From assembly GCF_012396365.1 (NCBI RefSeq), contig NZ_JAAXPG010000014.1:124001-188000 (forward strand): a stretch of DNA of 64,000 bases, written 5' to 3'. Below, piece after piece: positions 1 to 64,000 of the stretch. The DNA is from Nocardiopsis alborubida. Lineage in GTDB: Bacteria; Actinomycetota; Actinomycetes; Streptosporangiales; Streptosporangiaceae. Both the position numbers and the translations under genes were made by a program. Under the pieces are notes generated by a model. That model was not told where the DNA came from. It made no database searches and saw only the letters and a list, made by a program, of their open reading frames with translations. The number at the start of each line of letters is the position of its first letter. Within the stretch, counting starts at the first letter, position 1.

Positions 1-554
1 AGGCCGGGGTCGTCTTCTACCCGGGCGCGCGCGTGGCACCCGAGGCCTACGCCGCGCCCTGGGCGCTGATCGCCGCCGACAGCGCCGTACGGGTGGTCAT
101 CCCGCGGATGCCGCTGAACTTCGCGGTGTTCGACACCGACCGCGCCGATCGCGCCATCGCCGACCACGGCGACGGAGTCGACGCGTGGTACGTGGGCGGG
201 CACTCGCTGGGCGGCGCCATGGCAGCCTCCCACCTCGGCGGGCGCACGGACGACACGGTCGTCGGGCTGGTCCTGTGGGGCTCCTACGCCACGGAGGGCG
301 CGGGCCTGGCCGAACGCGAGGACCTCGCGGTCATCTCGGTCTCGGGCGGCCGCGACGGCCTGTCCGACCCGGCGACGGTCGAGGAGAACCGCGCGAACCT
401 GCCGCCCGGGGCGCACACGCACCGGATCCAGGGGATGAACCACGCCCAGTTCGGCGCCTACGGGCCCCAGGAGGGAGACCTCCCCGCCGACATCGGCGAC
501 GCCGAGGCCCACCGCCGCCTCGCCGCGGTGACGGCCGACTTCCTGGACGGGTAG
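1..554 (+). CDS. alpha/beta hydrolase, 5' end outside window
   Basis: The reading frame is open from the first complete codon at position 3, so the true start lies upstream of the window. About 183 residues are visible. The nucleophile elbow reads GHSLGG, with Ser as presumed nucleophile. A later Asp (SGGRDGL) and a His (GMNHAQFG) sit where the acid and base of an alpha/beta hydrolase triad are expected. The pattern resembles the dienelactone hydrolase-like 'alpha/beta hydrolase fold-5' group. The substrate cannot be told. A strong hairpin follows the stop codon. Fold assignment is fairly sure; function is open. Confidence 0.75.
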   Translation, partial: AGVVFYPGARVAPEAYAAPWALIAADSAVRVVIPRMPLNFAVFDTDRADRAIADHGDGVDAWYVGGHSLGGAMAASHLGGRTDDTVVGLVLWGSYATEGAGLAEREDLAVISVSGGRDGLSDPATVEENRANLPPGAHTHRIQGMNHAQFGAYGPQEGDLPADIGDAEAHRRLAAVTADFLDG

Positions 555-563
555 GGCCCGCAC

Positions 564-607
564 GTGCCAGGAGCCCGTACCGCCTCGGCGGTACGGGCTC
601 CTGGCAC
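564..607. terminator. bidirectional terminator hairpin
   Basis: A perfect 21-bp inverted repeat (564-584 and 587-607) with only two bases between the arms lies ten bases after the hydrolase stop and 16 bases before the stop of the convergent gene. No U-tract follows, as is common in high-GC actinomycetes. Its position between convergent stops suggests it ends transcripts from both sides. Confidence 0.75.
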
Positions 608-623
608 GAGGGGGACGCGCGCC

Positions 624-1094
624 TCACGCGGCCGCGGAGCGGGAACCGCGTACCAGCACCACGGCGGCCAACAAGGCGTCCTCCGCCTCCTCCAGCGCGG
701 CCCGGACATGCTGCCCGTCGGGGGCGGAGTGCACGGCGATGAGCGCGTGCGCCGCGCACATCGCCGCCTCCGCCGCCGCACCCGGCCGCGAGGGGGCCGG
801 GTCGGTCGCCCACTGCCAGTCGCTGACGGTCCGCTCCATCCTGCGGTACAGCAGGGCCTGGCCCACATCCCGGTCCTGTACCGCGTGGGCCCACGCGTTG
901 GGTTCGCCCTCGGCGGGACGCACCGGGCTCGGACCGGCCTGGATCTCCGCCGCGGCGATCAGGCTCTGCGCCAGCGCGGGCACGTCCTCCTCGCTCGCGC
1001 CACCGCTGCGGTGCTGGGGATCGAACACGGGAGGGAGACCCAGAGCGGTCAGCGCGCGCACGATCGGTCCGGGGTCGCCGATACCCTGCGTCAT
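624..1094 (-). CDS. hypothetical protein, 156 aa
   Basis: I do not recognise a family. The protein (start MTQGIGDPGP) is acidic and Ala-rich, with no signal peptide, membrane segment or cysteines. The C-terminal half (AAEAAMCAAHALIAVHSAPD onward) looks helical. The ATG at 1094 was chosen over an upstream in-frame start because GGAGG lies about six bases before it. It converges on the partial hydrolase across the hairpin. Codon use is like its neighbours. Confidence 0.6.
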   Translation of the reverse strand: MTQGIGDPGPIVRALTALGLPPVFDPQHRSGGASEEDVPALAQSLIAAAEIQAGPSPVRPAEGEPNAWAHAVQDRDVGQALLYRRMERTVSDWQWATDPAPSRPGAAAEAAMCAAHALIAVHSAPDGQHVRAALEEAEDALLAAVVLVRGSRSAAA

Positions 1095-1338
1095 CTCAAC
1101 CTCCGGCTGTCTGCTTTGGCACATCCCCAGCCCTCTACCCAGTCATCCGCTACTTCCCGAACGCATTCCCCGCGTTTTTGTCGAAAAACTCCGGCGGGTA
1201 CTACGGAGGTGCAACGACCCGGACTCGGGCCGGGTTCCTGCGGACGCCGTGCGCTTCGGTTCCGGCGCCACCACCGGCTCCGGACACGGCGTCGGCGCGG
1301 GCGGGCCCGCGGGGGCTGAGCCGGTGAGCGGGGGCGGC

Positions 1339-2199
1339 TCAGCCGGTGAGGAAGTCGCCCAGGGCCGCGGCCAGCTCCTCGGGGGCCTCCTCGGCGACGT
1401 GGTGGCCCGAGTCGATGCCGTGGCCGCGGACGTCGTCCGCCCAGGTCCGCCAGACACGCAGCGGATCGCCGTACAGCTCCTCCAGGTCGTCCCGCAGCGA
1501 CCACAGGACCAGCGCGGGGCACCGGACGCGCACCCCGGCGGCGCGGTCGGCCTCCTCGTGCGCCCTGTCGACGGTCAGACCGGCGCGGTAGTCCTCCAGC
1601 ATCGCCCGCACCACCTCGGGGTCGCGCACCGCCCGCCTCCACTCCTCGTGGTTCTCCCGCCCCATGCTCACGGGGTCACCGGTGTACCAGCGGTCGGGAT
1701 CGGCGTTGATCACGCGCTCGGGTACCTCCGGCTGGGCGAAGAAGAACCAGTGCCACCACCGCGCGGCGAACTCGGGCGTGATCCGCGACAGGTGCTCGCT
1801 GATGGGCAGGCAGTCGATGAGCGCCACCCGGGAGACCAGGTCGGGGTGGTCCAGGACCAACCGCAGGGCCACGTAGCTGCCCCGGTCGTGGCCGACGAGC
1901 GCGAACCGGTCGTGGCCCAGCAGGCGCATCACCGCCACCATGTCGGCGGCGACCGCGCGTTTGGAGTGGCTGGTGTGGTCCGGTGAGGGCGCGGGGCCGC
2001 GCGAGCGCCCGTAGCCCCGAAGGTCGGCGCAGACCACGGTGAAGCCCCGCTCGACCAGGAGGGGCGCGACGCGGTGCCAGGTCGCCGAGGTGCGGGGGTG
2101 ACCGTGCAGCAGCAGTACGGCCGGGCCCCGGCCGCCGTGGCGCACGAAGACGGTCGCGTCGCCGAGCGGGACGGACCGGGAGGCGAAACCCTCGAACAT
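1339..2199 (-). CDS. alpha/beta hydrolase, haloacetate dehalogenase/epoxide hydrolase-like
   Basis: The 286-aa protein has the alpha/beta hydrolase order: oxyanion region HGHPRTSATW (residues 32-41), nucleophile elbow VGHDRG with Asp105, cap residues WHWFFF, and the catalytic His in DSGHHVAEEAP near the C-terminus. The Asp nucleophile followed by Arg is typical of fluoroacetate dehalogenases and related epoxide hydrolases. The second carboxylate-binding Arg expected three residues later is Tyr here, so haloacetate may not be the substrate. Cytosolic; no signal peptide. It stands alone on the minus strand. Confidence 0.8.
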   Translation of the reverse strand: MFEGFASRSVPLGDATVFVRHGGRGPAVLLLHGHPRTSATWHRVAPLLVERGFTVVCADLRGYGRSRGPAPSPDHTSHSKRAVAADMVAVMRLLGHDRFALVGHDRGSYVALRLVLDHPDLVSRVALIDCLPISEHLSRITPEFAARWWHWFFFAQPEVPERVINADPDRWYTGDPVSMGRENHEEWRRAVRDPEVVRAMLEDYRAGLTVDRAHEEADRAAGVRVRCPALVLWSLRDDLEELYGDPLRVWRTWADDVRGHGIDSGHHVAEEAPEELAAALGDFLTG

Positions 2200-2362
2200 C
2201 GCCCCAGTATCCCCGCCGCCGCCCCGCAGGTACAGGGCCCTGGAACAGGGGAGGGGAGGAGGGGGAGCGGAACCGCGCGGCCGCGCGGAGACGGATCGCG
2301 GGACCCGCCGCCCGGCCGGATCCGCGCCCGGCCGGGCCGTCGCGAGTGCCCCGACCGGCCGC

Positions 2363-4645
2363 TCAGTCCCCGGCGTTGACCTTCGCGACGAGCGCTTCGA
2401 GGTCGTCCAGCCCCACCGGGCCGAAGCTCGCCAGGCGGCGGATCGGGATCGAGGCCATCATGCGCACCATGTCCATTCCCATGGCGTTGGCGGAGCCGTC
2501 GGCCGCCACCGGCGGCGTGAAGGCCTCCGCGAGGAGGGCCGCGGCCCCGGGGTCGGCCATCACCTCGCCCAGCGTGGAGTCGAGCGTCACCGGCAGGCGC
2601 GGCGCGTCGCCCTCGACGGCGATCGTCGCCGAGGCCCGCAGGTCGCGGCTCGAAGCGCCCGCCGACACCACGTACTCGCCGCCCTCGACCACCCAGCGGT
2701 CGGCCCGCACCTCCCAGTACGCCAGGTCCTCGCGCGGCAGCAGGACGCTGACGCGCTCGCTCCGCCCGGGTTCCAGGGTCACGCCCGTGAAGCCCTTCAG
2801 TTCACGCGGGGCCCGCGACACGGCCGAGTCGGGCTTGGCGACGTAGAACTGCACGACCTCGCGCCCGGCCCGGTCCCCGGTGTTGGTGACGGTCAGGTGC
2901 GCCGTGACGCCGGTGCCGTCCTGCTCCAGTTCGAGGTCGGAGTAGGCGAAGCTCGTGTACGACAGGCCGTGCCCGAAGGGGAAGGCCACCTCCATGTCGC
3001 GGGCGTCGTACCAGCGGTAGCCCACGTACAGGCCCTCGCCGTAGAGCACCGCGGAGTTCTCCCCGGGGAAGTTCAGGTACGCGGGGGTGTCCTGCAACCG
3101 GACCGGCACCGTCTCGCCGAGCCGCCCGGACGGGTTGACCCGGCCGAACAGCACGTCGGCGATCGCGCCGCCGCCCGCCTGTCCCAGAAGGGCCCCGTCC
3201 AGGATCGCGGGGGCCAGCCCGGCGACCGGGGCGAGCCGCAGCACACCGCCGTGGGAGAGCACGACGACCGTCCGGGGCTGCGCCCGCACGACGGCCGCGA
3301 GCAGGTCGAGCTGTTCGGCGGGGAGTTCGATGTGCTCCCGGTCGAAGCCCTCGGACTCCTGGTGTTCGGCCAGACCCAGGAAGACCACGGCGGTGTCCGC
3401 TGCGGCCGCGGCGGACACCGCCTCCTCGCGAAGGCCCGTAGCGTCGCCCGGCTCCGCGCCGCCCGGTGCCTCGGTGGTGTACCCGGGGGCGAAGGTGACC
3501 GTGCCGGAACCGGCCAGGGCGCGGATCTCCTCCAGCGGGACGTCCACGCGCGTGGGGTTCACGTGGGAGCTGCCGCCGCCCTGGTAACGCGGGTTCTGGG
3601 CGAAACCGCCGATCACCGCGACGGACCCGTCCGGTGCGAGCGGCAGGAGCGCGCCTTCGTTCCTGAGCAGGACGACGCACCGCGCCGCCACCTCGCGGGC
3701 GAGGGCGTGGTGGGCCTCGACGTCGTGCGCGCCGACCTCAGGGGTTCGCGCGGAGTCCGCCGCGCGGTCCTGGCGGGAGGCGCGCGCCTTGGCGGCCAGG
3801 GCGGCCACGCGGGAGGCGGCCGTGTCCACGTCCTCCGCCGCGCAGGCCCCGCCCTCCACGGCCGCGACGAGCCGCGCGTCGCTCGCGCCGCCGTCACCGG
3901 GCATCTCCAGGTCCAGCCCGGCGGCGACCGCCGCGGGCCGGTCCTGCACCGCGCCCCAGTCGCTCACGACCACGCCGTCGAAGCCCCACTCCTGGCGCAG
4001 CACCGTGGTGAGCAGCCAGTGGTCCTCCGAGGCGTAGACGCCGTTGATGCGGTTGTAGGAGCACATCACGGTCCACGGGGCGGACGTGCGCACGACCTTC
4101 TGGAAGGCGCGCAGGTAGATCTCGCGCAGCGTGCGCGGATCGATGTTGGAGCTGGAGCGCATCCGGTCGTGCTCGGCGTTGTTGGCGGCGAAGTGCTTGA
4201 GCGAGGCGCCCACGCCGGTGCTCTGGAGGCCGCTCACCCAGGCGCCGCCCAGGACGCCGGTGAGGAGGGGGTCCTCGGAGAAGTACTCGAAGTTGCGCCC
4301 GCCGCGCGGGTCGCGCTTGATGTTGATCCCCGGGCCCAGGAGCACGTCGACGCCCAGCGCCCCGGCCTCGGCGCCCAGGGCCGCGCCCACCCGCCCGACC
4401 AGGTCGGGGTCCCAGCTCTGTGACAGGCCGACGGCGGGCGGGAAACAGGTCGCGGGCAGGCTCTCGGACAGGCCGAGGTGGTCGGTGGCGCCGGCCTGCC
4501 GGCGCACGCCGTGCGGACCGTCGGTGAGCACGAGCGAGGGGACCTCCCCCACGGCCTTGGTCGTCCAGAAGTCGGCGCCGCTGCTCAGCGAGGCCTTCTC
4601 CGCCAGTGAGAGTCCGCTCAGGCCGGGGGCCGGGTCATGGGTCAT
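2363..4645 (-). CDS. family 3 glycoside hydrolase (beta-glucosidase)
   Basis: The 760-aa protein has the bacterial GH3 layout. The N-terminal TIM-barrel carries the substrate-binding KHF (150-152) and nucleophile Asp229 in VVSDWGAV. An alpha/beta sandwich domain and a fibronectin type III-like domain (VTNTGDRAGREVVQFYV) follow. After it comes an extra helical tail of about 70 residues (from DSTLGEVMADPG). There is no signal peptide, so it probably acts inside the cell on imported beta-glucosides. The ATG at 4645 has AGGAG upstream; a longer frame to 4729 has no ribosome site. It is divergent from a TetR gene, probably its regulator. Confidence 0.9.
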   Translation of the reverse strand: MTHDPAPGLSGLSLAEKASLSSGADFWTTKAVGEVPSLVLTDGPHGVRRQAGATDHLGLSESLPATCFPPAVGLSQSWDPDLVGRVGAALGAEAGALGVDVLLGPGINIKRDPRGGRNFEYFSEDPLLTGVLGGAWVSGLQSTGVGASLKHFAANNAEHDRMRSSSNIDPRTLREIYLRAFQKVVRTSAPWTVMCSYNRINGVYASEDHWLLTTVLRQEWGFDGVVVSDWGAVQDRPAAVAAGLDLEMPGDGGASDARLVAAVEGGACAAEDVDTAASRVAALAAKARASRQDRAADSARTPEVGAHDVEAHHALAREVAARCVVLLRNEGALLPLAPDGSVAVIGGFAQNPRYQGGGSSHVNPTRVDVPLEEIRALAGSGTVTFAPGYTTEAPGGAEPGDATGLREEAVSAAAAADTAVVFLGLAEHQESEGFDREHIELPAEQLDLLAAVVRAQPRTVVVLSHGGVLRLAPVAGLAPAILDGALLGQAGGGAIADVLFGRVNPSGRLGETVPVRLQDTPAYLNFPGENSAVLYGEGLYVGYRWYDARDMEVAFPFGHGLSYTSFAYSDLELEQDGTGVTAHLTVTNTGDRAGREVVQFYVAKPDSAVSRAPRELKGFTGVTLEPGRSERVSVLLPREDLAYWEVRADRWVVEGGEYVVSAGASSRDLRASATIAVEGDAPRLPVTLDSTLGEVMADPGAAALLAEAFTPPVAADGSANAMGMDMVRMMASIPIRRLASFGPVGLDDLEALVAKVNAGD

Positions 4646-4693
4646 GGGTGCTCGCTCCTGTCCAGAGGAAACGGAGGGCGGTGGCGCGTCCGT

Positions 4694-4722
4694 GCGAAAA
4701 CAGTACGTCATGCGGTTTTCGC
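4694..4722. promoter_or_regulatory. inverted-repeat operator between GH3 and TetR genes
   Basis: GCGAAAAC (4694-4701) and GTTTTCGC (4715-4722) form a perfect inverted repeat with a 13-base spacer in the divergent intergenic region. This is the expected place for the TetR operator controlling both promoters. The core GAAAAC-N13-GTTTTC recurs at 30041-30065. Confidence 0.6.
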
Positions 4723-4745
4723 GCGGCAAGTGTTAGAGTCACGCC

Positions 4746-5567
4746 ATGGCACGACGAGGTTCCTACGCGAAGGGCGTGGCCAAGCGCGGGGAGATCCTCG
4801 ACGCGGCGCTCACCGTCATCGGACGCGACGGGTACAGCCGCGCGACGGTGCGCGAGATCGCCGACGCGGTCGGACTCAGCCAGAACGGCCTGCTGCACCA
4901 CTTCGGGAGCAAGGAACGGCTCTTCGTGGAGGTCCTGCGCCACCGCGACGAGCTCGACGTGCTGGTCTACGGGGAGGGTGCGCGGCGGCGCCCCGGCGCC
5001 GTCGGCCAAGGCGCTGACGCCGCCGACCGGCTCCCTGACGGCCAACGCCCCGACGACCAGCGCCCCGATGCCGTCGGCCAGGACTCCGGCGCCGCCGACG
5101 GGCCTCCCGGAGCCGTCGGCGGGCGTTCCGAGGCCGCTGACGGGCCTCCCGGGGCCACCGACGGGCCTCCCGAGGCCGCTGACGGGCGCCCCGACATCGG
5201 GGAGTCGCTGGTCCGGCTGGTCCGGCACAACGCCGAGGTGCCCGGCCTCGTGCAGCTGTACTCGCGCCTGTCCACGGAGGCCGCCGAGGAGGGGCACCCC
5301 GCCCGCGACTTCTTCCGGGAGCGCTACGCCAGGGGCCGCGAGGCCATCGCGGAGGAGATCCGGCGCCTCCAGGGCGAGGGGGAGCTTCCGGCCGGGCAGG
5401 ACGCCGACCGCCTGGCGGTCCTGGGCCTGGCCCTCATGGACGGCCTGCAGGTGCAGTGGTCCTACGACTCGGGCGTCGACATGGCCGACCACATGGCCTA
5501 CTTCCTCGGCCTCGTCGGCCTGCGGCCCGCCGTGCCGAACCCGTCGGGGGAGGGGTCCGGCCCCTGA
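4746..5567 (+). CDS. TetR-family regulator with expanded repeat linker
   Basis: The N-terminal TetR DNA-binding domain (residues about 12-60) has the recognition helix VGLSQNGLLHHFGSKERLF. The C-terminal ligand domain resumes near GESLVRLVRHNAEVPG. Between them is a Gly/Pro/Ala/Asp-rich stretch of about 70 residues built from seven-residue units such as ADGPPGA and TDGPPEA. It makes the protein 273 aa against about 200 for the family. Divergent from the GH3 gene and probably its repressor, sensing a sugar or aglycone. The ATG at 4746 follows the operator closely. Confidence 0.85.
   Translation: MARRGSYAKGVAKRGEILDAALTVIGRDGYSRATVREIADAVGLSQNGLLHHFGSKERLFVEVLRHRDELDVLVYGEGARRRPGAVGQGADAADRLPDGQRPDDQRPDAVGQDSGAADGPPGAVGGRSEAADGPPGATDGPPEAADGRPDIGESLVRLVRHNAEVPGLVQLYSRLSTEAAEEGHPARDFFRERYARGREAIAEEIRRLQGEGELPAGQDADRLAVLGLALMDGLQVQWSYDSGVDMADHMAYFLGLVGLRPAVPNPSGEGSGP
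4996..5200 (+). repeat. 21-bp in-frame repeat array inside TetR gene
   Basis: The unit GACGGGCCTCCC starts at 5097, 5139 and 5160, and a variant starts at 5181, giving a 21-bp (seven-codon) period. More diverged copies extend upstream to about 4996. The array lies between the DNA-binding and ligand-binding domains, so it lengthens the linker without breaking the frame. Confidence 0.7.
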
Positions 5568-5588
5568 GGCCCCGACCGCGGCGCGGCC

Positions 5589-6039
5589 TCAGAGGGGCGC
5601 GCCGCCCATGTCGTACCCGCCCTCCCCGGTCCGGGGGAACCTCGGCGTCCTCGGTCCGGACGCTCCAGCGCGCGTCGGACAGGGCCCCGCGCAGCCGGGT
5701 GGGCGCACCCAGGTGGTGCCGCAGCTGGCACAGGAGCGGTGCGACGCCGCAGGTGTGGCGGGGAAGCCTGCTGGAGCCAGCCAGCACCTCGCCCCCCGAC
5801 GGGTGGCGGCCGTCGTACAGGGCGAGCCCCCCGAACACCTCCTCCGGCCGCTGGCGGGACCCGGGCACCTCGCCCACGGCGTGCCACCGGGGCGGCAGCG
5901 CGGCGGCCTCCTCCATGAGCGCCCTCTCGCCCTCCGCGAGCACCTCGGCGGACAGGGCGCGCTCGGGTGCGTCCAAGGCGCGCTCGCGTGCGTCCGGGGG
6001 AGCGGCGCGCGTGGCGCTGTAGTGGAGCGAGGCGCCCAT
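5589..6039 (-). pseudogene. unknown gene with probable one-base frameshift
   Basis: The frame starting at 6039 (MGASLHYSATRAAPP) has coding-like composition to about 5640, then becomes Arg-rich and would run antisense into the TetR gene. Dropping one C from the five-C run near 5636-5640 (minus-strand sense) switches to a frame ending PRTGEGGYDMGGAPL and a stop at 5589, just clear of the TetR stop. A frameshift or a sequencing error is therefore likely. I recognise no family. Conserved-looking features are a Trp-His pair (PPRWHAVGEVPGS) and two Cys in the middle. Confidence 0.4.
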
Positions 6040-6254
6040 GGCCTGCCTCCGCGGTGGAAGAAGAACGTGCCGGACCGAGCGTAGGGCCGTGCGCCGACGT
6101 CCCTGTTTCCGGGGACGGGCCCCGGGTTCCCCGCGGGTTCCGCGACGCGCGTGTCGGGTCCGATCGGGTGGTGGTCTCGGCGGGGTCCGGGGGAGCGGGT
6201 TCCGGTGCGGTTAGGGAGGTTCTGAGGTGATACGGGCACGAGCATGGTACGGTT

Positions 6255-6271
6255 ATGAAAATCATTTCCAT
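6255..6271. promoter_or_regulatory. Zur-like zinc box upstream of zur
   Basis: ATGAAAATCATTTCCAT is a near-perfect dyad. Its core matches the actinobacterial Zur consensus TGAAAATGATTTTCA at 13 of 15 positions. It lies about 120 bases before the Fur/Zur-family gene, implying zinc-dependent autoregulation. A short GTG frame of 21 codons with a GGAGG site (6300-6365) lies between; it may be chance. The remaining intergenic sequence from 6040 shows nothing else. Confidence 0.6.
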
Positions 6272-6389
6272 GCAGTCTGTGTCACATGACCGGAGGCCCG
6301 TGACGTGTCTGGAGGCAGGCGACGGCGCCGAGCGCCGGGGACGGCGGGCGCGCCGTTCGCGGTGAGGACCGATCGGGCGGCTGCCTGAG

Positions 6390-6785
6390 ATGCCCCGGGT
6401 GTCCCAGTACGACGACGTCGTCCTCAAGACCCTGGGGCGGAGCACGCGCTTCCGCAGCTGCCAGGAGATCCACCTCGCCCTCTCCGGAGGGCGTTCCCCC
6501 GCCCGCAGGCCGCCCAGCCTGTCCACCGTCTACCGCACGCTCCACCGGCTGGCGGAGGAGGGCGTCCTCGACACCCTCCACTCGCCCGAGGGGGAGCGCC
6601 TCTACCGGCTGTGCAGGACCTCCTCCCGACACCACCACCTGCTGTGCCGGGTCTGCGGTCGGGTGGAGGACATCGCGCAGGCGGACGAACTGGGGGGTGT
6701 CGTCGAACGGATCCGCGAGGACAGCGGTTACGGCTCCCTGGACTACTCCTTCGAGTTGTCGGGCGTGTGTCCGAGCTGCACCTAG
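6390..6785 (+). CDS. zur: Fur-family regulator, Zur-like
   Basis: The 131-aa protein has the Fur layout: an N-terminal winged helix (PSLSTVYRTLHRLAEEGVLD) and a C-terminal metal-binding domain with RHHHLLCRVCGRVEDI and a second Cys pair, GVCPSC, at the end. Two CxxC pairs form the structural zinc site. The HHH segment supplies regulatory-site ligands. A Zur-like box upstream and metallophore-type transporters nearby favour Zur over Fur or Nur. The Shine-Dalgarno site is poor and GTG at 6399 is an alternative start. A hairpin repeat follows the stop. Confidence 0.8.
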   Translation: MPRVSQYDDVVLKTLGRSTRFRSCQEIHLALSGGRSPARRPPSLSTVYRTLHRLAEEGVLDTLHSPEGERLYRLCRTSSRHHHLLCRVCGRVEDIAQADELGGVVERIREDSGYGSLDYSFELSGVCPSCT

Positions 6786-6815
6786 GCGGCGGCCGAAAAG
6801 GCGCCGATTCGTCGC

Positions 6816-6917
6816 GATCTTGTACCTGTAGCGAGGTTCGGCGCACCAGACTCGCTACAGGTACAAGATCACCGCAGGTCAGAACCCTCGCGTCACACCG
6901 GAAAAGTTTTCGGCCAG
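6816..6917 (+). repeat. dispersed hairpin repeat, copy A
   Basis: A perfect 20-bp inverted repeat (6816-6835 and 6851-6870, 15-base loop) is followed by a 47-bp conserved tail (6871-6917). Copies with the same architecture lie at 10932, 45165 and, inverted, 61600; a tail-only copy lies at 21923. Compared with copy B, two positions in one arm change together with their partners in the other, so pairing is kept. It lies between zur and the small gene at 6988. Confidence 0.85.
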
Positions 6918-6987
6918 CTCATGAGGCGGGCCGGTTCACCCGCCGCGGACCCCCGGGCCCGCGGCCGCATTCCACGAGAGGAGGGTC

Positions 6988-7215
6988 GTGTCCACGACCC
7001 GTTCCGCACGAGACCCCGGCGCGGCCCCGGCAGCCGGAGCCGACCACGTGGACGTGACGGGCGACGGCCCCGCGCACGACCACCTGAGCCGCATCCCCGC
7101 CGCACGGGACCACGCGATCGTCCTGGCGGCGGGGGTGCTCCCCGGCCTGTCCGTGCGGCGCCCGCCCCGGACCGGCCGCGAGGACACCCCGGAGACCGGG
7201 GCGCTGGTCAGATGA
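6988..7215 (+). CDS. small protein of unknown function, coupled to ABC transporter
   Basis: A 75-aa frame with GTG start is preceded by GAGAGGAGGG (6976-6985). Its TGA overlaps the ATG of the ABC gene (ATGA), the usual sign of translational coupling. The sequence is Asp/His-rich in the middle (ADHVDVTGDGPAHDHL) and has a short hydrophobic patch (AIVLAAGVLPGLSV). No cysteines; no family recognised. Mycobacterial IrtA carries an N-terminal siderophore-interaction domain, but this peptide does not look like one. It could be a metal- or substrate-handling accessory of the transporter, which is inference only. Confidence 0.55.
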   Translation: MSTTRSARDPGAAPAAGADHVDVTGDGPAHDHLSRIPAARDHAIVLAAGVLPGLSVRRPPRTGREDTPETGALVR

Positions 7216-9137
7216 GCACCGCACAGGACACCGCACCGCACACCCGGGCCGCGCCGGAACCGGAGACCGGGCGCGCGGCCTCCCCGCTCGGCGTCCTCCT
7301 GGAACCCGTCAGGGGGCGCGTCCGCGCGGCCGTGCTCCTCCAGGGCCTGGCCGGCGCGCTCAGCCTCGTCCCCCTGATCTGCCTGGCCGAGGCGGCCGCC
7401 GCGCTGCTCGCCGACGGGCCGACCGACACCGCCCTGGTGTGGACGCTGGTCGCGGTCGCGCCGGCCGGAGCGGTCGCCGCCCTGGCCGCGGGCACCGCCT
7501 CCACCCTGGTCGGCCACCTGGCCGACAACGACATGCAGCTGTCCGTGCGACGCGCCCTGGCCCGCCACCTGGGGAGGGTCCCGTTGGGATGGTTCTCCGG
7601 CCGCGGTTCGGGCCGGGTCAAGAAGGCCCTGCACGACGACATCGAGGACGTCCACTCCCTGGTCGCCCACACCCTGCCCGACCTGGCCGCCGTCGTGGCG
7701 GTCCCCGCCGTCGCCCTGGCCTACCTCGCCCTCGTGGACTGGCGCCTGACCCTGGTCGCGGTGCTGCCGGTGGCCGCGGGCGCGCTGCTGTTCGCGCGGG
7801 CCATGGCCGGGTCGATGCACAAGATGGCCGAGTACGCCGAGGCGATGGGCGCGATCAACACCGCGGCCGTGGAGTTCGTCGACGGCATCCAGGTGGTCAA
7901 GCACTTCAACGGGCACCGCAGGGCCCACGAGCGCTTCACCCGGGCCGCCGACGCCTTCGCGGACTTCTTCGTCTCCTGGTCGCGCGCCACCACCCCGGCC
8001 ACGGTCGCCTCCTTCCTGCTGCTGTCGGCGCCCACGGTCACCGTCACCGTGGTGGCGGCGGGGGCGGGCTTCGCCGCCCTGGGGTGGAGCGAACCCGTCT
8101 CGGTGGTGGCCTTCGCCCTGCTGACCCCGGCGCTGTGCGCGCCGATGAACGTGATCGGCTCACGGGTGCAGCAGATCCAGACGGCGAGGGCCGCCGCAGG
8201 ACGGGTCCGCGACCTGCTCGCCACCCCGCCCCTGCCCGAGGGCTCCGGCGGGGGACCGGGGGGCGCCCGCGTGGTCTTCGACGGAGTGCGCTTCGCCTAC
8301 CCGGCCCAGGACGGCGCCGAGGCGGGCGAGGAGGTCCTGCGCGGCGTGGACCTGGTGCTGGAACCGGGCACCGTGACCGCGCTGGTCGGCCCGTCCGGTG
8401 CGGGCAAGACCACCCTGGCCACCCTGCCCGCGCGTTTCGCCGACGTCACCGCCGGATCGGTGACCGTGGGCGGTGCGGACGTGCGCGACGTCCCCACCGG
8501 GGAGCTGTACCGCACGGTCGGCTTCGTGTTCCAGGACGTGCGGCTGCTGAGGGAGACCGTGGCCGACAACATCGCCATGGGCCGTCCCGGGGCGACCCGT
8601 GGGGAGGTGGAGGAGGCCGCGCGCGCCGCGCGCGTCGCCGAGCGGATCGAGGCGCTGCCGCGCGGCTACGACTCCGTGGTGGGCGAGGACGCCGACCTGT
8701 CCGGCGGCGAGGCCCAGCGGGTCTCCATCGCCCGCGCCCTGCTCGCCGACACCCCCGTGCTGGTCCTGGACGAGGCCACCGCCGCCGTGGACCCGGTGTC
8801 GGAGGCGGCCATCCAGGACGCCCTCAGCGAACTGGCCCGGGGCCGCACGGTCCTGGTGATCGCGCACCGGCTGAGCACCGTGGCCGGGGCCGACCTCATC
8901 GCGGTCATGGACGAGGGACGCGTGGTGGAGCGCGGCACCCACGGCGAGCTGCTGGCGCGCGGCGGCCGGTACGCCGACCTGTGGCGCGCCCAGCACCCGG
9001 ACGCCGGTGACGGGGACGCCGGTGACGACGGAGCCCGGGGCGGAGCCGCACGCGGCGGGGGCACGCCCCACGCAGACGCCCGCGGGGGCGGCGCGTCCGA
9101 GGGGGACGCACGAGACGAACCGGGAGAAGACCAGTGA
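7212..9137 (+). CDS. ABC half-transporter, IrtA/YbtP-like
   Basis: The 641-aa protein has a six-helix exporter-type membrane domain (residues about 30-310) fused to an ATPase with Walker A GPSGAGKTTL, signature LSGGEAQRVS, Walker B VLVLDEAT and H-loop AHRLS. The membrane-domain motif KKALHDDIEDVHSLVAHTLPD is typical of the IrtA/YbtP group, which are exporter-fold proteins that import metal-siderophore complexes. The C-terminal 50 residues are a Gly/Asp-rich tail. The ATG overlaps the small upstream gene and the stop overlaps the next gene, so the three are co-translated. A heterodimer with the next product is expected. Confidence 0.85.
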   Translation: MSTAQDTAPHTRAAPEPETGRAASPLGVLLEPVRGRVRAAVLLQGLAGALSLVPLICLAEAAAALLADGPTDTALVWTLVAVAPAGAVAALAAGTASTLVGHLADNDMQLSVRRALARHLGRVPLGWFSGRGSGRVKKALHDDIEDVHSLVAHTLPDLAAVVAVPAVALAYLALVDWRLTLVAVLPVAAGALLFARAMAGSMHKMAEYAEAMGAINTAAVEFVDGIQVVKHFNGHRRAHERFTRAADAFADFFVSWSRATTPATVASFLLLSAPTVTVTVVAAGAGFAALGWSEPVSVVAFALLTPALCAPMNVIGSRVQQIQTARAAAGRVRDLLATPPLPEGSGGGPGGARVVFDGVRFAYPAQDGAEAGEEVLRGVDLVLEPGTVTALVGPSGAGKTTLATLPARFADVTAGSVTVGGADVRDVPTGELYRTVGFVFQDVRLLRETVADNIAMGRPGATRGEVEEAARAARVAERIEALPRGYDSVVGEDADLSGGEAQRVSIARALLADTPVLVLDEATAAVDPVSEAAIQDALSELARGRTVLVIAHRLSTVAGADLIAVMDEGRVVERGTHGELLARGGRYADLWRAQHPDAGDGDAGDDGARGGAARGGGTPHADARGGGASEGDARDEPGEDQ

Positions 9138-10873
9138 TCCGGGCCTTCCTCAAGGCACTGGGCCCCGAGCAGGCCGGGCCCATGCGCGCGAGCCTCGCGC
9201 TCACCACCGTCGTCTCGGCCCTCCAGGGTGTGCTGTTCGCCCTCCTGGTGCCCGTGCTGACCCACCTCCTGGGCCCCGACCCGGACCGGGCCTGGCCCTG
9301 GACGGCCGTCCTGCTCGCCGCCACCGCCGTCTACGCGGTCCTGCGCGCGGGCAGCCTGTACCTCAACTTCCGCGTCGGCGGCGCACTCTCGCGGGGCCTG
9401 CACCACCGGCTCGGCGACCACGTCGTCCGCCTGCCCCTGGGATGGTTCACCGGCGGCCGGGTCGGGGAGCTCAACCGCCTCGCCACCGACGGCGTCTCCC
9501 GGGCCACCAGCCTGCCCGTGCACCTGTACCCGCCCCTGGCCGACGCGGTGGTCACCCCCGTCGTCTCGGTCCTGGCCCTGTTCCTGTGGGACTGGCGGAT
9601 CGCACTCGCCGCCGGCGCCTGTCTGCCCCTGCTGTGGATGGTCTTCACCCTGTCCGGCGAGGCGGTGGGGCGCAACGACGCCGCACGCGACGCCGTCACC
9701 GACGAGGCGGCCGACCGGGTGCTGGAGTACGCCCGTGCCCAGCCCGTGCTGCGGGCCTTCGGCCGGACGGACAAGGGCGGCCAGCGTCTCGACGCGGCGC
9801 TGGAGGCCGAGCACGGCGCCGCCCGCCGACTGCTGCTGCGCGCGGTTCCCGCCCTGCTCTGCTACTCCTTCGCCGTGCGGCTCGCCTTCGGCCTGCTCCT
9901 GGTGGCCACCGTGTTCCTCGTGCTCGGCGGCACCCTCGACGCGCCCCTGGCGGTCGCGCTGCTCGTGCTCGCGGCCAGGTTCGTCCACCCCCTGTCCGGC
10001 GCGGCCGACCAGGGGGCCGCGCTGAGGATGGCGACGAACGGGCTCGACCGGATCAACGCCGTCCTGGAGGCGCGTCCCCTCCCCGAACCGGACGTCCCGG
10101 TGCCGCCCCGGGGCGCGGACGTGGAGTTCGACGACGTGTCCTTCTCCTACACACCGGACGGGCCCCGCGTCCTGGACGGTGTCTCCTTCCGGGCCGAACC
10201 CGGGACGCTCACCGCCCTGGTCGGACCCTCGGGTTCGGGCAAGACCACGGTGGCCCGGCTGCTGGCGCGCTTCCACGACGCCGACGCGGGCAGCGTGCGC
10301 CTCGGCGGTGTCGACGTGCGCTCGGTCGGCAGCGAGGAGCTGTCCCGGCGCGTGGCGATGGTCTTCCAGGACGTGTACCTGTTCGACGCGAGCATCGCCG
10401 AGAACGTGCTCCTGGCGGACCCCGGGGCCACGCGCGAGGACCTGGACCGGGTGGCCGTCGCCTCCGGCCTCGACGCGGTGGTGGCCGAGCTCCCCGACGG
10501 CTGGGACACCCGCGTCGGCGAGGGCGGCGCCTCCCTCTCGGGAGGGCAGAAGCAGCGGGTCTCCATCGCCCGCGCCCTGCTCAAGGACGCGCCGGTCGTC
10601 GTCCTGGACGAGGCCTCGGCCGCCCTGGACGCGGAGAACGAGGCGCTGCTGACCGCCACCGCTGTTTCCCTGGCGCGGGAGCGCACGGTGCTCGTCATCG
10701 CGCACCGGCCCGCCACCGTGGCCGCCGCGGACCGGGTGGTCTTCCTCGACGCCGGACGCGTCGCCGAGACCGGGACCCCGGACGGGCTCCTCGCCGCGGG
10801 AGGACGCCACGCCGAGTTCGTCCGTGCGCGGGAGCGGGCCCGGGGCTGGAGGCTGACCGCCGAACCGTCCTGA
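9134..10873 (+). CDS. ABC half-transporter, IrtB/YbtQ-like
   Basis: A GTG start overlaps the previous stop (GTGA). The 579-aa protein repeats the layout of its partner: membrane domain (about 1-300), then an ATPase with Walker A GPSGSGKTTV, signature LSGGQKQRVSIARAL, Walker B VVVLDEAS and H-loop AHRP. The pair would form one heterodimeric transporter in the cytoplasmic membrane. Linkage to zur suggests import of a zinc-metallophore complex, but export of a small molecule cannot be excluded from sequence alone. Repeat copy B follows its stop. Confidence 0.85.
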   Translation: MIRAFLKALGPEQAGPMRASLALTTVVSALQGVLFALLVPVLTHLLGPDPDRAWPWTAVLLAATAVYAVLRAGSLYLNFRVGGALSRGLHHRLGDHVVRLPLGWFTGGRVGELNRLATDGVSRATSLPVHLYPPLADAVVTPVVSVLALFLWDWRIALAAGACLPLLWMVFTLSGEAVGRNDAARDAVTDEAADRVLEYARAQPVLRAFGRTDKGGQRLDAALEAEHGAARRLLLRAVPALLCYSFAVRLAFGLLLVATVFLVLGGTLDAPLAVALLVLAARFVHPLSGAADQGAALRMATNGLDRINAVLEARPLPEPDVPVPPRGADVEFDDVSFSYTPDGPRVLDGVSFRAEPGTLTALVGPSGSGKTTVARLLARFHDADAGSVRLGGVDVRSVGSEELSRRVAMVFQDVYLFDASIAENVLLADPGATREDLDRVAVASGLDAVVAELPDGWDTRVGEGGASLSGGQKQRVSIARALLKDAPVVVLDEASAALDAENEALLTATAVSLARERTVLVIAHRPATVAAADRVVFLDAGRVAETGTPDGLLAAGGRHAEFVRARERARGWRLTAEPS

Positions 10874-10931
10874 CCGAGGCCGACCGGAACCGGTCCGAAG
10901 CGTGCCCGCTCGGACCGGCTGCACCCGCAGT

Positions 10932-11033
10932 GATCTTGTACTTATAGCGAGGTTCGCGTGCCCAAACTCGCTATAAGTACAAGATCATCGCAGGTCAGGC
11001 CCCTTGCGTCGCATCAGGAACGTTTTCGGTCAG
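10932..11033 (+). repeat. dispersed hairpin repeat, copy B
   Basis: A perfect 20-bp inverted repeat (10932-10951 and 10967-10986, 15-base loop) precedes the conserved tail (10987-11033). It lies after the second ABC gene in the same orientation as copy A, so copies A and B bracket the transporter cassette as direct repeats. Where copy A has CCTGTA/TACAGG, this copy has CTTATA/TATAAG: both arms changed together. Confidence 0.85.
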
Positions 11034-11161
11034 CCCCTGTTCGCCCCGGATCCCACCCGCGACGGCACACAGGGGAGCTGCTGTCCAGTGAGCGCGGGAA
11101 GACGGGGGTGCCCGGTCGCTGCCAGGAGGCGGCGGCGGCCGGGCGCTGTTGTGTCTGCTGG

Positions 11162-11407
11162 TCAGCGGGAGAGGGCGGCGGAGAGGAAGCCGCTCCACTC
11201 GGTGGCGGGGAAGGGGAGGTGTCCGGCGTCGGGGTGCTTGGAGTCGCGGACGGCCGCGCCGCAGGGGAGGTCGGCGACCTCCACGCAGTTCTGGCTGGCG
11301 CCGCTGTAGCTGCTCTTCCGGAAGCTGGCGGGGATGTGGGCGACCTCGACGCAGTCTTGGCCGTGCCCGCTGTAGCTGCTCTTCCGGAACTCAAGGTCGG
11401 TGTTCAT
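11162..11407 (-). CDS. DUF397 protein with duplicated motif
   Basis: The 81-aa protein carries two FRKSSYSG...CVEVA units (starting near residues 7 and 29) where most DUF397 proteins have one. At DNA level a 23-bp block is repeated exactly at 11301-11323 and 11367-11389, a 66-bp (22-codon) period, showing a local duplication. DUF397 proteins partner XRE/DUF5753 regulators in the whiJ/abaA-type clusters of actinomycetes. Its ATG overlaps the stop of the regulator (ATGA). Confidence 0.9.
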   Translation of the reverse strand: MNTDLEFRKSSYSGHGQDCVEVAHIPASFRKSSYSGASQNCVEVADLPCGAAVRDSKHPDAGHLPFPATEWSGFLSAALSR

Positions 11408-12267
11408 GGGGTGCCTTCTAGGGACTTGAAGAGGTCAGTGATGACGTCAGCGGATTGCGTGGTGCTCAGGGCAGACCCCTGGACATCGCCGAAGGTAGCA
11501 CTGTGTGCTTCGACCTCATCAAGGTCCTCCAGGAACAGACCATCGGAAGCGGTCTCGATGAACACGATGGGTAGGTCCAGTGGCTCTGGAAAGTTCAGGA
11601 TTGTGAAGGGCGAGCACAAGGCGGCGTGGGAGCCAGCGTTGAAGGGCAGCACCTGGACATCGACGTTGGGAAGTTGGGCCATGTAGAGGAGGTGAGCCAG
11701 TTGTCCTTTGAGGACAGCAGGTCCGCCTATGGTCCTGTGTAGAGCGCCTTCGTCGATGACGGCTCGTAGCCGAGCAGGGCTGTGCCGTGTGAGGATTTCA
11801 CGGCGGGCCATTCGTGCTTCCACCCTTCGCCGCAGCAGGTCCGGGTTCGCATACCGCCCACCCCTCAGTACAGCCTCTGTGTACTCCGGAGTCTGAAGCA
11901 ATCCAGGGATGATCTGGGCCTGGAAGGTCTGGATCAGGGAAGCCTCTGCCTCAAAATCCGGCAGAGCTCTGTCGGTGAAGACTTCTTTGTATTTCGACCA
12001 CCAGCCCCGCTGCCTTGCGTCCTTGGCGAGCGCTTGCATGGTGGCTCGCCTATCGGTGTTGGTGATCTTGTAGAGATCCATCAGTTTGTCTAGATCGGCT
12101 GGACTTATCCGTTTCGTCTCGGTCGTCTCCATCTTGCTGACTTTTCCTGGGCTCCACTTGAAGCGCGCTGCGACCTGCGCGCTTGTGAGCCCGGCGTCCT
12201 CGCGTGCTTTACGGAGCATGGCGGCAAGGCGGCGCAGGCGGAGGGTGGGGCTGTGCTGGATGCTCAT
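11404..12267 (-). CDS. XRE-family regulator with DUF5753 domain (whiJ-type)
   Basis: The 287-aa protein has an N-terminal helix-turn-helix (LTSAQVAARFKWSPGKVSKME) and a long C-terminal DUF5753 region (from GWWSKYKEVF through IQTFQAQIIPGLLQTPEY to PIVFIETAS). This family regulates development and secondary metabolism with a DUF397 partner. GC content is visibly lower than in neighbouring genes, as is common for these mobile regulator clusters. It is co-translated with the DUF397 gene and divergent from the ATP-binding protein at 12492. Confidence 0.9.
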   Translation of the reverse strand: MSIQHSPTLRLRRLAAMLRKAREDAGLTSAQVAARFKWSPGKVSKMETTETKRISPADLDKLMDLYKITNTDRRATMQALAKDARQRGWWSKYKEVFTDRALPDFEAEASLIQTFQAQIIPGLLQTPEYTEAVLRGGRYANPDLLRRRVEARMARREILTRHSPARLRAVIDEGALHRTIGGPAVLKGQLAHLLYMAQLPNVDVQVLPFNAGSHAALCSPFTILNFPEPLDLPIVFIETASDGLFLEDLDEVEAHSATFGDVQGSALSTTQSADVITDLFKSLEGTP

Positions 12268-12491
12268 GGCGACACCTTAACGAAAAGCGATTGCGTAGTG
12301 CACACCTACTTGAAAACTCTACGCGGTAGCGTTACTTTGAAGCAGTGGCCAGTGACTGTCAGATCACACAGGGTTCATGTCGGTCAGGCTACGCCTTGCC
12401 CGTTCCGCGCATCACGGCATCCGTGAGACTCCTCCAACGGGCTCGTGTCACCCCTGTTCTTGTCCTGCTCGTGCCAAGGAGTGTGTTCGTC

Positions 12492-13052
12492 ATGCCCGTA
12501 ACCGCCCCGGCTCCCGTGCCCGCGCTGGGTGAGGCCACGGTCCCGCTGGCCAGCTTCATCCGGCCCGCGCACCGCCACTACTTCACCCGCTGCGCCGAAC
12601 GCCCGAACTACCGTCTGCGCCGCTACGACTTCGCCGGAACCCCGGCCGTCATGCCGCTCGTCCGCGCCTTCCTGGACACCTGCGCCGCCGCCAAGTCCGC
12701 CGACTACCGGTACCTGTTCACCCTGCTCGGCAGCGAACTGGCCAACAACAGCATCCGCCACAGCCTCTCCGGTCGCCCCGGGGGCACCTACACCCTGCTC
12801 GTGCACCGCCGCCGCACCGGGCTGCACCTGTCCTGCCGCGATCGGGGCGGCCTGCATGACAGGGACGCGCGCCTGAAGCCCGACCCCGACGGTTTGAACC
12901 CGTCCGCCGAGTCCGGACGCGGCCTGGCCCTGGTGGACGCCTTCGCCTCCGAGTGGGGCGACAACGGCAACGCCCACTACCGCACGGTCTGGTTCCACCT
13001 GGCCTACGACCTCACCGGAAGCCGCTGGAACTCCGACCACCGAGACGACTGA
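12492..13052 (+). CDS. ATP-binding protein, anti-sigma-factor kinase-like
   Basis: The 186-aa protein has a HATPase fold of the RsbW/SpoIIAB type: N-box ELANNSIRHS, a degenerate G1 region (SCRDRGGLHDRDARL) and G2 ESGRGLALVDAFASEWG. Proteins of this kind sit next to XRE/DUF397 pairs in whiJ/abaA-type clusters. ATG 12492 was chosen because AAGGAG precedes it; an in-frame start at 12345 would fall in the regulator's promoter region. The D-x-G of G1 is altered (DRG), so ATP binding may be weak. Confidence 0.75.
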   Translation: MPVTAPAPVPALGEATVPLASFIRPAHRHYFTRCAERPNYRLRRYDFAGTPAVMPLVRAFLDTCAAAKSADYRYLFTLLGSELANNSIRHSLSGRPGGTYTLLVHRRRTGLHLSCRDRGGLHDRDARLKPDPDGLNPSAESGRGLALVDAFASEWGDNGNAHYRTVWFHLAYDLTGSRWNSDHRDD

Positions 13053-13156
13053 CCTGTCGGTGACATGAGACGGGCCCAGGAGAGCGCGCCAACGCTCTTC
13101 CGGGCCCTGGATCCCCGAAAACCCCTGCATAGCCATACATAAGGAAAGAGGATCTG

Positions 13157-13576
13157 ATGCGTAACCCTATCCCCTCGCCCCGGCGCCCCGACGACTTCCG
13201 CCCCTTCCCGATGCTCCCGCGCCGCACACCGCTCATCGGCCCGACCTGCCCGTCCTGCGACCACCCCTCCTGCCGGACCCGCCGCGCCCAACGGCTTCCC
13301 CGCCTGGGCGGCCACCGCGCCGAGTTCGCCCGCGAGCACGCCCAGGCCGCAGCCGCCCAGGCCCACAACCGCCACCTGGTCATCTGGTGGGGCGAGGCCA
13401 CCCAGTCCTTCTGGATCGCCGCCCCGGCCGGGCTAACCGAGGCCGCCGACATCGACACCCTCCTCCTGGCCCTGCGACCGCACAGCACCCTGGACTCCGA
13501 CCCGCCCGCCGACCGCCCCTGGGTGCAGCCGTTCGCTGCCGTTCTCAGCGGTCTCCGAGGACCTGCGTCGGCCTGA
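13157..13576 (+). CDS. hypothetical protein with Cys cluster
   Basis: A 139-aa protein follows the ATP-binding gene by about 100 bases with a GAAAGAGG ribosome site. An N-terminal CPSCDHPSC motif (near residue 34) could bind a metal. The rest is Ala/Arg/His-rich, with one WWGEATQSFWIAAPAGLTEA segment that looks like a beta-rich core. Small proteins of this kind are common downstream of whiJ-type clusters; I cannot give a function. A small hairpin near 13594-13609 may separate it from the convergent operon. Confidence 0.6.
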   Translation: MRNPIPSPRRPDDFRPFPMLPRRTPLIGPTCPSCDHPSCRTRRAQRLPRLGGHRAEFAREHAQAAAAQAHNRHLVIWWGEATQSFWIAAPAGLTEAADIDTLLLALRPHSTLDSDPPADRPWVQPFAAVLSGLRGPASA

Positions 13577-13713
13577 CCGGGGAGGCGGTGGGGGGTGAGG
13601 CTCCTCACCGCCTTCCCGGCATGTGTGCAACGGGGTCCGCGCCTGGCACAAGCGGCACCCCGGGTTTCCGTCGGAGCGGATCCGGGTGCTGCCCACAGGA
13701 GTCAGACAGGGAG

Positions 13714-14754
13714 TCATCCACGCACCCGGCTCTGGAGCAGAGCGGCAAGAGACTCCAGGTTGTGTGCGGTGGACGTGAACCTGATCAGGCGGTCTCGTTC
13801 GAACACCTTCGCCCGGAGTCCCCCCTCCCGGACGACACCGGCCAGCACGTCCCACCACACACCGTCCACGGAGGCGGTGACGAAGTTGGTGTTCCGGTCG
13901 GAGGCGACCCTGATCCTGTCCGCCTCCTCCAACACGCATGCGATGGCGTTGGTGATACCGAGTACCTGCCGGGCTCTGTCCCGGTTCTCCGCGAGGAAGG
14001 AGGACTCGCCGATGGCATGGCACACGCTGAGCTGGAACAGGTTCAGCGGAAAGTCCGGCTGTAGTCTCCGCAGTTGCCCGAGGACCTCGGGGGCGGCCGC
14101 CATCGCACCGACTCTGGCCCCGGCCAGCGAGTGCGACTTGGACAGGCTCAGGCACTGGAGGACGTTAGGGCGCTCGTAGCGCAGTAGGGCTTCCGCGTCA
14201 GGGTGGAAGAGCGCGTACGTCAGGTCGAGAACCACTAGGCCGACACCTGTGTCGGACAGCCGGTCCAGTTCCGGGGCCGTCCAGGAGGGGCCGACCGGGT
14301 TTCCCGGCGAACCCACCACCACCGCTCGGGCACTCCGGTCGGGCAGGGCGTGCACGTGCCGGACGAGTTCGGAGGGCGCTGTCCGCGCGTCGTAGGTGTG
14401 GTGCTCCGTCCCGAAGGTACGCAGAATGCGGGCATAGCCTGGATAGGAGGGGGCGGGGACGTGGAGCGCCATGCCGCGGTGGTGCGCGTGGAGGAAGGCG
14501 CACCGCAGCGCCTCGGTGCACCCGGAGGTGAGGGCGAGGCGTCCGGACGCCACCCCGAGTGCGTCAGCCAGGTGTTCCGAGGCGTTGACCGGTATGCGCT
14601 CCGGGTACCGGTTCCACGGTTCCTCGACGAGGATGCGGGCGACCCGTTCCTTGAACCGTGCGTCCGCGTCCAGATCCGACTCGGTCAGGTCCACCCCGGG
14701 CACGGGTGGATGTGAGAAGCGCGTGGCAGTGGACGGCCCGGTCGTCTCCTTCAA
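13714..14754 (-). CDS. PLP-dependent aminotransferase, class I/II fold
   Basis: The 346-aa protein has fold-type I aminotransferase landmarks: SPGNPVGP (Asn152), DLTYALF (Asp177, Tyr180) and the PLP Lys206 in SLSKSHSLAGAR. It resembles histidinol-phosphate aminotransferase/threonine-phosphate decarboxylase-type enzymes. The TTG start at 14754 overlaps the exporter stop (TTGA) with GGAGG before it; a longer open frame to 15543 is antisense noise. It is the last gene of the peptide operon. By analogy with MbnN of methanobactin clusters it could transaminate a processed peptide end, which is inference only. Catalytic residues look intact. Confidence 0.8.
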   Translation of the reverse strand: MKETTGPSTATRFSHPPVPGVDLTESDLDADARFKERVARILVEEPWNRYPERIPVNASEHLADALGVASGRLALTSGCTEALRCAFLHAHHRGMALHVPAPSYPGYARILRTFGTEHHTYDARTAPSELVRHVHALPDRSARAVVVGSPGNPVGPSWTAPELDRLSDTGVGLVVLDLTYALFHPDAEALLRYERPNVLQCLSLSKSHSLAGARVGAMAAAPEVLGQLRRLQPDFPLNLFQLSVCHAIGESSFLAENRDRARQVLGITNAIACVLEEADRIRVASDRNTNFVTASVDGVWWDVLAGVVREGGLRAKVFERDRLIRFTSTAHNLESLAALLQSRVRG

Positions 14755-16073
14755 CGCGCCGCCTCCGTCCGGGAGAGGAATCGCCTGGCCGCGTACACCG
14801 TGGACAGGGCGAATCCGGCACGGGCCGCGACCAGGACCAGCCACAGGGACAGCAGGTTCAGGAGCCCGGTCAGGGCCAACAACGCGATCACCGGCAGAGC
14901 GGTGCACCACAGCAGGACGACGAGGCTGCGTACGGTGGCATGGGGTGCGACGACGACCTTGAGCACCGACGACAGGAAACCCGCCCAGGGCTCCATCAGC
15001 AACTGGACGCCCACCAGCCGTACACCCCAGAGCACCATGGGCTCCTGTTCCAGGCCCAGCAGTCCCGCGATCGGGCCGGGGGCGGCCAGGAACAGCAGCG
15101 CGATCGGCCACAGGAGAAGAGCCGTGGACACCGTGAACAGACGCATCCGGCGCCCGTGGTCCTCGGGAGCGCTCTCGACGGTGCGCAGGAGCCGGCCCGC
15201 CACCATGCCGTAGGGCTTGAGCGGAACCACCAGTGTGCGGATGACCGTGATGAAGGCGACGGTGGCGGCGGCCTGGGCCACCGGCAGGGAAGTGGCGATC
15301 TGCGCGACCAGGGCGAAGGTCGCCACCAGCACGAGGACGTCGAACGCCCCTGAGAGGGAACCCGGAACGGAGCGCACCACGCGCGCGGAGAACATACTCC
15401 GGGCACCGGTACGCACGGCCCGGGCGGCGGCGCTCCTCGCCTCCGGTTCGGTGCGCAGCACGGTGCGGACGAGCGTCGCGAGGTCGATCAGGGAGCAGCC
15501 CGCGCCGATCACCGCCAGCGCGACCACCGGTGACGGCTGCCACAGGAACACGGCGACGGCGAGTGCCGCGTAACCGGCGAAGTTCTCCACGCTCGTGCGC
15601 AGGCGCACGCCCTCCTGGCCGGTGACCACCAGGATTCCCCCTGCGGCGTACATCAGGGGAGCGATGAACACGGCCGGAAGGTAGGCGAGGTAGTAGGCGG
15701 CGAACAGGGCGGGGGAGTGCTGGAAGAAGAAGGCGCCGCCGCCCGCCACCAGAGCGGCCGCGGTGAGGAACACGGAGCCGGCCAGCACCACGGCGGCCAG
15801 GGCGGCCGGCTTCTCCGTGTCCCGCAGGAGCGTTTCCCCGCGAAGGCGGGCGACCACGAGGATCTGGTAGGCCGTGCCCAGGGACATGACCACCAGCAGG
15901 AGGGAGAGCGTACTTCCGTAGGACGCCGTGACCTCGGGGCCGTACGCGCCCAGCGCGGAGAAGAAGACCAGGACCCTGGCTCCGGGGAGGAACACGGCCA
16001 GGGCCATCTTCGTGCCGCGCGAAAGGAATTCCTGTGCGGCTCCGCCTTTTCTCTTGGCGGATTCTGTTGACAT
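14751..16073 (-). CDS. MATE/MOP-superfamily exporter
   Basis: The 440-aa protein has about twelve hydrophobic segments and no soluble domain, with the paired six-helix arrangement of MOP (MATE/Wzx-like) flippases. An N-terminal basic stretch (STESAKRKGG) precedes the first helix. It lies between the 151-aa protein and the aminotransferase in the peptide operon, so its likely cargo is the mature peptide. Methanobactin clusters use a MATE exporter, MbnM, in the same role. Sequence alone does not separate MATE from polysaccharide flippase, and no sugar genes are nearby. Confidence 0.75.
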   Translation of the reverse strand: MSTESAKRKGGAAQEFLSRGTKMALAVFLPGARVLVFFSALGAYGPEVTASYGSTLSLLLVVMSLGTAYQILVVARLRGETLLRDTEKPAALAAVVLAGSVFLTAAALVAGGGAFFFQHSPALFAAYYLAYLPAVFIAPLMYAAGGILVVTGQEGVRLRTSVENFAGYAALAVAVFLWQPSPVVALAVIGAGCSLIDLATLVRTVLRTEPEARSAAARAVRTGARSMFSARVVRSVPGSLSGAFDVLVLVATFALVAQIATSLPVAQAAATVAFITVIRTLVVPLKPYGMVAGRLLRTVESAPEDHGRRMRLFTVSTALLLWPIALLFLAAPGPIAGLLGLEQEPMVLWGVRLVGVQLLMEPWAGFLSSVLKVVVAPHATVRSLVVLLWCTALPVIALLALTGLLNLLSLWLVLVAARAGFALSTVYAARRFLSRTEAAR

Positions 16074-16080
16074 GGGTTCT

Positions 16081-16536
16081 TCAGCGTTCCAGGTTGTTGA
16101 TCTGCTCCAGTGTCAGGTTGAACTCACGCTGAAGGAATTGCACGACCGCCCAGTCCTTGGCGGTCTCCGGGGTGAACTCGCCGAAGGTCTCCAGGTAGTC
16201 TGGAACCCATTCCAGGAACTGGGAAACGGCTTTGTGCTTCCCGATGCGCTCTCCGTATTCGGCGAACCCGACACTCTGGTGGTGAATGTAACGCTTGCCG
16301 GGAAGCGATTCGCAGAGGTCCATGTAGAACTTCGTCTGCACGATCATCTCGTGCCAGACCTCGTCCGCCTCGCGGGTGAGCGGAATGAACCGCCCCTTGT
16401 TCACCGAGACGATGTGGAGGAACTTCAGGCACTCGTCGATCTGCCGTTGAACCTCTTCCCGGCTGCGGTCCTCGAAGTGCTCGACCACCAGTTCCCGGTA
16501 TTCGTCCGGTATGTTGACCAGGGCTGCTGTGCTCAC
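16081..16536 (-). CDS. 151-aa His-rich protein, WHxxI...TxxYxxxC...HH motif
   Basis: The central segment (residues 58-87) reads DEVWHEMIVQTKFYMDLC then a short gap to YIHHQ, giving His62, Cys75, His85 and His86 as possible metal ligands. The spacing resembles the glycine-rich-domain-protein-like family (PF07173), whose members are poorly understood. The rest is helical and charged. GTG 16536 has GAGGAGAG upstream. It is the gene directly after the precursor peptide, where the modifying enzyme or leader-binding partner would sit. GC is lower than in neighbours. A catalytic role is inference; a recognition-element role is equally possible. Confidence 0.6.
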   Translation of the reverse strand: MSTAALVNIPDEYRELVVEHFEDRSREEVQRQIDECLKFLHIVSVNKGRFIPLTREADEVWHEMIVQTKFYMDLCESLPGKRYIHHQSVGFAEYGERIGKHKAVSQFLEWVPDYLETFGEFTPETAKDWAVVQFLQREFNLTLEQINNLER

Positions 16537-16607
16537 AGGGCTCTCCTCGGTTCGGGGAGGGGCGGACCCGGACGAGAGGGCCCGTGCCCGCCCCGATCCG
16601 CCGGTCT

Positions 16608-16700
16608 CTAGTAGATCTCGGCGCAGCAGGACTGGGCGTACTCCTCGAGCTTCTCGGTAAGCTCGTCGTCGATCCTGTCCTTCAGGTCTTCGAGCGACAT
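16608..16700 (-). CDS. 30-aa putative RiPP precursor peptide
   Basis: The peptide runs MSLEDLKDRIDDELTEKLEE followed by YAQSCCAEIY. Residues 2-20 are a strongly charged amphipathic helix, as in many leader peptides. The last seven residues (SCCAEIY) form a compact core with two adjacent Cys and a terminal Tyr. GGAGA lies seven bases before the ATG. It opens an operon with a His-rich protein, an exporter and an aminotransferase. An in-frame ATG at 16847, also with AGGAGA, would give 79 residues, but the extra part is Arg-rich and non-coding in look. There is no radical SAM gene and no GG cleavage motif. Confidence 0.65.
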   Translation of the reverse strand: MSLEDLKDRIDDELTEKLEEYAQSCCAEIY

Positions 16701-16874
16701 TCGATTCTCCTCTCGCTGTCGAAACGGGTCGTGACCGTTGGGCGAGCGCGTTCTGCGTCCAGAGAAGTTCGCTGGCTTGGCTGGACAGAAACCCCTCGTC
16801 GCTTCAGGGCCCCGGTCTCCTGCTTCCGTCAACCTTCGACGGGGCATCAAAGATCTCCTGAAGCGCATCGTGAG

Positions 16875-16903
16875 ATTAACATGGCTTTCCGTGGCCGCGT
16901 CAA
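16875..16903 (-). promoter_or_regulatory. promoter for the peptide operon
   Basis: On the minus strand TTGACG (16903-16898) and GTTAAT (16880-16875) are spaced by 17 bases, a good housekeeping-type promoter. It would give a leader of roughly 170 bases before the peptide ATG at 16700. A short inverted repeat near 16559-16594, between peptide and next gene, might act as a partial terminator that raises peptide dosage. Confidence 0.45.
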
Positions 16904-17374
16904 GGAGTGATTGTTCCTTGGAGCGGTTTCCGGATTGGGTTGAAAGTGCTGGCCAGAGGGCTGGCGACTTTGTGAAATGGCGCGGGCTCCTGTCCGGTTC
17001 CGGCCATTTCCATGAGGCGCTGCACGGTGGCGGGGAGGCCGAATACCTGCAGCTTTGCGCCGATGCGCAAGCGGGCGCGGTCTTCGCGACCACCAAGGTG
17101 TCCGAGCCGTTCGGCGGCAGAGGTGGGCGCCTGGGCAGTCGGCTGCCGGGGCTGAAGCCAAGACGGTACGCGGGGGAGTGTCGGCCCTCACTGCCGTGCG
17201 TGGCGTGGACCTCCCGCGCTGCGCTCGGCCCGCCCGCGGCCCCGGCGGCCGGGGTCCCCGGGACAAACCGGGTATCCCCTTCCCCGCAGGGCTTCCGCGT
17301 TCCCGCGCGTGGCGGTCCGGCGCGCCCCTCCGTCCCGCCTCGCCCCTGTTCGGCGGGGGATGGGGGGATCAATA
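16904..17374. other. gene-free interval between peptide operon and Opp operon
   Basis: I see no convincing gene. On the minus strand a frame without a good start or ribosome site, open from about 17160 to a stop at 16900-16902, includes the stretch GLPATVQRLMEMAGTG. This faintly recalls the end of a STAS domain and may be a gene remnant. Composition is lower in GC at the left side. The right side (17180-17350) is GC-rich with no clear signal until the Zur-like box. Confidence 0.4.
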
Positions 17375-17391
17375 ATGAAAACGGTTGTCAT
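17375..17391. promoter_or_regulatory. Zur-like zinc box before the Opp/Cnt-like operon
   Basis: ATGAAAACGGTTGTCAT is a dyad centred 80 bases before the binding-protein start. Its core matches TGAAAATGATTTTCA at 12 of 15 positions. Together with the box before zur it suggests that the five-gene transport operon is repressed by zinc-loaded Zur. Confidence 0.55.
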
Positions 17392-17462
17392 ATGCTGCTC
17401 TGGTCCGCCGAGGCGTCCGCGCGCCGCGGCGGCCTCCCCGCCCCCGACCCGGAAGAACCGCC

Positions 17463-18953
17463 GTGCACCTGCGCAAGATCCCTCCCGGCGCCTGCCTGGC
17501 CGCCGCCTCCGCCCTCCTGCTGACCGCCTGCTTCCCCTCCGGCGGCGACACCGCCACCGCCGACGAGGACGGGCGCATCGCGGTGGCGATGATGCAGCCG
17601 CCCAGGTCGGCCCTGTCCCCGCTCACCGACGACGCCTTCAAGCTCTCCCGCTGGAGCACCGCCGAGACCCTCGTCGTCCTGGACGAGGTCGGCGACCCCC
17701 AGCCCGGCCTGGCCACCGAGTGGACCCAGGTGGACGAGACCACCTGGACCTTCACCATCCGCGACGGGGTGACCTTCCACGACGGCACGGAGCTGACCGC
17801 CGACGTGGCCGCCCACTCCCTGGAGTACGCCGCGCAGGCCTCGCCCAAGCCGCGCATCCTCGACGGCGTCGAACTCGGCATCGAGGCCGAGGGCGGCACC
17901 GTCACCGTCACCACCGCCGAGGCCGACCCGCTCGTCCCGCAGCGCCTGTCCTCGCCGCAGCTGTCGATCCTGGCCGAGAGCGCCTACGAGGGTGACACCG
18001 TCAGCCCGGTCGGCACCGGCTCGGGCCCCTTCGAGCTGGTCGAGGTCAACGGCACCACCTCCGCGAGCCTGGACCGCTACGACGGCTACTGGGGCGAGGC
18101 GGCCCTGGCCCCGGGCATCGACGTCAGCTTCGTGCCCGACGGCACCGCCCGCGCCGCGGCCCTGCGCACCGGCGAGGCCGACATCGTGGAGGCCGTGCCC
18201 ACCTCCCAGGCCGCCCTGCTGGACCAGGAGCTGATCACCGAGGTGCCGATGCCGCGCACCAACACCCTCTACCTCAACACCCAGGACGGGCCCTTCACCG
18301 ACCCCGGCCTGCGCGCCGCCGCACGCGAGGCCATCGACCGGCAGGAGCTGGTGGACGGCGTCTACGAGGAGCGCGCGGACGTGGCCGAGGGCCTGCTGGG
18401 CCCCGCGCTGCCCTGGGCCGCCGACCGCCCCGAGCGCGAGGAGGCCACCGAGGCCGCCGACCCCGACGGCGCCGTCATCACCCTGGCCACCTTCACCGAC
18501 CGCGCCGAGCTGCCCGAGGTCGCCACCGTGCTGGAGCAGCAGCTGGAGGACGCCGGGTTCGAGGTCGAACAGGTCGTGCGCGAGTACGCCAACATCGAGG
18601 AGGACGCCCTCAACGGCGACTTCGACGCGTTCATCCTCTCCCGGGCGACCGTCCTGGACTCCGGTGACCCCGCCGCCTACATGACGAGCGACTTCTCCTG
18701 CGACGGCTCCTTCAACATCGCCCAGCTGTGCGACGAGGAGGTGGACGCGGCACTGGAGGAGGCCGAGCGGACCCCCGCGGGCGACGAGCGGCGCGCCGCG
18801 ATCCTGGAGGCCGAGGCGGCCGTCCTGGCCACCGACGCCGCCATCCCCATGCTGCACGAGCGCGTCATCCAGGGCGACGCCGCCAACGTCGTGGACTCGG
18901 CCAAGGACCCGCGCGAGCGCCTGCTCGTCACCCCGCGGACCCGGCTGAACTGA
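17463..18953 (+). CDS. family 5 solute-binding lipoprotein (Opp/Nik/Cnt type)
   Basis: The GTG-started 496-aa protein has a lipoprotein signal with lipobox LTAC (Cys about residue 20). It then has the SBP family 5 landmarks: an N-terminal lobe with RWSTAETLVVLDE and WTFTIRDGVTFHDGTELTA, and TGSGPFELVE in the middle. Family members bind peptides, nickel, haem or metallophores outside the membrane. Linkage to a Zur-like box and an MFS exporter favours a metal complex or metallophore. The stop overlaps the permease ATG by one base (TGATG). GGAAGAA precedes the GTG. Confidence 0.85.
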   Translation: MHLRKIPPGACLAAASALLLTACFPSGGDTATADEDGRIAVAMMQPPRSALSPLTDDAFKLSRWSTAETLVVLDEVGDPQPGLATEWTQVDETTWTFTIRDGVTFHDGTELTADVAAHSLEYAAQASPKPRILDGVELGIEAEGGTVTVTTAEADPLVPQRLSSPQLSILAESAYEGDTVSPVGTGSGPFELVEVNGTTSASLDRYDGYWGEAALAPGIDVSFVPDGTARAAALRTGEADIVEAVPTSQAALLDQELITEVPMPRTNTLYLNTQDGPFTDPGLRAAAREAIDRQELVDGVYEERADVAEGLLGPALPWAADRPEREEATEAADPDGAVITLATFTDRAELPEVATVLEQQLEDAGFEVEQVVREYANIEEDALNGDFDAFILSRATVLDSGDPAAYMTSDFSCDGSFNIAQLCDEEVDAALEEAERTPAGDERRAAILEAEAAVLATDAAIPMLHERVIQGDAANVVDSAKDPRERLLVTPRTRLN

Positions 18954-20818
18954 TGGACGCCGCCGCCCCCGACCGCACCGCCGCCCCCGATCACACCGGG
19001 CGCCCCGGCCGCACCGGCGCCCGCGGGGCCGGGTGGCTCCTGCCCCTGGTCTCCCGCGTCGCCGCCCTGGTCCTGGTCACGGTCGTCGTCGGACTCCTGC
19101 CCTGGCTGTCCGGGCGCGATCCCGCCCTGTCGGTGCTGCGCGCCCGCTCGGCCGAGCAGGCGCCCACGCCCGAGGTGCTCGACGCCATCCGGGAGGACCT
19201 CGGCCTGGCCGACGGCCCCGCGGCGACGCTCGCCCGCTGGTTCGGCGGCGTCCTGCAGGGCGACCTCGGCCGCTCCTGGGTCTCCGACGCGCCCGTGCTG
19301 CCCTCGGTCGTCTCGGCCATGGGCGTGTCCCTGACGGTCATGGGCGCCGCGCTCGCCGTCGCCCTGGTCGTCGCGGCCGCGCTGTGCGCACCCGCTCTGG
19401 TGCGCGGGGTGCGCGGCACCCCCCGCCGGGTCGGGTCGGGCAGCGGGGCCGCCGCCGCGATGCTCACGGCCCTGCCCGAGTTCCTCGTCGCCGTCCTGCT
19501 CATGGTCTCGCTCTCGGTGTGGCTGGGCTGGCTGCCGCCCTACGGCTGGCAGGGGCCGGAGAACCTCGTGCTCCCGGCCCTGGCGCTGGGCCTGCCCGCG
19601 GGCGGACTGCTGGGACGGCTGCTCGACGACGCGCTGCCCGCCGTCCTCACCGAACGCTGGGTGGGGCTGTGGACGGCCTCGGGCTGCTCCCCGGCGGCCA
19701 TCGCCGCCGCGGCCCTGCGCCGGGCCACCCCCGCCCTCATCCCCCAGTTCGCCATGGTCGTCGTCGGCCTGACCGGCGGCGCCGTCGCGGTCGAGACGGT
19801 CTTCGCCGTCCCCGGGATCGGCCGCACCGCCCTGGGCGCCGCCCAGTCCCAGGACCTGCCGCTGCTCCAGGGCTCGGTGCTCGGACTGGTGCTGCTCGGC
19901 ACCGCGGCCGGGATCGCCGCCCAGGCCGCGCGCCGCCTCCTGCTGGGCCCGGGCCTGCACGACGCGGCCCTGTCCCTGCCCCCGCCGCCCACGGCCCCCG
20001 CGGGAGCCGTGCGCCGCGCGGTGCCCGCGGTGTGCGCGGCGCTGATCCTGGCGGTGTGCCTGTGGGGACTGACCCGCGACGCCATGACCGTCCAAGTGGC
20101 CGAACGCCTCGCCGCGCCCTCCTGGGACCACCCCCTGGGCACCGACGCGGTCGGCCGCGACGTCCTGGCCCGGCTCGGGCACGGCGCCCTGGCCACCGTG
20201 GGCACCGCGGCGCTGGTGTGCCTGGCCAGCCTGGCCGTCGCGCTGCTGGTCGGGTTCGCCCCGGCGCTGTCGGCGGGCGCCTCGGAGATCGCCAACGCCC
20301 TGCCCCCGGTGATCGCCGGAATCCTGGTGGCCGCCATCGCCGGGCCCGGCCCCCTCGGCGCCGCCGTGGCCGTGGCCCTGGTCTCCTGGCCCCCGCTCGC
20401 CGCGCACACCTCCGCGCTGGTCCAGGAGACGCGCGCGGCCGCCTACCTGACCGCGCAGCGGGCCCTGGGCGCCGACTCCCGCTGGATCCTGGTCCGGCAC
20501 GTGCTGCCCGCGGTCCTGGGGCCGGTGGCCCGCCACGCCGTGCTGCGCCTGCCGGGCATCGCGCTGGCCATCGCCTCGCTCGGCTTCCTCGGACTGGGCT
20601 CGCAGCCGCCCTCGGCCGAGTGGGGCCTGAGCCTGTCGGAGTCCCTGGCCTACGTGGAGCGCGCGCCCCTGGCGGCCCTGGCCCCGGCCGCCATGCTCCT
20701 GCTGCTGGCCGCGTTCGCCGTCTCCTCGTCCACGCTTCCCCGGGGCTCGTGGACGCCCTCGCGGCGCCGGACGTTCCGTTCCGCCCCGGTCGCACCACCC
20801 CGAGGAGCCCTGACGTGA
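18953..20818 (+). CDS. fused OppB-OppC-type ABC permease
   Basis: The 621-aa protein joins two permease halves that are normally separate. The first half (about 1-320) is OppB-like, ending in a domain with AVETVFAVPGIGRTALGAA. The second (about 345-605) is OppC-like, with WDHPLGTDAVGRDVLARL and the coupling-helix region RALGADSRWILVRHVLP. About ten membrane segments are seen. One chain would thus supply the whole channel. The gene overlaps its neighbours on both sides (TGATG and GTGA), so the fusion is not a sequencing accident between distant genes. A Pro-rich linker lies near residue 340. Confidence 0.85.
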   Translation: MDAAAPDRTAAPDHTGRPGRTGARGAGWLLPLVSRVAALVLVTVVVGLLPWLSGRDPALSVLRARSAEQAPTPEVLDAIREDLGLADGPAATLARWFGGVLQGDLGRSWVSDAPVLPSVVSAMGVSLTVMGAALAVALVVAAALCAPALVRGVRGTPRRVGSGSGAAAAMLTALPEFLVAVLLMVSLSVWLGWLPPYGWQGPENLVLPALALGLPAGGLLGRLLDDALPAVLTERWVGLWTASGCSPAAIAAAALRRATPALIPQFAMVVVGLTGGAVAVETVFAVPGIGRTALGAAQSQDLPLLQGSVLGLVLLGTAAGIAAQAARRLLLGPGLHDAALSLPPPPTAPAGAVRRAVPAVCAALILAVCLWGLTRDAMTVQVAERLAAPSWDHPLGTDAVGRDVLARLGHGALATVGTAALVCLASLAVALLVGFAPALSAGASEIANALPPVIAGILVAAIAGPGPLGAAVAVALVSWPPLAAHTSALVQETRAAAYLTAQRALGADSRWILVRHVLPAVLGPVARHAVLRLPGIALAIASLGFLGLGSQPPSAEWGLSLSESLAYVERAPLAALAPAAMLLLLAAFAVSSSTLPRGSWTPSRRRTFRSAPVAPPRGALT

Positions 20819-21912
20819 CGATCGGCGACAAGGAAGCGACGACGAGCGGGCGCGGCCTCCCGTTCCCGGACGGCGGGGCGCCCGGGACCGGGGAGGCGGT
20901 GAGCGGTGAGGCCCTGCTGTCGGTCCGCGACCTGCGGGTCACCCTGCCCGGACGGCGAGGGGGCGGGGTCAGCGCCGTGCGCGGGCTCTCCTTCGACGTG
21001 CGCCCCGGCGAGGTGCTCGCTCTCGTGGGGGAGTCGGGGGCGGGGAAGTCGGTCACCGCCCGCGCCGTCCTGGGCATGGCGCCCTCCGGCGCCTCCGTCA
21101 CCGGAAGCGTCCGCCTGGACGGGCGTGAACTGGTCGGAGCCCCGCCCGCGGTCCTGCGGCCCCTGCGCGGGCGGCGGATGTCCCTGGTGCCCCAGGACGC
21201 GCTCGCGGTGCTCAGCCCCGTGCACACCGTGGGCGCCCAACTCGTGCGCGCCCTGCGCTCCGTGCGCCGGATGAGCCGTGCCTCGGCGTGGGAGCGGGCG
21301 GTGGCCGCCCTGGACCGGGTCGGCATCCCCGACGCGGCCCGGCGCGCGCACGCCTACCCGCACGAGTTCTCCGGCGGCATGCGCCAGCGGGCGGTCATCG
21401 CGATGGCCACGGTCAACGAACCCGCCCTGGTGTTCGCCGACGAGCCCACGACCGCGCTCGACCCCAGGATGCAGGCCCGGATGCTGGAACTGCTGTGCGG
21501 GCTGCGGGAGCGGACCGGCACCGCGGTCGTCCTGGTCACCCACGACCTGGGCGTCGTCGGCGGCTACGCCGACCGGGTGGTGGTCGTCTACGCCGGGCGC
21601 CACGTCGAGTCGGGCCCGGTGGGGCCGGTCCTGACCCGGCCCCGCGCCCCCTACACCGCGGGCCTGGTCGCCGCGCTGCCCCGGCCCGGGGCCGGGGACC
21701 GCCGCCTCCCCGCCATCGCCGGAACGCCCCCCTCGCCGGAGGCGCTGCCCGGCGGCTGCGCCTTCGCGCCCCGCTGTCCGCTGGCGCAGGATCGGTGCCA
21801 CGCCGAGGAGCCCTCACCCGCGGCGGCGGGGGAGTCGGGCAGGCTGGTGTCCTGCCACCGCTGGCAGGACCTGCCCGACCCGGCGTCCTCCCTGTTCACG
21901 GACACCGCGTGA
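20815..21912 (+). CDS. ABC transporter ATPase, OppD-like
   Basis: A GTG start overlaps the permease stop (GTGA), with GAGGAG upstream. The 365-aa protein has Walker A GESGAGKSVT, signature FSGGMRQRAVIAMA, Walker B LVFADEPT and the C-terminal Opp/Dpp extension with the Cys-rich GGCAFAPRCPLAQDRC. In Opp/Dpp proteins this extension can hold an iron-sulfur cluster. A leader of about 35 residues precedes the ATPase core. It should pair with the ATPase at 22053. Repeat copy E follows the stop. Confidence 0.88.
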   Translation: MTIGDKEATTSGRGLPFPDGGAPGTGEAVSGEALLSVRDLRVTLPGRRGGGVSAVRGLSFDVRPGEVLALVGESGAGKSVTARAVLGMAPSGASVTGSVRLDGRELVGAPPAVLRPLRGRRMSLVPQDALAVLSPVHTVGAQLVRALRSVRRMSRASAWERAVAALDRVGIPDAARRAHAYPHEFSGGMRQRAVIAMATVNEPALVFADEPTTALDPRMQARMLELLCGLRERTGTAVVLVTHDLGVVGGYADRVVVVYAGRHVESGPVGPVLTRPRAPYTAGLVAALPRPGAGDRRLPAIAGTPPSPEALPGGCAFAPRCPLAQDRCHAEEPSPAAAGESGRLVSCHRWQDLPDPASSLFTDTA

Positions 21913-21922
21913 CCGGAAGGGC

Positions 21923-21969
21923 TCACCGGATCCGGCCCCTTGCGTCATACCGGCGACGTTTCCGGCCAG
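21923..21969 (+). repeat. dispersed repeat, copy E (tail only)
   Basis: This interval matches the 47-bp tail of the hairpin repeat family, including an exact 13-base match to copy B (GGCCCCTTGCGTC) and the GACGTTT...GGCCAG end. The hairpin part is missing: the oppD-like stop codon lies where it would be. It fills the gap between the two ATPase genes. Confidence 0.65.
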
Positions 21970-22052
21970 CCCGCCGGGTCCGTTGCGGAGGCGACCGCGG
22001 CACCGGTCCCGGCCGCGACGGGAGCACCGCACACACCATGAGGAAGGACGAC

Positions 22053-22871
22053 ATGACCACCCCACCGCTGCTGAGCGTGCGCGACCTGGTGGTGCGCTAC
22101 CCGGGCCGCACCCGGCGGGCCGCCCCGGTGACGGCCGTCGACGGGATCTCCTTCGACATCCACGCGGGGGAGACGCTCGCCCTGGTCGGGGAGTCGGGGT
22201 GCGGCAAGTCCAGCACCGCCGCCGCCGTGATCGGGCTGCGGCGGACCCAGGCCGGGACGGTGAGCTTCGAGGGCCGGGAGCTGACCGCCCTGGGCGAGCG
22301 GGAACTGCGCGCCCTGCGCCCCGCGCTCCAGCCGGTCTTCCAGGACCCCTACGGCTCGCTCAGCCCGCGCCTGCGCGTGCGCGACGCCGTCGCCGAACCC
22401 CTGCGCATCCACGGCCGCTGGGACCGTGCGACCGGCCCCGCCCGGGTGGCGGAGCTGCTGGAGAAGGTCGGACTGGACCCCGCGCACGGCGACCGGCTGC
22501 CGCACGAGCTCTCCGGCGGGCAGTGCCAGCGCGTGGGGATCGCCCGCGCGCTGGCCTGTGAGCCGCGGCTGCTGGTCCTGGACGAGCCGGTGTCCGCCCT
22601 GGACTCCTCGGTGCGCGCCGGGGTGCTCAACCTGCTCACCGGCCTCCAGGACGAGCTGGGGCTGGGCTACCTGTTCATCTGCCACGACCTGGCGCTCGTC
22701 GGGCACGTCGCGCACCGCGCGGCGGTCATGCGCGAGGGGAGGCTGGTGGAGACCGGCCCCGCCCACCGGGTCTGCTCCGACCCCGCCGACCCCTACACCC
22801 GCGAACTGGTGGAGGCCGTCCCGGCCTTCCCCGGCACCTCCCGGGACCGGTCGCTGCCGAGCGCCTCGTGA
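22053..22871 (+). CDS. ABC transporter ATPase, OppF-like
   Basis: The 272-aa protein has Walker A GESGCGKSST, Q-loop FQDPYGSLSPR, signature LSGGQCQRVGIARAL and Walker B LLVLDEPVSALD. It is a little short for OppF because the C-terminal extension is reduced, with no Cys-rich cluster. ATG 22053 has AGGAAGGA before it. The stop overlaps the next gene (GTGA). It completes a five-domain importer with the binding protein, fused permease and first ATPase. Confidence 0.88.
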   Translation: MTTPPLLSVRDLVVRYPGRTRRAAPVTAVDGISFDIHAGETLALVGESGCGKSSTAAAVIGLRRTQAGTVSFEGRELTALGERELRALRPALQPVFQDPYGSLSPRLRVRDAVAEPLRIHGRWDRATGPARVAELLEKVGLDPAHGDRLPHELSGGQCQRVGIARALACEPRLLVLDEPVSALDSSVRAGVLNLLTGLQDELGLGYLFICHDLALVGHVAHRAAVMREGRLVETGPAHRVCSDPADPYTRELVEAVPAFPGTSRDRSLPSAS

Positions 22872-24148
22872 GCCCGGAGCGGCCTCCCCGCGGGCGCGGG
22901 AACGTCCTGTCCCGGACCACCGCGCGCGGGGCCGCGGCGCTGCGCGACGTGTGCGGTCTGCCCGCGCTGCCCCTGCTGCTGGTCGGCTCCCAGTTCGCGT
23001 TCAACGTCGGCTTCTTCGCGGTCCTGCCCTACCTCGCCGACCACCTCGGCGGCGCCCTGGGCCTGGCCGGATGGCTGGTCGGCCTCGTACTGGGCCTGCG
23101 CACCTTCAGCCAGCAGGGGCTGTTCGTGGTGGGAGGCACGCTCACCGACCGGTTCGGGGCGCGCCCGGTGGTGCTGGCGGGCTGCGTGCTGCGGGTGGCC
23201 GGGTTCTGCTGGCTCGGCTTCGCACAGGGCACCGGGTCGGTCATCGCCTCGGTCCTGCTCATCGGTTTCGCCGCCGCGCTGTTCTCCCCGGCGGTGGAGA
23301 CCGAGATCGTGCGCCAGGCCGTGCGGCACGAGCGGCGGACGGGCGAACCCCGTACCCGGATGCTCGCCCTGTTCTCCGTCGCGGGGCAGGCGGGAACCCT
23401 CGTCGGTCCGCCGCTGGGCGCCCTGCTGCTGCTCGGCGGCTTCCGCGCCGCCTGCCTGGCCGGGGCCGCGGTCTTCGCCGCCGTGCTGGCCGGGCACCTG
23501 CGGCTGATGCCCCGCACCGCGCCGGACGCGCCCGCGGCGGCCGACCGGGGGACGCCGCGCCTGCGGGAGGGGCTGCGCCTGCTGCTGGGCAACCGCCGGT
23601 TCCTGGCGCTGAGCCTGGCCTACAGCGGCTACCTGCTGGCCTACAACCAGCTCTACCTGGCCCTGCCCGCGGAGGTGGAGCGGGCGACCGGCTCCCAGAC
23701 GGCGCTGGGCTGGCTGCTGGCCTGGGCGTCGCTGCTCTACATCGTCACGCAGATGCCCGTGCTGCGCTGGGCCGCCGCCCGTCTGACACGGCGCGCGACG
23801 CTGGTGTGGGGGCTGGTGCTGATCTGCCTGGGCTTCGCCGGGGCCGCCGCGTCGATGCCGGTCGGCGCGCTGGGCGGGCTCGTGCCCTCCGCGGTGTTCG
23901 TCACCGCGTTGACCCTGGGCCAGGTGCTCATCGTGCCCACGGTGCGGGCCTGGATCCCCGACCTGGTCGAGGACCGCCACCTGGGCCTGTTCACGGGCGC
24001 GCTGTCCTCGCTGTCGGGGCTGGTGGTGCTTCTGGGCAGCGTCCCCGCGGGGGCGCTGCTGGACCTGGGCGGGCCGCTTCCCTGGCTCCTGCTCGCCCTG
24101 GTGCCGCTCGCCGGAGCGGCGCTGGTCCCCGGTCGGAACCGCCCCTGA
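22868..24148 (+). CDS. MFS exporter, CntE-like position
   Basis: The 426-aa protein has twelve hydrophobic segments and the MFS loop motif GGTLTDRFGARPV between helices 2 and 3. A GTG start overlaps the OppF-like stop. In staphylopine/pseudopaline (cnt) operons an MFS exporter of this kind (CntE) follows the Opp-type importer and secretes the metallophore. The same order here suggests that role. Biosynthesis genes for an opine metallophore are not in the window. A drug exporter is the alternative. Confidence 0.75.
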   Translation: MSPERPPRGRGNVLSRTTARGAAALRDVCGLPALPLLLVGSQFAFNVGFFAVLPYLADHLGGALGLAGWLVGLVLGLRTFSQQGLFVVGGTLTDRFGARPVVLAGCVLRVAGFCWLGFAQGTGSVIASVLLIGFAAALFSPAVETEIVRQAVRHERRTGEPRTRMLALFSVAGQAGTLVGPPLGALLLLGGFRAACLAGAAVFAAVLAGHLRLMPRTAPDAPAAADRGTPRLREGLRLLLGNRRFLALSLAYSGYLLAYNQLYLALPAEVERATGSQTALGWLLAWASLLYIVTQMPVLRWAAARLTRRATLVWGLVLICLGFAGAAASMPVGALGGLVPSAVFVTALTLGQVLIVPTVRAWIPDLVEDRHLGLFTGALSSLSGLVVLLGSVPAGALLDLGGPLPWLLLALVPLAGAALVPGRNRP

Positions 24149-24669
24149 TCCGGACCGCGCGGGGTTTCGGACCGGACCGCGCGGGGGCGGCGTGGCCCCC
24201 ACCACGGCGGGGTCTCGTCGGCGGGCCGTCCCGCCGCCGACGCGGGTGACGGCTTCCTCCCCCGCGAGGTTTCGCCGCGCACCGGGGGAGGGTAAGCGTT
24301 TTCCGAGCGGAGGGGTGAGAGCTGTCGCACGGGTCTGCCCCGATGTGGGACTCAGGCCGCCCCGGGTCGCCCTTCGTGCTCGCGCGTGCGGCTGCGGTGG
24401 CGGGCATGGCGAGGGGGCTGGCGGGAGCGGCGGGGTGGTCCACCAGGTGGTCCACGGATGTGAACCGTTGACACACATGTGAACACAGTGCTAAAAACTG
24501 ACCATCATAGTCCTTGGATAGCGCTTACCAGACCGTTTCGAGCCGTTCCTCCCCTGTGTTCCCACGCACACCACCGTGTCCGCGTCCCCCCGGACAGCCG
24601 GGCGCGGACACCCCCGCCGAAGCCACAGCCGTCACCGGCGCGAGCCGGAAGCCGAAGGGAAACACCACC
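24149..24669. promoter_or_regulatory. intergenic region with promoter and LacI-type operator
   Basis: No gene is seen in this 520-base interval. TTGACA (24468-24473) with TAAAAA 18 bases further (24492-24497) is a reasonable promoter. GGATAGCGCTTACC (24516-24529), centred on AGCGCT, resembles a LacI/GalR-family operator and would overlap the early transcribed region, fitting sugar-controlled repression of the binding-protein gene. No LacI-family gene is in the window. Confidence 0.5.
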
Positions 24670-25983
24670 ATGCGCGTACCCCCGGGCCGAGGGCGCCGAC
24701 ACGGCCGCCGAGGCACCGCCCTGTCCGCGACCGCCGCGGCCGCGGCGACGGTCCTGCTCGCCTCAGCCTGCTCGGGCGGTGACGACGGCACCGTGGAGCT
24801 GCGCTTCTCCTGGTGGGGCTCGGACGAGCGGCAGACCACCATGCTCCAGATCATCGAGAACTTCGAGGCCGACAACCCCGACATCCGGATCACGGCGGAG
24901 ACCACCGACTGGTCCGCGTACTGGGACCGCCTGGCCACCAACACCGCGGCCAACGACGCACCCGACGTCGCCATGCAGGAGGAGCGCTACCTGCGCGAGT
25001 ACGCCGACCGCGGCGCCCTGCTGGACCTGAGCGAGGCCGAGGGCCTGGACCTGTCGCGGATCGACCCGCTGGTCGCCGAGAGCGGCCAGCTGGACGGCCA
25101 GACCTTCGGCGCGGCCAGCGGTGTCAACGCCTACACCGTTCACGCCGACCCGGAGGCCTTCGCGGCCGCGGGGGTGGAGATGCCCGACGACGACACCTGG
25201 ACCTGGGCGGACTACGTCGAGATCGCCGGACAGATCAGCGAGGGCAGCGGCGGCGAGTACGTCGGCGCCCAGAGCATGAGCTACAACGAGGCCGGTTTCC
25301 AGGTCTTCGCCCGACAGCACGGGGAGGCGCTCTACAACGAGGACGGCAGCCTCGGCTTCTCCCAGGAGACCCTGGAGGCCTGGTACGAGATCACCCGGGA
25401 GCTGCTGGACAACGGCGGCCAGCCCAGCGCCGCCCGGAGCGTGGAGATCGAGGCGGGCGGCATCGACCAGTCGGTCGTGGCCACCAACGAGGGCGCCATG
25501 GCGCACTTCTGGAGCAACCAGCTCGGCAACGTGGTCGAGGCCTCCGGGCGCGAGGTCGAGCTCCTGCGCTACCCCGGCGAGACCGAGTTCGACCGGACCG
25601 GCCTGTTCTTCAAGCCCGCCATGTTCTACTCGATCTCCGCGGGCTCCGAGCACCCCGAGGAGGCGGCCCGCTTCGTCGACTACATGCTCAACGACACGGC
25701 CGCGGCCGAGCTGCTCCTGGCCGACCTGGGCCTGCCCGCCAACACCGAGGTCCGCGAGGCCATCGTCGACGACCTGCCCGAGGCCGACGCCCGGATGGCC
25801 GGGTTCATGAGCGGGATCGAGGGCACGATCGTGGACGGCAACCCGCCGGCGCCGATCGGCGCCAGCCAGGTCACGGAGATCAGCAGCCGCGTCAGCGACG
25901 GCCTCGCCTTCGGCGACCTCACCCCGGCCGAGGCCGCCGAGCAGTTCATGACCGAGGCCGAGGCGGCCATCGAGACCTCCTGA
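24670..25983 (+). CDS. sugar ABC transporter substrate-binding lipoprotein
   Basis: The 437-aa protein has a twin-Arg-rich N-terminus (GRRHGRRGTALS) and a lipobox ASAC, then a family 1 solute-binding domain (FSWWGSDERQTTM, WTWADYVEIAGQIS, and the late EEAARFVDYMLND motif). It should capture a sugar or sugar acid outside the membrane. GAAGGGA precedes the ATG. No permease genes follow, so it must share permeases encoded elsewhere or be an orphan. The dehydratase downstream suggests a hexaric-acid or related ligand. Confidence 0.88.
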   Translation: MRVPPGRGRRHGRRGTALSATAAAAATVLLASACSGGDDGTVELRFSWWGSDERQTTMLQIIENFEADNPDIRITAETTDWSAYWDRLATNTAANDAPDVAMQEERYLREYADRGALLDLSEAEGLDLSRIDPLVAESGQLDGQTFGAASGVNAYTVHADPEAFAAAGVEMPDDDTWTWADYVEIAGQISEGSGGEYVGAQSMSYNEAGFQVFARQHGEALYNEDGSLGFSQETLEAWYEITRELLDNGGQPSAARSVEIEAGGIDQSVVATNEGAMAHFWSNQLGNVVEASGREVELLRYPGETEFDRTGLFFKPAMFYSISAGSEHPEEAARFVDYMLNDTAAAELLLADLGLPANTEVREAIVDDLPEADARMAGFMSGIEGTIVDGNPPAPIGASQVTEISSRVSDGLAFGDLTPAEAAEQFMTEAEAAIETS

Positions 25984-26188
25984 GCCGTCCGGCGCGGCGT
26001 CCGGGGCGGGCGGGACCCGCACCGGACGCCGCCCGGGGGCCGGAGGACCCGGGACCGCGCCTGCGTCCGCGCACGGCCACGGTCGCGGACGCGGCTCCGC
26101 CACGGCGGACGTCCGCCACGCCCGCCCTCGCACGCGCCCGCCCGCACGCACACGCACCCGCCCGCACGACCACGAGCAAAGGACGTCC

Positions 26189-27334
26189 ATGACCCCGCAC
26201 GCCGGAGCGGCCACGCAGGACCGCATCACTAGCGTCACGATCTCCTCGGTCACCCTTCCCCTGGACACGCCCATCAGCGACGCCAAGGTCCTCACCGGGC
26301 GCCAGCGCCCGATGACCGAGGTCGCGATGCTCTTCGCCGAGATCACCACCGAGGCCGGTCACGAGGGCGTCGGGTTCGGCTACTCCAAGCGGGCGGGCGG
26401 CCCGGGACAGTTCGCCCACGCCCGGGAGGTGGCCTCCGTCCTGCTGGGGGAGGACCCCAGCGACACGGGCAAGATCTGGGACAAGCTCGTCTGGGCGGGC
26501 GCCTCGGTGGGCCGCAGCGGGCTGGCCACCCAGGCGATCGCGCCCTTCGACATCGCCCTGTGGGACCTCAAGGCCAAGCGGGCGGGCCTGCCGCTGGCCA
26601 AGCTCCTGGGCAGCTACCGCGACTCGGTGCGCTGCTACAACACCTCGGGCGGTTTCCTCCACGCGCCCGTCGAGGAGGTCAAGGAGAGGTCGGCCGCGGC
26701 GGTGGCCGACGGCATCGGCGGCATCAAGCTCAAGGTCGGCCACCCCGACAGCGCCACGGACCTGGCCCGGGTCGCGGCGGTGCGCGAGCACCTCGGGGAC
26801 GGCGTGCCGCTGATGGTCGACGCCAACCAGCAGTGGTCGCGCGCCGACGCCCAGCGCATGTGCCGTGCCTTCGAGGAGTTCGGGCTGGTCTGGATCGAGG
26901 AGCCGCTGGACGCCCACGACTTCGAGGGCCACGGGCGCCTGGCCGCGACGTTCGACACCTCCATCGCCACCGGCGAGATGCTCACCAGCGTCGCCGAGCA
27001 CGCCGAGCTGATCCGGCACGGGGGCGCGGACATCATCCAGCCCGACGCGCCCCGGATCGGCGGCATCACGCAGTTCCTCCAGGTCATGGCGATGGCCGAC
27101 CGGCGCCACCTCCAGCTGGCCCCGCACTTCGCGATGGAGGTCCACATCCACCTGGCCGCGGCCTACCGGCACGAGCCCTGGGTGGAGCACTTCGAGTGGC
27201 TCGACCCCCTCTTCAACGAGCACCTGGAGATCTCTGGCGGGCGCATGCACCTCTCCGACCGGCCCGGACTGGGGGTGACTCTGAGCGATCAGGCGCGCGC
27301 GTGGACGGTCGACACCCACCAGGCCAAGGCCTGA
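26189..27334 (+). CDS. L-talarate/galactarate dehydratase (enolase superfamily)
   Basis: The 381-aa protein has the mandelate racemase-type barrel: KLKVG (general-base Lys pair region), DANQQW (metal Asp), IEEPLD and TGEML (metal Glu residues), QPDAPRIGGI and APHFAMEVHIHLAAAYR (general-base His). The last motif and the ending HFEWLDPLFNEHLE match talarate/galactarate dehydratases closely. It would dehydrate a hexarate to a keto-deoxy sugar acid in the cytosol. AAAGGAC precedes the ATG. It probably shares a catabolic unit with the binding protein 205 bases upstream. Confidence 0.85.
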   Translation: MTPHAGAATQDRITSVTISSVTLPLDTPISDAKVLTGRQRPMTEVAMLFAEITTEAGHEGVGFGYSKRAGGPGQFAHAREVASVLLGEDPSDTGKIWDKLVWAGASVGRSGLATQAIAPFDIALWDLKAKRAGLPLAKLLGSYRDSVRCYNTSGGFLHAPVEEVKERSAAAVADGIGGIKLKVGHPDSATDLARVAAVREHLGDGVPLMVDANQQWSRADAQRMCRAFEEFGLVWIEEPLDAHDFEGHGRLAATFDTSIATGEMLTSVAEHAELIRHGGADIIQPDAPRIGGITQFLQVMAMADRRHLQLAPHFAMEVHIHLAAAYRHEPWVEHFEWLDPLFNEHLEISGGRMHLSDRPGLGVTLSDQARAWTVDTHQAKA

Positions 27335-27350
27335 CCGCGGTGGTGTGAGG

Positions 27351-27380
27351 GCCGGGACCGGAGCGCGGTCCGGTCCCGGC
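27351..27380. terminator. convergent terminator hairpin
   Basis: An 11-bp perfect stem (27351-27361 and 27370-27380) with an eight-base loop lies between the dehydratase stop and the stop of the convergent glycosyltransferase. No U-tract follows. Confidence 0.6.
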
Positions 27381-27496
27381 CGGGGTGCCGTCTGAGCCGG
27401 GACCCGCACGGTTGGTCCGGCCCGGCCCGGGGCGAAGCCGGGCGCGGACCCTCCGGAGCCGTGGCTGACGGGGAACGCGGACGCCGCGGGCCCGGC

Positions 27497-28789
27497 TCAG
27501 GAGCCCCCGCGCCGGGCGACGACCTCCTCCAGCAGCCGCACGGCCGTGCCCGCGCCGTCCTCGGCGCGCACCCGTTCGCCCAGGACGCGCGCCCGTTCGG
27601 CGAGAGCGGGATCGCCGACCGCGCGGACCAGGGCCGAGGCCAGGGCGTCCGCGGTCAGGCGCTGGCCCCGCAGCGGGGTGACGGCGGCCCCGGCCGCGTG
27701 GGTCCGCTGCGCCCAGAACGGCTGGTCGCCCCAGAAGGGGCACCCGACCTGCGGTCTGCCCGCGGCGAGCGCGGCGCCGGTGGTCCCGGCGCCGCCGTGG
27801 TGCACGACCGCCGAGCACCGCGGGAACAGCCGCTCGTGCGGGGCCCCGTCGATGACCAGCACGTCGTTCCCACCGGCTCCGGCGGTGATGCCGCCCCGGC
27901 CCGAGGCGACGACCGCGCGAACCCCGGCCCGGCGCACGGCCTCGCCCACCACGCGCCCGGTGGCCGCGGGATCGGCCGTGGGCAGGCTGCTGAACCCGAT
28001 GAACACCGGCGGCCCCCCGGCGCCCAGGAACGCCTCCAGGTCCGGGGAGGGCCGCCACCGCGTGTCCGTCGGCGGGAACCAGAAGCCGGTGGTGCGCACC
28101 CGCGGCGGATAGTGCGTACGCGGCGGGAGCAGGTGGCGGCTGAACGCCTGGAGCACGGTGGAGGGTCTCCCGTCCGGCTGGCGCAGCGGGTCGTGGCGCC
28201 CGGCCCTTCGGGGCAGGCCCAGTCCGTCCCGGAACTCCTCGGCCACCGCGCGCTGTCCGCGCAGGGCCAGGGCGGTCAGCCGGTAGGTCAGCGGGTTGAG
28301 CGCCGGGGGCGCCCACCGCGGCCAGGGCACGCCGGGGGCGGGGAAGGCGCGGGTGGGCACCCAGGAGGGCTGGAGGGCCACCGGGACGGAGGGCACGCCC
28401 AGGCGTTCGGCGATGTGCCCTCCCGGCATGCCGGGGATGTGCACGACCACGTCCGCGTCCTCGTCGGTGAGCAGGGCCGTGTCGTCGTGGACCCTGCGCA
28501 TGAGCGGGGTGATCCTGCGCAGGAGCGCGGCGGCGTGCACGGCGCCGCGCAGCCCCCGCAGTCCGGTCTCCATCACGCCGTTCAGCCCGGGATCGCCCAT
28601 GAGGGCGTTGGGGCCGTCGTCCACCGGGCGGTAGGCGACGTCGTACTCGGCGGCCAGCGGGGCGGCGGACGCGGGGCCCGCGACCACGCTGGTGTGCCCG
28701 GCCGCGTCCAGGGCCCTGGCCAGGGCCAGGAAGGGCTGGACGTCTCCGCGGGTGCCGTGAGTGAGCAGGAGGGCGTGCACGCCGGTCAT
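27497..28789 (-). CDS. GT1-family glycosyltransferase
   Basis: The 430-aa protein has the UGT-type layout: N-terminal acceptor domain starting ALLLTHGTRGDVQPFLALAR, and C-terminal donor domain with FIGFSSLPTADP and the HHGGAGTTGAALAAGRPQVG signature. It resembles sterol/macrolide/glycopeptide glycosyltransferases that act on a small hydrophobic acceptor. The ATG overlaps the stop of the upstream TetR gene (ATGA), so regulator and enzyme are co-translated. This pairing is common for detoxifying glycosylation of antibiotics. The acceptor is unknown. Confidence 0.88.
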   Translation of the reverse strand: MTGVHALLLTHGTRGDVQPFLALARALDAAGHTSVVAGPASAAPLAAEYDVAYRPVDDGPNALMGDPGLNGVMETGLRGLRGAVHAAALLRRITPLMRRVHDDTALLTDEDADVVVHIPGMPGGHIAERLGVPSVPVALQPSWVPTRAFPAPGVPWPRWAPPALNPLTYRLTALALRGQRAVAEEFRDGLGLPRRAGRHDPLRQPDGRPSTVLQAFSRHLLPPRTHYPPRVRTTGFWFPPTDTRWRPSPDLEAFLGAGGPPVFIGFSSLPTADPAATGRVVGEAVRRAGVRAVVASGRGGITAGAGGNDVLVIDGAPHERLFPRCSAVVHHGGAGTTGAALAAGRPQVGCPFWGDQPFWAQRTHAAGAAVTPLRGQRLTADALASALVRAVGDPALAERARVLGERVRAEDGAGTAVRLLEEVVARRGGS

Positions 28790-29400
28790 TCCTTCCGGGG
28801 GGTGAGACCCCGCGCGACGATGTCGATCAGCAGGTCGAGGGTCTGGTGGTAGTGCTCCGGCGCCGCCAGCCGGTCGGCGTTCACGGGCAGGAGCAGGACG
28901 GCCTGGAGGACGCCGACGATGGCGGCCGGGTGGGCGTCCACCAGTTCGCCCGTCCCGCGCCGGGCGTCCACGAACGCGCCCAGCGCGGCGGCGGGGCTGT
29001 CGGGGGAGGAGGCGGCCCGGGACGGGGCGACCCTGCGCGCGACCGCGTCCATCTCCTCGGGGTGGGTCACGAGCCGTCCGTACAGGGGGTTGTCGGCCAG
29101 CTCGTCCAGGCTGGCGCGCAGGAACCGCCGCAGTCCCTCGCGGGTGTCGTCGGTGCTGGTCAGGGCCTCGTCGATGACGCGCTCCCTGACCTCGGCCATC
29201 TGGCGCAGCATCAGCTCCAGGTAGAGGGCCTCCTTGGAGTCGAAGAAGGCGTAGAAGCTGCTCTTGGCGATACCGGCGGGCGCGACCAGCTCCTCCAGGG
29301 AGGTCTTGCGCAGTCCCCGGGTGGTGAACAGGGCGCGTCCGGACTCCAGCAGCAGGTTGGTGATGCGTTCCTTCTCCTGCGCGGAGAACGCGGGTGGCAC
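28786..29400 (-). CDS. TetR-family regulator
   Basis: The 204-aa protein has an N-terminal TetR helix-turn-helix (LEELVAPAGIAKSSFYAFFDSKEALY) and a TetR-type C-terminal domain. The GTG at 29400 has GGGAGG upstream; the longer open frame to 30048 is antisense noise. The stop overlaps the glycosyltransferase start, so it probably controls that gene together with the membrane protein 60 bases upstream. The inverted repeat at 30040-30066 is a candidate operator. Confidence 0.85.
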   Translation of the reverse strand: MPPAFSAQEKERITNLLLESGRALFTTRGLRKTSLEELVAPAGIAKSSFYAFFDSKEALYLELMLRQMAEVRERVIDEALTSTDDTREGLRRFLRASLDELADNPLYGRLVTHPEEMDAVARRVAPSRAASSPDSPAAALGAFVDARRGTGELVDAHPAAIVGVLQAVLLLPVNADRLAAPEHYHQTLDLLIDIVARGLTPRKE

Positions 29401-29459
29401 GGTGGTTCCTCCCTCGGTGGCGGTGTCCGCGGGCGGTGCCCGCGGACGGTGGTTCCCGG

Positions 29460-30008
29460 TCAGCGTGCGGCGGCCGGTGCGCGCCCGTCCCGCCCGCCGT
29501 GCCGGTGGCCGGTCAGGGACAGGGGGAGCGAACGCCAGCGTGCCACGGCGACCACGACCGCGGTGACCACCGCCATGGCCAGGCCCAGGGGGAGCACGGT
29601 GGCCAGCCCGTCCGCGCCGGAGTTGGCGACGGCCCAGGCGATCTTGACCACCAGCCCGCCGTTGACGACGACCAGGCCCCAGCCCAGGGAGCGGTACCAG
29701 AACGCCGCGCACAGCGAGCCGAGCAGCGCGGGCACCAGCGGCAGGGTGGCCCAGGTGACCCAGGTGGGGTCCGTGAACAGCTCCCTCTCCATCTCCAGGA
29801 CCCCGGCCATGGCCGGGTCGATCTCCTCGGGCGCGGGGAACCAGAAGAAGCTGGAGAGCATGGCCACCATGGTCAGCGCCAGCGGCGCGGGCCTGCGCGT
29901 CCAGCAGAAGTAGGCGATGGGCAGGAAGAACAGCGGTCGGACGTACCAGCTCAGCGGGTTGAGGTGGCGCGGCCAGGCCCAGGCGAGGAAGTCGGTGAGC
30001 AGGTCCAT
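29460..30008 (-). CDS. small integral membrane protein
   Basis: The 182-aa protein has about five hydrophobic segments (LSWYVRPLFFLPIAYFCW, LALTMVAMLSSFFWF, and three more toward the C-terminus), ending in a His/Arg-rich tail. I recognise it only as a conserved actinobacterial membrane protein without known function. It is the first gene of a probable membrane protein-TetR-glycosyltransferase unit. The ribosome site is weak. Confidence 0.65.
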   Translation of the reverse strand: MDLLTDFLAWAWPRHLNPLSWYVRPLFFLPIAYFCWTRRPAPLALTMVAMLSSFFWFPAPEEIDPAMAGVLEMERELFTDPTWVTWATLPLVPALLGSLCAAFWYRSLGWGLVVVNGGLVVKIAWAVANSGADGLATVLPLGLAMAVVTAVVVAVARWRSLPLSLTGHRHGGRDGRAPAAAR

Positions 30009-30039
30009 GGGGGTTCCGTTCGACGAGTGTCCGAAACCA

Positions 30040-30066
30040 TGAAAACACTTTGGATTTTTGTTTTCA
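30040..30066. promoter_or_regulatory. inverted-repeat operator
   Basis: TGAAAAC (30040-30046) and GTTTTCA (30060-30066) form an inverted repeat with a 13-base AT-rich spacer, about 32 bases before the membrane-protein gene. The core half-site and spacing equal those of the operator at 4694-4722. Confidence 0.5.
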
Positions 30067-30230
30067 AGAGGGTGCGCGGGCGCCGTCGTTCGGGCGAGGG
30101 GCCGACGGTCGGCGTCCGTAGCCCGTCGCCGAACGGTGTCGTGAGGGCGGACGCGGGCGCCGCGGCCTCCGTACCGGGGCCGGGAACAGTTCGGCCGCGA
30201 CCGAAGCGTCGGCCTCCTAGAGTCCCGGTC

Positions 30231-30887
30231 ATGACCACCGACCAGCGAACGGAGCCGGGGCGCGCCGCCCCGGCCGCTCCCCTCGCCCACCGCACCATCC
30301 GACCGCGCATCCTCTACTTCGGCACCCCCGTGGTGCTGATCTCCACCGTCAACGACGACGGCACCCCCAACCTCGCCCCGATCTCCTCGGCCTGGGCCCT
30401 GGGGTACCTGCTGGTGCTGGGACTGGGGGCCACCGGGCAGACCGCGCGCAACCTGGCGGCGCGCCCCGAACTCGTGGCCAGCTTCCCCGCCGCCGAGGAC
30501 TGGGCGAGCGTCGAGCGGCTGGCGCCGCTCACCGGGCGCGATCCCGTGCCCCCGGGCAAGCCGCCGGGCTGCCGCTTCGAGGCCGACAAGTTCGCCGCCG
30601 CGGGCCTGACCCCGCAGGAGTCACAGCGGGTCGCGCCGCCCCGCGTGGCCGAGTGCCCGCTGCAGCTGGAGGCCCGGGCGGTGCGCGTGGACGCCGACGC
30701 CTCGGGCGAGCTCACCGTGGTCCAGGCCGAGGTGCTGCGGGTGCACGCGGACGAACGCCTGGTGGTGCCCGGGACCGACCACGTCGACCCCGCGCGCTGG
30801 AACCCGCTGATCTACAACTTCCGCCACTACTTCGGGCTGGGGCGCCAGCACGGGCACTCCCACCGCTCGGAGACGCCCGGCTCCTGA
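30231..30887 (+). CDS. flavin reductase-like, FMN-binding protein
   Basis: The 218-aa protein has the flavin-reductase-like beta-barrel: FGTPVVLISTVNDDGTPNLAPIS, where the flavin reductase family normally has the FMN-binding segment, then GLGATGQTARNL and ASFPAAEDW. The C-terminal RHYFGLGRQHGHS is His-rich. It probably binds FMN and acts in a cytosolic oxidoreduction; partner and substrate are unknown. It is transcribed alone, divergently from the membrane-protein/TetR unit and convergently with the alcohol dehydrogenase. Confidence 0.75.
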   Translation: MTTDQRTEPGRAAPAAPLAHRTIRPRILYFGTPVVLISTVNDDGTPNLAPISSAWALGYLLVLGLGATGQTARNLAARPELVASFPAAEDWASVERLAPLTGRDPVPPGKPPGCRFEADKFAAAGLTPQESQRVAPPRVAECPLQLEARAVRVDADASGELTVVQAEVLRVHADERLVVPGTDHVDPARWNPLIYNFRHYFGLGRQHGHSHRSETPGS

Positions 30888-30945
30888 GCGGACGGCCGCC
30901 GACGGCCACGGGGGTGTCAGCGGAGCGGCCCGGCCGGGCCCGCGC

Positions 30946-31989
30946 TCAGTCCAGGTCGGACATGTCGAGCACGAAGCGGTGGCGGACGTCGTTGCGCTCC
31001 AGGCGTTCGAGAGCCGTGTTCACCCGGGACGACGGCAGCAGCTCGATGTCGGCGGTGATGCCGTGTTCTGCGCAGAAGTCCAGCATGGCGGCGGTGGACG
31101 GGCGGCCGCCGCTGCCCGCGGAGCTGAGGCTCTTGCGGCCGATGAGCAGGTCGGCGGTGTCGACGGTGACGGGGCCGAGGTGGCCGAGGTGGCTGAGGGT
31201 GCCGTCCATGGCGACCGTGCCCAGGTAGGGGGCCAGGTCGTGGGGGACGGAGACGGTGTCGACGACCACGTCGAACCGGTCCCGGACGGCTTCCATCCGC
31301 CCGGCGTCGGTGGAGAGGACGAACCCGTCGGCGCCGAGGCCGTGGGCCTCCTCGGCCTTGTCCGGGCTGCGGCTGATGACGGAGGTCGTGGCGCCGAGCG
31401 CGACGGCCAGTTTGACGGCGAGGTGGCCCAGACCGCCCAGCCCGGCCACGGCGACCGTGCTGCCCGGGCCCACTCCGAGGGCCCGCAGGGGTTCCCACAC
31501 GGTGACGCCGGCACAGAGCAGGGGGGCCGCTCCGGCCGGGTCGAGGCCCTCGGGCAGCCGGTAGGCGAACCCCTCGCGGACGAGGTACTCGCGGGAGTAG
31601 CCGCCCAGGGTGGTCGTCCCGTCCCGCCGGTCGCTGCCGCCGTAGGTCAGGGTCGGGAACTCGCGGCAGAAGTTCTCCTGGCCGGCCCGGCACATGGGGC
31701 ACGTCCCGCAGGAGTCGACGATGTTGCCGACGGCCACGGGGTCACCCGGGGCGAAGCCGGTGACCGCGCCGCCGACCTCGCTCACCGTGCCCGTGAACTC
31801 GTGCCCCGGCACCAGGACCCCGTCCGCGTCGCTCCCGTGCGCGCGCAGGGCGTGCAGGTCGCTGAAGCAGACGCCGCAGTAGTCCACGCGTACCGCGACG
31901 TCGTCCGGGCGCAGGTCCCGCCGCTGGAGGGATGCGCGTCGCAGGGCGCGTGTCGCGGGGTCCGCCTGCCAACCGGTGGTGGTGCGCAT
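30946..31989 (-). CDS. zinc-dependent alcohol dehydrogenase
   Basis: The 347-aa MDR-family protein has the catalytic-zinc region VDYCGVCFSDLH and GHEFTGTVSEVG, the structural-zinc Cys set CGTCPMCRAGQENFC (residues about 94-108) and the nucleotide-binding VAGLGGLGHLAVKLA. It belongs with the cinnamyl-alcohol-dehydrogenase-like NADP enzymes. It is divergent from the TetR gene at 32082, with two candidate operators in the short gap, so it is probably induced by an alcohol or aldehyde. Confidence 0.9.
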   Translation of the reverse strand: MRTTTGWQADPATRALRRASLQRRDLRPDDVAVRVDYCGVCFSDLHALRAHGSDADGVLVPGHEFTGTVSEVGGAVTGFAPGDPVAVGNIVDSCGTCPMCRAGQENFCREFPTLTYGGSDRRDGTTTLGGYSREYLVREGFAYRLPEGLDPAGAAPLLCAGVTVWEPLRALGVGPGSTVAVAGLGGLGHLAVKLAVALGATTSVISRSPDKAEEAHGLGADGFVLSTDAGRMEAVRDRFDVVVDTVSVPHDLAPYLGTVAMDGTLSHLGHLGPVTVDTADLLIGRKSLSSAGSGGRPSTAAMLDFCAEHGITADIELLPSSRVNTALERLERNDVRHRFVLDMSDLD

Positions 31990-32003
31990 CTCTCTCCTTA
32001 AAC

Positions 32004-32065
32004 AGACTGTTCGGTCTATTTGACCCTAGGCGGGCCGGGCCGATTCCGCAAACAAACCGGTCTGT
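32004..32065. promoter_or_regulatory. two TetR-type operators between ADH and TetR genes
   Basis: AGACTGTTCGGTCT (32004-32017) has AGAC/GTCT arms. ACAAACCGGTCTGT (32052-32065) is a dyad with six of seven pairs. Both share the GGTCT/AGACC element, one beside each divergent gene, fitting autoregulation plus control of the dehydrogenase. Confidence 0.55.
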
Positions 32066-32081
32066 CTGCTAGCGTGAGGCC

Positions 32082-32705
32082 ATGCCTGAGCAGCCGATGC
32101 CCGACCAGCCGTCGAGCGCGCGCGGAGCCGCGACCTACCAGCGGATCATCGACGCCGCCACACGGGAGTTCGCCCGGTACGGCATCGCCGGAGCCCGCGT
32201 CGAGCGGATCACCGCCGCCGCCCGGACCAACAAGGCGCAGCTCTACGGCTACTTCGGCAACAAGGAACGGCTCTTCGACGCGATCTTCTTCGCCTCGCTG
32301 GAGCGCATCACCAACGTCGCCCCCATCGACGCCGAGGACCTGGCCGACTGGGCCGTGCGCCTCTACGACGAGTACCTCGCCCGCCCCGACCTCATCCGCC
32401 TCGCCACCTGGGCCCGTCTGGAGCGGCGTCCGGAAGGACACCTCGTCGCGGAGCACGAGCGCCACGACGACCACAAGCTCCGCGCGATCGCCGAGGCCCA
32501 GTCCGCCGGGCGCGTCAGGCGGGGCGACCCCTTCGACGTGATGGCCGTGGTCATCGCCATGTCCATGGCCTGGTCGCCGGTGAGCAACGTCTACGCCGCC
32601 ACCGCGGCGGAGCCCCCGGACGTGCACGACCAGCGGCGCGCCCTGCTGCGGGACTGCGTCCGCCGCGCCGTCGCCCCGGGACAGGAGGCGTCAGCGGGGA
32701 CGTGA
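32082..32705 (+). CDS. TetR-family regulator
   Basis: The 207-aa protein has the TetR domain with recognition region RITAAARTNKAQLYGYFGNKERLF and a C-terminal domain of the TetR_C_17-like type (LADWAVRLYDEYLARPDLIRLATW). Divergent from the alcohol dehydrogenase and likely its repressor. An internal ATG five codons in is an alternative start. It converges on the ABC-2 permease gene. Confidence 0.85.
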   Translation: MPEQPMPDQPSSARGAATYQRIIDAATREFARYGIAGARVERITAAARTNKAQLYGYFGNKERLFDAIFFASLERITNVAPIDAEDLADWAVRLYDEYLARPDLIRLATWARLERRPEGHLVAEHERHDDHKLRAIAEAQSAGRVRRGDPFDVMAVVIAMSMAWSPVSNVYAATAAEPPDVHDQRRALLRDCVRRAVAPGQEASAGT

Positions 32706-32776
32706 GCCGGGGGCCGACGGCCGACGACGCACCGCGCCCCGGGCGGCGAGCGGTGCCCTCATGACCGCATCCGGCG

Positions 32777-33532
32777 TTACCCCCGGAGCTCCCCGAGGCC
32801 GCGGCCGACGCGGACGCAGGCCAGAACGCCCGCGACCGCTCCGGCCGCGGTGAGGACCAGGGCCGCGCGGAACACGGCCGCGGCGTCCCCGGCGACGGCG
32901 GCCCCGAACATGGCCATCGCCCAGTACCCGGGGGAGAACGGGGCCGCGGCCTGCGCCCAGGCGGGCATCATGGAGAGCGGCGCGAGGGCCCCGCCGAGGG
33001 CGCTCACGGCCAGGGCGCCGACGTCGCAGACGGCGGCGAGCTCCCCGTGGCCGCGCACGACGCCCGCCAGCGCGACGCCGACCGCCAGGAGGGCGAAGGC
33101 CCACACGCAGACCGCGAACAGCAGGAGCGCCGGTGTTCCTGCGACCGGCATGCCCACGACCCGGGCGCCGAAGAGCAGGAGCAGCCCCTGCTGGAGGACC
33201 AGGAGCGCGAAGACGGGCAGCGCCTTGCCGAGCAGCATCTCCACGACCGACGCCGGGCTCGCGCGCAGGCGGTTCCAGGTGCGCCAGGTGCGTTCGCTCA
33301 GCAGCGCGGTGCCCACGACCGACAGCGACAGCACCGAGAACATGACGAGCATGCCGGTGACCGCCTGCGTCTGCCCGCCGTCGGGCAGCGCCGCACGGTA
33401 GAGCGGGCTGAAGACGAGCATGAGCACCATGGGCATGACCAGGTAGCTGACGAGGTGCCCGGGGTCGCGCAGCCGGAGCACCGTGTTGTGGCGGACCAGC
33501 AGCGCCAGCCGCCGCGCGGGTTCAGTGCGCAC
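32777..33532 (-). CDS. ABC-2 type permease
   Basis: The 251-aa protein has six hydrophobic segments and the ABC-2 pattern, including LLSERTWRTWNRLRASPASVVEMLLGK between helices 2 and 3. It overlaps the ATPase gene by 11 bases and should form a simple exporter with it. The cargo is unknown; small drug or lipid exporters are typical. Confidence 0.85.
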   Translation of the reverse strand: MRTEPARRLALLVRHNTVLRLRDPGHLVSYLVMPMVLMLVFSPLYRAALPDGGQTQAVTGMLVMFSVLSLSVVGTALLSERTWRTWNRLRASPASVVEMLLGKALPVFALLVLQQGLLLLFGARVVGMPVAGTPALLLFAVCVWAFALLAVGVALAGVVRGHGELAAVCDVGALAVSALGGALAPLSMMPAWAQAAAPFSPGYWAMAMFGAAVAGDAAAVFRAALVLTAAGAVAGVLACVRVGRGLGELRG

Positions 33533-34349
33533 GGGCCACCGCCCGGTACAGGTCGTCGAGGGTGGGCTGGCGCAGGTCCACGGCGCGCACCGGCCGGGCG
33601 TGTTCGGTGAGCATCCGCGCCAGGGTGGCGGTGGGGTCGGTGGTGGGCACGCGCACCTCCTCGTCGTCGAAGGTCAGGCGCACCTCTCCGGGCAGGCCGT
33701 CGAGCAGCTCCGGGGCGCTGCCCCGGGAGAGGATCCGGCCCCCGTGCGCCACGGCGATGCTGGCGCCCAGTTCGGTGAGTTCGGGCAGGTAGTGGGTGGT
33801 GTACACGACCGTCGCGCCCCGCGCGGCCCGGGCGCGCACCGCGTCGAGGAGGGCCTGCCGGGTCTCGGGGTCCACACCCGCGGTCGGCTCGTCCAGGAGC
33901 AGGAGGGAGGGGCGGTGGACCATCGCCGCGGCGGCCTGGACGCGGCGCTGCTGGCCTCCGGAGAGCACGCCCACCCGGCGGTCGAGGAAGCCGGTGAGCC
34001 GGAGCGCGTCGGCGATCTCGTCGACGGCCGCGTCCAGGGGCCGGCGGCGCAGGCCGTGCAGGCCGCCGAACAGGCGCAGGGTCTCCCGGGGCGTGACGGT
34101 CGGGTACAGCGCGAGGTGCTGGGGCGCCAGGCCGAGGAGGCGCCGGGCGGCCCGGGGCGGCTTTCCGCCGATCAGCACCCGGCCGCCGTCGGGGCGCAGC
34201 AGGCCCGAGACGACATGGGCGAACGTGGTCTTCCCGGCTCCGTTGTGGCCCACCAGTCCGACGATCTCGCCGGGTTCGGCGACCAGTGTGAAACCGTCCA
34301 GGGCGCGGACGGATCCGAATTCCTTGACCAGGGATAACGCTTCCAGCAT
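33522..34349 (-). CDS. ABC exporter ATPase (DrrA-like)
   Basis: The 275-aa protein has Walker A GHNGAGKTTF, signature LSGGQQRRVQAAAAM, Walker B LLLLDEPTAGVD and H-loop TTHYLPE. The C-terminal 60 residues are the extension of drug/lipid exporter ATPases. It heads the two-gene unit with the ABC-2 permease and is divergent from the TetR gene 56 bases away, its probable regulator. Confidence 0.88.
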   Translation of the reverse strand: MLEALSLVKEFGSVRALDGFTLVAEPGEIVGLVGHNGAGKTTFAHVVSGLLRPDGGRVLIGGKPPRAARRLLGLAPQHLALYPTVTPRETLRLFGGLHGLRRRPLDAAVDEIADALRLTGFLDRRVGVLSGGQQRRVQAAAAMVHRPSLLLLDEPTAGVDPETRQALLDAVRARAARGATVVYTTHYLPELTELGASIAVAHGGRILSRGSAPELLDGLPGEVRLTFDDEEVRVPTTDPTATLARMLTEHARPVRAVDLRQPTLDDLYRAVARAH

Positions 34350-34405
34350 GGGGGGTTTCCTCGATTTGTCCGTAGGATTTCGTGAAGTTGTATACGGTGT
34401 AGACT

Positions 34406-35152
34406 ATGGCTGTGCGCAAGATCAAGCAAGAAAGAAGGCCGGAGATCCTCGACGCCGCCCTGCGGCTCTCGGAGGAGCGGGGGCTGGCGGCCGTGTCGAT
34501 GCGCGCGGTCGCGGCCGACATCGGCCTCACCCCGATGGCCCTGTACGGGTACTTCGAGGGCAAGGAGGCGCTCCTGGACGGACTCGTCGGCCGCCTGCTG
34601 CGGGAGCTGCCCCTGCCCGGCTCCGAGCCCGACCCCCGAACCGACACCGACACCGACACCGACCCCGGATCCCGGCCCGACCGCGATCCCGACCACGGTT
34701 CCGCCCCCGCGCCCGGCCCCGATTCCGGCTGGCGCGACCGGCTGCTGGCCTGCGCCCGCGGGGCCCGCGCGCTGGCGCACCGGTACCCGCGGACGTTCCC
34801 CCTGCTGCTGGACCGGCCCGCCGAGCTCCCGGAGGCGATGCGGGTCGTGGACGCGCTCTACGCGGCCCTGCTGGACGCGGGTGTGCCGGACGCGCAGGTG
34901 GCGGCCCTGGAGCGGATGATCAGCACGTTCGTCCTGGGCTTCGCGGTCTCGGAGGTCAACGGCCGCTTCGGGGAGGGCAGTCTCGGCACGCGCGGACGCC
35001 GCGGGCTGGCGGACCCCCGGCAGGTGCCCGCGCACCACCGGCTCGGCGAGGTGCTGGACCGCCCGGTCGACTGGGACGCCGAGTTCGAGGAGGGGCTGGG
35101 CAGACTGCTGGAGGTGGTCGAGAGGTCGGCGGCGCCCCGGGCACACGGGTGA
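34406..35152 (+). CDS. TetR-family regulator with Asp/Pro-rich linker
   Basis: The 248-aa protein has an N-terminal TetR domain (VAADIGLTPMALYGYFEGKEALLDGL) and a TetR_C-type ligand domain (LALAHRYPRTFPLLLDRP region). In between is a low-complexity stretch of about 40 residues with DTDTDTDPGSRPDRDPD encoded by GACACC hexamer repeats. No Shine-Dalgarno site is seen; GTATAC at 34390-34395 lies just before the ATG, so the mRNA may be leaderless and the site may also hold the operator. Divergent from the ABC-2 exporter, which it probably represses. Confidence 0.82.
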   Translation: MAVRKIKQERRPEILDAALRLSEERGLAAVSMRAVAADIGLTPMALYGYFEGKEALLDGLVGRLLRELPLPGSEPDPRTDTDTDTDPGSRPDRDPDHGSAPAPGPDSGWRDRLLACARGARALAHRYPRTFPLLLDRPAELPEAMRVVDALYAALLDAGVPDAQVAALERMISTFVLGFAVSEVNGRFGEGSLGTRGRRGLADPRQVPAHHRLGEVLDRPVDWDAEFEEGLGRLLEVVERSAAPRAHG

Positions 35153-35312
35153 CACGGGACGGGGAGCAAGGTAGAACAGCACGAGCGCCCCGAGCGCCGG
35201 AGCCCGCCCGGCCGAGAACCCTGACGCCGGGGAGTCCGGTGCTTCACCCAGAGCTCCGCCGCACACGACCGCGGGGGAGCGGGGCGGTACCGACGAACGA
35301 GGAGCACGATCC

Positions 35313-37280
35313 TTGACCGACAACCCGTTCCTGTCCCCGAGCGAGCTTCCCTACCGGCTCCCCGACTTCGCGGCCATCCGCGAGGAGCACTTCCTGCCCG
35401 CCTTCGACAAGGGCGTGGCCGAGCACCTCGCGGAGGTGGACGCGATCGTCCGCGACCCGCAGCCCCCGACCTTCGACAACACCATCGCGGCGCTGGAGCG
35501 ATCCGGCGCGCTCCTGGCCAGGGTGGAGACCGTCCTGCACACCCTGGCCGGTTCCGACGCCACCGACGGCATCGAGGAGATCGAGCGGGAGATCGCCCCC
35601 AGGGCCGCGCAGCACCGGGACGCCATCTCGCTGAACCGGGACCTGTGGGAGCGCGTTCGGCAGGTCACCACCTCCGACCCGCAGGAGGCCTGGCTGCTGG
35701 AGCGGTACCGCCTCGACTTCGTCAAGGCGGGCGCCGACCTGGACGACGACCAGCAGGCCCGGCTGCGCGAGCTCAACACCGAACTCGCCGGGCTGAGCAC
35801 CGAGTTCTCCCGCAACGTGGTCCGGGCCACCCGCGAGGCCTCCCTCGTCACCGGCGACGTCTCCGACCTCGACGGCCTGGACGAGGCGCACATCAGCGCG
35901 ATCGAGCGGGACGGGGAGTACGTCCTGCCCCTGCTCAACACCACCGTGCAGCCCGCGCTGGCCCAGCTCACCAACCGCGCCACCCGCGAGCGGCTCTACA
36001 CCCTGAGCGCCGAGCGCGCTCCCGAGAACCTCGACATCGCCGCGCGCATGGCCGTCCTGCGCGCCGAACGGGCCGCGCTGCTCGGCTACCCCGACCACGC
36101 GGCCTACACCGTCGCCGACCAGACCGCCAAGACCGTCGACGCGGTCGAGGAGCGGCTCGGCCAGCTGGTCGGGCCCGCCCGGCGCAACGTCGAGAAGGAG
36201 GCCCGTGCCCTGGCCGAGCACGCCGGGCACGACATCGAGCCCTGGGACTGGCCCTTCTACGCCGAGCAGGTGCGCAGGGAGCGCTACGACTTCGACGACA
36301 GCGTCCTGCGCCCCTACTTCGAGCTGGGCAGGGTGGTCGAGGACGGCGTCTTCCACGCCGCGACGCTGCTGTACGGGATCACCTTCGCCGAGCGGGCCGA
36401 CCTGCGGGGCTACCACGAGGACGTGCGGGTGTGGGAGGTGTTCGACCGGGACGGCTCGCCCCTGGGGCTGTTCCTGCTGGACCCCTACGCCAGGCCGACC
36501 AAGCGCGGCGGCGCGTGGATGCACAACCTGGTCGACCAGTCCTTCCTGCTGGACGAGCGGCCGGTGGTGGTGAACAACCTCAACATCACCAAGCCCGCCT
36601 CGGGCCCAACCCTGCTCACCTTCGACGAGGTCGAGACGGCCTTCCACGAGTTCGGCCACGCCCTGCACGGGCTGCTGTCGGCCGTGCGGTTCCCGCGCGT
36701 GCAGGGCACGAGCGTGCCGCGCGACTTCGTGGAGTTCCCCTCCCAGGTCAACGAGATGTGGGCGACCTGGCCGGAGGTCCTGGCCCACTACGCCCGCCAC
36801 CACGAGACCGGTGAGCCGGTGCCCGCGGAACTCGTCGAGCGCCTGACGGCCGCCCGCCAGTTCAACCAGGGCTTCGCGACCTTCGAGTACCTGGCCGCGG
36901 CGCTCCTGGACTGGTCGTGGCACCGCCTGGCCCCGGGCGAGGCGGTGGAGGACCCGGCCTCCTTCGAGGCGCGCGCCCTGGAGGCCGCGGGAGCCCTGCA
37001 CCCCCTGGTCCGCCCGCGTTACCGGTCCGCGTACTTCATGCACGTGTTCGCCAACGGCTACAGCGCGGGCTACTACTCCTACGTGTGGAGCGAGGTCCTG
37101 GACGCCGAGAGCGTGGAGTGGTTCACCGAGAACGGCGGCCTCACCCGGGAGGGCGGGGACCGCTTCCGGGAGAGGGTGCTGTCCGTGGGCGGCGGCGTGG
37201 ACCCCATGGAGGCGGTCCGCGACTTCCTGGGCCGCGAGCCCCGGATGGAGCCCCTGCTGGCCCGCCGCGGGCTGGCCTGA
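35313..37280 (+). CDS. M3-family metallopeptidase (peptidyl-dipeptidase Dcp-like)
   Basis: The 655-aa cytosolic protein has the M3 zinc motif HEFGHALHG (near residue 447) with the downstream Glu, and the family's FVEFPSQVNEMWA and NGYSAGYYSYVWSEVLDAE segments. Length fits oligopeptidase A/Dcp (about 680). The TTG start at 35313 is supported by GAGGAG seven bases upstream. It would trim intracellular oligopeptides. It stands alone, with a strong hairpin after the stop. Confidence 0.92.
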   Translation: MTDNPFLSPSELPYRLPDFAAIREEHFLPAFDKGVAEHLAEVDAIVRDPQPPTFDNTIAALERSGALLARVETVLHTLAGSDATDGIEEIEREIAPRAAQHRDAISLNRDLWERVRQVTTSDPQEAWLLERYRLDFVKAGADLDDDQQARLRELNTELAGLSTEFSRNVVRATREASLVTGDVSDLDGLDEAHISAIERDGEYVLPLLNTTVQPALAQLTNRATRERLYTLSAERAPENLDIAARMAVLRAERAALLGYPDHAAYTVADQTAKTVDAVEERLGQLVGPARRNVEKEARALAEHAGHDIEPWDWPFYAEQVRRERYDFDDSVLRPYFELGRVVEDGVFHAATLLYGITFAERADLRGYHEDVRVWEVFDRDGSPLGLFLLDPYARPTKRGGAWMHNLVDQSFLLDERPVVVNNLNITKPASGPTLLTFDEVETAFHEFGHALHGLLSAVRFPRVQGTSVPRDFVEFPSQVNEMWATWPEVLAHYARHHETGEPVPAELVERLTAARQFNQGFATFEYLAAALLDWSWHRLAPGEAVEDPASFEARALEAAGALHPLVRPRYRSAYFMHVFANGYSAGYYSYVWSEVLDAESVEWFTENGGLTREGGDRFRERVLSVGGGVDPMEAVRDFLGREPRMEPLLARRGLA

Positions 37281-37355
37281 CCCCCGGCTGAGCGGCCGGG
37301 GCCGATCCGGTTTACGGCCGACCCGTCGGCGGATCCGCCCCCGCGGCCGAGCCCG

Positions 37356-37388
37356 GCCCGGGCGCACCGGGAGGCGGTGCGCCCGGGC
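37356..37388. terminator. convergent terminator hairpin
   Basis: A perfect 13-bp stem (37356-37368 and 37376-37388) with a seven-base loop lies between the peptidase stop and the gcvH stop. No U-tract follows. Confidence 0.65.
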
Positions 37389-37506
37389 CCCTCAGGGTCC
37401 GTGTCCCGCGGGCCCGGCCCCGCCGCCCGCGCGGCCGGGCCCCGGCAGGGGGCGGGACACCGACCGGCGGGGACCCGACGGGCCCGCGGAGGAGAGGGTG
37501 CGAGCC

Positions 37507-37902
37507 CTACTCCTCGGCCTCCTCGCGGATCAGCTTCCCGTAGGCCTCGGCGTCGAGCAGCGCGTCCACCGCCTCCGGGTCCGCGGGCCTGACCAGGAAG
37601 AGCCAGCAGTCGTAGGGGTCGTCGTTGACCTGCTCGGGCTCCTCCGCGAGTTCGGTGTTGACCTCGGTGACCTCGCCCCTGAACGGCGCGTAGAACTCCG
37701 ACACGGCCTTGACCGACTCCACCGTTCCCACCGGTTCCTCGGCGTCGACCCGCGCTCCGACTTCGGGCAGCTCCAGAAAGACCACGTCGCCCAGCTGCCG
37801 CTGGGCGTAGTCGGTCAGTCCGACGGCGACCGTGCCGCCGGACTCGCGGCGGACCCATTCGTGGGACGTGGTGTAGAGCAGGTCGCCCGGGATGCTGGCC
37901 AT
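37507..37902 (-). CDS. gcvH: glycine cleavage system H protein
   Basis: The 131-aa protein has the lipoyl-domain motif GTVESVKAVSEFYAPFRGEV, with the lipoylated Lys in SVKA, and the N-terminal YTTSHEWVRRE of H proteins. It shuttles the aminomethyl group between the P, T and L proteins. ATG 37902 has AAGGGG upstream. The other gcv genes are not in the window, which is common in actinomycetes. Confidence 0.95.
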   Translation of the reverse strand: MASIPGDLLYTTSHEWVRRESGGTVAVGLTDYAQRQLGDVVFLELPEVGARVDAEEPVGTVESVKAVSEFYAPFRGEVTEVNTELAEEPEQVNDDPYDCWLFLVRPADPEAVDALLDAEAYGKLIREEAEE

Positions 37903-38206
37903 GGCAGGCCCCTTCGTGTCTTTACGTGTGCCAAGCGCGATCACCCCTGGTGGGAGACCGGCAAGGCCAGTGTGCTGGACCGGCGGTCGCCCGGGGGCGC
38001 CTTTGGCGCAACCGGGGAGAGGTGTCGCCCCGGCGGCCCCCGGCACACGCCCGAAGGCGTGGCGCGGGCGGACTCCTGAGCCGGGTTCGTCTGTTTCGTC
38101 CGGCCTGGGGCGCGCGGGCGCCCGGGAGGAGGGGCGGCCGTCCGCGGTCGGCGTACTGGTCGGTAACCTCGTTGTCGGTCACACCGAACGCACGGGAAGG
38201 CGTCCG
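37903..38206. other. divergent promoter region of gcvH and enoyl-CoA hydratase
   Basis: This 304-base gap has no gene. It is rich in short inverted repeats, for example GCGCC TTT GGCGC near 38008, and could fold into a structured leader for gcvH. I could not match it to the glycine riboswitch core. Confidence 0.35.
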
Positions 38207-38974
38207 ATGAGCGAGGAACTGTCCGTCCGCCTCGACGGCCACGTCGCCGTCCTGGAGATCCACCGGCCGCCCAACAACCACTTCGACCACGCCGTCCTCA
38301 AGGAGCTGGCGGACACCGCCGAGGAGCTGGTCGCCACCGGGGACCGCCGCGCCCTCGTGGTGTGCTCGGAGGGCAAGAACTTCTGCGCCGGGGTGGACTT
38401 CGCGGCGGGCGGGGTCGGCGACACCCCGGTCCGGACCCTCAGTGCCATCTACGGCGAGGCGCTGCGCCTGTTCTCCCTGCCGGTGCCCGTGGTCGCCGCC
38501 GTCCAGGGCGCGGCGGTGGGCGGCGGCCTGGGCCTGGCCTGCGCGGCGGACTTCCGGGTGGCCGCGCCCTCCACCCGCTTCCACGCCAACTTCGGGCTCC
38601 TGGGCCTGCACCAGGGCTTCGGGCTGAGCGTGTCCCTGCCCGCGATCGTCGGCCGCCAGAAGGCCGCCGACATGTTCTACACCGCCCGCCGGGTGACCGG
38701 CACCGAGGCCCACGCCATCGGCCTGGCCGACCTGCTGGTGGACGAGGACGCCCTGCGGCGGGCGGCGGTGGACCACGCCCACCGCGTCGCCGCCTCCGCC
38801 CCGCTGGCCGTGCGCTCGATGAAGGCCACGCTCCGCGCCGACCTGCTCGCCGCGCTGCCCGCCGCCCTGGACCGGGAGGTCGCGGAGCAGAGCGGGCAGC
38901 TCGGCACCAAGGACCACGAGGCCGGGGTCAGCGCCTCCCTCGCCCGGGTCAGGCCCGCCTTCACCGGGGAGTAG
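38207..38974 (+). CDS. enoyl-CoA hydratase/isomerase family protein
   Basis: The 255-aa crotonase-fold protein has the CoA/oxyanion segments SEGKNFCAGVDFAAGG and VAAVQGAAVGGGLGLACAADFRVA. At the usual second catalytic Glu position the HANFGLLGLHQGFG segment has no Glu, so it may be an isomerase or a non-hydratase member. GGAAGG precedes the ATG. It is monocistronic and divergent from gcvH. The acyl-CoA substrate is not evident. Confidence 0.85.
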   Translation: MSEELSVRLDGHVAVLEIHRPPNNHFDHAVLKELADTAEELVATGDRRALVVCSEGKNFCAGVDFAAGGVGDTPVRTLSAIYGEALRLFSLPVPVVAAVQGAAVGGGLGLACAADFRVAAPSTRFHANFGLLGLHQGFGLSVSLPAIVGRQKAADMFYTARRVTGTEAHAIGLADLLVDEDALRRAAVDHAHRVAASAPLAVRSMKATLRADLLAALPAALDREVAEQSGQLGTKDHEAGVSASLARVRPAFTGE

Positions 38975-39052
38975 TCGGCGCGGCCCCGGTACACGGCAGG
39001 GGCACCGCCGACCGTGGCTGGACTGTCGCTGGCCGGGAACACACTCGGTGCC

Positions 39053-39637
39053 ATGAGTTCTCGGATCGGAGCCAACGAGCCCCGTAGCCCCCTTGCGTGG
39101 ATCGAGTCCATGGGCGGCCCGCTGCTCGCTGTCCCCGTCTCCCTGCTCTCCGCGTGGGAGGGCTGTACCGAGACGGGGATGATCTGGGGGGAGACGGACA
39201 CCCCTGACGACTACGATCGGGCCTGCGCCGTGGACGGCCTGGCCGGGGTGATCGCCGTGGGAGACGGCGACGGGCGGGCGCTGGTCCTGGGGGACGGTCC
39301 CGACCCCGGTTGCTACCTGCCTGAGCACCGTGCTTTCCTGCGCTGGATCGCCGCCGACTCCGAGGCCGACCTGAGAGCCGCGGCCGAGGCGGTCCTGGCC
39401 GATTCCGCCGTGGAATGGGAGGAGTGCGGTGTCTGGGTGACGGACGGTCCCGTCATCCTCATGGACTCCGTCACCCCGGGGTCCTCTCCAGACACCGTCC
39501 ACCCCGGAGAAGGGTCGCCCGAGCGTGCTCCTGTCCCGCTGTCCGCCGGTCGGTGGAGAGTGAGCGCCGCCCACACCCGGACCGACGAGGGGACTCAGGT
39601 CAGCCTGGTGCGGCTCCTGCCTGCCGGGGACCTTTGA
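39053..39637 (+). CDS. Imm21-like immunity-family protein
   Basis: The 194-aa protein starts with a segment, WIESMGGPLLAVPVSLLSAW, that fits the Imm21 family of polymorphic-toxin immunity proteins, followed by DDYDRACAVDGLAGVIAVG. It is acidic and has no signal peptide. No toxin gene lies beside it, so it may be an orphan immunity gene. The ATG at 39053 was chosen; GTG at 39014 is possible. Family assignment is from memory of the N-terminal pattern. Confidence 0.6.
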   Translation: MSSRIGANEPRSPLAWIESMGGPLLAVPVSLLSAWEGCTETGMIWGETDTPDDYDRACAVDGLAGVIAVGDGDGRALVLGDGPDPGCYLPEHRAFLRWIAADSEADLRAAAEAVLADSAVEWEECGVWVTDGPVILMDSVTPGSSPDTVHPGEGSPERAPVPLSAGRWRVSAAHTRTDEGTQVSLVRLLPAGDL

Positions 39638-39776
39638 GGCCGGGGGCCCGGTCACGGGTCTGCGGCCGGTGGTGCGTGCGGCGTCTGGGGGTGCGGACTC
39701 CGGATTCCCGGCCCCACCGAGGCCGCCGGTCACTACACTGGTGCAACTCGAAACAGCGTGCGGACAGGGGGTCGCG

Positions 39777-41480
39777 ATGGGTGCACCCGATGTGACGGCG
39801 TCCACCCAGTGGTGGCAGGGGCTCAACGCGGCCAAGGCCACCTCCACCCCCGCCGACCGGGTCCGGTCCCTGGTCAGGGAGCACCAGCGCTGGTATCCCA
39901 AGGCCGACGTGGCGCTGCTGAGCCGGGCCTACGCCGTCGCCGAGCACCTGCACAAGGAGCAGAAGCGCAAGAGCGGCGAGCCGTTCATCATCCACCCGGT
40001 GGCCGTGGCCACCATCCTCGCCGAGATGGGTCTGGACACCGCGACACTGGTCGCCGCGCTCCTGCACGACACGGTGGAGGACACCCCCTTCAGCCTGGCC
40101 CACCTCGCGGCGGAGTTCGGGACCGAGGTCGGCGTCATGGTGGACGGCGTCACCAAGGTGGACCGGTCCATGTACGGCAGCGCGGCGGCGGGGGAGACCT
40201 TCCGCAAGATGGTGGTGGCCGCCCGCGACGACCTGCGCGTGCTGCTGATCAAGCTCGCCGACCGGCTCCACAACCTGCGCACCCTCCAGTTCCAGCCCCC
40301 GCACAAGCGCGTCAAGATCGCCCAGGGCACCCGGGAGCTCCTCATCCCCCTCGCGGAGAGGCTGGGCGTGTACCGGCTCAAGCGCGACCTGGAGGACCTG
40401 TGCTTCGAGTACCTGGAGGGAGAGGACTTCGAGCGGGTCAGCGCCCGTGTGCGCAGGGTCCGTGAGAGTTGCGCCCACGAGGTCGACGCGCTGCGCGTCT
40501 CCCTGCGCGACGGCCTGGCCTCCTTCCGGGTCAAGGCGCGGGTGGAGGTGCGCTCCCGCCACCCGTACTCGGTGTTCACCTCCGGCACCGGCCTGACCGC
40601 CGACCCCGACCCGCTGGACACCGTCCGGTACGTGGTCGTCGTCAAGGGGGACGAGCGCAACGCCTACCTGGCCCTGGGGGCGGTCCACGGGAGGTGGAAG
40701 CCCTACCCGGCGAAGTTCCGCGACTTCATCGCCACCCCCCGGTACAACCTGTACCGGGCGCTGCACACCACCGTCCTCACCGAGTCCGGCCGCCGTGTGC
40801 AGATCATCATCTGCGACTCCCACGCCCAGCAGGTCTCCGAGTACGGCATCATCGCCGACATCCGCCAGGCCACCGGCAGGGACGGCCGCCTGACGACCGA
40901 GCGCACCACCGACCCGGAGTGGCTGACCCGGCTGCTCGGGTGGCAGGAGCAGGCCTCGGCCGAGGAACTGCTGGAGGGCGTGCGCACCGACCTGGCCGAC
41001 AGCATCACCGTGCTCACCGGGCAGGGCGAGGTCCTCACCCTGCCCGAGGGCGCCACACCGGTCGACGTGGCCTACGCGCTCGGCGCCGACACCGGCGACC
41101 GCTACTCGGCGGCGGCCATCGACGGCCGCCTGGTCAGCCCCGCGACCCGGGTCCGGGAGGGGGACACGGTGCACATCATCACCAAGTCCGAACCCGCGCC
41201 GGACCGCGGGTGGCTGGAGTCGGTCAGGACCGGCAGGGCGCGGGTCGCGATCGCCGCCTGGCACCGCACGCGCGCCCACGAGCAGGCGGAGCACACCGGC
41301 AGGGAGAGGATGATCGCCCTGGTGGGGGCGGACCGGCTCATCGAGGCCGAGTCGTCGGGAGCGATGACCGGGGTGGCGCGCCGTTCGGGCTACCCGTCCC
41401 TGGAGGAGCTCTACGTGGCCCTGGGGTACGAGCAGGTCAGCTCCGAGGACGTGGCCGCCCTCCTGCTGCCGTTGGCCTGA
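39777..41480 (+). CDS. RelA/SpoT-family protein, synthetase domain degenerate
   Basis: The 567-aa protein has a well-conserved (p)ppGpp hydrolase HD domain: KRKSGEPFIIHP (His73) and LLHDTVEDT (His97-Asp98). The synthetase region (about 250-360) is altered. The usual GRPKHYYSIY G-loop is RSRHPYSVFTSG, and the catalytic Glu of the E-x-Q-I-R-T motif is replaced (RRVQIIICD). A TGS domain (about 409-470) follows; the ACT domain is absent. It is likely a hydrolase-only or regulatory paralogue. ATG 39777 is preferred; a longer frame to 39669 lacks homology. Confidence 0.88.
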   Translation: MGAPDVTASTQWWQGLNAAKATSTPADRVRSLVREHQRWYPKADVALLSRAYAVAEHLHKEQKRKSGEPFIIHPVAVATILAEMGLDTATLVAALLHDTVEDTPFSLAHLAAEFGTEVGVMVDGVTKVDRSMYGSAAAGETFRKMVVAARDDLRVLLIKLADRLHNLRTLQFQPPHKRVKIAQGTRELLIPLAERLGVYRLKRDLEDLCFEYLEGEDFERVSARVRRVRESCAHEVDALRVSLRDGLASFRVKARVEVRSRHPYSVFTSGTGLTADPDPLDTVRYVVVVKGDERNAYLALGAVHGRWKPYPAKFRDFIATPRYNLYRALHTTVLTESGRRVQIIICDSHAQQVSEYGIIADIRQATGRDGRLTTERTTDPEWLTRLLGWQEQASAEELLEGVRTDLADSITVLTGQGEVLTLPEGATPVDVAYALGADTGDRYSAAAIDGRLVSPATRVREGDTVHIITKSEPAPDRGWLESVRTGRARVAIAAWHRTRAHEQAEHTGRERMIALVGADRLIEAESSGAMTGVARRSGYPSLEELYVALGYEQVSSEDVAALLLPLA

Positions 41481-41562
41481 CGGCGGCCCGGCACGGGTCC
41501 CGCCCGAACCGAGCCGGGGCCTTCGGCGTCCCAGGAGGGGGCCGGGCCCGATGGGTCCCAGA

Positions 41563-41584
41563 CCGCTGGGTCCGGACCCAGCGG
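41563..41584. terminator. convergent terminator palindrome
   Basis: A perfect 22-bp palindrome (11-bp arms, CCGCTGGGTCC) lies between the RelA/SpoT stop and the stop of the convergent OYE gene. More GC-rich repeats surround it. No U-tract. Confidence 0.5.
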
Positions 41585-41650
41585 AACCCGCCCGGGGCTT
41601 TCGGCGCCTTCCGGACGGATCCCCGTCCGGGGGGTCCGAACCCGCCGGGT

Positions 41651-42772
41651 TCAGGCCCCGCCGGTGACGCGCGGGCGGCCGACCGCGTAGCCGTACTGCT
41701 CGGGCCAGCGCGTCCGCGCGCCCAGCTCCTCGGCGGCGCGGTGGGCCCAGTAGGGCTCGCGCAGCAACTGCCGTCCCAGGAACACCGCGTCGGCGCGGCC
41801 CGAGGCGACGATCTCCTCGGCCTGGGCGGGTTCGGTGATCGCCCCGACCGCGCCGGTGGGCATGCCGGTGGCGCCGCGGACCTGCTCGGCGAAGGGCACC
41901 TGGTAGTTCGGGCCCACGGGGATGCGGGCGTCGGCGACCAGGCCGCCGGTGGACACGTCGAGCAGGTCCACGCCCCGGGCCTGGAGCTCCTTGGCGAGCA
42001 GGACGGTGTCCTCGCCGGTCCAGCCCTCGCGCTCGTCGGCCTCGTCCTCCGACAGCCAGTCGGTGGCCGAGGTGCGGAAGAGCACCGGCAGGTGCTCGGG
42101 CCACACCTCGCGCACGGCCTCGACGACCTCCAGCGCGAAGCGCATCCGGTTCTCGGGGCTGCCGCCGTACTCGTCGGTGCGGTGGTTGGTGGCGGGCGAC
42201 AGGAAGGAGTGCAGCAGGTAGCCGTGCGCGCCGTGCACCTCGACCACCTGGAACCCGGCGGCCAGCGCCAGCTCGGCCGAGGCCGCGAAGTCGCGGACCA
42301 GCTGCCGGATCCCGTCGGCGGTCAGCTCGGCCGGCGCGGCGTAGCCGGGGAAGGCCTCGGTGCCGGGGCCCACCGTCGGCCATCCGCCCTCGGACTCGGG
42401 GACGGCCCGTCCGCCCAGCCAGGGCTTGTCCGTCGAGGCCTTGCGCCCGGCGTGCGCGAGCTGGATGGCCGGTACCGCGCCGTGGGCGCTGATCGCGGCG
42501 GTCACGCGCGCGAAGGCCTCCTGCTGGCGGCTGTTCCACAGGCCCAGGTCCCAGGGGCTGATCCTCCCGTCGGGCCGCACGCCGGTGGCCTCGACCATGA
42601 CCAGACCGGTCCCGCCCGCGGCCCGGTCGGCCAGGTGTGCGAGGTGGAAGTCGGTCGGGGCGCCGGTGTCGGGTCCCTCGGAGGCGGCTGAGTACATGCA
42701 CATCGGGGACATCCACACGCGGTTGGGGATCTCCAGCGACCTCAGCTTCAAGGGGGTGAACAGCGTGCTCAA
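41651..42772 (-). CDS. old yellow enzyme family NADPH dehydrogenase (YqjM-like)
   Basis: The 373-aa FMN barrel has WMSPMCMYSA (the Cys that tunes the flavin in YqjM-type enzymes), QLAHAGRKAS, VEVHGAHGYLLHSFLSPATNHRTDEYGG and the phosphate-binding GAITEPAQAEE...FLGRQLLREPYW. It reduces activated double bonds with NADPH. The TTG start at 42772 has GGAAGGA six bases upstream and begins STLFTPLKLR, as in the family; ATG 42811 would add an unlikely 13 residues. Divergent from an ArsR gene that probably regulates it. Confidence 0.9.
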   Translation of the reverse strand: MSTLFTPLKLRSLEIPNRVWMSPMCMYSAASEGPDTGAPTDFHLAHLADRAAGGTGLVMVEATGVRPDGRISPWDLGLWNSRQQEAFARVTAAISAHGAVPAIQLAHAGRKASTDKPWLGGRAVPESEGGWPTVGPGTEAFPGYAAPAELTADGIRQLVRDFAASAELALAAGFQVVEVHGAHGYLLHSFLSPATNHRTDEYGGSPENRMRFALEVVEAVREVWPEHLPVLFRTSATDWLSEDEADEREGWTGEDTVLLAKELQARGVDLLDVSTGGLVADARIPVGPNYQVPFAEQVRGATGMPTGAVGAITEPAQAEEIVASGRADAVFLGRQLLREPYWAHRAAEELGARTRWPEQYGYAVGRPRVTGGA

Positions 42773-42858
42773 GGGGTGTCCTTCCGTCTGCGGCACGTGG
42801 TCGGCGCCCATCGGGGGGCGGACCGGCGCACGGTGGCCGGGCTCTAATACGATGAATG

Positions 42859-42885
42859 ACGTACTACGGTAAGCAACGTACTACG
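42859..42885. promoter_or_regulatory. tandem ACGTACTACG repeats, probable ArsR operator
   Basis: ACGTACTACG occurs at 42859-42868 and 42876-42885, a 17-base period, in an AT-richer gap between the divergent OYE and ArsR genes. Related CTACG and CGTAC elements continue to about 42915. Confidence 0.5.
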
Positions 42886-42959
42886 AAGATTGTCAAACTA
42901 CGACCGTCCTCGTACTTTGTGGTGGAAGTCGCACGGCGCACGACAGCGGAGGTCATGGC

Positions 42960-43382
42960 ATGCCCGGCAGGGAACGAAGGACCGGAGGCGGTCGGCAGCT
43001 GGAACACCCGCGCGCCGAGGAGATCCGGGTGGAGACGGTCATGCACGCCCTGGCCGACCCCGTGCGCCTGCGCATCGTGCGCGAACTGGCACAGGGGCAC
43101 GACGACATGTCCTGCATCGCCTTCGAACTGCCGGTGAGCAAGTCCACCTCCACCCACCACTTCCGCGTTCTGCGCGAGGCGGGCGTCATCCGCCAGTACT
43201 ACGAGGGCACCTCGCGCATGAGCTGTCTGCGCGAGGAGGACCTCCACGCGCGCATGCCCGGCCTCCTGGAGGCGGTCCTGCGCGCCGCGCGCATCGCCGA
43301 GGGCGACGCGGCCGGCGCGCCCGCCGGGGACGACCCCTCCGAATCCACGGCCGGGAGGAGCCCCTCCGGCGCGGTGCCCTGA
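42960..43382 (+). CDS. ArsR-family regulator
   Basis: The 140-aa winged-helix protein has LADPVRLRIVRELAQG and the recognition helix SKSTSTHHFRVLREAGVI, then a beta-wing QYYEGTSRMSCLRE. Two Cys (MSCIAF, MSCLRE) could be redox or metal sensing, but no classical ArsR metal site is seen. The C-terminal 35 residues are low-complexity. GGAGG lies seven bases before ATG 42960. Probably controls the divergent OYE reductase. Confidence 0.85.
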   Translation: MPGRERRTGGGRQLEHPRAEEIRVETVMHALADPVRLRIVRELAQGHDDMSCIAFELPVSKSTSTHHFRVLREAGVIRQYYEGTSRMSCLREEDLHARMPGLLEAVLRAARIAEGDAAGAPAGDDPSESTAGRSPSGAVP

Positions 43383-43438
43383 GGCCGGGCCGGAGGGGCG
43401 GGAAGGCGGCGCCGGTCAGCGGGCCACGTGGGCAGGGA

Positions 43439-44446
43439 TCAGCCCGCGACGCGCCGCCGCGCCTCCGGGGCGCCGAGGCCGGCGCGCGCTGCCGCGGCCG
43501 CCTCCGCGTCGGCGGCGACCAGGTCCGCGTTGAGCGCGGCCCCCGCCCGCGTCCCCGACGCCGCCGCGACCGGGACGTTCGCCATCACGTCGGCGACGTT
43601 GCCCGCCGCCCACACCCCCTCGACACCGGTGAACCCGCCCGCCTCCACGGCCAGCTGCGCGCCCATCCCGGTCGGGTGCTCCGTCAACGCCAGCCCCAGG
43701 TCGGCCAGGAAGTCCGCGCGGGCCGCGAACCGCGGCGCCACCGCCAGCGTGTCCACCGCGAACCCCTTTCCGGAGGCCAGGCGCACGCCCGCCAGCCGGT
43801 CCCGGTCGTCGACCTCCAGGCCGCTGACCTCGCCCTCGACCACCCCGACGCCCAGCGCGGCCAACTGCTCCCACTGCTCGTCGCCCAGGTCGACGCCGGT
43901 GTGCAGGAACAGCGTCACCTCGGACGACAGCTGCCGGAACATCAGCGCCTGGTGGAACGCCCCCGGCCCGGTCCCCAGCACCCCGACGGCCGTGTCGCGC
44001 GCCTCCCAGCCGTGGCAGTACACGCAGTGCACCACGTCCCGCCCCCACAGCCGCGCGAGGCCGGGGACGTCGGGCAGTTCGTCCACCAGGCCCGTGGTCA
44101 GCAGCAGCCGCCGGGCCACCGCGCGGCCCCCGTCCTCGGTGTCCACCACCAGGTTCCCGGCCTCCCGGCGCACGCCCGAGACGCGGCCGGACACGATCCG
44201 TCCGCCGTAGGAGGCGACCTCCTCGCGCCCGAGGCGGAGCAGTTCCAGCGGCGGGACCCCGTCCCGGGACAGCAGGCCGTGCGACCCGGCGGCCGGGGCG
44301 TTGCGCGGCTCCCCGGCGTCGACGACCAGCACCGAACGGCGGGCCCGGGCCAGCGTCAGCGCGGCCGACAGGCCCGCCACACCGCCCCCGACCACCACGA
44401 CGTCCCACGCCTCACCGGATGCCCGCACCAACTCGTTCTCGTCCAT
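43439..44446 (-). CDS. thioredoxin-reductase-like FAD/NAD(P) disulfide oxidoreductase
   Basis: The 335-aa protein has the FAD motif VVVVGGGVAGLSAALTLARA, a CxxC pair in VHCVYCHGWEARD, an NADPH-domain GVLGTGPGAFHQAL and the C-terminal GVWAAGNVADVMANVPVAAASG. This is the short two-domain layout of thioredoxin reductases and of GliT/HlmI-type dithiol oxidases. No thioredoxin gene lies beside it. The gene is transcribed alone on the minus strand, 56 bases from the ArsR stop. Confidence 0.88.
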   Translation of the reverse strand: MDENELVRASGEAWDVVVVGGGVAGLSAALTLARARRSVLVVDAGEPRNAPAAGSHGLLSRDGVPPLELLRLGREEVASYGGRIVSGRVSGVRREAGNLVVDTEDGGRAVARRLLLTTGLVDELPDVPGLARLWGRDVVHCVYCHGWEARDTAVGVLGTGPGAFHQALMFRQLSSEVTLFLHTGVDLGDEQWEQLAALGVGVVEGEVSGLEVDDRDRLAGVRLASGKGFAVDTLAVAPRFAARADFLADLGLALTEHPTGMGAQLAVEAGGFTGVEGVWAAGNVADVMANVPVAAASGTRAGAALNADLVAADAEAAAAARAGLGAPEARRRVAG

Positions 44447-44546
44447 ACCGCCACGATGCGGCCGCGGCGCCGCGTTGCCAAAGTCCTTTGCCGTTCCGGC
44501 AAAATCCGTGCGGGCGCGGACGTCGCGCGTTCCCCACGGGTACCGC

Positions 44547-45068
44547 TCACGCGACCGGCGGCAGAGCCAGGCGAAACCGGGTATAGGTGGCGAACTCCCT
44601 GACCGGGGCGAACCCGAGCCGGCGCAGCAGTGCGGCGCTCGCGGTGTTGCCGTGGGTGACCCCGGCGAACACGTCGGTGGCGCCCAGCACGGTGTGGGCG
44701 CGGTCGACGAGCGCGGCGCAGGCCGCACCAGCGCGGCCGTGCCCGGTGGCACCGTGGTCCAGCCAGTAGCCCAGGCCGTAGCGGGGCGGGTCCACCGCGA
44801 TGAGGCTGACCTGGCCCACCAGGGCGCCGCGCAACCGGATGCCGTAGGCGCGTTCCCTCCCGTCGGTCCGGGCCAGCGCGGCCCTCACGTCCTCGGCCGA
44901 GGCCCGCACCTGCTCGGTGAAATCGCCGTGGCGGGTCACATGGTCGCGGTTGGCCCGGAGCAGGGCCAGATGGTCGGCCGTGTCGGCGGGGGTGAGCAGA
45001 CGCAGGCGCACCTCGGGGATCGCGGTGGGCAGTTCCTCCGGCAGCGCCGAGAGCGGGGGAGGGGTCAT
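44547..45068 (-). CDS. GNAT-family N-acetyltransferase (RimJ/RimL-like)
   Basis: The 173-aa protein has the RimL-type layout: RLRLLTPADTADHLALLRAN at the start, a strand-4 IAVDPPRYGLGYWLD, the acetyl-CoA loop ATGHGRAGAACAALVD and VTHGNTASAALLRRLGFAP. It would acetylate a protein N-terminus or a small amine. The target is unknown. ATG 45068 was chosen because upstream in-frame sequence enters the repeat element. Confidence 0.82.
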   Translation of the reverse strand: MTPPPLSALPEELPTAIPEVRLRLLTPADTADHLALLRANRDHVTRHGDFTEQVRASAEDVRAALARTDGRERAYGIRLRGALVGQVSLIAVDPPRYGLGYWLDHGATGHGRAGAACAALVDRAHTVLGATDVFAGVTHGNTASAALLRRLGFAPVREFATYTRFRLALPPVA

Positions 45069-45164
45069 GCGGACACGGTAGAGCGCGCTGTGCCGCGAGT
45101 CCACGGGATAAGGGCCGCGATCGACGGTGGACCCTTCGACATCCCCACCTGCCCTGTGCGCCGT

Positions 45165-45266
45165 GCTCTTGTGCTTGTAGCGAGGTTGGGCGCTCCAACC
45201 TCGCTGCAAGTACAAGACCATCGCAGGTCAGAACCCTTGCGTCACACCAGCAACGTTTTCGACCAG
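45165..45266 (+). repeat. dispersed hairpin repeat, copy C
   Basis: Arms at 45165-45189 and 45195-45219 pair over 25 positions with one mismatch and two G-U wobbles, leaving a five-base loop. The 47-bp tail (45220-45266) is close to copies A and B. The element sits in the gap of 376 bases between the GNAT and DUF2795 genes. Apart from it, that gap shows nothing I can name. Confidence 0.82.
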
Positions 45267-45444
45267 GCGACACCCGACACCTACCAGCGGACGCTCTCAC
45301 CCGCCCCGGTACGGACCACGACGCCCGTCGCCTCGCGCGGGCCCCGAGGCGCTCCTCTTTGCCCTCCGGTGGTATTTCGCGCACACCAGCCGGGTAGCCG
45401 ACGGGAGTCCGTTGCACCAGCACGCGAGTACACGGGAGAAACCC

Positions 45445-45636
45445 ATGGCCGATCTCAACCCCATCGAACTGCAGAAGGCGCTCAAGGGAGCCGACTACCC
45501 CGCCAGCCGCGACGACCTGGTGTCGCTGGCGAAGGGCAACGGTGCGGGCGACGACCTGGTCCAGAAGCTCTCCAACGCCGGTACGAGCCGGTTCGACGGC
45601 CCCGACGACGTGCAGAAGGCCCTCTTCGGCAAGTAG
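45445..45636 (+). CDS. DUF2795 domain protein, 63 aa
   Basis: The small protein (MADLNPIELQKALKGADYPA...) has the DUF2795 pattern: hxxxLxGxDYPA, SRDDLVSLAKGNGA, LVQKLSNAG and the FDGPDDVQKALF ending. These are short, soluble proteins common in actinomycetes, of unknown function. GGGAGA precedes the ATG at 45445; an upstream in-frame ATG at 45412 lacks a ribosome site. Confidence 0.85.
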   Translation: MADLNPIELQKALKGADYPASRDDLVSLAKGNGAGDDLVQKLSNAGTSRFDGPDDVQKALFGK

Positions 45637-45858
45637 CGGCGGCCGACGAACGGGGCCGCGGGGGGCCGCGCGGGTCGGTGGCTCCCCGCAGTCCTGCCGG
45701 AGCGGCCATGGAGAGGCCTTCCCAGGGCGGTCGCGCGGCGGCCCGTTCGCGGGTCCCGACCGGCCGGACGGCCCACGGACGGCGCTCGGCGCGTGCGCGG
45801 AAACGACTGCGTGGCAAGGGAAGGAGGCCCTCGCGGGCCAGGGGAGCGGGCACGAAAC

Positions 45859-45878
45859 TGTACCGGATGTAAGGTACA
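45859..45878. promoter_or_regulatory. TetR-type operator before MFS exporter
   Basis: TGTACC (45859-45864) and GGTACA (45873-45878) form a perfect inverted repeat with an eight-base spacer, ending nine bases before the exporter ATG. It is the natural target of the TetR protein encoded downstream. The stretch 45637-45858 holds no gene. Confidence 0.6.
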
Positions 45879-45886
45879 TTTTTCCC

Positions 45887-47407
45887 ATGGGCTCACAACA
45901 GACGCACGCGGCGACCATGACGGCGGCGCGCCGGTGGATGCTGCTGGTGACCGTGGCGGCCGGACTGCTGCTCGTCACCGTGGACAACACGATCCTGTAC
46001 ACCGCCCTGCCGACCCTGACCGCGCAGCTGGGGGCCACGGGCGCGCAGAGCCTGTGGATCATCAACGCCTACCCGGTGGTCATGGCCGGTCTGCTGCTGG
46101 GCAGCGGCACGCTGGGCGACCGGATCGGCCACGTGCGCATGTTCGTGGTCGGGCTGGTGGTCTTCGGCCTGGCCTCGCTGGTCGCCGCGTTCTCCCCCAC
46201 CGCCTGGATCCTCATCGCCTCGCGCGCGCTGCTCGCGGTGGGCGCGGCGGCGATGATGCCCGCCACCCTGGCGCTGATCCGGATCGCCTTCCCCGTCGAG
46301 CGCGAACGCAACATCGCCATCGCGGTCTGGGGCAGCGTCTCGGTGGTCGGCGGCGCGCTGGGGCCGATCGTGGGCGGGGTCCTGCTGGAGTTCTTCTGGT
46401 GGGGGTCGGTCTTCCTCCTCAACGTGCCCGTGGTCCTCGTGGCGCTGGTCGCGACCGCGCTGATCGCGCCGCCCAACGTCCCCGACCCCGACAAGCGCTG
46501 GGACCTGCTCTCCTCGCTCCAGGCCATGGCCGGGCTGGTCGCCTCGGTGCTGGCGATCAAGGAGCTGGCGCACACGCCGCCGCGGTGGCCGCTCTTCGCC
46601 GTCGCCGTGGCCGTCGCCGCGGTGGCCTTCGTCCTGTTCACGCGCCGCCAGCGCCGCCTGGAGGACCCGCTGCTGGACTTCGCGGTCTTCCGCAACCCCG
46701 CCTTCACCTCCGGCGTGCTGGCCGCGGCGTTCTCGATGTTCGCCATCGGCGGCATCCAGCTCGTCACCACCCAGCGCTTCCAGCTGGTCGTGGGCTTCAC
46801 GCCGTTGGAGGCCGGGCTGCTGGTGGCCGCCGTGGCGGCGGGTTCGCTGCCGACCGCGCTGCTGGGCGGAGCGTTCCTGCACCGGACCGGCCTGCTGCCC
46901 CTGATCGCCGGAGGGCTCGCCACGGGTGTGGCGGGTGTGGTCGTCTCGGTCCTGGGCTTCCAGGCGGGCATCGGCTGGCTCGTCGCGGGGCTGCTGCTGA
47001 CCGGCGCCGGTCTGGGGGCGGCGATGTCGGTGGCCTCCACCGCGATCATCGGCAACGCGCCCGCCAGCCGCGCCGGGATGGCCTCCTCGGTGGAGGAGGT
47101 CTCCTACGAGTTCGGCAACCTGACCGCGGTGGCGCTGATGGGCAGCCTGGTCACGTTCGTCTACGCGGCCGCCGTCCAGCTGCCGCAGGACGCCCCGGCC
47201 GCCGCCGGGAGGAGCCTGGCCGACGCCCTGGCCTCGGCAGGGGGCGACGGCGCGGTGGTCGGGGCGGCCCACGCCGCCTTCGACACCGGCTACCTGGTGG
47301 TCATGGTCGTGGTCGCGGCGGTCCTGGCGTGTGGTGCCGCCCTCACCTGGCGGCTGCTGCGCCACCATGGTCCCGGCACGTCCTCGTCGGAGTACGCGGA
47401 CCACTGA
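45887..47407 (+). CDS. MFS drug exporter, DHA2 family (14 helices)
   Basis: The 506-aa protein has about fourteen hydrophobic segments. The DHA2 motifs are LLLVTVDNTILYTALPTL in helix 1, GSGTLGDRIGHVRMF (motif A) and, in helix 5, GPIVGGVLLEFFWWGSVFLLN (motif C region). It resembles QacA/SmvA-type proton-driven exporters. The TetR gene 14 bases downstream is probably co-transcribed and represses both through the operator at 45859. Confidence 0.9.
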   Translation: MGSQQTHAATMTAARRWMLLVTVAAGLLLVTVDNTILYTALPTLTAQLGATGAQSLWIINAYPVVMAGLLLGSGTLGDRIGHVRMFVVGLVVFGLASLVAAFSPTAWILIASRALLAVGAAAMMPATLALIRIAFPVERERNIAIAVWGSVSVVGGALGPIVGGVLLEFFWWGSVFLLNVPVVLVALVATALIAPPNVPDPDKRWDLLSSLQAMAGLVASVLAIKELAHTPPRWPLFAVAVAVAAVAFVLFTRRQRRLEDPLLDFAVFRNPAFTSGVLAAAFSMFAIGGIQLVTTQRFQLVVGFTPLEAGLLVAAVAAGSLPTALLGGAFLHRTGLLPLIAGGLATGVAGVVVSVLGFQAGIGWLVAGLLLTGAGLGAAMSVASTAIIGNAPASRAGMASSVEEVSYEFGNLTAVALMGSLVTFVYAAAVQLPQDAPAAAGRSLADALASAGGDGAVVGAAHAAFDTGYLVVMVVVAAVLACGAALTWRLLRHHGPGTSSSEYADH

Positions 47408-47421
47408 CACCGGGGGAGAGC

Positions 47422-48063
47422 ATGCGCAAGAGCAACCGGACACAGATCCTGGACGCGGCCTTCCGTGTCGTCCAGCGCGACGGCGTCACGGCCCTGACCT
47501 ACGAGTCGGTGGCGGCCGAGACGGGTCTGACCAAGGGAGGGCTGCTCTACCACTTCCCCTCGCGCGAGGCCCTGCTCCAGGCCCTGCACGAACACCTGGC
47601 CCAGGGGTGGGAGGACCACCTGGCGGAGGCCGCGGGGAGGAGCGCGGAGCGGGCCACGTCCCGTGAGCGCCTGGCGGCCTACGCCCGTGTGGCCGCGCAC
47701 AGCTCCACGCGCGCCGAGCTGCTGCTCCTGCTGGAGACCGCGAACGAACCGGCCACGCGCGCCCCCTGGGAGGAGGTCATGAGGCGCTGGACGTCCGAAC
47801 CGTCCGCCGCGCCGCTGACGCCGGAGGAGATGGAGCTGTTCGTGCTGCGCCTGGCCGCGGACGGCCTGTGGATGTACGAGTCGCTGTCCAGCGGCACGCT
47901 CCCGCCCCCGCTGCGCCGACAGGTCGCCGAGCACCTGGCCCGCGCCATCGCGCACGGGCAGGACCGGGGCCCGGACCCGGCACCGGTCCGGGAGCAACCG
48001 GTGCCCGATCCGGACGCTCCGGGCGGGAACCCGGAACCGGACCCGGGAGCCAAGGCTTCCTGA
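47422..48063 (+). CDS. TetR-family regulator
   Basis: The 213-aa protein has recognition region VAAETGLTKGGLLYHFPSREALL, typical of TetR repressors of DHA2 exporters, and a C-terminal domain ending in a Pro/Asp-rich tail of 35 residues (QDRGPDPAPVREQPVPDPDA). GGGGGAGAG precedes the ATG. It follows the exporter in one operon. The 287 bases after its stop hold no gene. Confidence 0.87.
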   Translation: MRKSNRTQILDAAFRVVQRDGVTALTYESVAAETGLTKGGLLYHFPSREALLQALHEHLAQGWEDHLAEAAGRSAERATSRERLAAYARVAAHSSTRAELLLLLETANEPATRAPWEEVMRRWTSEPSAAPLTPEEMELFVLRLAADGLWMYESLSSGTLPPPLRRQVAEHLARAIAHGQDRGPDPAPVREQPVPDPDAPGGNPEPDPGAKAS

Positions 48064-48350
48064 CCAGGGGCCGAGGCCTCCTGGCCGGGTGTGCCTCCCC
48101 GCCGGCCGCACGCTCCGGGACAAGGCTTGCCGGCCGCCGACCCCCGTCGGCGCGTGGCGGCGCGTGGCGGCGTTCGCTGGCCGAAGCGTTGCCGGTGTGG
48201 CGTGCGGGTCGCTGCACCGGCGGTTCTGCTTCCGCAGCCGTGCGTGAGCCGGTACCGGACGCGATGGCATATCCGGCATAAACGGACAAAAGTGAATCTA
48301 CGCCGTAAAGGAGCGGCGTTGCAGGCGAAAACGATGACGTGACAGGGACA

Positions 48351-48890
48351 TCACGCGGACAGGTAGCCCTCCGTCCATCGTGCGAACCGCTCGCCGTAGC
48401 GGTTCTGTGCTCCGTCCAGCACGGCGGCGACCTCGGAATCCGCGGGCAGGCCGCGTCCGAAGTGCTCCTGGAGCCAGGCACGGTACCGGGCGCGACGGGG
48501 TCCGTCCTCGTCCTGGGGCTCGCCGCGCAGGTAGGGCGGGTAGCCGTGGTCGGCGCCGATCTCGGAGTCCGCCCCCAGGAGCAGGACCAGCCCGCGGGGG
48601 TCCTCGGCCGCCACCGCCAGGGCGCCCTCGTCACCGAGGACGACGACGGGCAGGGACGCGGGGTCCTCGCGGTCGTCGCAGCGCCACAGGGCGTAGACGG
48701 ATCCGGAGCCGTTGGCCAGGGCGAAGGGGATGAGGCGGGACCGGAACCCCGGGTCGTCCGGCCAGCCGGACAGCAGCTCGGGGTCGTCGTAGTCGAGCGT
48801 CTCGAAGCCGTCCGCGACGAAGTCGCCGCCGGCCCGCTCCTCCAGCTCCCTGAGCAGGTTCAACTCCGGCACGGGCGAGTAGTGGACCAC
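48351..48890 (-). CDS. SUKH/SMI1-KNR4-like protein
   Basis: The 179-aa acidic protein has the segment LIPFALANGSGSVYALWRCDD, then PVVVLGDEGALAVAAEDPRGLVLLLGAD, as in SMI1/KNR4-type (SUKH) proteins that often act as toxin-immunity factors. The GTG start at 48890 has AGGAGA five bases upstream; the frame is open further to 49034 without a better site. No toxin gene is adjacent. Family call is moderate. Confidence 0.6.
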   Translation of the reverse strand: MVHYSPVPELNLLRELEERAGGDFVADGFETLDYDDPELLSGWPDDPGFRSRLIPFALANGSGSVYALWRCDDREDPASLPVVVLGDEGALAVAAEDPRGLVLLLGADSEIGADHGYPPYLRGEPQDEDGPRRARYRAWLQEHFGRGLPADSEVAAVLDGAQNRYGERFARWTEGYLSA

Positions 48891-49115
48891 GTCGTCTCCT
48901 GGGCGGTACGGTCTGCGGGCCCGAAGAACGTACCGCGCCACCACGACACCCGGACGGTCCGGCGGCGCGGACCGCCGGGGGAGGGAGCTCGGAACCCCTT
49001 CCCCCGGGACGGACGTGACGTGCGCGGGACACACCGGGCCGCGAGGCCCACCGGATCCCGGCGCCCACCGGCCCCCAGCATCCGCCGAGTCCCGGCGTCC
49101 ACCGGACCGCGGTGC

Positions 49116-50957
49116 CTACCGGGGCGCGGGACGGAACCCGGCGATGGGGTTCTCCAGCGTGCCGACCAGTTGCAGGGCCCCGGACGGGTCCTGGAGGTCG
49201 ACCATCTGGCGGTTGTCGCGCAGTTGCAGCCGGTTCAGGCACGAGAGCGCGAAGCGTTCCGCGAACAGGTCGTCGCGCGCGAAACGGTCGGCCAGGTGGG
49301 GGACGGAGGCCTGGTAGTCGGCCACGCAGGCGGCCACGGTGCGCCAGAAGTCGGCCTCCGGCAGGACGCCCTCACCGGCGAGGACGCCGTTGAGGAAGCG
49401 CAGGAAGCAGTCGAAGACGTCGGTGAACAGCGACAGCACCCGCATGTCCTCGGGCACCTCGGCGCGGATGCGCTCGACCTCGGCGGGCAGCTCGGCGTCC
49501 GGGCTCATCACCGCGATCTCCTCGGCGATGTCCTTGAGCAGGACCCGCTGGGGCACCCCGTCGCGCAGGACGAGGATGACGTTCTCCCCGTGCGGCATGA
49601 ACACCAGGTCGTGGGAATAGAAGGAGTGCAGGAGGGGGACGAGGTAGGCGTCGAGGTAGCGGCGCAGCCAGGCCGCGGGCTCCAGGCCCGACTCGGTGAT
49701 GAGCTCTCCCGCGAGGGACCTCCCCCGGGCGTCGGTGTGCAGCAGCGAGGCCATCGTGGCCAGCCGCTCGCCCGACCGCAGCCGCGCCACCGGGCTCTCA
49801 CGCCACAGCGCGGCGGTCATCTTCAGGTACGGAGACCCCTCCGCGGAGGCCTGCGCGTAGTGGGTGGTGCGGTAGCCCACCGCGGCCCGCTCGCGCAGGA
49901 TCTCCACGCGCGTCGCGCGCAGGACCGGGTCGTCGGCCACGAGCGCGGCGACCCAGTCGTTGATGGCGGGGGTGGCCTCCATGTACTTGGCGGACAGCCC
50001 GCGCAGGAAGCCCATGTTCAGCACCGAAAGCGCCGTCTTGACGTAGTGGCGCTCGGGGGCCGAGGTGTTGAAGAAGGTGCGGATGGACTGCTGCGCGCGG
50101 TACTCGTCGGGGCCGTGGCCCAGGCACACCAGGTCGCGGCGGGCGAGGTCGGCGGCGAAGGTGACCGCCAGCCGGTTCCACCACTGCCACGGGTGGACCG
50201 GGATCAGGTGGTAGTCGCCGGGGTCCAGGCCCATGCCGGTCAGCTGCGCGTCGAAGGCGGCGAGGGCCTCGGCGCCGAGTTCGCCCCGCAGCAGTTCCTC
50301 GCGGTCCAGGTCGGCCGAGCAGCTGAACGTCGTGCGCTCGCGCCGCGCGGCGACCCACACCAGCCGCACCGGGGCGGCGGCCTCGGGGGCGTAGGCCCGG
50401 TACTCCGCGGCGTCGAAGCCCAGGCGCCCGTTGTTGGCGACGAAGCACGGGTGGCCCTCGGTCATCCCCGCCTCGATCTCCTGGAATCCGGCGCGCGCCA
50501 GCTCGGCGGCGCTCGGCTGCGCGCCCGACATGCGGTAGGCGCTGCTGGCGAGCGTGCTGGTGATCTCCTCCAGGTAGACGGGCAGGACGTCCTCGCCGAG
50601 CGCGAGCGTCCCGCGCAGGTCCAGGACCAGGTCGAGCGCGTCCAGGGGCAGGTGCGCGCCGTCGCGCCGCAGGTCGCGGCGGACGATGCTGTCGGCCTCG
50701 ATCCGCCAGTGGTCCAGGGCCATGACGCGGGCCGCGAACCGGTACTCGACGGTTCCGTCGTCGCTGGTGACCGAGAACAGGCCGTCGGGGCCGGGTTCGG
50801 GGCTGAGCAGCCGCTCGTGGGAGAACTCGGCCAGGGCCTTGCGCACGAGCAGCCGGTTGGCGCGGTCCCACGTCTGGGGGGACAGGTGGGCGGCCGCGTC
50901 GCGGGGGTCCTGGAGGCGGGGCTGTCGGGTGTCGGGGACGGTGGCGGGCGCGGTCAT
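49116..50957 (-). CDS. desD: NRPS-independent siderophore synthetase (IucA/IucC), DesD-like
   Basis: The 613-aa protein has the IucA/IucC landmarks: GHPCFVANNGRLGFD, PVHPWQWWN, QQSIRTFFN and FYSHDLVFMPHGENVILVL with the C-terminal FhuF-like region. DesD joins and cyclises hydroxy-succinyl-cadaverine units into desferrioxamine with ATP. The ATG overlaps the acyltransferase stop (ATGA). It is last in a four-gene operon under iron boxes. Intact length. Confidence 0.92.
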   Translation of the reverse strand: MTAPATVPDTRQPRLQDPRDAAAHLSPQTWDRANRLLVRKALAEFSHERLLSPEPGPDGLFSVTSDDGTVEYRFAARVMALDHWRIEADSIVRRDLRRDGAHLPLDALDLVLDLRGTLALGEDVLPVYLEEITSTLASSAYRMSGAQPSAAELARAGFQEIEAGMTEGHPCFVANNGRLGFDAAEYRAYAPEAAAPVRLVWVAARRERTTFSCSADLDREELLRGELGAEALAAFDAQLTGMGLDPGDYHLIPVHPWQWWNRLAVTFAADLARRDLVCLGHGPDEYRAQQSIRTFFNTSAPERHYVKTALSVLNMGFLRGLSAKYMEATPAINDWVAALVADDPVLRATRVEILRERAAVGYRTTHYAQASAEGSPYLKMTAALWRESPVARLRSGERLATMASLLHTDARGRSLAGELITESGLEPAAWLRRYLDAYLVPLLHSFYSHDLVFMPHGENVILVLRDGVPQRVLLKDIAEEIAVMSPDAELPAEVERIRAEVPEDMRVLSLFTDVFDCFLRFLNGVLAGEGVLPEADFWRTVAACVADYQASVPHLADRFARDDLFAERFALSCLNRLQLRDNRQMVDLQDPSGALQLVGTLENPIAGFRPAPR

Positions 50958-51589
50958 CCGGCGATGCCTCCTGTGGTCGGGGCCGCGGCGACGGCGGCGC
51001 GGAACTGGGCTCGGGTGCAGGTGCTCAGGCGGGCGTCCTTGTCCCTGAGCGCCACGGTGGTGAGGACCCGGAACCCCACGGCGGCGTTGAGCGTGTGGAC
51101 GGCGGTGTTGCGTGTGTCCGGTTCGACGACGACGCGTTCGGTGGCGGGGTCGGAGAACAGCAGTTCCATGACGGTGGTGATCACGGCGCGGGAGAAGCCG
51201 TGTACGGGTGTGTCCGTGGGCGCCACCAGGAAGTGCATGCCGGTGTCGCCGGGGAGCACGGGGTAGTGGGCGGCGAGTTCGCTGTGCCCGGGGTCGTAGT
51301 GCTCCACCAGGAAGCGGGGGGTTCCGCGCCACTCCCCGACGTGGGCGTGCTCGTGTTCGGAGGCGGCCATGGCGCGGTAGTCGCGGGCGACGTCGTCCTC
51401 GGTGGCCCCGGACATGAGCCAGAAGTGGGATTTGGGGTGGGTGAGCCAGCGGTGCAGGAGGGGGACGTCGGTGTCGGGGTCCACGGGCCGGACGCGGAAC
51501 TCGCCGAGTCCGGGGTCGGTGCGGGTGAAGACGGGTGCGGGGGCCTGGCCCGGTGCGGGCCGCGTCGAGGCCTGTGCCTGGTCGCTCAT
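50954..51589 (-). CDS. desC: GNAT/IucB-type acyltransferase, DesC-like
   Basis: The 211-aa protein has the siderophore acyltransferase pattern [22 protein letters not shown], then [29 protein letters not shown] and [20 protein letters not shown]. It would acylate N-hydroxycadaverine with acetyl- or succinyl-CoA. Both ends overlap neighbours by four bases (ATGA). About 30 Pro/Ala-rich residues precede the domain. Confidence 0.9.
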
Positions 51590-53094
51590 CGCCGCGCCGC
51601 CTTCCGAGCCGGGCCGGAGGCCGGGGCCGCCTCCTCCGCCGTGCCGACCCCGATGGGGCCGACCCCGTTCCGTGCGTCGGTGGCCGGGGCCTCGTGCCGG
51701 GGCGCGCCGAACTCCTGGAAGGCGATCGAGCGTTCGACGGCGTAGGGCTCGCGGCCCAGCATCGCGCGCAGGATGCAGGAGTTGCGGTAGGCGCCCATGC
51801 CCAGGTCGGGGGCGACGAAGCCGTGCGTGTGCAGTTCGGCGTTCTGCACGAAGACGGCGCCCCGGGCGGATCCCGGTCCGCGGCCGTCGTCGGGGGAGCC
51901 TCCCCCGCCGGCCGCGTCCTCCCCGTCGGTGGGCGCCTCGCGGTCGACGCGGTAGTCGCGGCGCACCGCGAAGCGCCCGGAGTCGTCCCAGGCCAGCCGG
52001 TCGGCGATGGGTTCCAGGAAGTCCGGCATCCGGTACTGGTAGCCGGTGGCGAGCACCAGGCCCTCGGTGCCGAGGGTGAAGTCGCGTCCCTGGTCGGTGT
52101 TGCGCAGGTCCAGGGTGTACTCGTCGCGCGCCGCGTCGTGGCGCGCGCCGGTGACCTCGGTGGCGGTCATCAGGCGTACGGGCGGCGGGCCGAGGCGGCT
52201 CTTGACGTAGAGGAGGTCGTAGATGGCGTTGATGAGGTCGGAGTCGATCCCCTTGTACAGGTTCTTCTGCGAGGCCACGAGCCGGTCGCGGGTGGGGCCG
52301 GGCAGAGCGTGGAAGTGGTCGGCGTACTCGGGGGAGGTCATCTCCAGGGTGAGCTTGGTGTACTCCAGCGGGAAGAAGCGCGGGGAGCGGGTGACCCAGT
52401 TCAGCTGGTATCCGTGGCCGTCCAGGTTCTGGAGCAGGTCGTGGAAGATTTCCGCGGCGCTCTGCCCGCTGCCGACGACCGTCACGCTGCGCTTGTCGCG
52501 GAGCCGCTGTCTGGCGGGCAGGTAGCCGGAGCTGTGCACGGCGTCGCCGGGCAGGTCTCGGCACGGTTCGGGGAGGTAGGGGGGTGTGCCGGTGCCGAGC
52601 ACCAGGCGCCGTGCGCGGTGGGTGTGCCGGGTGCCGGTGGCGGTCTCGGTGCTGTGCAGCAGGTAGAGGGACCGGTCGGGGTCGTACTCCACGGACTCCA
52701 CGCGCTGGCCGAAGCGGACGGTGTCGCCGAGGCGCCGGGCCGCCCAGCGGCAGTAGTCGTCGTACTCGGCGCGCAGGGGGTAGAAGCGCTCGCGGATGTA
52801 GAAGGGGTAGAGCCTGCCGGATTCCTTGAGGTAGTTGAGGAAGGAGAAGGGTGAGGTGGGGTCGGCGAGGGTGACCAGGTCGGACATGAACGGGGTCTGG
52901 AGTTCGGCCTCCTCCAGGAGCATGCCCGTGTGCCAGGAGAACTCGGGTTTCTCGTCGAGGAAGAGGCCGTCCAGGCCGGGGACGGGCGCGGCCAGGCAGG
53001 CCAGGCCGAGGTTGAAGGGGCCGATGCCGACGGCGGCGAAGTCGTGGATCCGGTCGGGGTCGGCGGCCGGGGCGGGGCGGGGGCTGGTGGTCAA
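51586..53094 (-). CDS. desB: cadaverine/lysine N-monooxygenase, DesB-like
   Basis: The 502-aa flavoprotein has the FAD motif [16 protein letters not shown], the NADPH motif [18 protein letters not shown] and the late ATGYQY segment of N-hydroxylating monooxygenases. It makes N-hydroxycadaverine. The TTG start at 53094 overlaps the desA stop (TTGA) with GGGAGG before it. An insertion of about 30 residues rich in Gly/Asp ([17 protein letters not shown]) sits before the [12 protein letters not shown] segment, and a low-complexity tail ends the protein. Confidence 0.92.
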
Positions 53095-54779
53095 CGGGAC
53101 CTCCCGGTGGCGGTGGTCGGCAGGGCGGCGTGGGCCGCGGGCTCGGTGTGGTCCGCGTGGTCCGCGGCCGGGGCGGGCTGGTCGGGCGGGGCCTGGTGGT
53201 CGTGGAAGCCGTGTCCGGCGGTGAAGCGGGCGACGTGTTCGGCGATCAGGTCCAGCACCTCGGCGACGTCCTCCCTGGTGGCCCTGGGGTTGAGCAGGGT
53301 GAGTTTGAGGTGGGGCCTGCCGTCGACCGTGGTGCGTGCGACGAAGGCGCGGCCCGAGGCGAGCAGTGCCTCGCGTGCGTACCGGTTGGCCGCGTCGGCG
53401 GTGTCGGGGTCGGTGCCGGGCGCGGTGCAGCGGAAGACCAGGGTGCTCAGGCTGGGCCGGGTGACCACGGTGAAGCGCGGGTCGGCGTCGAGCAGGGTCC
53501 AGGCGGTGTCGGCCAGGTCCAGCACGCTGTCGAAGAGGGCGCCCACGCCGTCGGCTCCCATGACGCGCAGGGTGAGCCACAGTTTGAGGGCGTCGAAGCG
53601 GCGCGTGGTCTGCAGGCTCTTGTCGACCTGGTTGGGGGAGAGCAGCGGGGTGCTGCCGTCCGAGCGCGAGTTGAGGTAGTCGGCGTGGTAGGTGACGTGG
53701 CGCAGGACGGCGCGGTCGCGGACCACGATCGCGCTGGAGCTGACCGGTTGGAAGAAGGACTTGTGGAAGTCCACGGTGACCGAGTCGGCGCGTTCGACGC
53801 CCTCCAGCAGGTGGCGGTGGCGCGAGACCAGCAGGCCGCAGCCGTAGGCGGCGTCGACGTGCATCCACACGCCGCGCTGCTGGCACAGGTCGGCGATGCG
53901 GGGCAGGGGGTCGACGCTGCCGAAGTCGGTGGTTCCGGCGGTGGCGACGACGGCGATGGGCAGGAGCCCTTCGGCGCGGCATCCGCGCAGCTGGGCGGCC
54001 AGGGCGTCGGGGCGCATGCGCCGTCTGTCGTCGCAGGCCACGGTGATGACGGATTCGTAGCCCAGTCCGAGGAGGGCGGCCGACTTGGCGACGCTGAAGT
54101 GTCCGGCCTCGGAGGTCAGGACGCGCATCCTGGGCAGGAGTTCGGCCAGGCGCGTGTCCTGGCCGCTGTCCGCATTGGCGCGTTGGTGGGCCTCGTCGCG
54201 CGCCATGAGCAGGGCCTGGAGGTTGGACTGGCTGCCGCCGCTGGTGAAGACGCCGTCCGCGGTCCCGCCGAAGCCGATGCGCTCGCACGTCCAGTCGACG
54301 AGCCGCTGTTCGATCAGGGTGCCCCCGGCGCTCTGGTCCCAGGTGTCGAGGGAGGAGTTGACGGCGGACAGGACGGTCTCGCCGAGCAGGGCGGGCAGGA
54401 CCACGGGGCAGTTGAGGTGTCCCATGTAGCGGGGGTGGTGGAAGTAGACGGCGTCGTCGAGGTAGACGCGTTCGAGTTCGTCCAGTGCCGCGGTGGGGTC
54501 GTGGAGCGGCTGGTCGAGGTCGACCTTGTCGATCTGGGGGCGCAGGTCCTCGGCCGTGGCGCCGGTGAGCGGCCGGTCGACCCCCGCGATCCGCCGGGCG
54601 ACCCGGTCCGCGGCCTCCCCGGTCAGGTCGCGGTAGCGTGCGGCGCTGCCGGCGTCGAGCAGCTGTGTCCGGGGGTCGTCGGGGTCCTGCTCGGAGGGGG
54701 GTGTCGGCTCGGGTCTGGTGCCGAGGGCACCGGCGTTCCCGTGCAGCGGGCCCGGTGCGGACCGCGCGAGGGAGCTCAT
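53091..54779 (-). CDS. desA: PLP-dependent decarboxylase (lysine decarboxylase), DesA-like
   Basis: The 562-aa group II PLP decarboxylase has [52 protein letters not shown] and the cofactor Lys in [16 protein letters not shown]. It is expected to turn lysine into cadaverine, the first step of desferrioxamine synthesis. AGGAGG lies just before the ATG at 54779. It heads the desABCD operon, whose promoter is covered by two overlapping iron boxes. Confidence 0.92.
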
Positions 54780-54865
54780 GGATCATCCTCCTGGAAACGG
54801 GCATGCCGACAGCATCCGCGAGCCGGATGTGGGCATGGGGTGAGGAACTTCGCGAACACTCTTAT

Positions 54866-54899
54866 GTAGGTCGCCCTAACTAAGGGGAGGCTAGCCTAA
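54866..54899 (-). promoter_or_regulatory. two overlapping iron boxes (DmdR/IdeR type)
   Basis: Read on the minus strand, TTAGGCTAGCCTCCCCTTA (54899-54881) matches the consensus TTAGGTTAGGCTAACCTAA at 14 of 19 positions, and CTTAGTTAGGGCGACCTAC (54884-54866) at 12 of 19. They overlap by four bases about 90 bases before desA, as expected for iron-dependent repression of the siderophore operon. Confidence 0.75.
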
Positions 54900-55021
54900 G
54901 TGTTCGAGCCCGTACAGTGTGAGGAGAGTTACAGTAGCGACCGCTGTGGTTGCTGGGAGTGGCGGAAGGCCGTTGACCAGCACGAACGCCGGTGACACAC
55001 AGTGGTGTGATCCTCGCGAGA

Positions 55022-55053
55022 ACCGAACGCCCGACGCGTCGGGCGTTTTCGGT
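55022..55053 (+). terminator. intrinsic terminator of a short divergent transcript
   Basis: ACCGAACGCCCGA and its complement around a CGCG loop form a stem of about 13 pairs with one bulge, and the plus strand has a TTTT run within it. No protein gene ends here. It suggests a short plus-strand RNA starting near 54900, beside the iron boxes. A GTG frame from 54919 runs through the hairpin and is probably not translated. The rest of the gap to 55264 shows nothing. Confidence 0.5.
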
Positions 55054-55264
55054 GGGAATGACGTTTGCCCGCTCCCGGAACTCCCGCGGCGCTTCGGGGG
55101 AGGCCGACGCCCCGGCCCCCGCCCGGGCCGGGGGAGCGCTCGGTGCCCTGACCAGCCCTTTCCTCCCTGAGCCCCGGCCCTACCCCACGTCCGGAGCGCG
55201 ACGGGGCGGCGCGTCCGGACAGGGACCGGAACCGCGCCGCCGCTCCGCCTCGGCGGTCCTGGTG

Positions 55265-56053
55265 TCAGCAGCCCGTGAACTGCTCGCTCGCGGACCAGCC
55301 GGTGTTGGCCCACTCTTCGGCGGCGGGCGGGGAGAAGTCGGGGTAGAGCGCCGTGAGCTCGGCGAGCAGCCAGCTCGTGAAGCGGGCGGCCCCCTGCGGG
55401 CAGGTGTGGATGCCGTCGGAGCTGCGGTCAACCGCACCCTCGTGCTCGCGCTGGTAGGTCTCCCCCCACACCTCACCGGCGTCGAGCACGACGGCGTGCT
55501 CCGGGGCGTCCCCGACGACCGCCCGCGCGACGTCGGGCGCCCGGTCCAGCTCTTCCATGTGCGGCTCGTAGAAGTCGTCGGGCCTGATCGGGGGCATGGT
55601 GACGAAGACCAGTCTGGCGTCGGCCTCGGTCACCGTGGTCAGCAGCCGCTCGTAGGCGTCCCTCTGCTCCCGCTCGCCGCCCCAGTCGTAGGTGGTGATC
55701 TGGTAGATGACCGCGTCGGGTTCGGCCGAGGCGATCTGGCCGGGCAGCGTCTCCCACCGCTCCTCGGAGGTCGGTCCGACGACGTTCCCGCCACCCGCGG
55801 AGGCCAGCGACCGGAAGTCGACGCCACCGGCCTCGAAGGCGGCGTCCAGGGGCTGTGCCTGGCCCAGGGCGATCGAGTCGCCGAGCAGGAGCACCGTGGA
55901 CAGTTCCGACGCCGACGCGTCGGGGGCCGCCGACGCGTCGGCCCTGTCGGGGCGCTCGGAGGCGTCGGTGCCGGCTGAGGGGGCGGAGCAGGCGGCGACC
56001 GGCAGGGCCAGCAGGCCGGTCAGGACGAGGAGGGGTCGGTGTCTGGTGATCAT
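55265..56053 (-). CDS. SGNH/GDSL-hydrolase lipoprotein
   Basis: The 262-aa protein has a signal peptide with lipobox VAAC (Cys about residue 22) and an Ala/Asp-rich linker. An SGNH domain follows, with VLLLGDSIALGQ (catalytic Ser), AGGGNVVG, YQITTYDWGGE and the C-terminal DGIHTCPQGAARF holding Asp and His. It should act outside the membrane as an esterase or acetyl transferase partner. It is divergent from the response regulator. Its upstream region shares a motif with the acyltransferase at 58710. Confidence 0.88.
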   Translation of the reverse strand: MITRHRPLLVLTGLLALPVAACSAPSAGTDASERPDRADASAAPDASASELSTVLLLGDSIALGQAQPLDAAFEAGGVDFRSLASAGGGNVVGPTSEERWETLPGQIASAEPDAVIYQITTYDWGGEREQRDAYERLLTTVTEADARLVFVTMPPIRPDDFYEPHMEELDRAPDVARAVVGDAPEHAVVLDAGEVWGETYQREHEGAVDRSSDGIHTCPQGAARFTSWLLAELTALYPDFSPPAAEEWANTGWSASEQFTGC

Positions 56054-56095
56054 GGCCCCGATCGTGCCGCCGCCGCTTCCCGGTCCCGCAGCCGC

Positions 56096-56114
56096 TGTGT
56101 CGCGGTTGTGTCGC
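56096..56114. promoter_or_regulatory. direct repeat, probable response-regulator site
   Basis: TGTGTCGC at 56096-56103 and 56107-56114 form a direct repeat with an 11-base period, typical of OmpR/PhoB-type binding sites. It lies between the divergent SGNH and response-regulator genes. A related array lies at 59945-59985. Confidence 0.55.
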
Positions 56115-56166
56115 AGACGGCCCGCGGTCGCGGCAGCGGCGGACCGGCATGGCCCATACTGGCGCG

Positions 56167-56841
56167 ATGGCGGCGATCCTGCTCATCGAAGACGACCCCC
56201 TGGTCCGGCGCGGGCTCGAACTCGCGCTGCACCGGCACGGCCACGACGTGCGCACCGCGGAAGGCGGCGAGGAGGGGCTGCGTGCGTTCCGCGCCTCGGC
56301 CCCCGACCTGGTGGTGCTCGACCTGATGTTGCCGGACGTGGACGGGTTCACGGTGTGCCGCCGTATCCGCGGGGCCGGTGAGGTGCCCGTGATCATGCTC
56401 ACCGCGCGCGGCGACGACTTCGACGTCGTCGGCGGCCTGGAGGCGGGCGCGGACGACTACGTGGTCAAACCGGCACGCCCCACCGTGCTCGACGCGCGGA
56501 TCCGCGCGGTGCTGCGGCGCGGCGCCGGAACCCACCAGGGGGTGCGCGCGCACCGTGACCTGCGTATCGACACCGCGTCGCTGATGGTGTCGCTGCGCGG
56601 CGAGCCGGTGGGGCTCACCCCGACCGAGCTGCGTCTGCTGCTGACCCTGTCGCGTGCCCCCGGCCGGGTGTTCAGCCGCCAGCAGCTGCTGGAGGAGGTG
56701 TGGGAGCAGAGCTACATCGGAGACTCCCGGCTGGTCGACAACTGCGTGCAGCGGCTGCGGGCGAAGGTCGAGGCCGATCCGGCCGCCCCCGAGTACGTGC
56801 AGACCGTACGCGGGTTCGGCTACCGGTTCGGGCCGGTATGA
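56167..56841 (+). CDS. OmpR/PhoB-family response regulator
   Basis: The 224-aa protein has a receiver domain (acidic pair IEDDP, phosphorylated Asp in VVLDLMLPD, Thr in MLTARG, Lys in VVKPARP) and a winged-helix output domain (TPTELRLLLTLSRAPGRVFS to YVQTVRGFGYRF). Neither ATG 56149 nor ATG 56167 has a ribosome site. CATACT lies just before the second, which may be leaderless. It overlaps the sensor kinase region, forming one two-component operon. Confidence 0.88.
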   Translation: MAAILLIEDDPLVRRGLELALHRHGHDVRTAEGGEEGLRAFRASAPDLVVLDLMLPDVDGFTVCRRIRGAGEVPVIMLTARGDDFDVVGGLEAGADDYVVKPARPTVLDARIRAVLRRGAGTHQGVRAHRDLRIDTASLMVSLRGEPVGLTPTELRLLLTLSRAPGRVFSRQQLLEEVWEQSYIGDSRLVDNCVQRLRAKVEADPAAPEYVQTVRGFGYRFGPV

Positions 56842-58239
56842 CCGGGCGGCTGTGGCTGCGCGGCCTGCGCTCCCGGCTGCTGGTCGCCTTCGCACTGGTC
56901 ACCGTGCTCGGAGCCGCGGCGGCGGTCTGGTCGAGCGCGGGGTCGGCGAGCACCGCGCTGGTCGCCTCCCACCAGCGCCAGATCTCCGGGACCATCGCCG
57001 GGCAGATCGGTGCTGTCGCCCCGGAGCTGACCTATCCGCCCGACCAGGGAGCGCTCGACCGGCTGCGTACGGTGGTGGGCGCGAACACGCTGGTGGTCTA
57101 CGGCGACCTGCGGTCGGCGGACGGCGCCGTCACCGCCCTGGTCACCGACGAGCTGCGCTCGGCCGTACGCGCCCGGGACCGGCTCGTCACCCAGCGGATC
57201 AGCGCCGAGGGCGGGTCCTGGCTCCTGGTCGGCACCCCCGTCATGATCACCGCGCCCGACGGTACGCGCACCCCCTCCGGCATCGAGGTGTACACCGTGC
57301 GCGACCTCGCCGACGTGGAACGGGAGATCGACGGTCTCACCGGGTCCGCGATCACCGCCGCCGCGCTGGGCCGGGCTGGCGGCGCTGTTGGCCGCGGGCA
57401 GCGTGCTGCGCCCGGTGCGCGAACTGCGCGACACCGCCGACCGGCTGGCCGCAGGTGACCTGGACGCGCGCTCCCCGCCCCAGGGCGCCGACGAGCTGGC
57501 CGAGCTGACCGTGACCGTCAACGAGATGGCCGCGTCGGTACAGGCGTCGATGGCGGAGATGGAGCGGATGCAGGCCGACGCCCGGCGGTTCGCCGCGGAC
57601 GTCTCCCACGAGCTGCGCACCCCGTTGAGCACGCTGACGGCGGTGGTGGAGGTCCTGGCGGACACGACCGAGGGGATGGAACCGGACGCCCGGGAGTCCG
57701 CGCGGATGGCGATCACCGAGACCCAGCGGCTGGTCCGGCTCGTCGAGGACCTGATGGAGGTGTCCCGCTTCGACGCCGGAACCGCTCCGCTGAGGCTGGA
57801 GGAGGTCGACGCGGCCGCTGCGGTGCGGGACTCCCTGCGCGTCCGCGACTGGCTGGAGCGGGTCGAGCTGTCGGCACCGGACGGCGTGCTGCTGCGGGCG
57901 GACCGGCGGAGGCTGGACGTGGTCGTGGCCAACCTGGTGGGCAACGCGCTGCGGCACGGCGCGCCGCCGGTGCGCGTGCACGTCCGCGCGTCCCCCGCAC
58001 AGGTGCGGATCACCGTCACCGACGGCGGGGCGGGGGTGCCCGAGCACGTGTTGCCGCACGTGTTCGACCGTTTCTACAAGGCCGACGCCGCCCGTACCCG
58101 CACCCCGGGCAGCGGGCTGGGGCTGGCGATCGCGCTGGAGAACGCCCGTCTGCACGGCGGCGACCTCACCGCCGACAACACCGACCGCGGCGGCGCGCGG
58201 TTCGTGCTGCGCCTGCCCAGGGAACCGGAGGAGACATGA
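56838..58239 (+). pseudogene. sensor histidine kinase with one-base frameshift
   Basis: The first frame (ATG 56838) encodes a membrane helix (LLVAFALVTVLGAAAAVW) and an extracytoplasmic sensor region to about AITAAALG. The frame then shifts by one base near 57370. The second frame carries the second helix (AGLAALLAAGSVLRPVREL), HAMP, HisKA (SHELRTP), and a full HATPase (NLVGNALRHG, DGGAGV, GSGLGLAIALEN). One extra base at 57370 would restore about 467 residues. All catalytic motifs are intact, so a sequencing error or a very recent mutation is likely. Its stop overlaps the next gene. Confidence 0.8.
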
Positions 58240-58709
58240 GACGCGTCTGGTGGGCCGCCGCGGCGCTCCTGGCCGCGGGATGCGGAGTGCAGCCCACCGG
58301 GGTCACCGACGGGGGAGAGGCGCCCACGGGCGTGGCGCCCGGGGCCACGCTGTACTTCGTCGACGCCTCCGGTGAGCTGCGGCCCCAACAGCGCGACACC
58401 GGCGGCCTGGGCTCGATCTCCGAGGCGCTGGCGCTGCTGCTGGCGGGGCCGGGGGGTTCGGGTATGCACACCGAGATCGAGCCGGTCTCGGTCCAGCGGG
58501 TGGGGGTGATCATCGAACCGGGAGTGATCGAACTCGTGACGCCGCTGACCGCCGAGGACGTCACCCCGCTGGGCGTCGACCAGATCGTGTGCACGGCGCT
58601 GAGCACCCACGTGCAGAGCGGCGGCGCGCAGGACACACGGGTGCGGGTGCGCTTCACCATGCCCACTCCGGAGACGGAGGAGCTGCGGACCTGCCCGCTG
58701 ATCACGTGA
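58236..58709 (+). CDS. GerMN-like lipoprotein
   Basis: The 157-aa protein has a signal peptide with lipobox AAGC (about residue 20) and then a sporulation/germination-type GerMN-like domain: TLYFVDASGELRPQQRD, GSISEALALLLAGP and the C-terminal CTALSTHVQSG. Such lipoproteins follow MtrB-type kinases (as LpqB does). Its ATG overlaps the kinase stop (ATGA). It probably modulates the sensor or acts in the cell wall. Its stop directly abuts the stop of the convergent acyltransferase gene (TGATCA). Confidence 0.75.
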   Translation: MRRVWWAAAALLAAGCGVQPTGVTDGGEAPTGVAPGATLYFVDASGELRPQQRDTGGLGSISEALALLLAGPGGSGMHTEIEPVSVQRVGVIIEPGVIELVTPLTAEDVTPLGVDQIVCTALSTHVQSGGAQDTRVRVRFTMPTPETEELRTCPLIT

Positions 58710-59924
58710 TCAGTCCAGAGCGGTGACGTCGACGAGGGGCGGAGCGGGGGCCGGGAGCGCCAGCCACAACACGGCGAGGCCCACCATGAGCACCGCGAAC
58801 GCCACCGGTCCGCCGCGCCCGCGGACCCACGCGGCGCGGAACCGGACCGGGTCCTCCACCAGGTACTTCGACAGCGCGGCCAGGCCGATCGAGACCGCGC
58901 TCACCAGGGCCGTCCACGACCACCCGTCCAGGCCCGTCACCCCGGGGGAGAGCAGCACGATGACCGGCCAGTGCCACAGGTACAGGCTGTAGGAGACCAG
59001 GCCCAGCCACCGCAGGGGCCGCCAGGAGAGAGCCCGTGAGACCAGCGATCGCGGCTCCCGCGCGCACAGCCCGATCAGCAGCGCGGCCGCCAGGGAGTGC
59101 GCGAACAGGCCGCCGGTGAACAGCCACGGCGCGTCCGCCCCCTCCACCAGCGACCACGCCGTACCGACGCCGACCGCGAGCAGCACCAGGACCGCGCCCG
59201 CGGGTCGGCCCGTCACACGGGCCAGCCAGGCGCGTGCCGGGCGGGTGGCGACCACCGCGCCCAGCAGCAGCGCGGACATCCGGGTGTCGGTGCCCATGTA
59301 GGCCCGCGTCGGGTCCGCCGCGCCCGCGAGCACGCTCATCAGCAGCAGTGAGGCGACCGAGGCCAGGGCCGCGACCACCGCGACCCCGCGGTCCGCGCCG
59401 CGCCCGAACCGGGCGACGACCAGCAGCACCACCGGCCACAGCAGGTAGAACTGCTCCTCGACCGCGATGCTCCACAGGTGCTCGAACACCCGCTGTCCGC
59501 CGAACCGCTCCCAGTAGCCCACCGACTCGGCGAGCAGGTGCCAGTTGACCACGTTCAGCTGGACCCAGGGCCCGTCCGCGAGCGTGGTCCGCACCAGGTC
59601 GGGCGGACCCGCCGCCCAGACCAGCACGGTGACGGCGGTGAGCATCACCGCCAGCGCGGGCAGCAGACGACGGATCCGTCTGCCCCAGAAGGCGGTCACG
59701 GACACCGTGCCGGTCGCCTCGACCTCCCGCAGCAGCAGGTCGGTGATGAGGTAGCCGGACAGGACGAAGAACAGGTCCACGCCCAGGAAACCACCGGTCA
59801 GGTGGCCGGTGTGGAAGAGCAGCACCCCGAGGATCGAGGCGCCCCGCAGCCCGTCCAGGGCGGGCAGGTGCGGTCCTGCCCCGGTGGTCGGGCGGCGGTC
59901 CGTGGCGGGTTGGTCGTGCGTCAT
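58710..59924 (-). CDS. acyltransferase-3 family membrane protein
   Basis: The 404-aa protein has about ten membrane helices and the AT3 motifs: ALDGLRGASILGVLLFHTG (catalytic-type His), GGFLGVDLFFVLSGYLIT, RRIRRLLPAL and EHLWSIAVEEQFYLLWPVVL. It transfers acyl groups to extracytoplasmic acceptors such as peptidoglycan or polysaccharide. Many AT3 proteins carry a fused SGNH domain. This one does not, but a separate SGNH lipoprotein nearby shares its promoter motif. Confidence 0.88.
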   Translation of the reverse strand: MTHDQPATDRRPTTGAGPHLPALDGLRGASILGVLLFHTGHLTGGFLGVDLFFVLSGYLITDLLLREVEATGTVSVTAFWGRRIRRLLPALAVMLTAVTVLVWAAGPPDLVRTTLADGPWVQLNVVNWHLLAESVGYWERFGGQRVFEHLWSIAVEEQFYLLWPVVLLVVARFGRGADRGVAVVAALASVASLLLMSVLAGAADPTRAYMGTDTRMSALLLGAVVATRPARAWLARVTGRPAGAVLVLLAVGVGTAWSLVEGADAPWLFTGGLFAHSLAAALLIGLCAREPRSLVSRALSWRPLRWLGLVSYSLYLWHWPVIVLLSPGVTGLDGWSWTALVSAVSIGLAALSKYLVEDPVRFRAAWVRGRGGPVAFAVLMVGLAVLWLALPAPAPPLVDVTALD

Positions 59925-59944
59925 GGCGCCGATCGTGCCGCGCC

Positions 59945-59985
59945 CGTGTCGGGGCGCCGTCCCCGTCGTGTCGCGGCCGTGTCCC
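59945..59985. promoter_or_regulatory. phased direct repeats, probable response-regulator site
   Basis: CGTGTCGG (59945-59952), CGTGTCGC (59967-59974) and CGTGTCCC (59978-59985) are spaced by 22 and 11 bases, upstream of the acyltransferase gene. The leader just before the ATG (GCACGATCGG-N-GCC) is also shared with the SGNH gene. Confidence 0.55.
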
Positions 59986-60061
59986 GGAATCCGGGAGGGT
60001 GCGCCGCGCCGGGTCGGGCGGGCCCGGCGGCTCCGCTGAGGAGCGCACGCGGCGGCGGGGA

Positions 60062-60706
60062 TCAGGCGGAGGCGCCCTTGCCGGTGGCCATGACGGCCGT
60101 GCGGACCGCGTTGCGCAGCCCTGGGGCCGCGGCGTCGAAGCGTTCCTGGAGCGCTTTGACCGCGGGCCTGTGCCGCCAGCGCTCGTTGGGGGCGAACACG
60201 GTCCACACGTCGCCCTCGGCCGCGATCGCGACCAGGGCCGCGTCCTGGAGGGGCACCGTCGCCGCGTCGCGGCCCCCCAGGACCGCGTCGCGCGTGCGCT
60301 CGCGCAGCCGGCCGACCTCCTCGGGCCGGACGGGGGTGACCGTGCGGGTGGGGAAGATCCCCAGCGTGCGGCCGCGCCTGACCGTGACCGCCCCGCCCGC
60401 GACGAGTTCCCCGCGCACCATCTCCTCGGCCCTGCCCATCTGGGGGTAGAGGAGGTTGATCCAGTGGTGCGGCTCGTCGGGGGACAGGTCGGACAGGACC
60501 CGGGCCAGGAACGGGTCCTCGGGCGCTCGGGCGATGGCGCGTGACACCTTGCCGTCGCGGGGGCGCAGCAGCCCGCCGAGGGTCAGGTCGGCCAGCGCCG
60601 CGGCGCACAGCAGCTGGCCGCGGTAGGCGGCGCTGACGGGATCGAACCGGTTCTTGCCGGTGTCGTAGCTGAGCAGGTAGAGCCGCTGCGGCAGTGTCAG
60701 GTCCAT
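60062..60706 (-). CDS. GPP34 (Golgi phosphoprotein 3)-domain protein
   Basis: The 214-aa protein has the bacterial GPP34 layout: LTLPQRLYLLSYDTGKNRF at the start, AAALADLTLGGLLRPRDGKV, GIFPTRTVTPVRPEEV and the C-terminal VWTVFAPNERWRHRPAVKAL. These proteins bind phosphoinositide-like lipids in eukaryotes; the bacterial role is unclear. Cytosolic or peripheral membrane. GGAGAACGAC precedes the ATG. Confidence 0.85.
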   Translation of the reverse strand: MDLTLPQRLYLLSYDTGKNRFDPVSAAYRGQLLCAAALADLTLGGLLRPRDGKVSRAIARAPEDPFLARVLSDLSPDEPHHWINLLYPQMGRAEEMVRGELVAGGAVTVRRGRTLGIFPTRTVTPVRPEEVGRLRERTRDAVLGGRDAATVPLQDAALVAIAAEGDVWTVFAPNERWRHRPAVKALQERFDAAAPGLRNAVRTAVMATGKGASA

Positions 60707-60827
60707 GTCGTTCTCCTCCAGGGCGCCTCGCGGGGAGCCCGCCGACGGCGGGAGCCGCGGCGGGCCCGGACGGGCGCTGTCGTGTCCGTACCCCGTTCGC
60801 GTGTGCGGACGGCCCGCGCCGGGGCCG

Positions 60828-61556
60828 TCACCGGCGCGGTTCCCAGCGGAAGATCCGGGTGGCCGCCGCGACGGCGACGACGACCCAGGCCAGCGTGGGC
60901 ACCAGCAGGATCAGGGAGTCCGCGACCGGAACGCCGCCGCTCCAGGCGTTGACGACCAGCTCGGAGGCCGAGCCGCCGGGAAGCAGCCGCTTGAGCAGGG
61001 TCAGTTCCTCGGTGCCGGTGAACCCCACCCAGCCGGAGACGGCCAGGACGCCGATCATGATGGGCAGCGTGGTCACCTGGGCGTGGTCGGGGGAGTTGGT
61101 CAGCCCGGCCGTGGCCAGCCCCAGGCCCGCCATCATGATCATCGTCGCGACGACGGCCGCCACCAGCAGGAGCACGTTGTCCGGGGTGCCGCCGACCACG
61201 GCCAGCACGGTCAGGATCACGGTCACCTGGACCAGTGTGACGGCGGTGACCGGGAGCAGCAGGCTGGTGAGGATGCTGGCGTCGCTCGACGCCGTGGAGC
61301 GCAGCCGCTTGAGGAAGAGGTTCTGCCTCCGGGAGGCGAGCGTGGTCACCGATGTGGTGTAGAGCCCCATGGTCACCACGAGGAACACCAGTACCGAGGC
61401 GATGGCGCCCGGGTCCAGGGCCTCGCGCAGCGCGGGGAAGGCCTGGTGCATGTAGATGTAGAACGCGCTGGAGGCCGCCGGAACGATGAGCATGGTGACC
61501 AGGACCAGCCGGTTCCGGAAGATCTGGATCAGCTCGCTCTGAGCGATCGGGAGCAT
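60828..61556 (-). CDS. ABC-2 type permease
   Basis: The 242-aa protein has six hydrophobic segments and begins MLPIAQSELIQIFRNRLVLV, typical of ABC-2 exporters. AAGGACC precedes the ATG. It follows the ATPase gene by about 190 bases, with repeat copy D in the gap. With the ATPase it should form a small exporter, perhaps for a lipid, antibiotic or peptide. Confidence 0.85.
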   Translation of the reverse strand: MLPIAQSELIQIFRNRLVLVTMLIVPAASSAFYIYMHQAFPALREALDPGAIASVLVFLVVTMGLYTTSVTTLASRRQNLFLKRLRSTASSDASILTSLLLPVTAVTLVQVTVILTVLAVVGGTPDNVLLLVAAVVATMIMMAGLGLATAGLTNSPDHAQVTTLPIMIGVLAVSGWVGFTGTEELTLLKRLLPGGSASELVVNAWSGGVPVADSLILLVPTLAWVVVAVAAATRIFRWEPRR

Positions 61557-61599
61557 GGTGAAGGTCCTTTTCCTGGAAGGTTCGAGGGAGGCCAATGGG

Positions 61600-61702
61600 C
61601 TGACCGGAAATGCCGATGGTGTGACACGTGGGCTCTGACCTGCGATGGTCCTGTGCTCGCAGCGAGCTTTCGAGCGCCGACATCGGCTGTGAGTACAAGA
61701 CC
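61600..61702 (-). repeat. dispersed hairpin repeat, copy D (inverted)
   Basis: In minus orientation the hairpin (61702-61687 with 61662-61647, mismatches only at positions compatible with G-U wobble) precedes the 47-bp tail (61646-61600). The inner stem has decayed. It sits between the ATPase and permease genes of one exporter, in the direction of transcription. Confidence 0.75.
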
Positions 61703-61744
61703 ACGGCGAGGGGAGCGGGTCGGCGGACCTTTCCGGCCACGGCG

Positions 61745-62629
61745 TCAGCCGTTGCCGATGGAGCGGAAGACGTCGTCGAGCCGGGTCGGCCCGGCCTCCA
61801 GCCCCCGCAGTTCGACCGCGTTGTCCTGAGCCCAGCCGAGCAGGGTGTGCAGGTCCTTCTGCAAACCGAGGGTCTCGACGAGGAAGGCCCCGTCGCCCTG
61901 GCGCGCGGCCTGGACGGGCGGCGTCGGCGCGGTGTCGGGAAGCGAGAAGCGGATCGTGGCCGGAAGGGTCTGCGTCAGCTCGGCCACGGTCCCCTCCCGG
62001 TGGAGGGAACCCCTGTGCATCAGTCCGATGCGGTCGGCACGCTGCTGGGCCTCCTCCAGGTAGTGCGTGGTCAGCACGATGGTCGAGCCGTCCTCGCGCA
62101 GCCGGTCCACGGCCTCCCACAGCCCGTCCCGGGACTGGATGTCCAGACCGGTGGTGGGCTCGTCCAGGAAGATCAGCTCCGGCGACCCGTACGCGGCGGT
62201 GGCGAAGTCCAGCCGCCGCTTCTCACCGCCCGAGAGCTGGGACACCCTGGTCCCGGCCTTGGCGGTGAGGCCGACCATGCCGAGCACGCGTTCGACCGTG
62301 TCCGTGCGCCGGGTGAGACCGCCGACCAGCCGGACCGACTCCTTCACCGTCAGGTCCGGGGAGAACCCGCTCTCCTGGAGCATGATCCCCACCCGGGGCC
62401 GCACGGCGCGCCGGTCGCGCGGGTCCTGGCCGAAGACCCGTACGGTGCCCGAGGTGGCGGTGCGGTGGCCCTCGACGGTCTCCAGGGTCGAGGTCTTGCC
62501 CGCGCCGTTCGTGCCGAGCAGCGCGTAGAGTTCCCCGCGCCCCACCTGGAGGGACAGGTCCCTCACGGCGTGGAAGTCCCCGTACTTGAGGTTGAGTCGT
62601 TCGACGTCGATGACTGCTGTGGAGGTCAT
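61745..62629 (-). CDS. ABC exporter ATPase
   Basis: The 294-aa protein has Walker A GTNGAGKTST, Q-loop MLQESGFSPDLTVKE, signature LSGGEKRRLDFATA, Walker B LIFLDEPTTGLD and H-loop TTHYLEEA. The C-terminal extension ends GPTRLDDVFRSIGNG. It pairs with the ABC-2 permease downstream. It is divergent from a DesK-type kinase, and exporters of this class are often under such two-component systems. Confidence 0.9.
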   Translation of the reverse strand: MTSTAVIDVERLNLKYGDFHAVRDLSLQVGRGELYALLGTNGAGKTSTLETVEGHRTATSGTVRVFGQDPRDRRAVRPRVGIMLQESGFSPDLTVKESVRLVGGLTRRTDTVERVLGMVGLTAKAGTRVSQLSGGEKRRLDFATAAYGSPELIFLDEPTTGLDIQSRDGLWEAVDRLREDGSTIVLTTHYLEEAQQRADRIGLMHRGSLHREGTVAELTQTLPATIRFSLPDTAPTPPVQAARQGDGAFLVETLGLQKDLHTLLGWAQDNAVELRGLEAGPTRLDDVFRSIGNG

Positions 62630-62794
62630 GTGTCCATTGCAGCGCTCGCCGCGCCCGCGGGGCAGTGGGACCACGTCACCACCCGGCCGTGACGTTTGTG
62701 GGGGCGAGGCCATGACGCGGTGTCACTGGTGGGCGCGGCGCGATCGGCGGAATACTGGGACCGGACCCCCGCCCTCGACCCCGGAGAGCCGCAC

Positions 62795-63949
62795 ATGGAC
62801 ACGCCGAAGGCGACCTCCGAACGGGCCGAGACGACGCAGGGGCAGCTGCACGCGCACAACCTCGGCATGGCCACGGCCTCGCTCACCGCCGTGGGGGTGG
62901 TCCTGGCGGCGATCGACTCCGACTCCGTGTGGGACGTCCTCACCCTGGCACTGAGCCTGGTGGCGGCGCTGACGGCCGTCACGCAGTGGGCGGCGGGCCG
63001 CTTCTCCCGCGTCGCGCTCCCCTGCCTGGCCGTCACCGCGGCCGTGTGGCTGCTCGGAGTGCTGGTCTGGGAGAACGCGTCGGCGTCCTACGGCTTCGCC
63101 GTCGTGGCCACCCTCGTCGTCCACCGGCTGCCGGGCCACCGGACCGCGGCGACAGCGGGGCTGGTCGGCTTCGCCGCCGCGGTGCCCGCGGCGAGGCTGC
63201 TCGTGTACGAGGACGTCCTCGACACCCTGGTCCAGTACGTCCTCGCCGCCGCGGCCATCGCCCTGGTGGGGGTCGTGCTGACGTCCCTCAACCAGCTGCT
63301 CTCCGGCCTCGTCTCGGAGTTGGCGGCGGCGCGTGAGCGCGAGGCGGAGCTGGCCGTGGCCCAGGAGCGGATGCACTTCGCCAGCGACCTGCACGACATC
63401 CAGGGCCACACCCTGCACGTGGTCAAGCTCAAGACCGCACTGGCCCGCAAACTGGTGCGCGCCGACCCCGACCGGGCCGAGGAGGAACTCGGCGAGATCC
63501 AGACCCTGGTGGGCGAGACCATCACCCAGACCCGGGAACTGGCCCACGCCCAGCGGCGCCTGAACCTGTCCGCGGAGCTGGAGAACGCCAAGAACCTCTT
63601 CGAGGCCGCCGGCATCGACGTGCGCGTGGACCGCGGGGCCGAGGCGGCCCCGGGCGCGGGCGAGCTGCTGGGCCAGGTCCTGCGCGAGACCACCACCAAC
63701 ATCCTGCGCCACGCCCAGGCCGCGCGGGTGCGCATCACCCTGACCGAGACCGGCATCAGCATCGTCAACGACGGCGCCTCCCAGGAGCCGCCCGCACGGC
63801 TACGGGGACTGGCCGCCCTGCGCGAGCGCGTGGCCGACAGCGGCGGCGAACTGACGGTCCACCACGACCAGGGCCGGTTCACCACCGCCGCGGAGTTCCC
63901 GCACCCGGCCCCGGCAGGACCCACGACAACACGGAAGGACTCACGATGA
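62795..63949 (+). CDS. sensor histidine kinase, NarL-type (DesK-like)
   Basis: The 384-aa protein has about five membrane helices, then HisKA_3 with the phospho-acceptor His in SDLHDIQGHTLHVVKLK, and a HATPase with RETTTNILRHAQAARVRI and the short ending RGLAALRERVADSGGELTV. ATG 62795 has GGAGAG upstream. The stop overlaps the response-regulator ATG (ATGA). It probably senses the membrane or a drug and controls the divergent exporter. Confidence 0.88.
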   Translation: MDTPKATSERAETTQGQLHAHNLGMATASLTAVGVVLAAIDSDSVWDVLTLALSLVAALTAVTQWAAGRFSRVALPCLAVTAAVWLLGVLVWENASASYGFAVVATLVVHRLPGHRTAATAGLVGFAAAVPAARLLVYEDVLDTLVQYVLAAAAIALVGVVLTSLNQLLSGLVSELAAAREREAELAVAQERMHFASDLHDIQGHTLHVVKLKTALARKLVRADPDRAEEELGEIQTLVGETITQTRELAHAQRRLNLSAELENAKNLFEAAGIDVRVDRGAEAAPGAGELLGQVLRETTTNILRHAQAARVRITLTETGISIVNDGASQEPPARLRGLAALRERVADSGGELTVHHDQGRFTTAAEFPHPAPAGPTTTRKDSR

Positions 63950-64000
63950 CCACCGTGGTACTCGCCGACGACGAGGCCCTCCTGCGCAAGGCGATGGCCG
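63946..64000 (+). CDS. NarL-family response regulator, truncated by window end
   Basis: Only 18 codons are visible: MTTVVLADDEALLRKAMA. The acidic pair ADDEALLR is the start of a receiver domain. Its ATG overlaps the kinase stop, so it is the cognate regulator. Confidence 0.8.
   Translation, partial: MTTVVLADDEALLRKAMA

Follow-up and report, generated by a model that had tools for sequence, protein, structure and literature searches.

A cysteine-containing peptide gene beside the helical protein GR in a candidate RiPP operon of Nocardiopsis

In Nocardiopsis alborubida, a gene for a 30-aa peptide is followed by genes for a 151-aa protein (GR), a membrane protein and an aminotransferase. Does this operon make a RiPP, and what part would GR play in it? 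We examined the locus within a 64-kb window, the whole stretch of DNA analysed (64,000 nucleotides), in which the following features were recognized.

16875..16903, minus strand: promoter-like TTGACG-17-GTTAAT, seen by eye
16608..16700, minus strand: 30-aa precursor peptide gene (P0001), recognized by codon-position GC, ribosome site and homology
16081..16536, minus strand: 151-aa GR protein (P0002), all-helical, with a GRDP-like motif
14751..16073, minus strand: 440-aa polytopic membrane protein (P0003), probable exporter or self-protection protein
13714..14754, minus strand: fold-type I PLP aminotransferase (P0004), HisC/CobD-like, its start inside the exporter stop codon

The operon and its candidate precursor peptide

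All four reading frames of the predicted operon are present on the minus strand, and the aminotransferase gene, which has a TTG start, overlaps the exporter stop by 4 bases, as had been claimed. The peptide gene had also been credited with its own promoter. This was not borne out: a consensus sigma-70 scan returned no promoter for it, and TTGACG-17-GTTAAT is visible by eye alone, as is a TTGGCG-17-GCTAAT of equal spacing in a syntenic relative (G005). Searches of the four proteins against Pfam and NCBIfam gave no leader protease, RiPP-recognition domain or established RiPP enzyme.

The peptide gene runs from 16700 to 16608 and encodes MSLEDLKDRIDDELTEKLEEYAQSCCAEIY, whose C-terminal tail, SCCAEIY, contains Cys. 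It was predicted to be a genuine gene, and its ribosome site (gagaggagaatcgaATG), its coding signature and its homologues in two species all agree with this. GC by codon position (0.55/0.26/0.94) gives a strong high-GC coding signature, and among the 20 small-ORF starts in the window (25 to 60 aa, start preceded by a ribosome site) this peptide is the one with CC within its last 8 residues. It is homologous to the peptides at the same position in Nocardiopsis kunsanensis and Nocardiopsis xinjiangensis, with alignment scores 9.1 and 9.5 s.d. above shuffles, a level reached by none of 5000 shuffles in either case. Between those two species the frame is under purifying selection (dN 0.063, dS 0.41), and dS exceeded dN in all six of the peptide pairs chosen for comparison. 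NCBIfam, searched up to E 1, gave the window peptide two matches, to the aCcr1 cell cycle regulator (E 0.0095; 15.8 bits, cut-off 60) and to EXLDI (E 0.1), neither of them a methanobactin precursor model; both are far under cut-off and were taken as chance.

Cysteine peptides beside GR in three gene architectures

Genome searches found 36 loci with close GR homologues besides the window, and every one was considered. A short Cys-containing peptide gene lies upstream of GR in 35 of them, namely both Nocardiopsis loci and 33 of the 34 loci of what we call the GCxS type; the lone exception (L082) begins inside GR, at a contig end. The original prediction had proposed this recurrence as a check, and the positive outcome supports both its candidate RiPP operon and its view of the 151-aa protein as a new modifying enzyme or recognition partner.

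The loci fall into three architectures that have only the peptide and GR in common. In the window, the SCCAEIY peptide and GR are joined by the exporter and the aminotransferase. In N. kunsanensis and N. xinjiangensis, a CW-peptide and GR occur with an aminotransferase, a FAD monooxygenase, a B12 radical SAM protein and a MATE transporter. In the 34 GCxS-type loci, all but one of which belong to a single genus that we infer to be Streptomyces, a peptide with two to four GC[IV]S motifs accompanies a PaaK-like adenylating enzyme and GR. Every Cys of the 33 peptides of this type sits within a GC[IV]S motif, and GCIS forms the peptide end in 29. When genome lists were compared by hand, the adenylating enzyme and close GR occurred in the same 29 of the 246 genomes of this genus. 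We also queried the 34 loci by tblastn (E 1e-4) with the enzymes and both exporters of the other two architectures and obtained no match to the aminotransferases, FAD monooxygenase, radical SAM or exporters; the one MFS query had no match at 12 of these loci, to which no exporter is assigned. The window peptide was compared with one GCxS-type peptide and did not resemble it detectably (801 of 2000 shuffles scored as high), so it is GR alone that links the cluster types.

The N. xinjiangensis radical SAM protein is a TIGR03975 RiPP maturation C-methyltransferase (614 bits, cut-off 282), and by eye N. kunsanensis has a similar ORF at the same place. The sister-cluster FAD monooxygenase is of the aromatic-hydroxylase type; that of N. 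xinjiangensis matches MbnF at 295 bits (cut-off 800), below its RdmE match at 360 bits. Known RiPP clusters with TIGR03975 enzymes share this feature with the N. xinjiangensis cluster; the enzyme is absent from the window operon, and tblastn with it gave no match in the GCxS-type loci. In the parts of the literature available to us, we found no description of GR beside a TIGR03975 enzyme.

GR itself is confidently modelled as all-helical. It has no Pfam match up to E 1 and no NCBIfam match; we found no convincing PDB match, no matching enzyme fold and, in the literature, no described function for the family. Across 29 aligned sequences D58, W61, H62, I65, T68, Y71, C75, G80 and H86 are invariant, which confirms the WHxxI...C...HH motif originally noted (W61, H62, I65, C75 and H86 in 29/29). 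The signature D-x-x-WH...T..Y...C....G....HH is common to a bacterial GRDP-like group, with which GR shares a distant profile kinship (hhalign 98.5%, E 2.6e-15). Unlike the plant and bacterial GRDP-like family (PF07173, DUF1399), GR is not matched by the PF07173 model up to E 1; among five weak-hit proteins scanned, the model matches one (from locus L029, 22.5 bits, cut-off 22.7). The highest-ranked GRDP papers among those listed concern plants. The wider GRDP-like proteins keep the same conserved residues, which may therefore serve something other than the handling of peptides, and because that superfamily occurs without a separate peptide gene of this kind, the association of peptide and GR is claimed for the close GR family only.

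The membrane protein, the aminotransferase and gene loss in relatives

The membrane protein is polytopic, with 10 hydrophobic segments, but its original assignment as a MATE/MOP exporter was not confirmed: there was no MatE match in Pfam or NCBIfam and no PDB sequence match, and a profile comparison with a sister cluster's true MATE showed no similarity (hhalign probability 0.1%). Its AlphaFold model, built from 4 sequences with a pLDDT of 37, is too poor for fold assignment. The aminotransferase occurs in 3 of the 40 genomes of the window's genus, the same three that have a whole GR, and all three copies conserve K206, N152, D177 and Y180, positions whose role we presume from such enzymes in general. 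The exporter is found without GR or aminotransferase in another 3 of the 40, so it may have some other role. In G005 the peptide and GR are both missing, the aminotransferase is eroded and the exporter is kept; in a second relative (G017) we found a GR fragment and the exporter but neither a peptide nor an aminotransferase gene. Retention of the exporter after loss of peptide and GR suggests self-protection. Loss of the peptide frame while the other genes persist, which had been named as counting against the prediction, was not seen in the sense meant, as these relatives keep the exporter only.

A proposed pathway and its alternatives

We consider it probable (roughly 60%) that the operon makes a RiPP, with the 30-aa peptide as precursor, GR as precursor-handling protein, the aminotransferase for tailoring and the membrane protein for export or protection. 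A short precursor gene is conserved beside modification genes, as seen in the 35 of 36 loci, the homology and the dN/dS values, and tailoring enzymes are linked to it, namely the aminotransferase, the sister FAD monooxygenase and radical SAM, and the adenylating enzyme. The precursor would comprise an acidic helical leader (about residues 1 to 22) and a short Cys core (about SCCAEIY). GR would most likely bind it and present the core to the cluster's own tailoring enzyme: the aminotransferase in the window, the PaaK-like adenylating enzyme in the Streptomyces-like loci, and in the sister species the set of aminotransferase, FAD monooxygenase and B12 radical SAM methyltransferase. The aminotransferase would most likely convert an exposed amino group to a keto group, for example that of the core's N-terminal residue once a protease encoded outside the operon had presumably cut the leader. 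The membrane protein would then export the product, which may have antibiotic-like activity, and protect the producer. In daptides, too, a PLP aminotransferase acts in a ribosomal-peptide pathway, and the window likewise pairs such an enzyme with a ribosomal-peptide gene. Its aminotransferase is HisC/CobD-like, however, and the operon lacks the usual daptide-type partner genes. Daptides are C-terminal amine RiPPs in the available text of PMC10036551 and PMC12670281.

Other explanations were weighed against this pathway. GR might itself be the core enzyme, acting on Cys through a putative metal or acid-base site (D58, H62, C75, H86) while its partners supply or finish the chemistry. It is the sole protein besides the peptide common to the three cluster types, Cys is the residue common to all their cores, and its signature residues do not vary; yet the motif extends to wider GRDP-like proteins and may be structural, and for about 150 all-helical residues matching no enzyme fold a scaffold role is equally plausible. 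We regard this as a serious but rather unlikely alternative. Aminotransferases and acyl-adenylating enzymes are typical of small-molecule supply, and the GCxS repeats mostly reach the very C terminus, so the peptide could be imagined as a carrier: such enzymes would make a small amino-acid-derived unit that is built on its C terminus or released from it, as in pearlin pathways. This seems improbable, given that inspection of the gene lists by eye showed no peptide aminoacyl-tRNA ligase and that RiPP C-methylation gives its name to the family of the sister-cluster radical SAM.

The same family assignment, with the several kinds of associated tailoring enzymes, the repeat cores, the patchy distribution and the loss with exporter retained, makes it very improbable that the locus is non-biosynthetic, a small Cys peptide with a binding partner that act in regulation or in metal or redox homeostasis, even though the peptide adjoins a possible His/Cys protein and has its sub-cut-off aCcr1 match. 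A methanobactin-like copper-binding peptide is highly unlikely. Like methanobactin operons (mbnABC with mbnM, mbnN and mbnF), the window combines a short Cys precursor, an aminotransferase and an exporter, and both sister clusters come closer still, adding a MATE and a FAD monooxygenase distantly like MbnF. The defining feature is missing: no MbnB/TglH/ChrH-family (PF05114) gene was found in the whole genome, in a search whose controls gave matches in 2 of 14 named genomes, and we do not regard the locus as a methanobactin cluster. All operons in the available text of PMC3621798 contain MbnA and MbnB. No MbnN model was among the 25 of 50 NCBIfam matches listed for the aminotransferase, and the window differs further in GR, which matches nothing in Pfam or NCBIfam. 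The predicted methanobactin-like layout thus holds as layout only; kinship is not supported, with no MbnB family, no precursor match and an exporter not recognizably MATE.

Returning to GR as a precursor-handling protein, its occurrence beside Cys peptides with different enzyme sets may point to an undescribed peptide-modification family. We tentatively raise, at somewhat less than even odds, the wider idea that GR defines a new RiPP superclass, in which a new all-helical protein that binds the precursor or modifies Cys would be combined with tailoring enzymes able to stand in for one another. These would be an aminotransferase, a PaaK-like adenylating enzyme, or an aminotransferase with FAD monooxygenase and radical SAM; the GC[IV]S multi-core branch would be a large one within one actinomycete genus, and in a second form the same kind of domain would be fused to a C-terminal tail that serves as its own, variable Cys-rich core.

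The GR family thereby gains a definite setting, peptide modification, and GR becomes a searchable marker for clusters that one would expect to overlook when searching with known RiPP enzymes. The GCxS group lends itself particularly well to study: its multi-core precursor and two conserved biosynthetic genes occur in 29 genomes among the 246 sampled from a single genus. If the modification is a new Cys chemistry, an enzyme or recognition module would be added to the RiPP toolbox.

The peptide operon of the window

The operon comprises four genes, in the following order:

16700-16608, minus strand: 30-aa peptide gene, first
16536-16081, minus strand: GR, the 151-aa protein with the WHxxI...C...HH motif, second
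16073-14751, minus strand: membrane protein of 440 aa (exporter), third
14754-13714, minus strand: aminotransferase, fourth, with a TTG start and a 4-base overlap with the exporter stop

The predicted peptide gene is borne out: its frame is present behind the ribosome site GAGAGGAG and has a high-GC codon signature (0.55/0.26/0.94 by codon position). Among 20 small-ORF starts (25-60 aa) in the window that are preceded by a ribosome site, it alone encodes CC within the last eight residues. The peptide drew only two NCBIfam matches, both far under cut-off (E 0.0095 and 0.1), and GR had none in Pfam or NCBIfam up to an E of 1. The aminotransferase matched Aminotran_1_2 (1.1e-21, Pfam), with HisC/CobD as nearest NCBIfam families and HisC as nearest structures, and retains K206, N152, D177, and Y180, presumably the positions expected of such an enzyme. 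Its start at 14754 against an exporter stop ending at 14751 confirms the four-base overlap. The MATE/MOP label originally given to the exporter is not supported: MatE was not matched in Pfam and the sole Pfam match was MMPL, under cut-off.

A GR-peptide pair with changing partners

Whole-genome searches gave the close GR family a sharp boundary. It was found at E <1e-32 in 9 of 394 genomes of the class (next match 7.5e-9), including Nocardiopsis kunsanensis DSM 44524 and N. xinjiangensis YIM 90004, and at E <1e-30 in 29 of 246 genomes of genus g87 (next match 1.9e-9), home of most remaining close-GR genomes and, we infer, Streptomyces. Neighborhoods were fetched for all close-GR genomes from both searches; besides the window, these gave the two Nocardiopsis loci and 34 repeat-peptide loci of the GCxS type (33 in g87, 1 in genus g165). 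GR of the window groups with that of both Nocardiopsis in one clade (support 95/87) of the GR tree, beside the remaining sequences, a position made uncertain by long branches. The only GCxS locus outside g87 (L064, genome G356) adjoins what appears by eye to be an insertion-sequence transposase (228-929), and this neighbor suggests horizontal transfer.

Recurrence of short Cys-tailed peptides beside GR had been proposed as a check, and it was observed in both Nocardiopsis loci and in 33/34 GCxS loci, the exception (L082) being a contig that starts inside GR. The N. xinjiangensis peptide MTIEEIKDLVTDSIENDENETLSEYAKNCWADIK (locus L018, 7394-7498) lies immediately ahead of GR, and that of N. kunsanensis is MTIEEVKDLVIDSIENDGNETLSEYAKNCWVDIE (L017, 8027-8131). 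The window peptide is homologous to both (9.1 and 9.5 s.d., 0/5000 shuffles each), and all three share EYA-x-x-C-x-x-x-I; with the single GCxS peptide compared, it had no detectable similarity. In the 33 GCxS-type peptides, such as MDKLIKKMAQDNVWKGWVAANSARDAAKDGCISVAKSGCISAAPKAGCIS, every Cys sits in a GC[IV]S motif, present in three copies in 28, two in 3, and four in 2, and 29 end in GCIS. Six hand-chosen peptide pairs gave dN of 0.025-0.063 and dS of 0.13-0.54. In one precursor (L103, 3899 onward), the third repeat reads GRIS, its Cys lost.

The two Nocardiopsis clusters run peptide, GR, aminotransferase (~32% identical to that of the window), FAD monooxygenase, B12-binding radical SAM, and MATE. 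Family scans, run on the N. xinjiangensis proteins, assigned the radical SAM to TIGR03975 (613.7 bits, cut-off 281.85) and the MATE to PF01554 (3.5e-23); the FAD monooxygenase scored best against RdmE (359.9, cut-off 700) and 294.8 against MbnF (cut-off 800). GCxS-type loci run peptide, an adenylating enzyme of ~410-420 aa that weakly resembles PaaK, and GR, and 22/34 matched the one MFS transporter query. In none of these 34 loci did tblastn at E 1e-4 give a match to the two aminotransferases, the FAD monooxygenase, the radical SAM enzyme, or the two exporters that the other types carry. The adenylating enzyme occurs in 29/246 g87 genomes, the same 29 that have close GR (compared by hand), and the aminotransferase in 3/40 genomes of the window's genus, the three with whole GR. 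Partner sets thus differ across the three cluster types, and the constant part is GR plus peptide, while the tailoring enzyme varies. Genes named by eye as SulP transporter and carbonic anhydrase occur in 20 and 15, respectively, of the 34 GCxS-type neighborhoods (L061-L066, L076-L103), through either a functional link or mere synteny.

A second GRDP-like group was seen among the weak matches listed: in 10 of these 16 loci (L021, L022, L024, L025, L026, L027, L028, L067, L069, L070), the WHxxI domain continues into a fused C-terminal tail that is short, hypervariable, and rich in Cys, as in L026 (...SCSSKCQGCCSDHP), an arrangement resembling a leader domain and a Cys core combined in a single protein. 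The next gene is APH-type kinase-like, by eye, in 6 of the 10.

Exporter retention after operon loss

The window exporter was found in 4/40 genus members and in no other genus among 219 order genomes searched. Three members have it alone: G005 (L109, 5937-7259), G017 (L019, 4390-5697), and G012 (L110, 5832-7151). G005 shares synteny with the window (92.8% over 16866-20819, 90.2% over 14688-16078), and at the syntenic site the 787 bases holding peptide and GR are replaced by ~33, a clean absence; its aminotransferase is in fragments and its exporter frame open. G017 retains the exporter (82%) with a GR fragment just ahead, and G012 has the exporter (70%), with peptide and GR absent from the 13.5 kb read. 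Retention of the exporter where the rest of the operon is lost may reflect self-protection against a bioactive product. Upstream, solute-binding, permease, and ATPase genes (17385-21912) form, by eye, an apparent peptide/nickel-type ABC transporter; these are probably not part of the operon, since G005 conserves them despite having neither peptide nor GR.

A proposed role for GR

Membership among the methanobactin clusters, to whose layout the operon was first likened, is ruled out, because the window genome has no MbnB-family gene anywhere, whereas according to PMC3621798 every one of its operons has both MbnA and MbnB.

We favor, at a probability of about 0.6, a reading in which the peptide is a RiPP precursor and GR binds it, presenting the Cys core to whichever exchangeable tailoring enzyme the cluster carries. 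That GR itself acts on the Cys is a less likely alternative. The aminotransferase would most simply act on an amine exposed after leader removal, and cleavage would fall to a protease outside the operon, since Pfam and NCBIfam scans of its four proteins revealed none. The literature-search listings, as far as shown, named no paper describing these clusters, which counts as limited evidence. The cluster is taken as a RiPP cluster, with a fair chance that it represents a new RiPP class.
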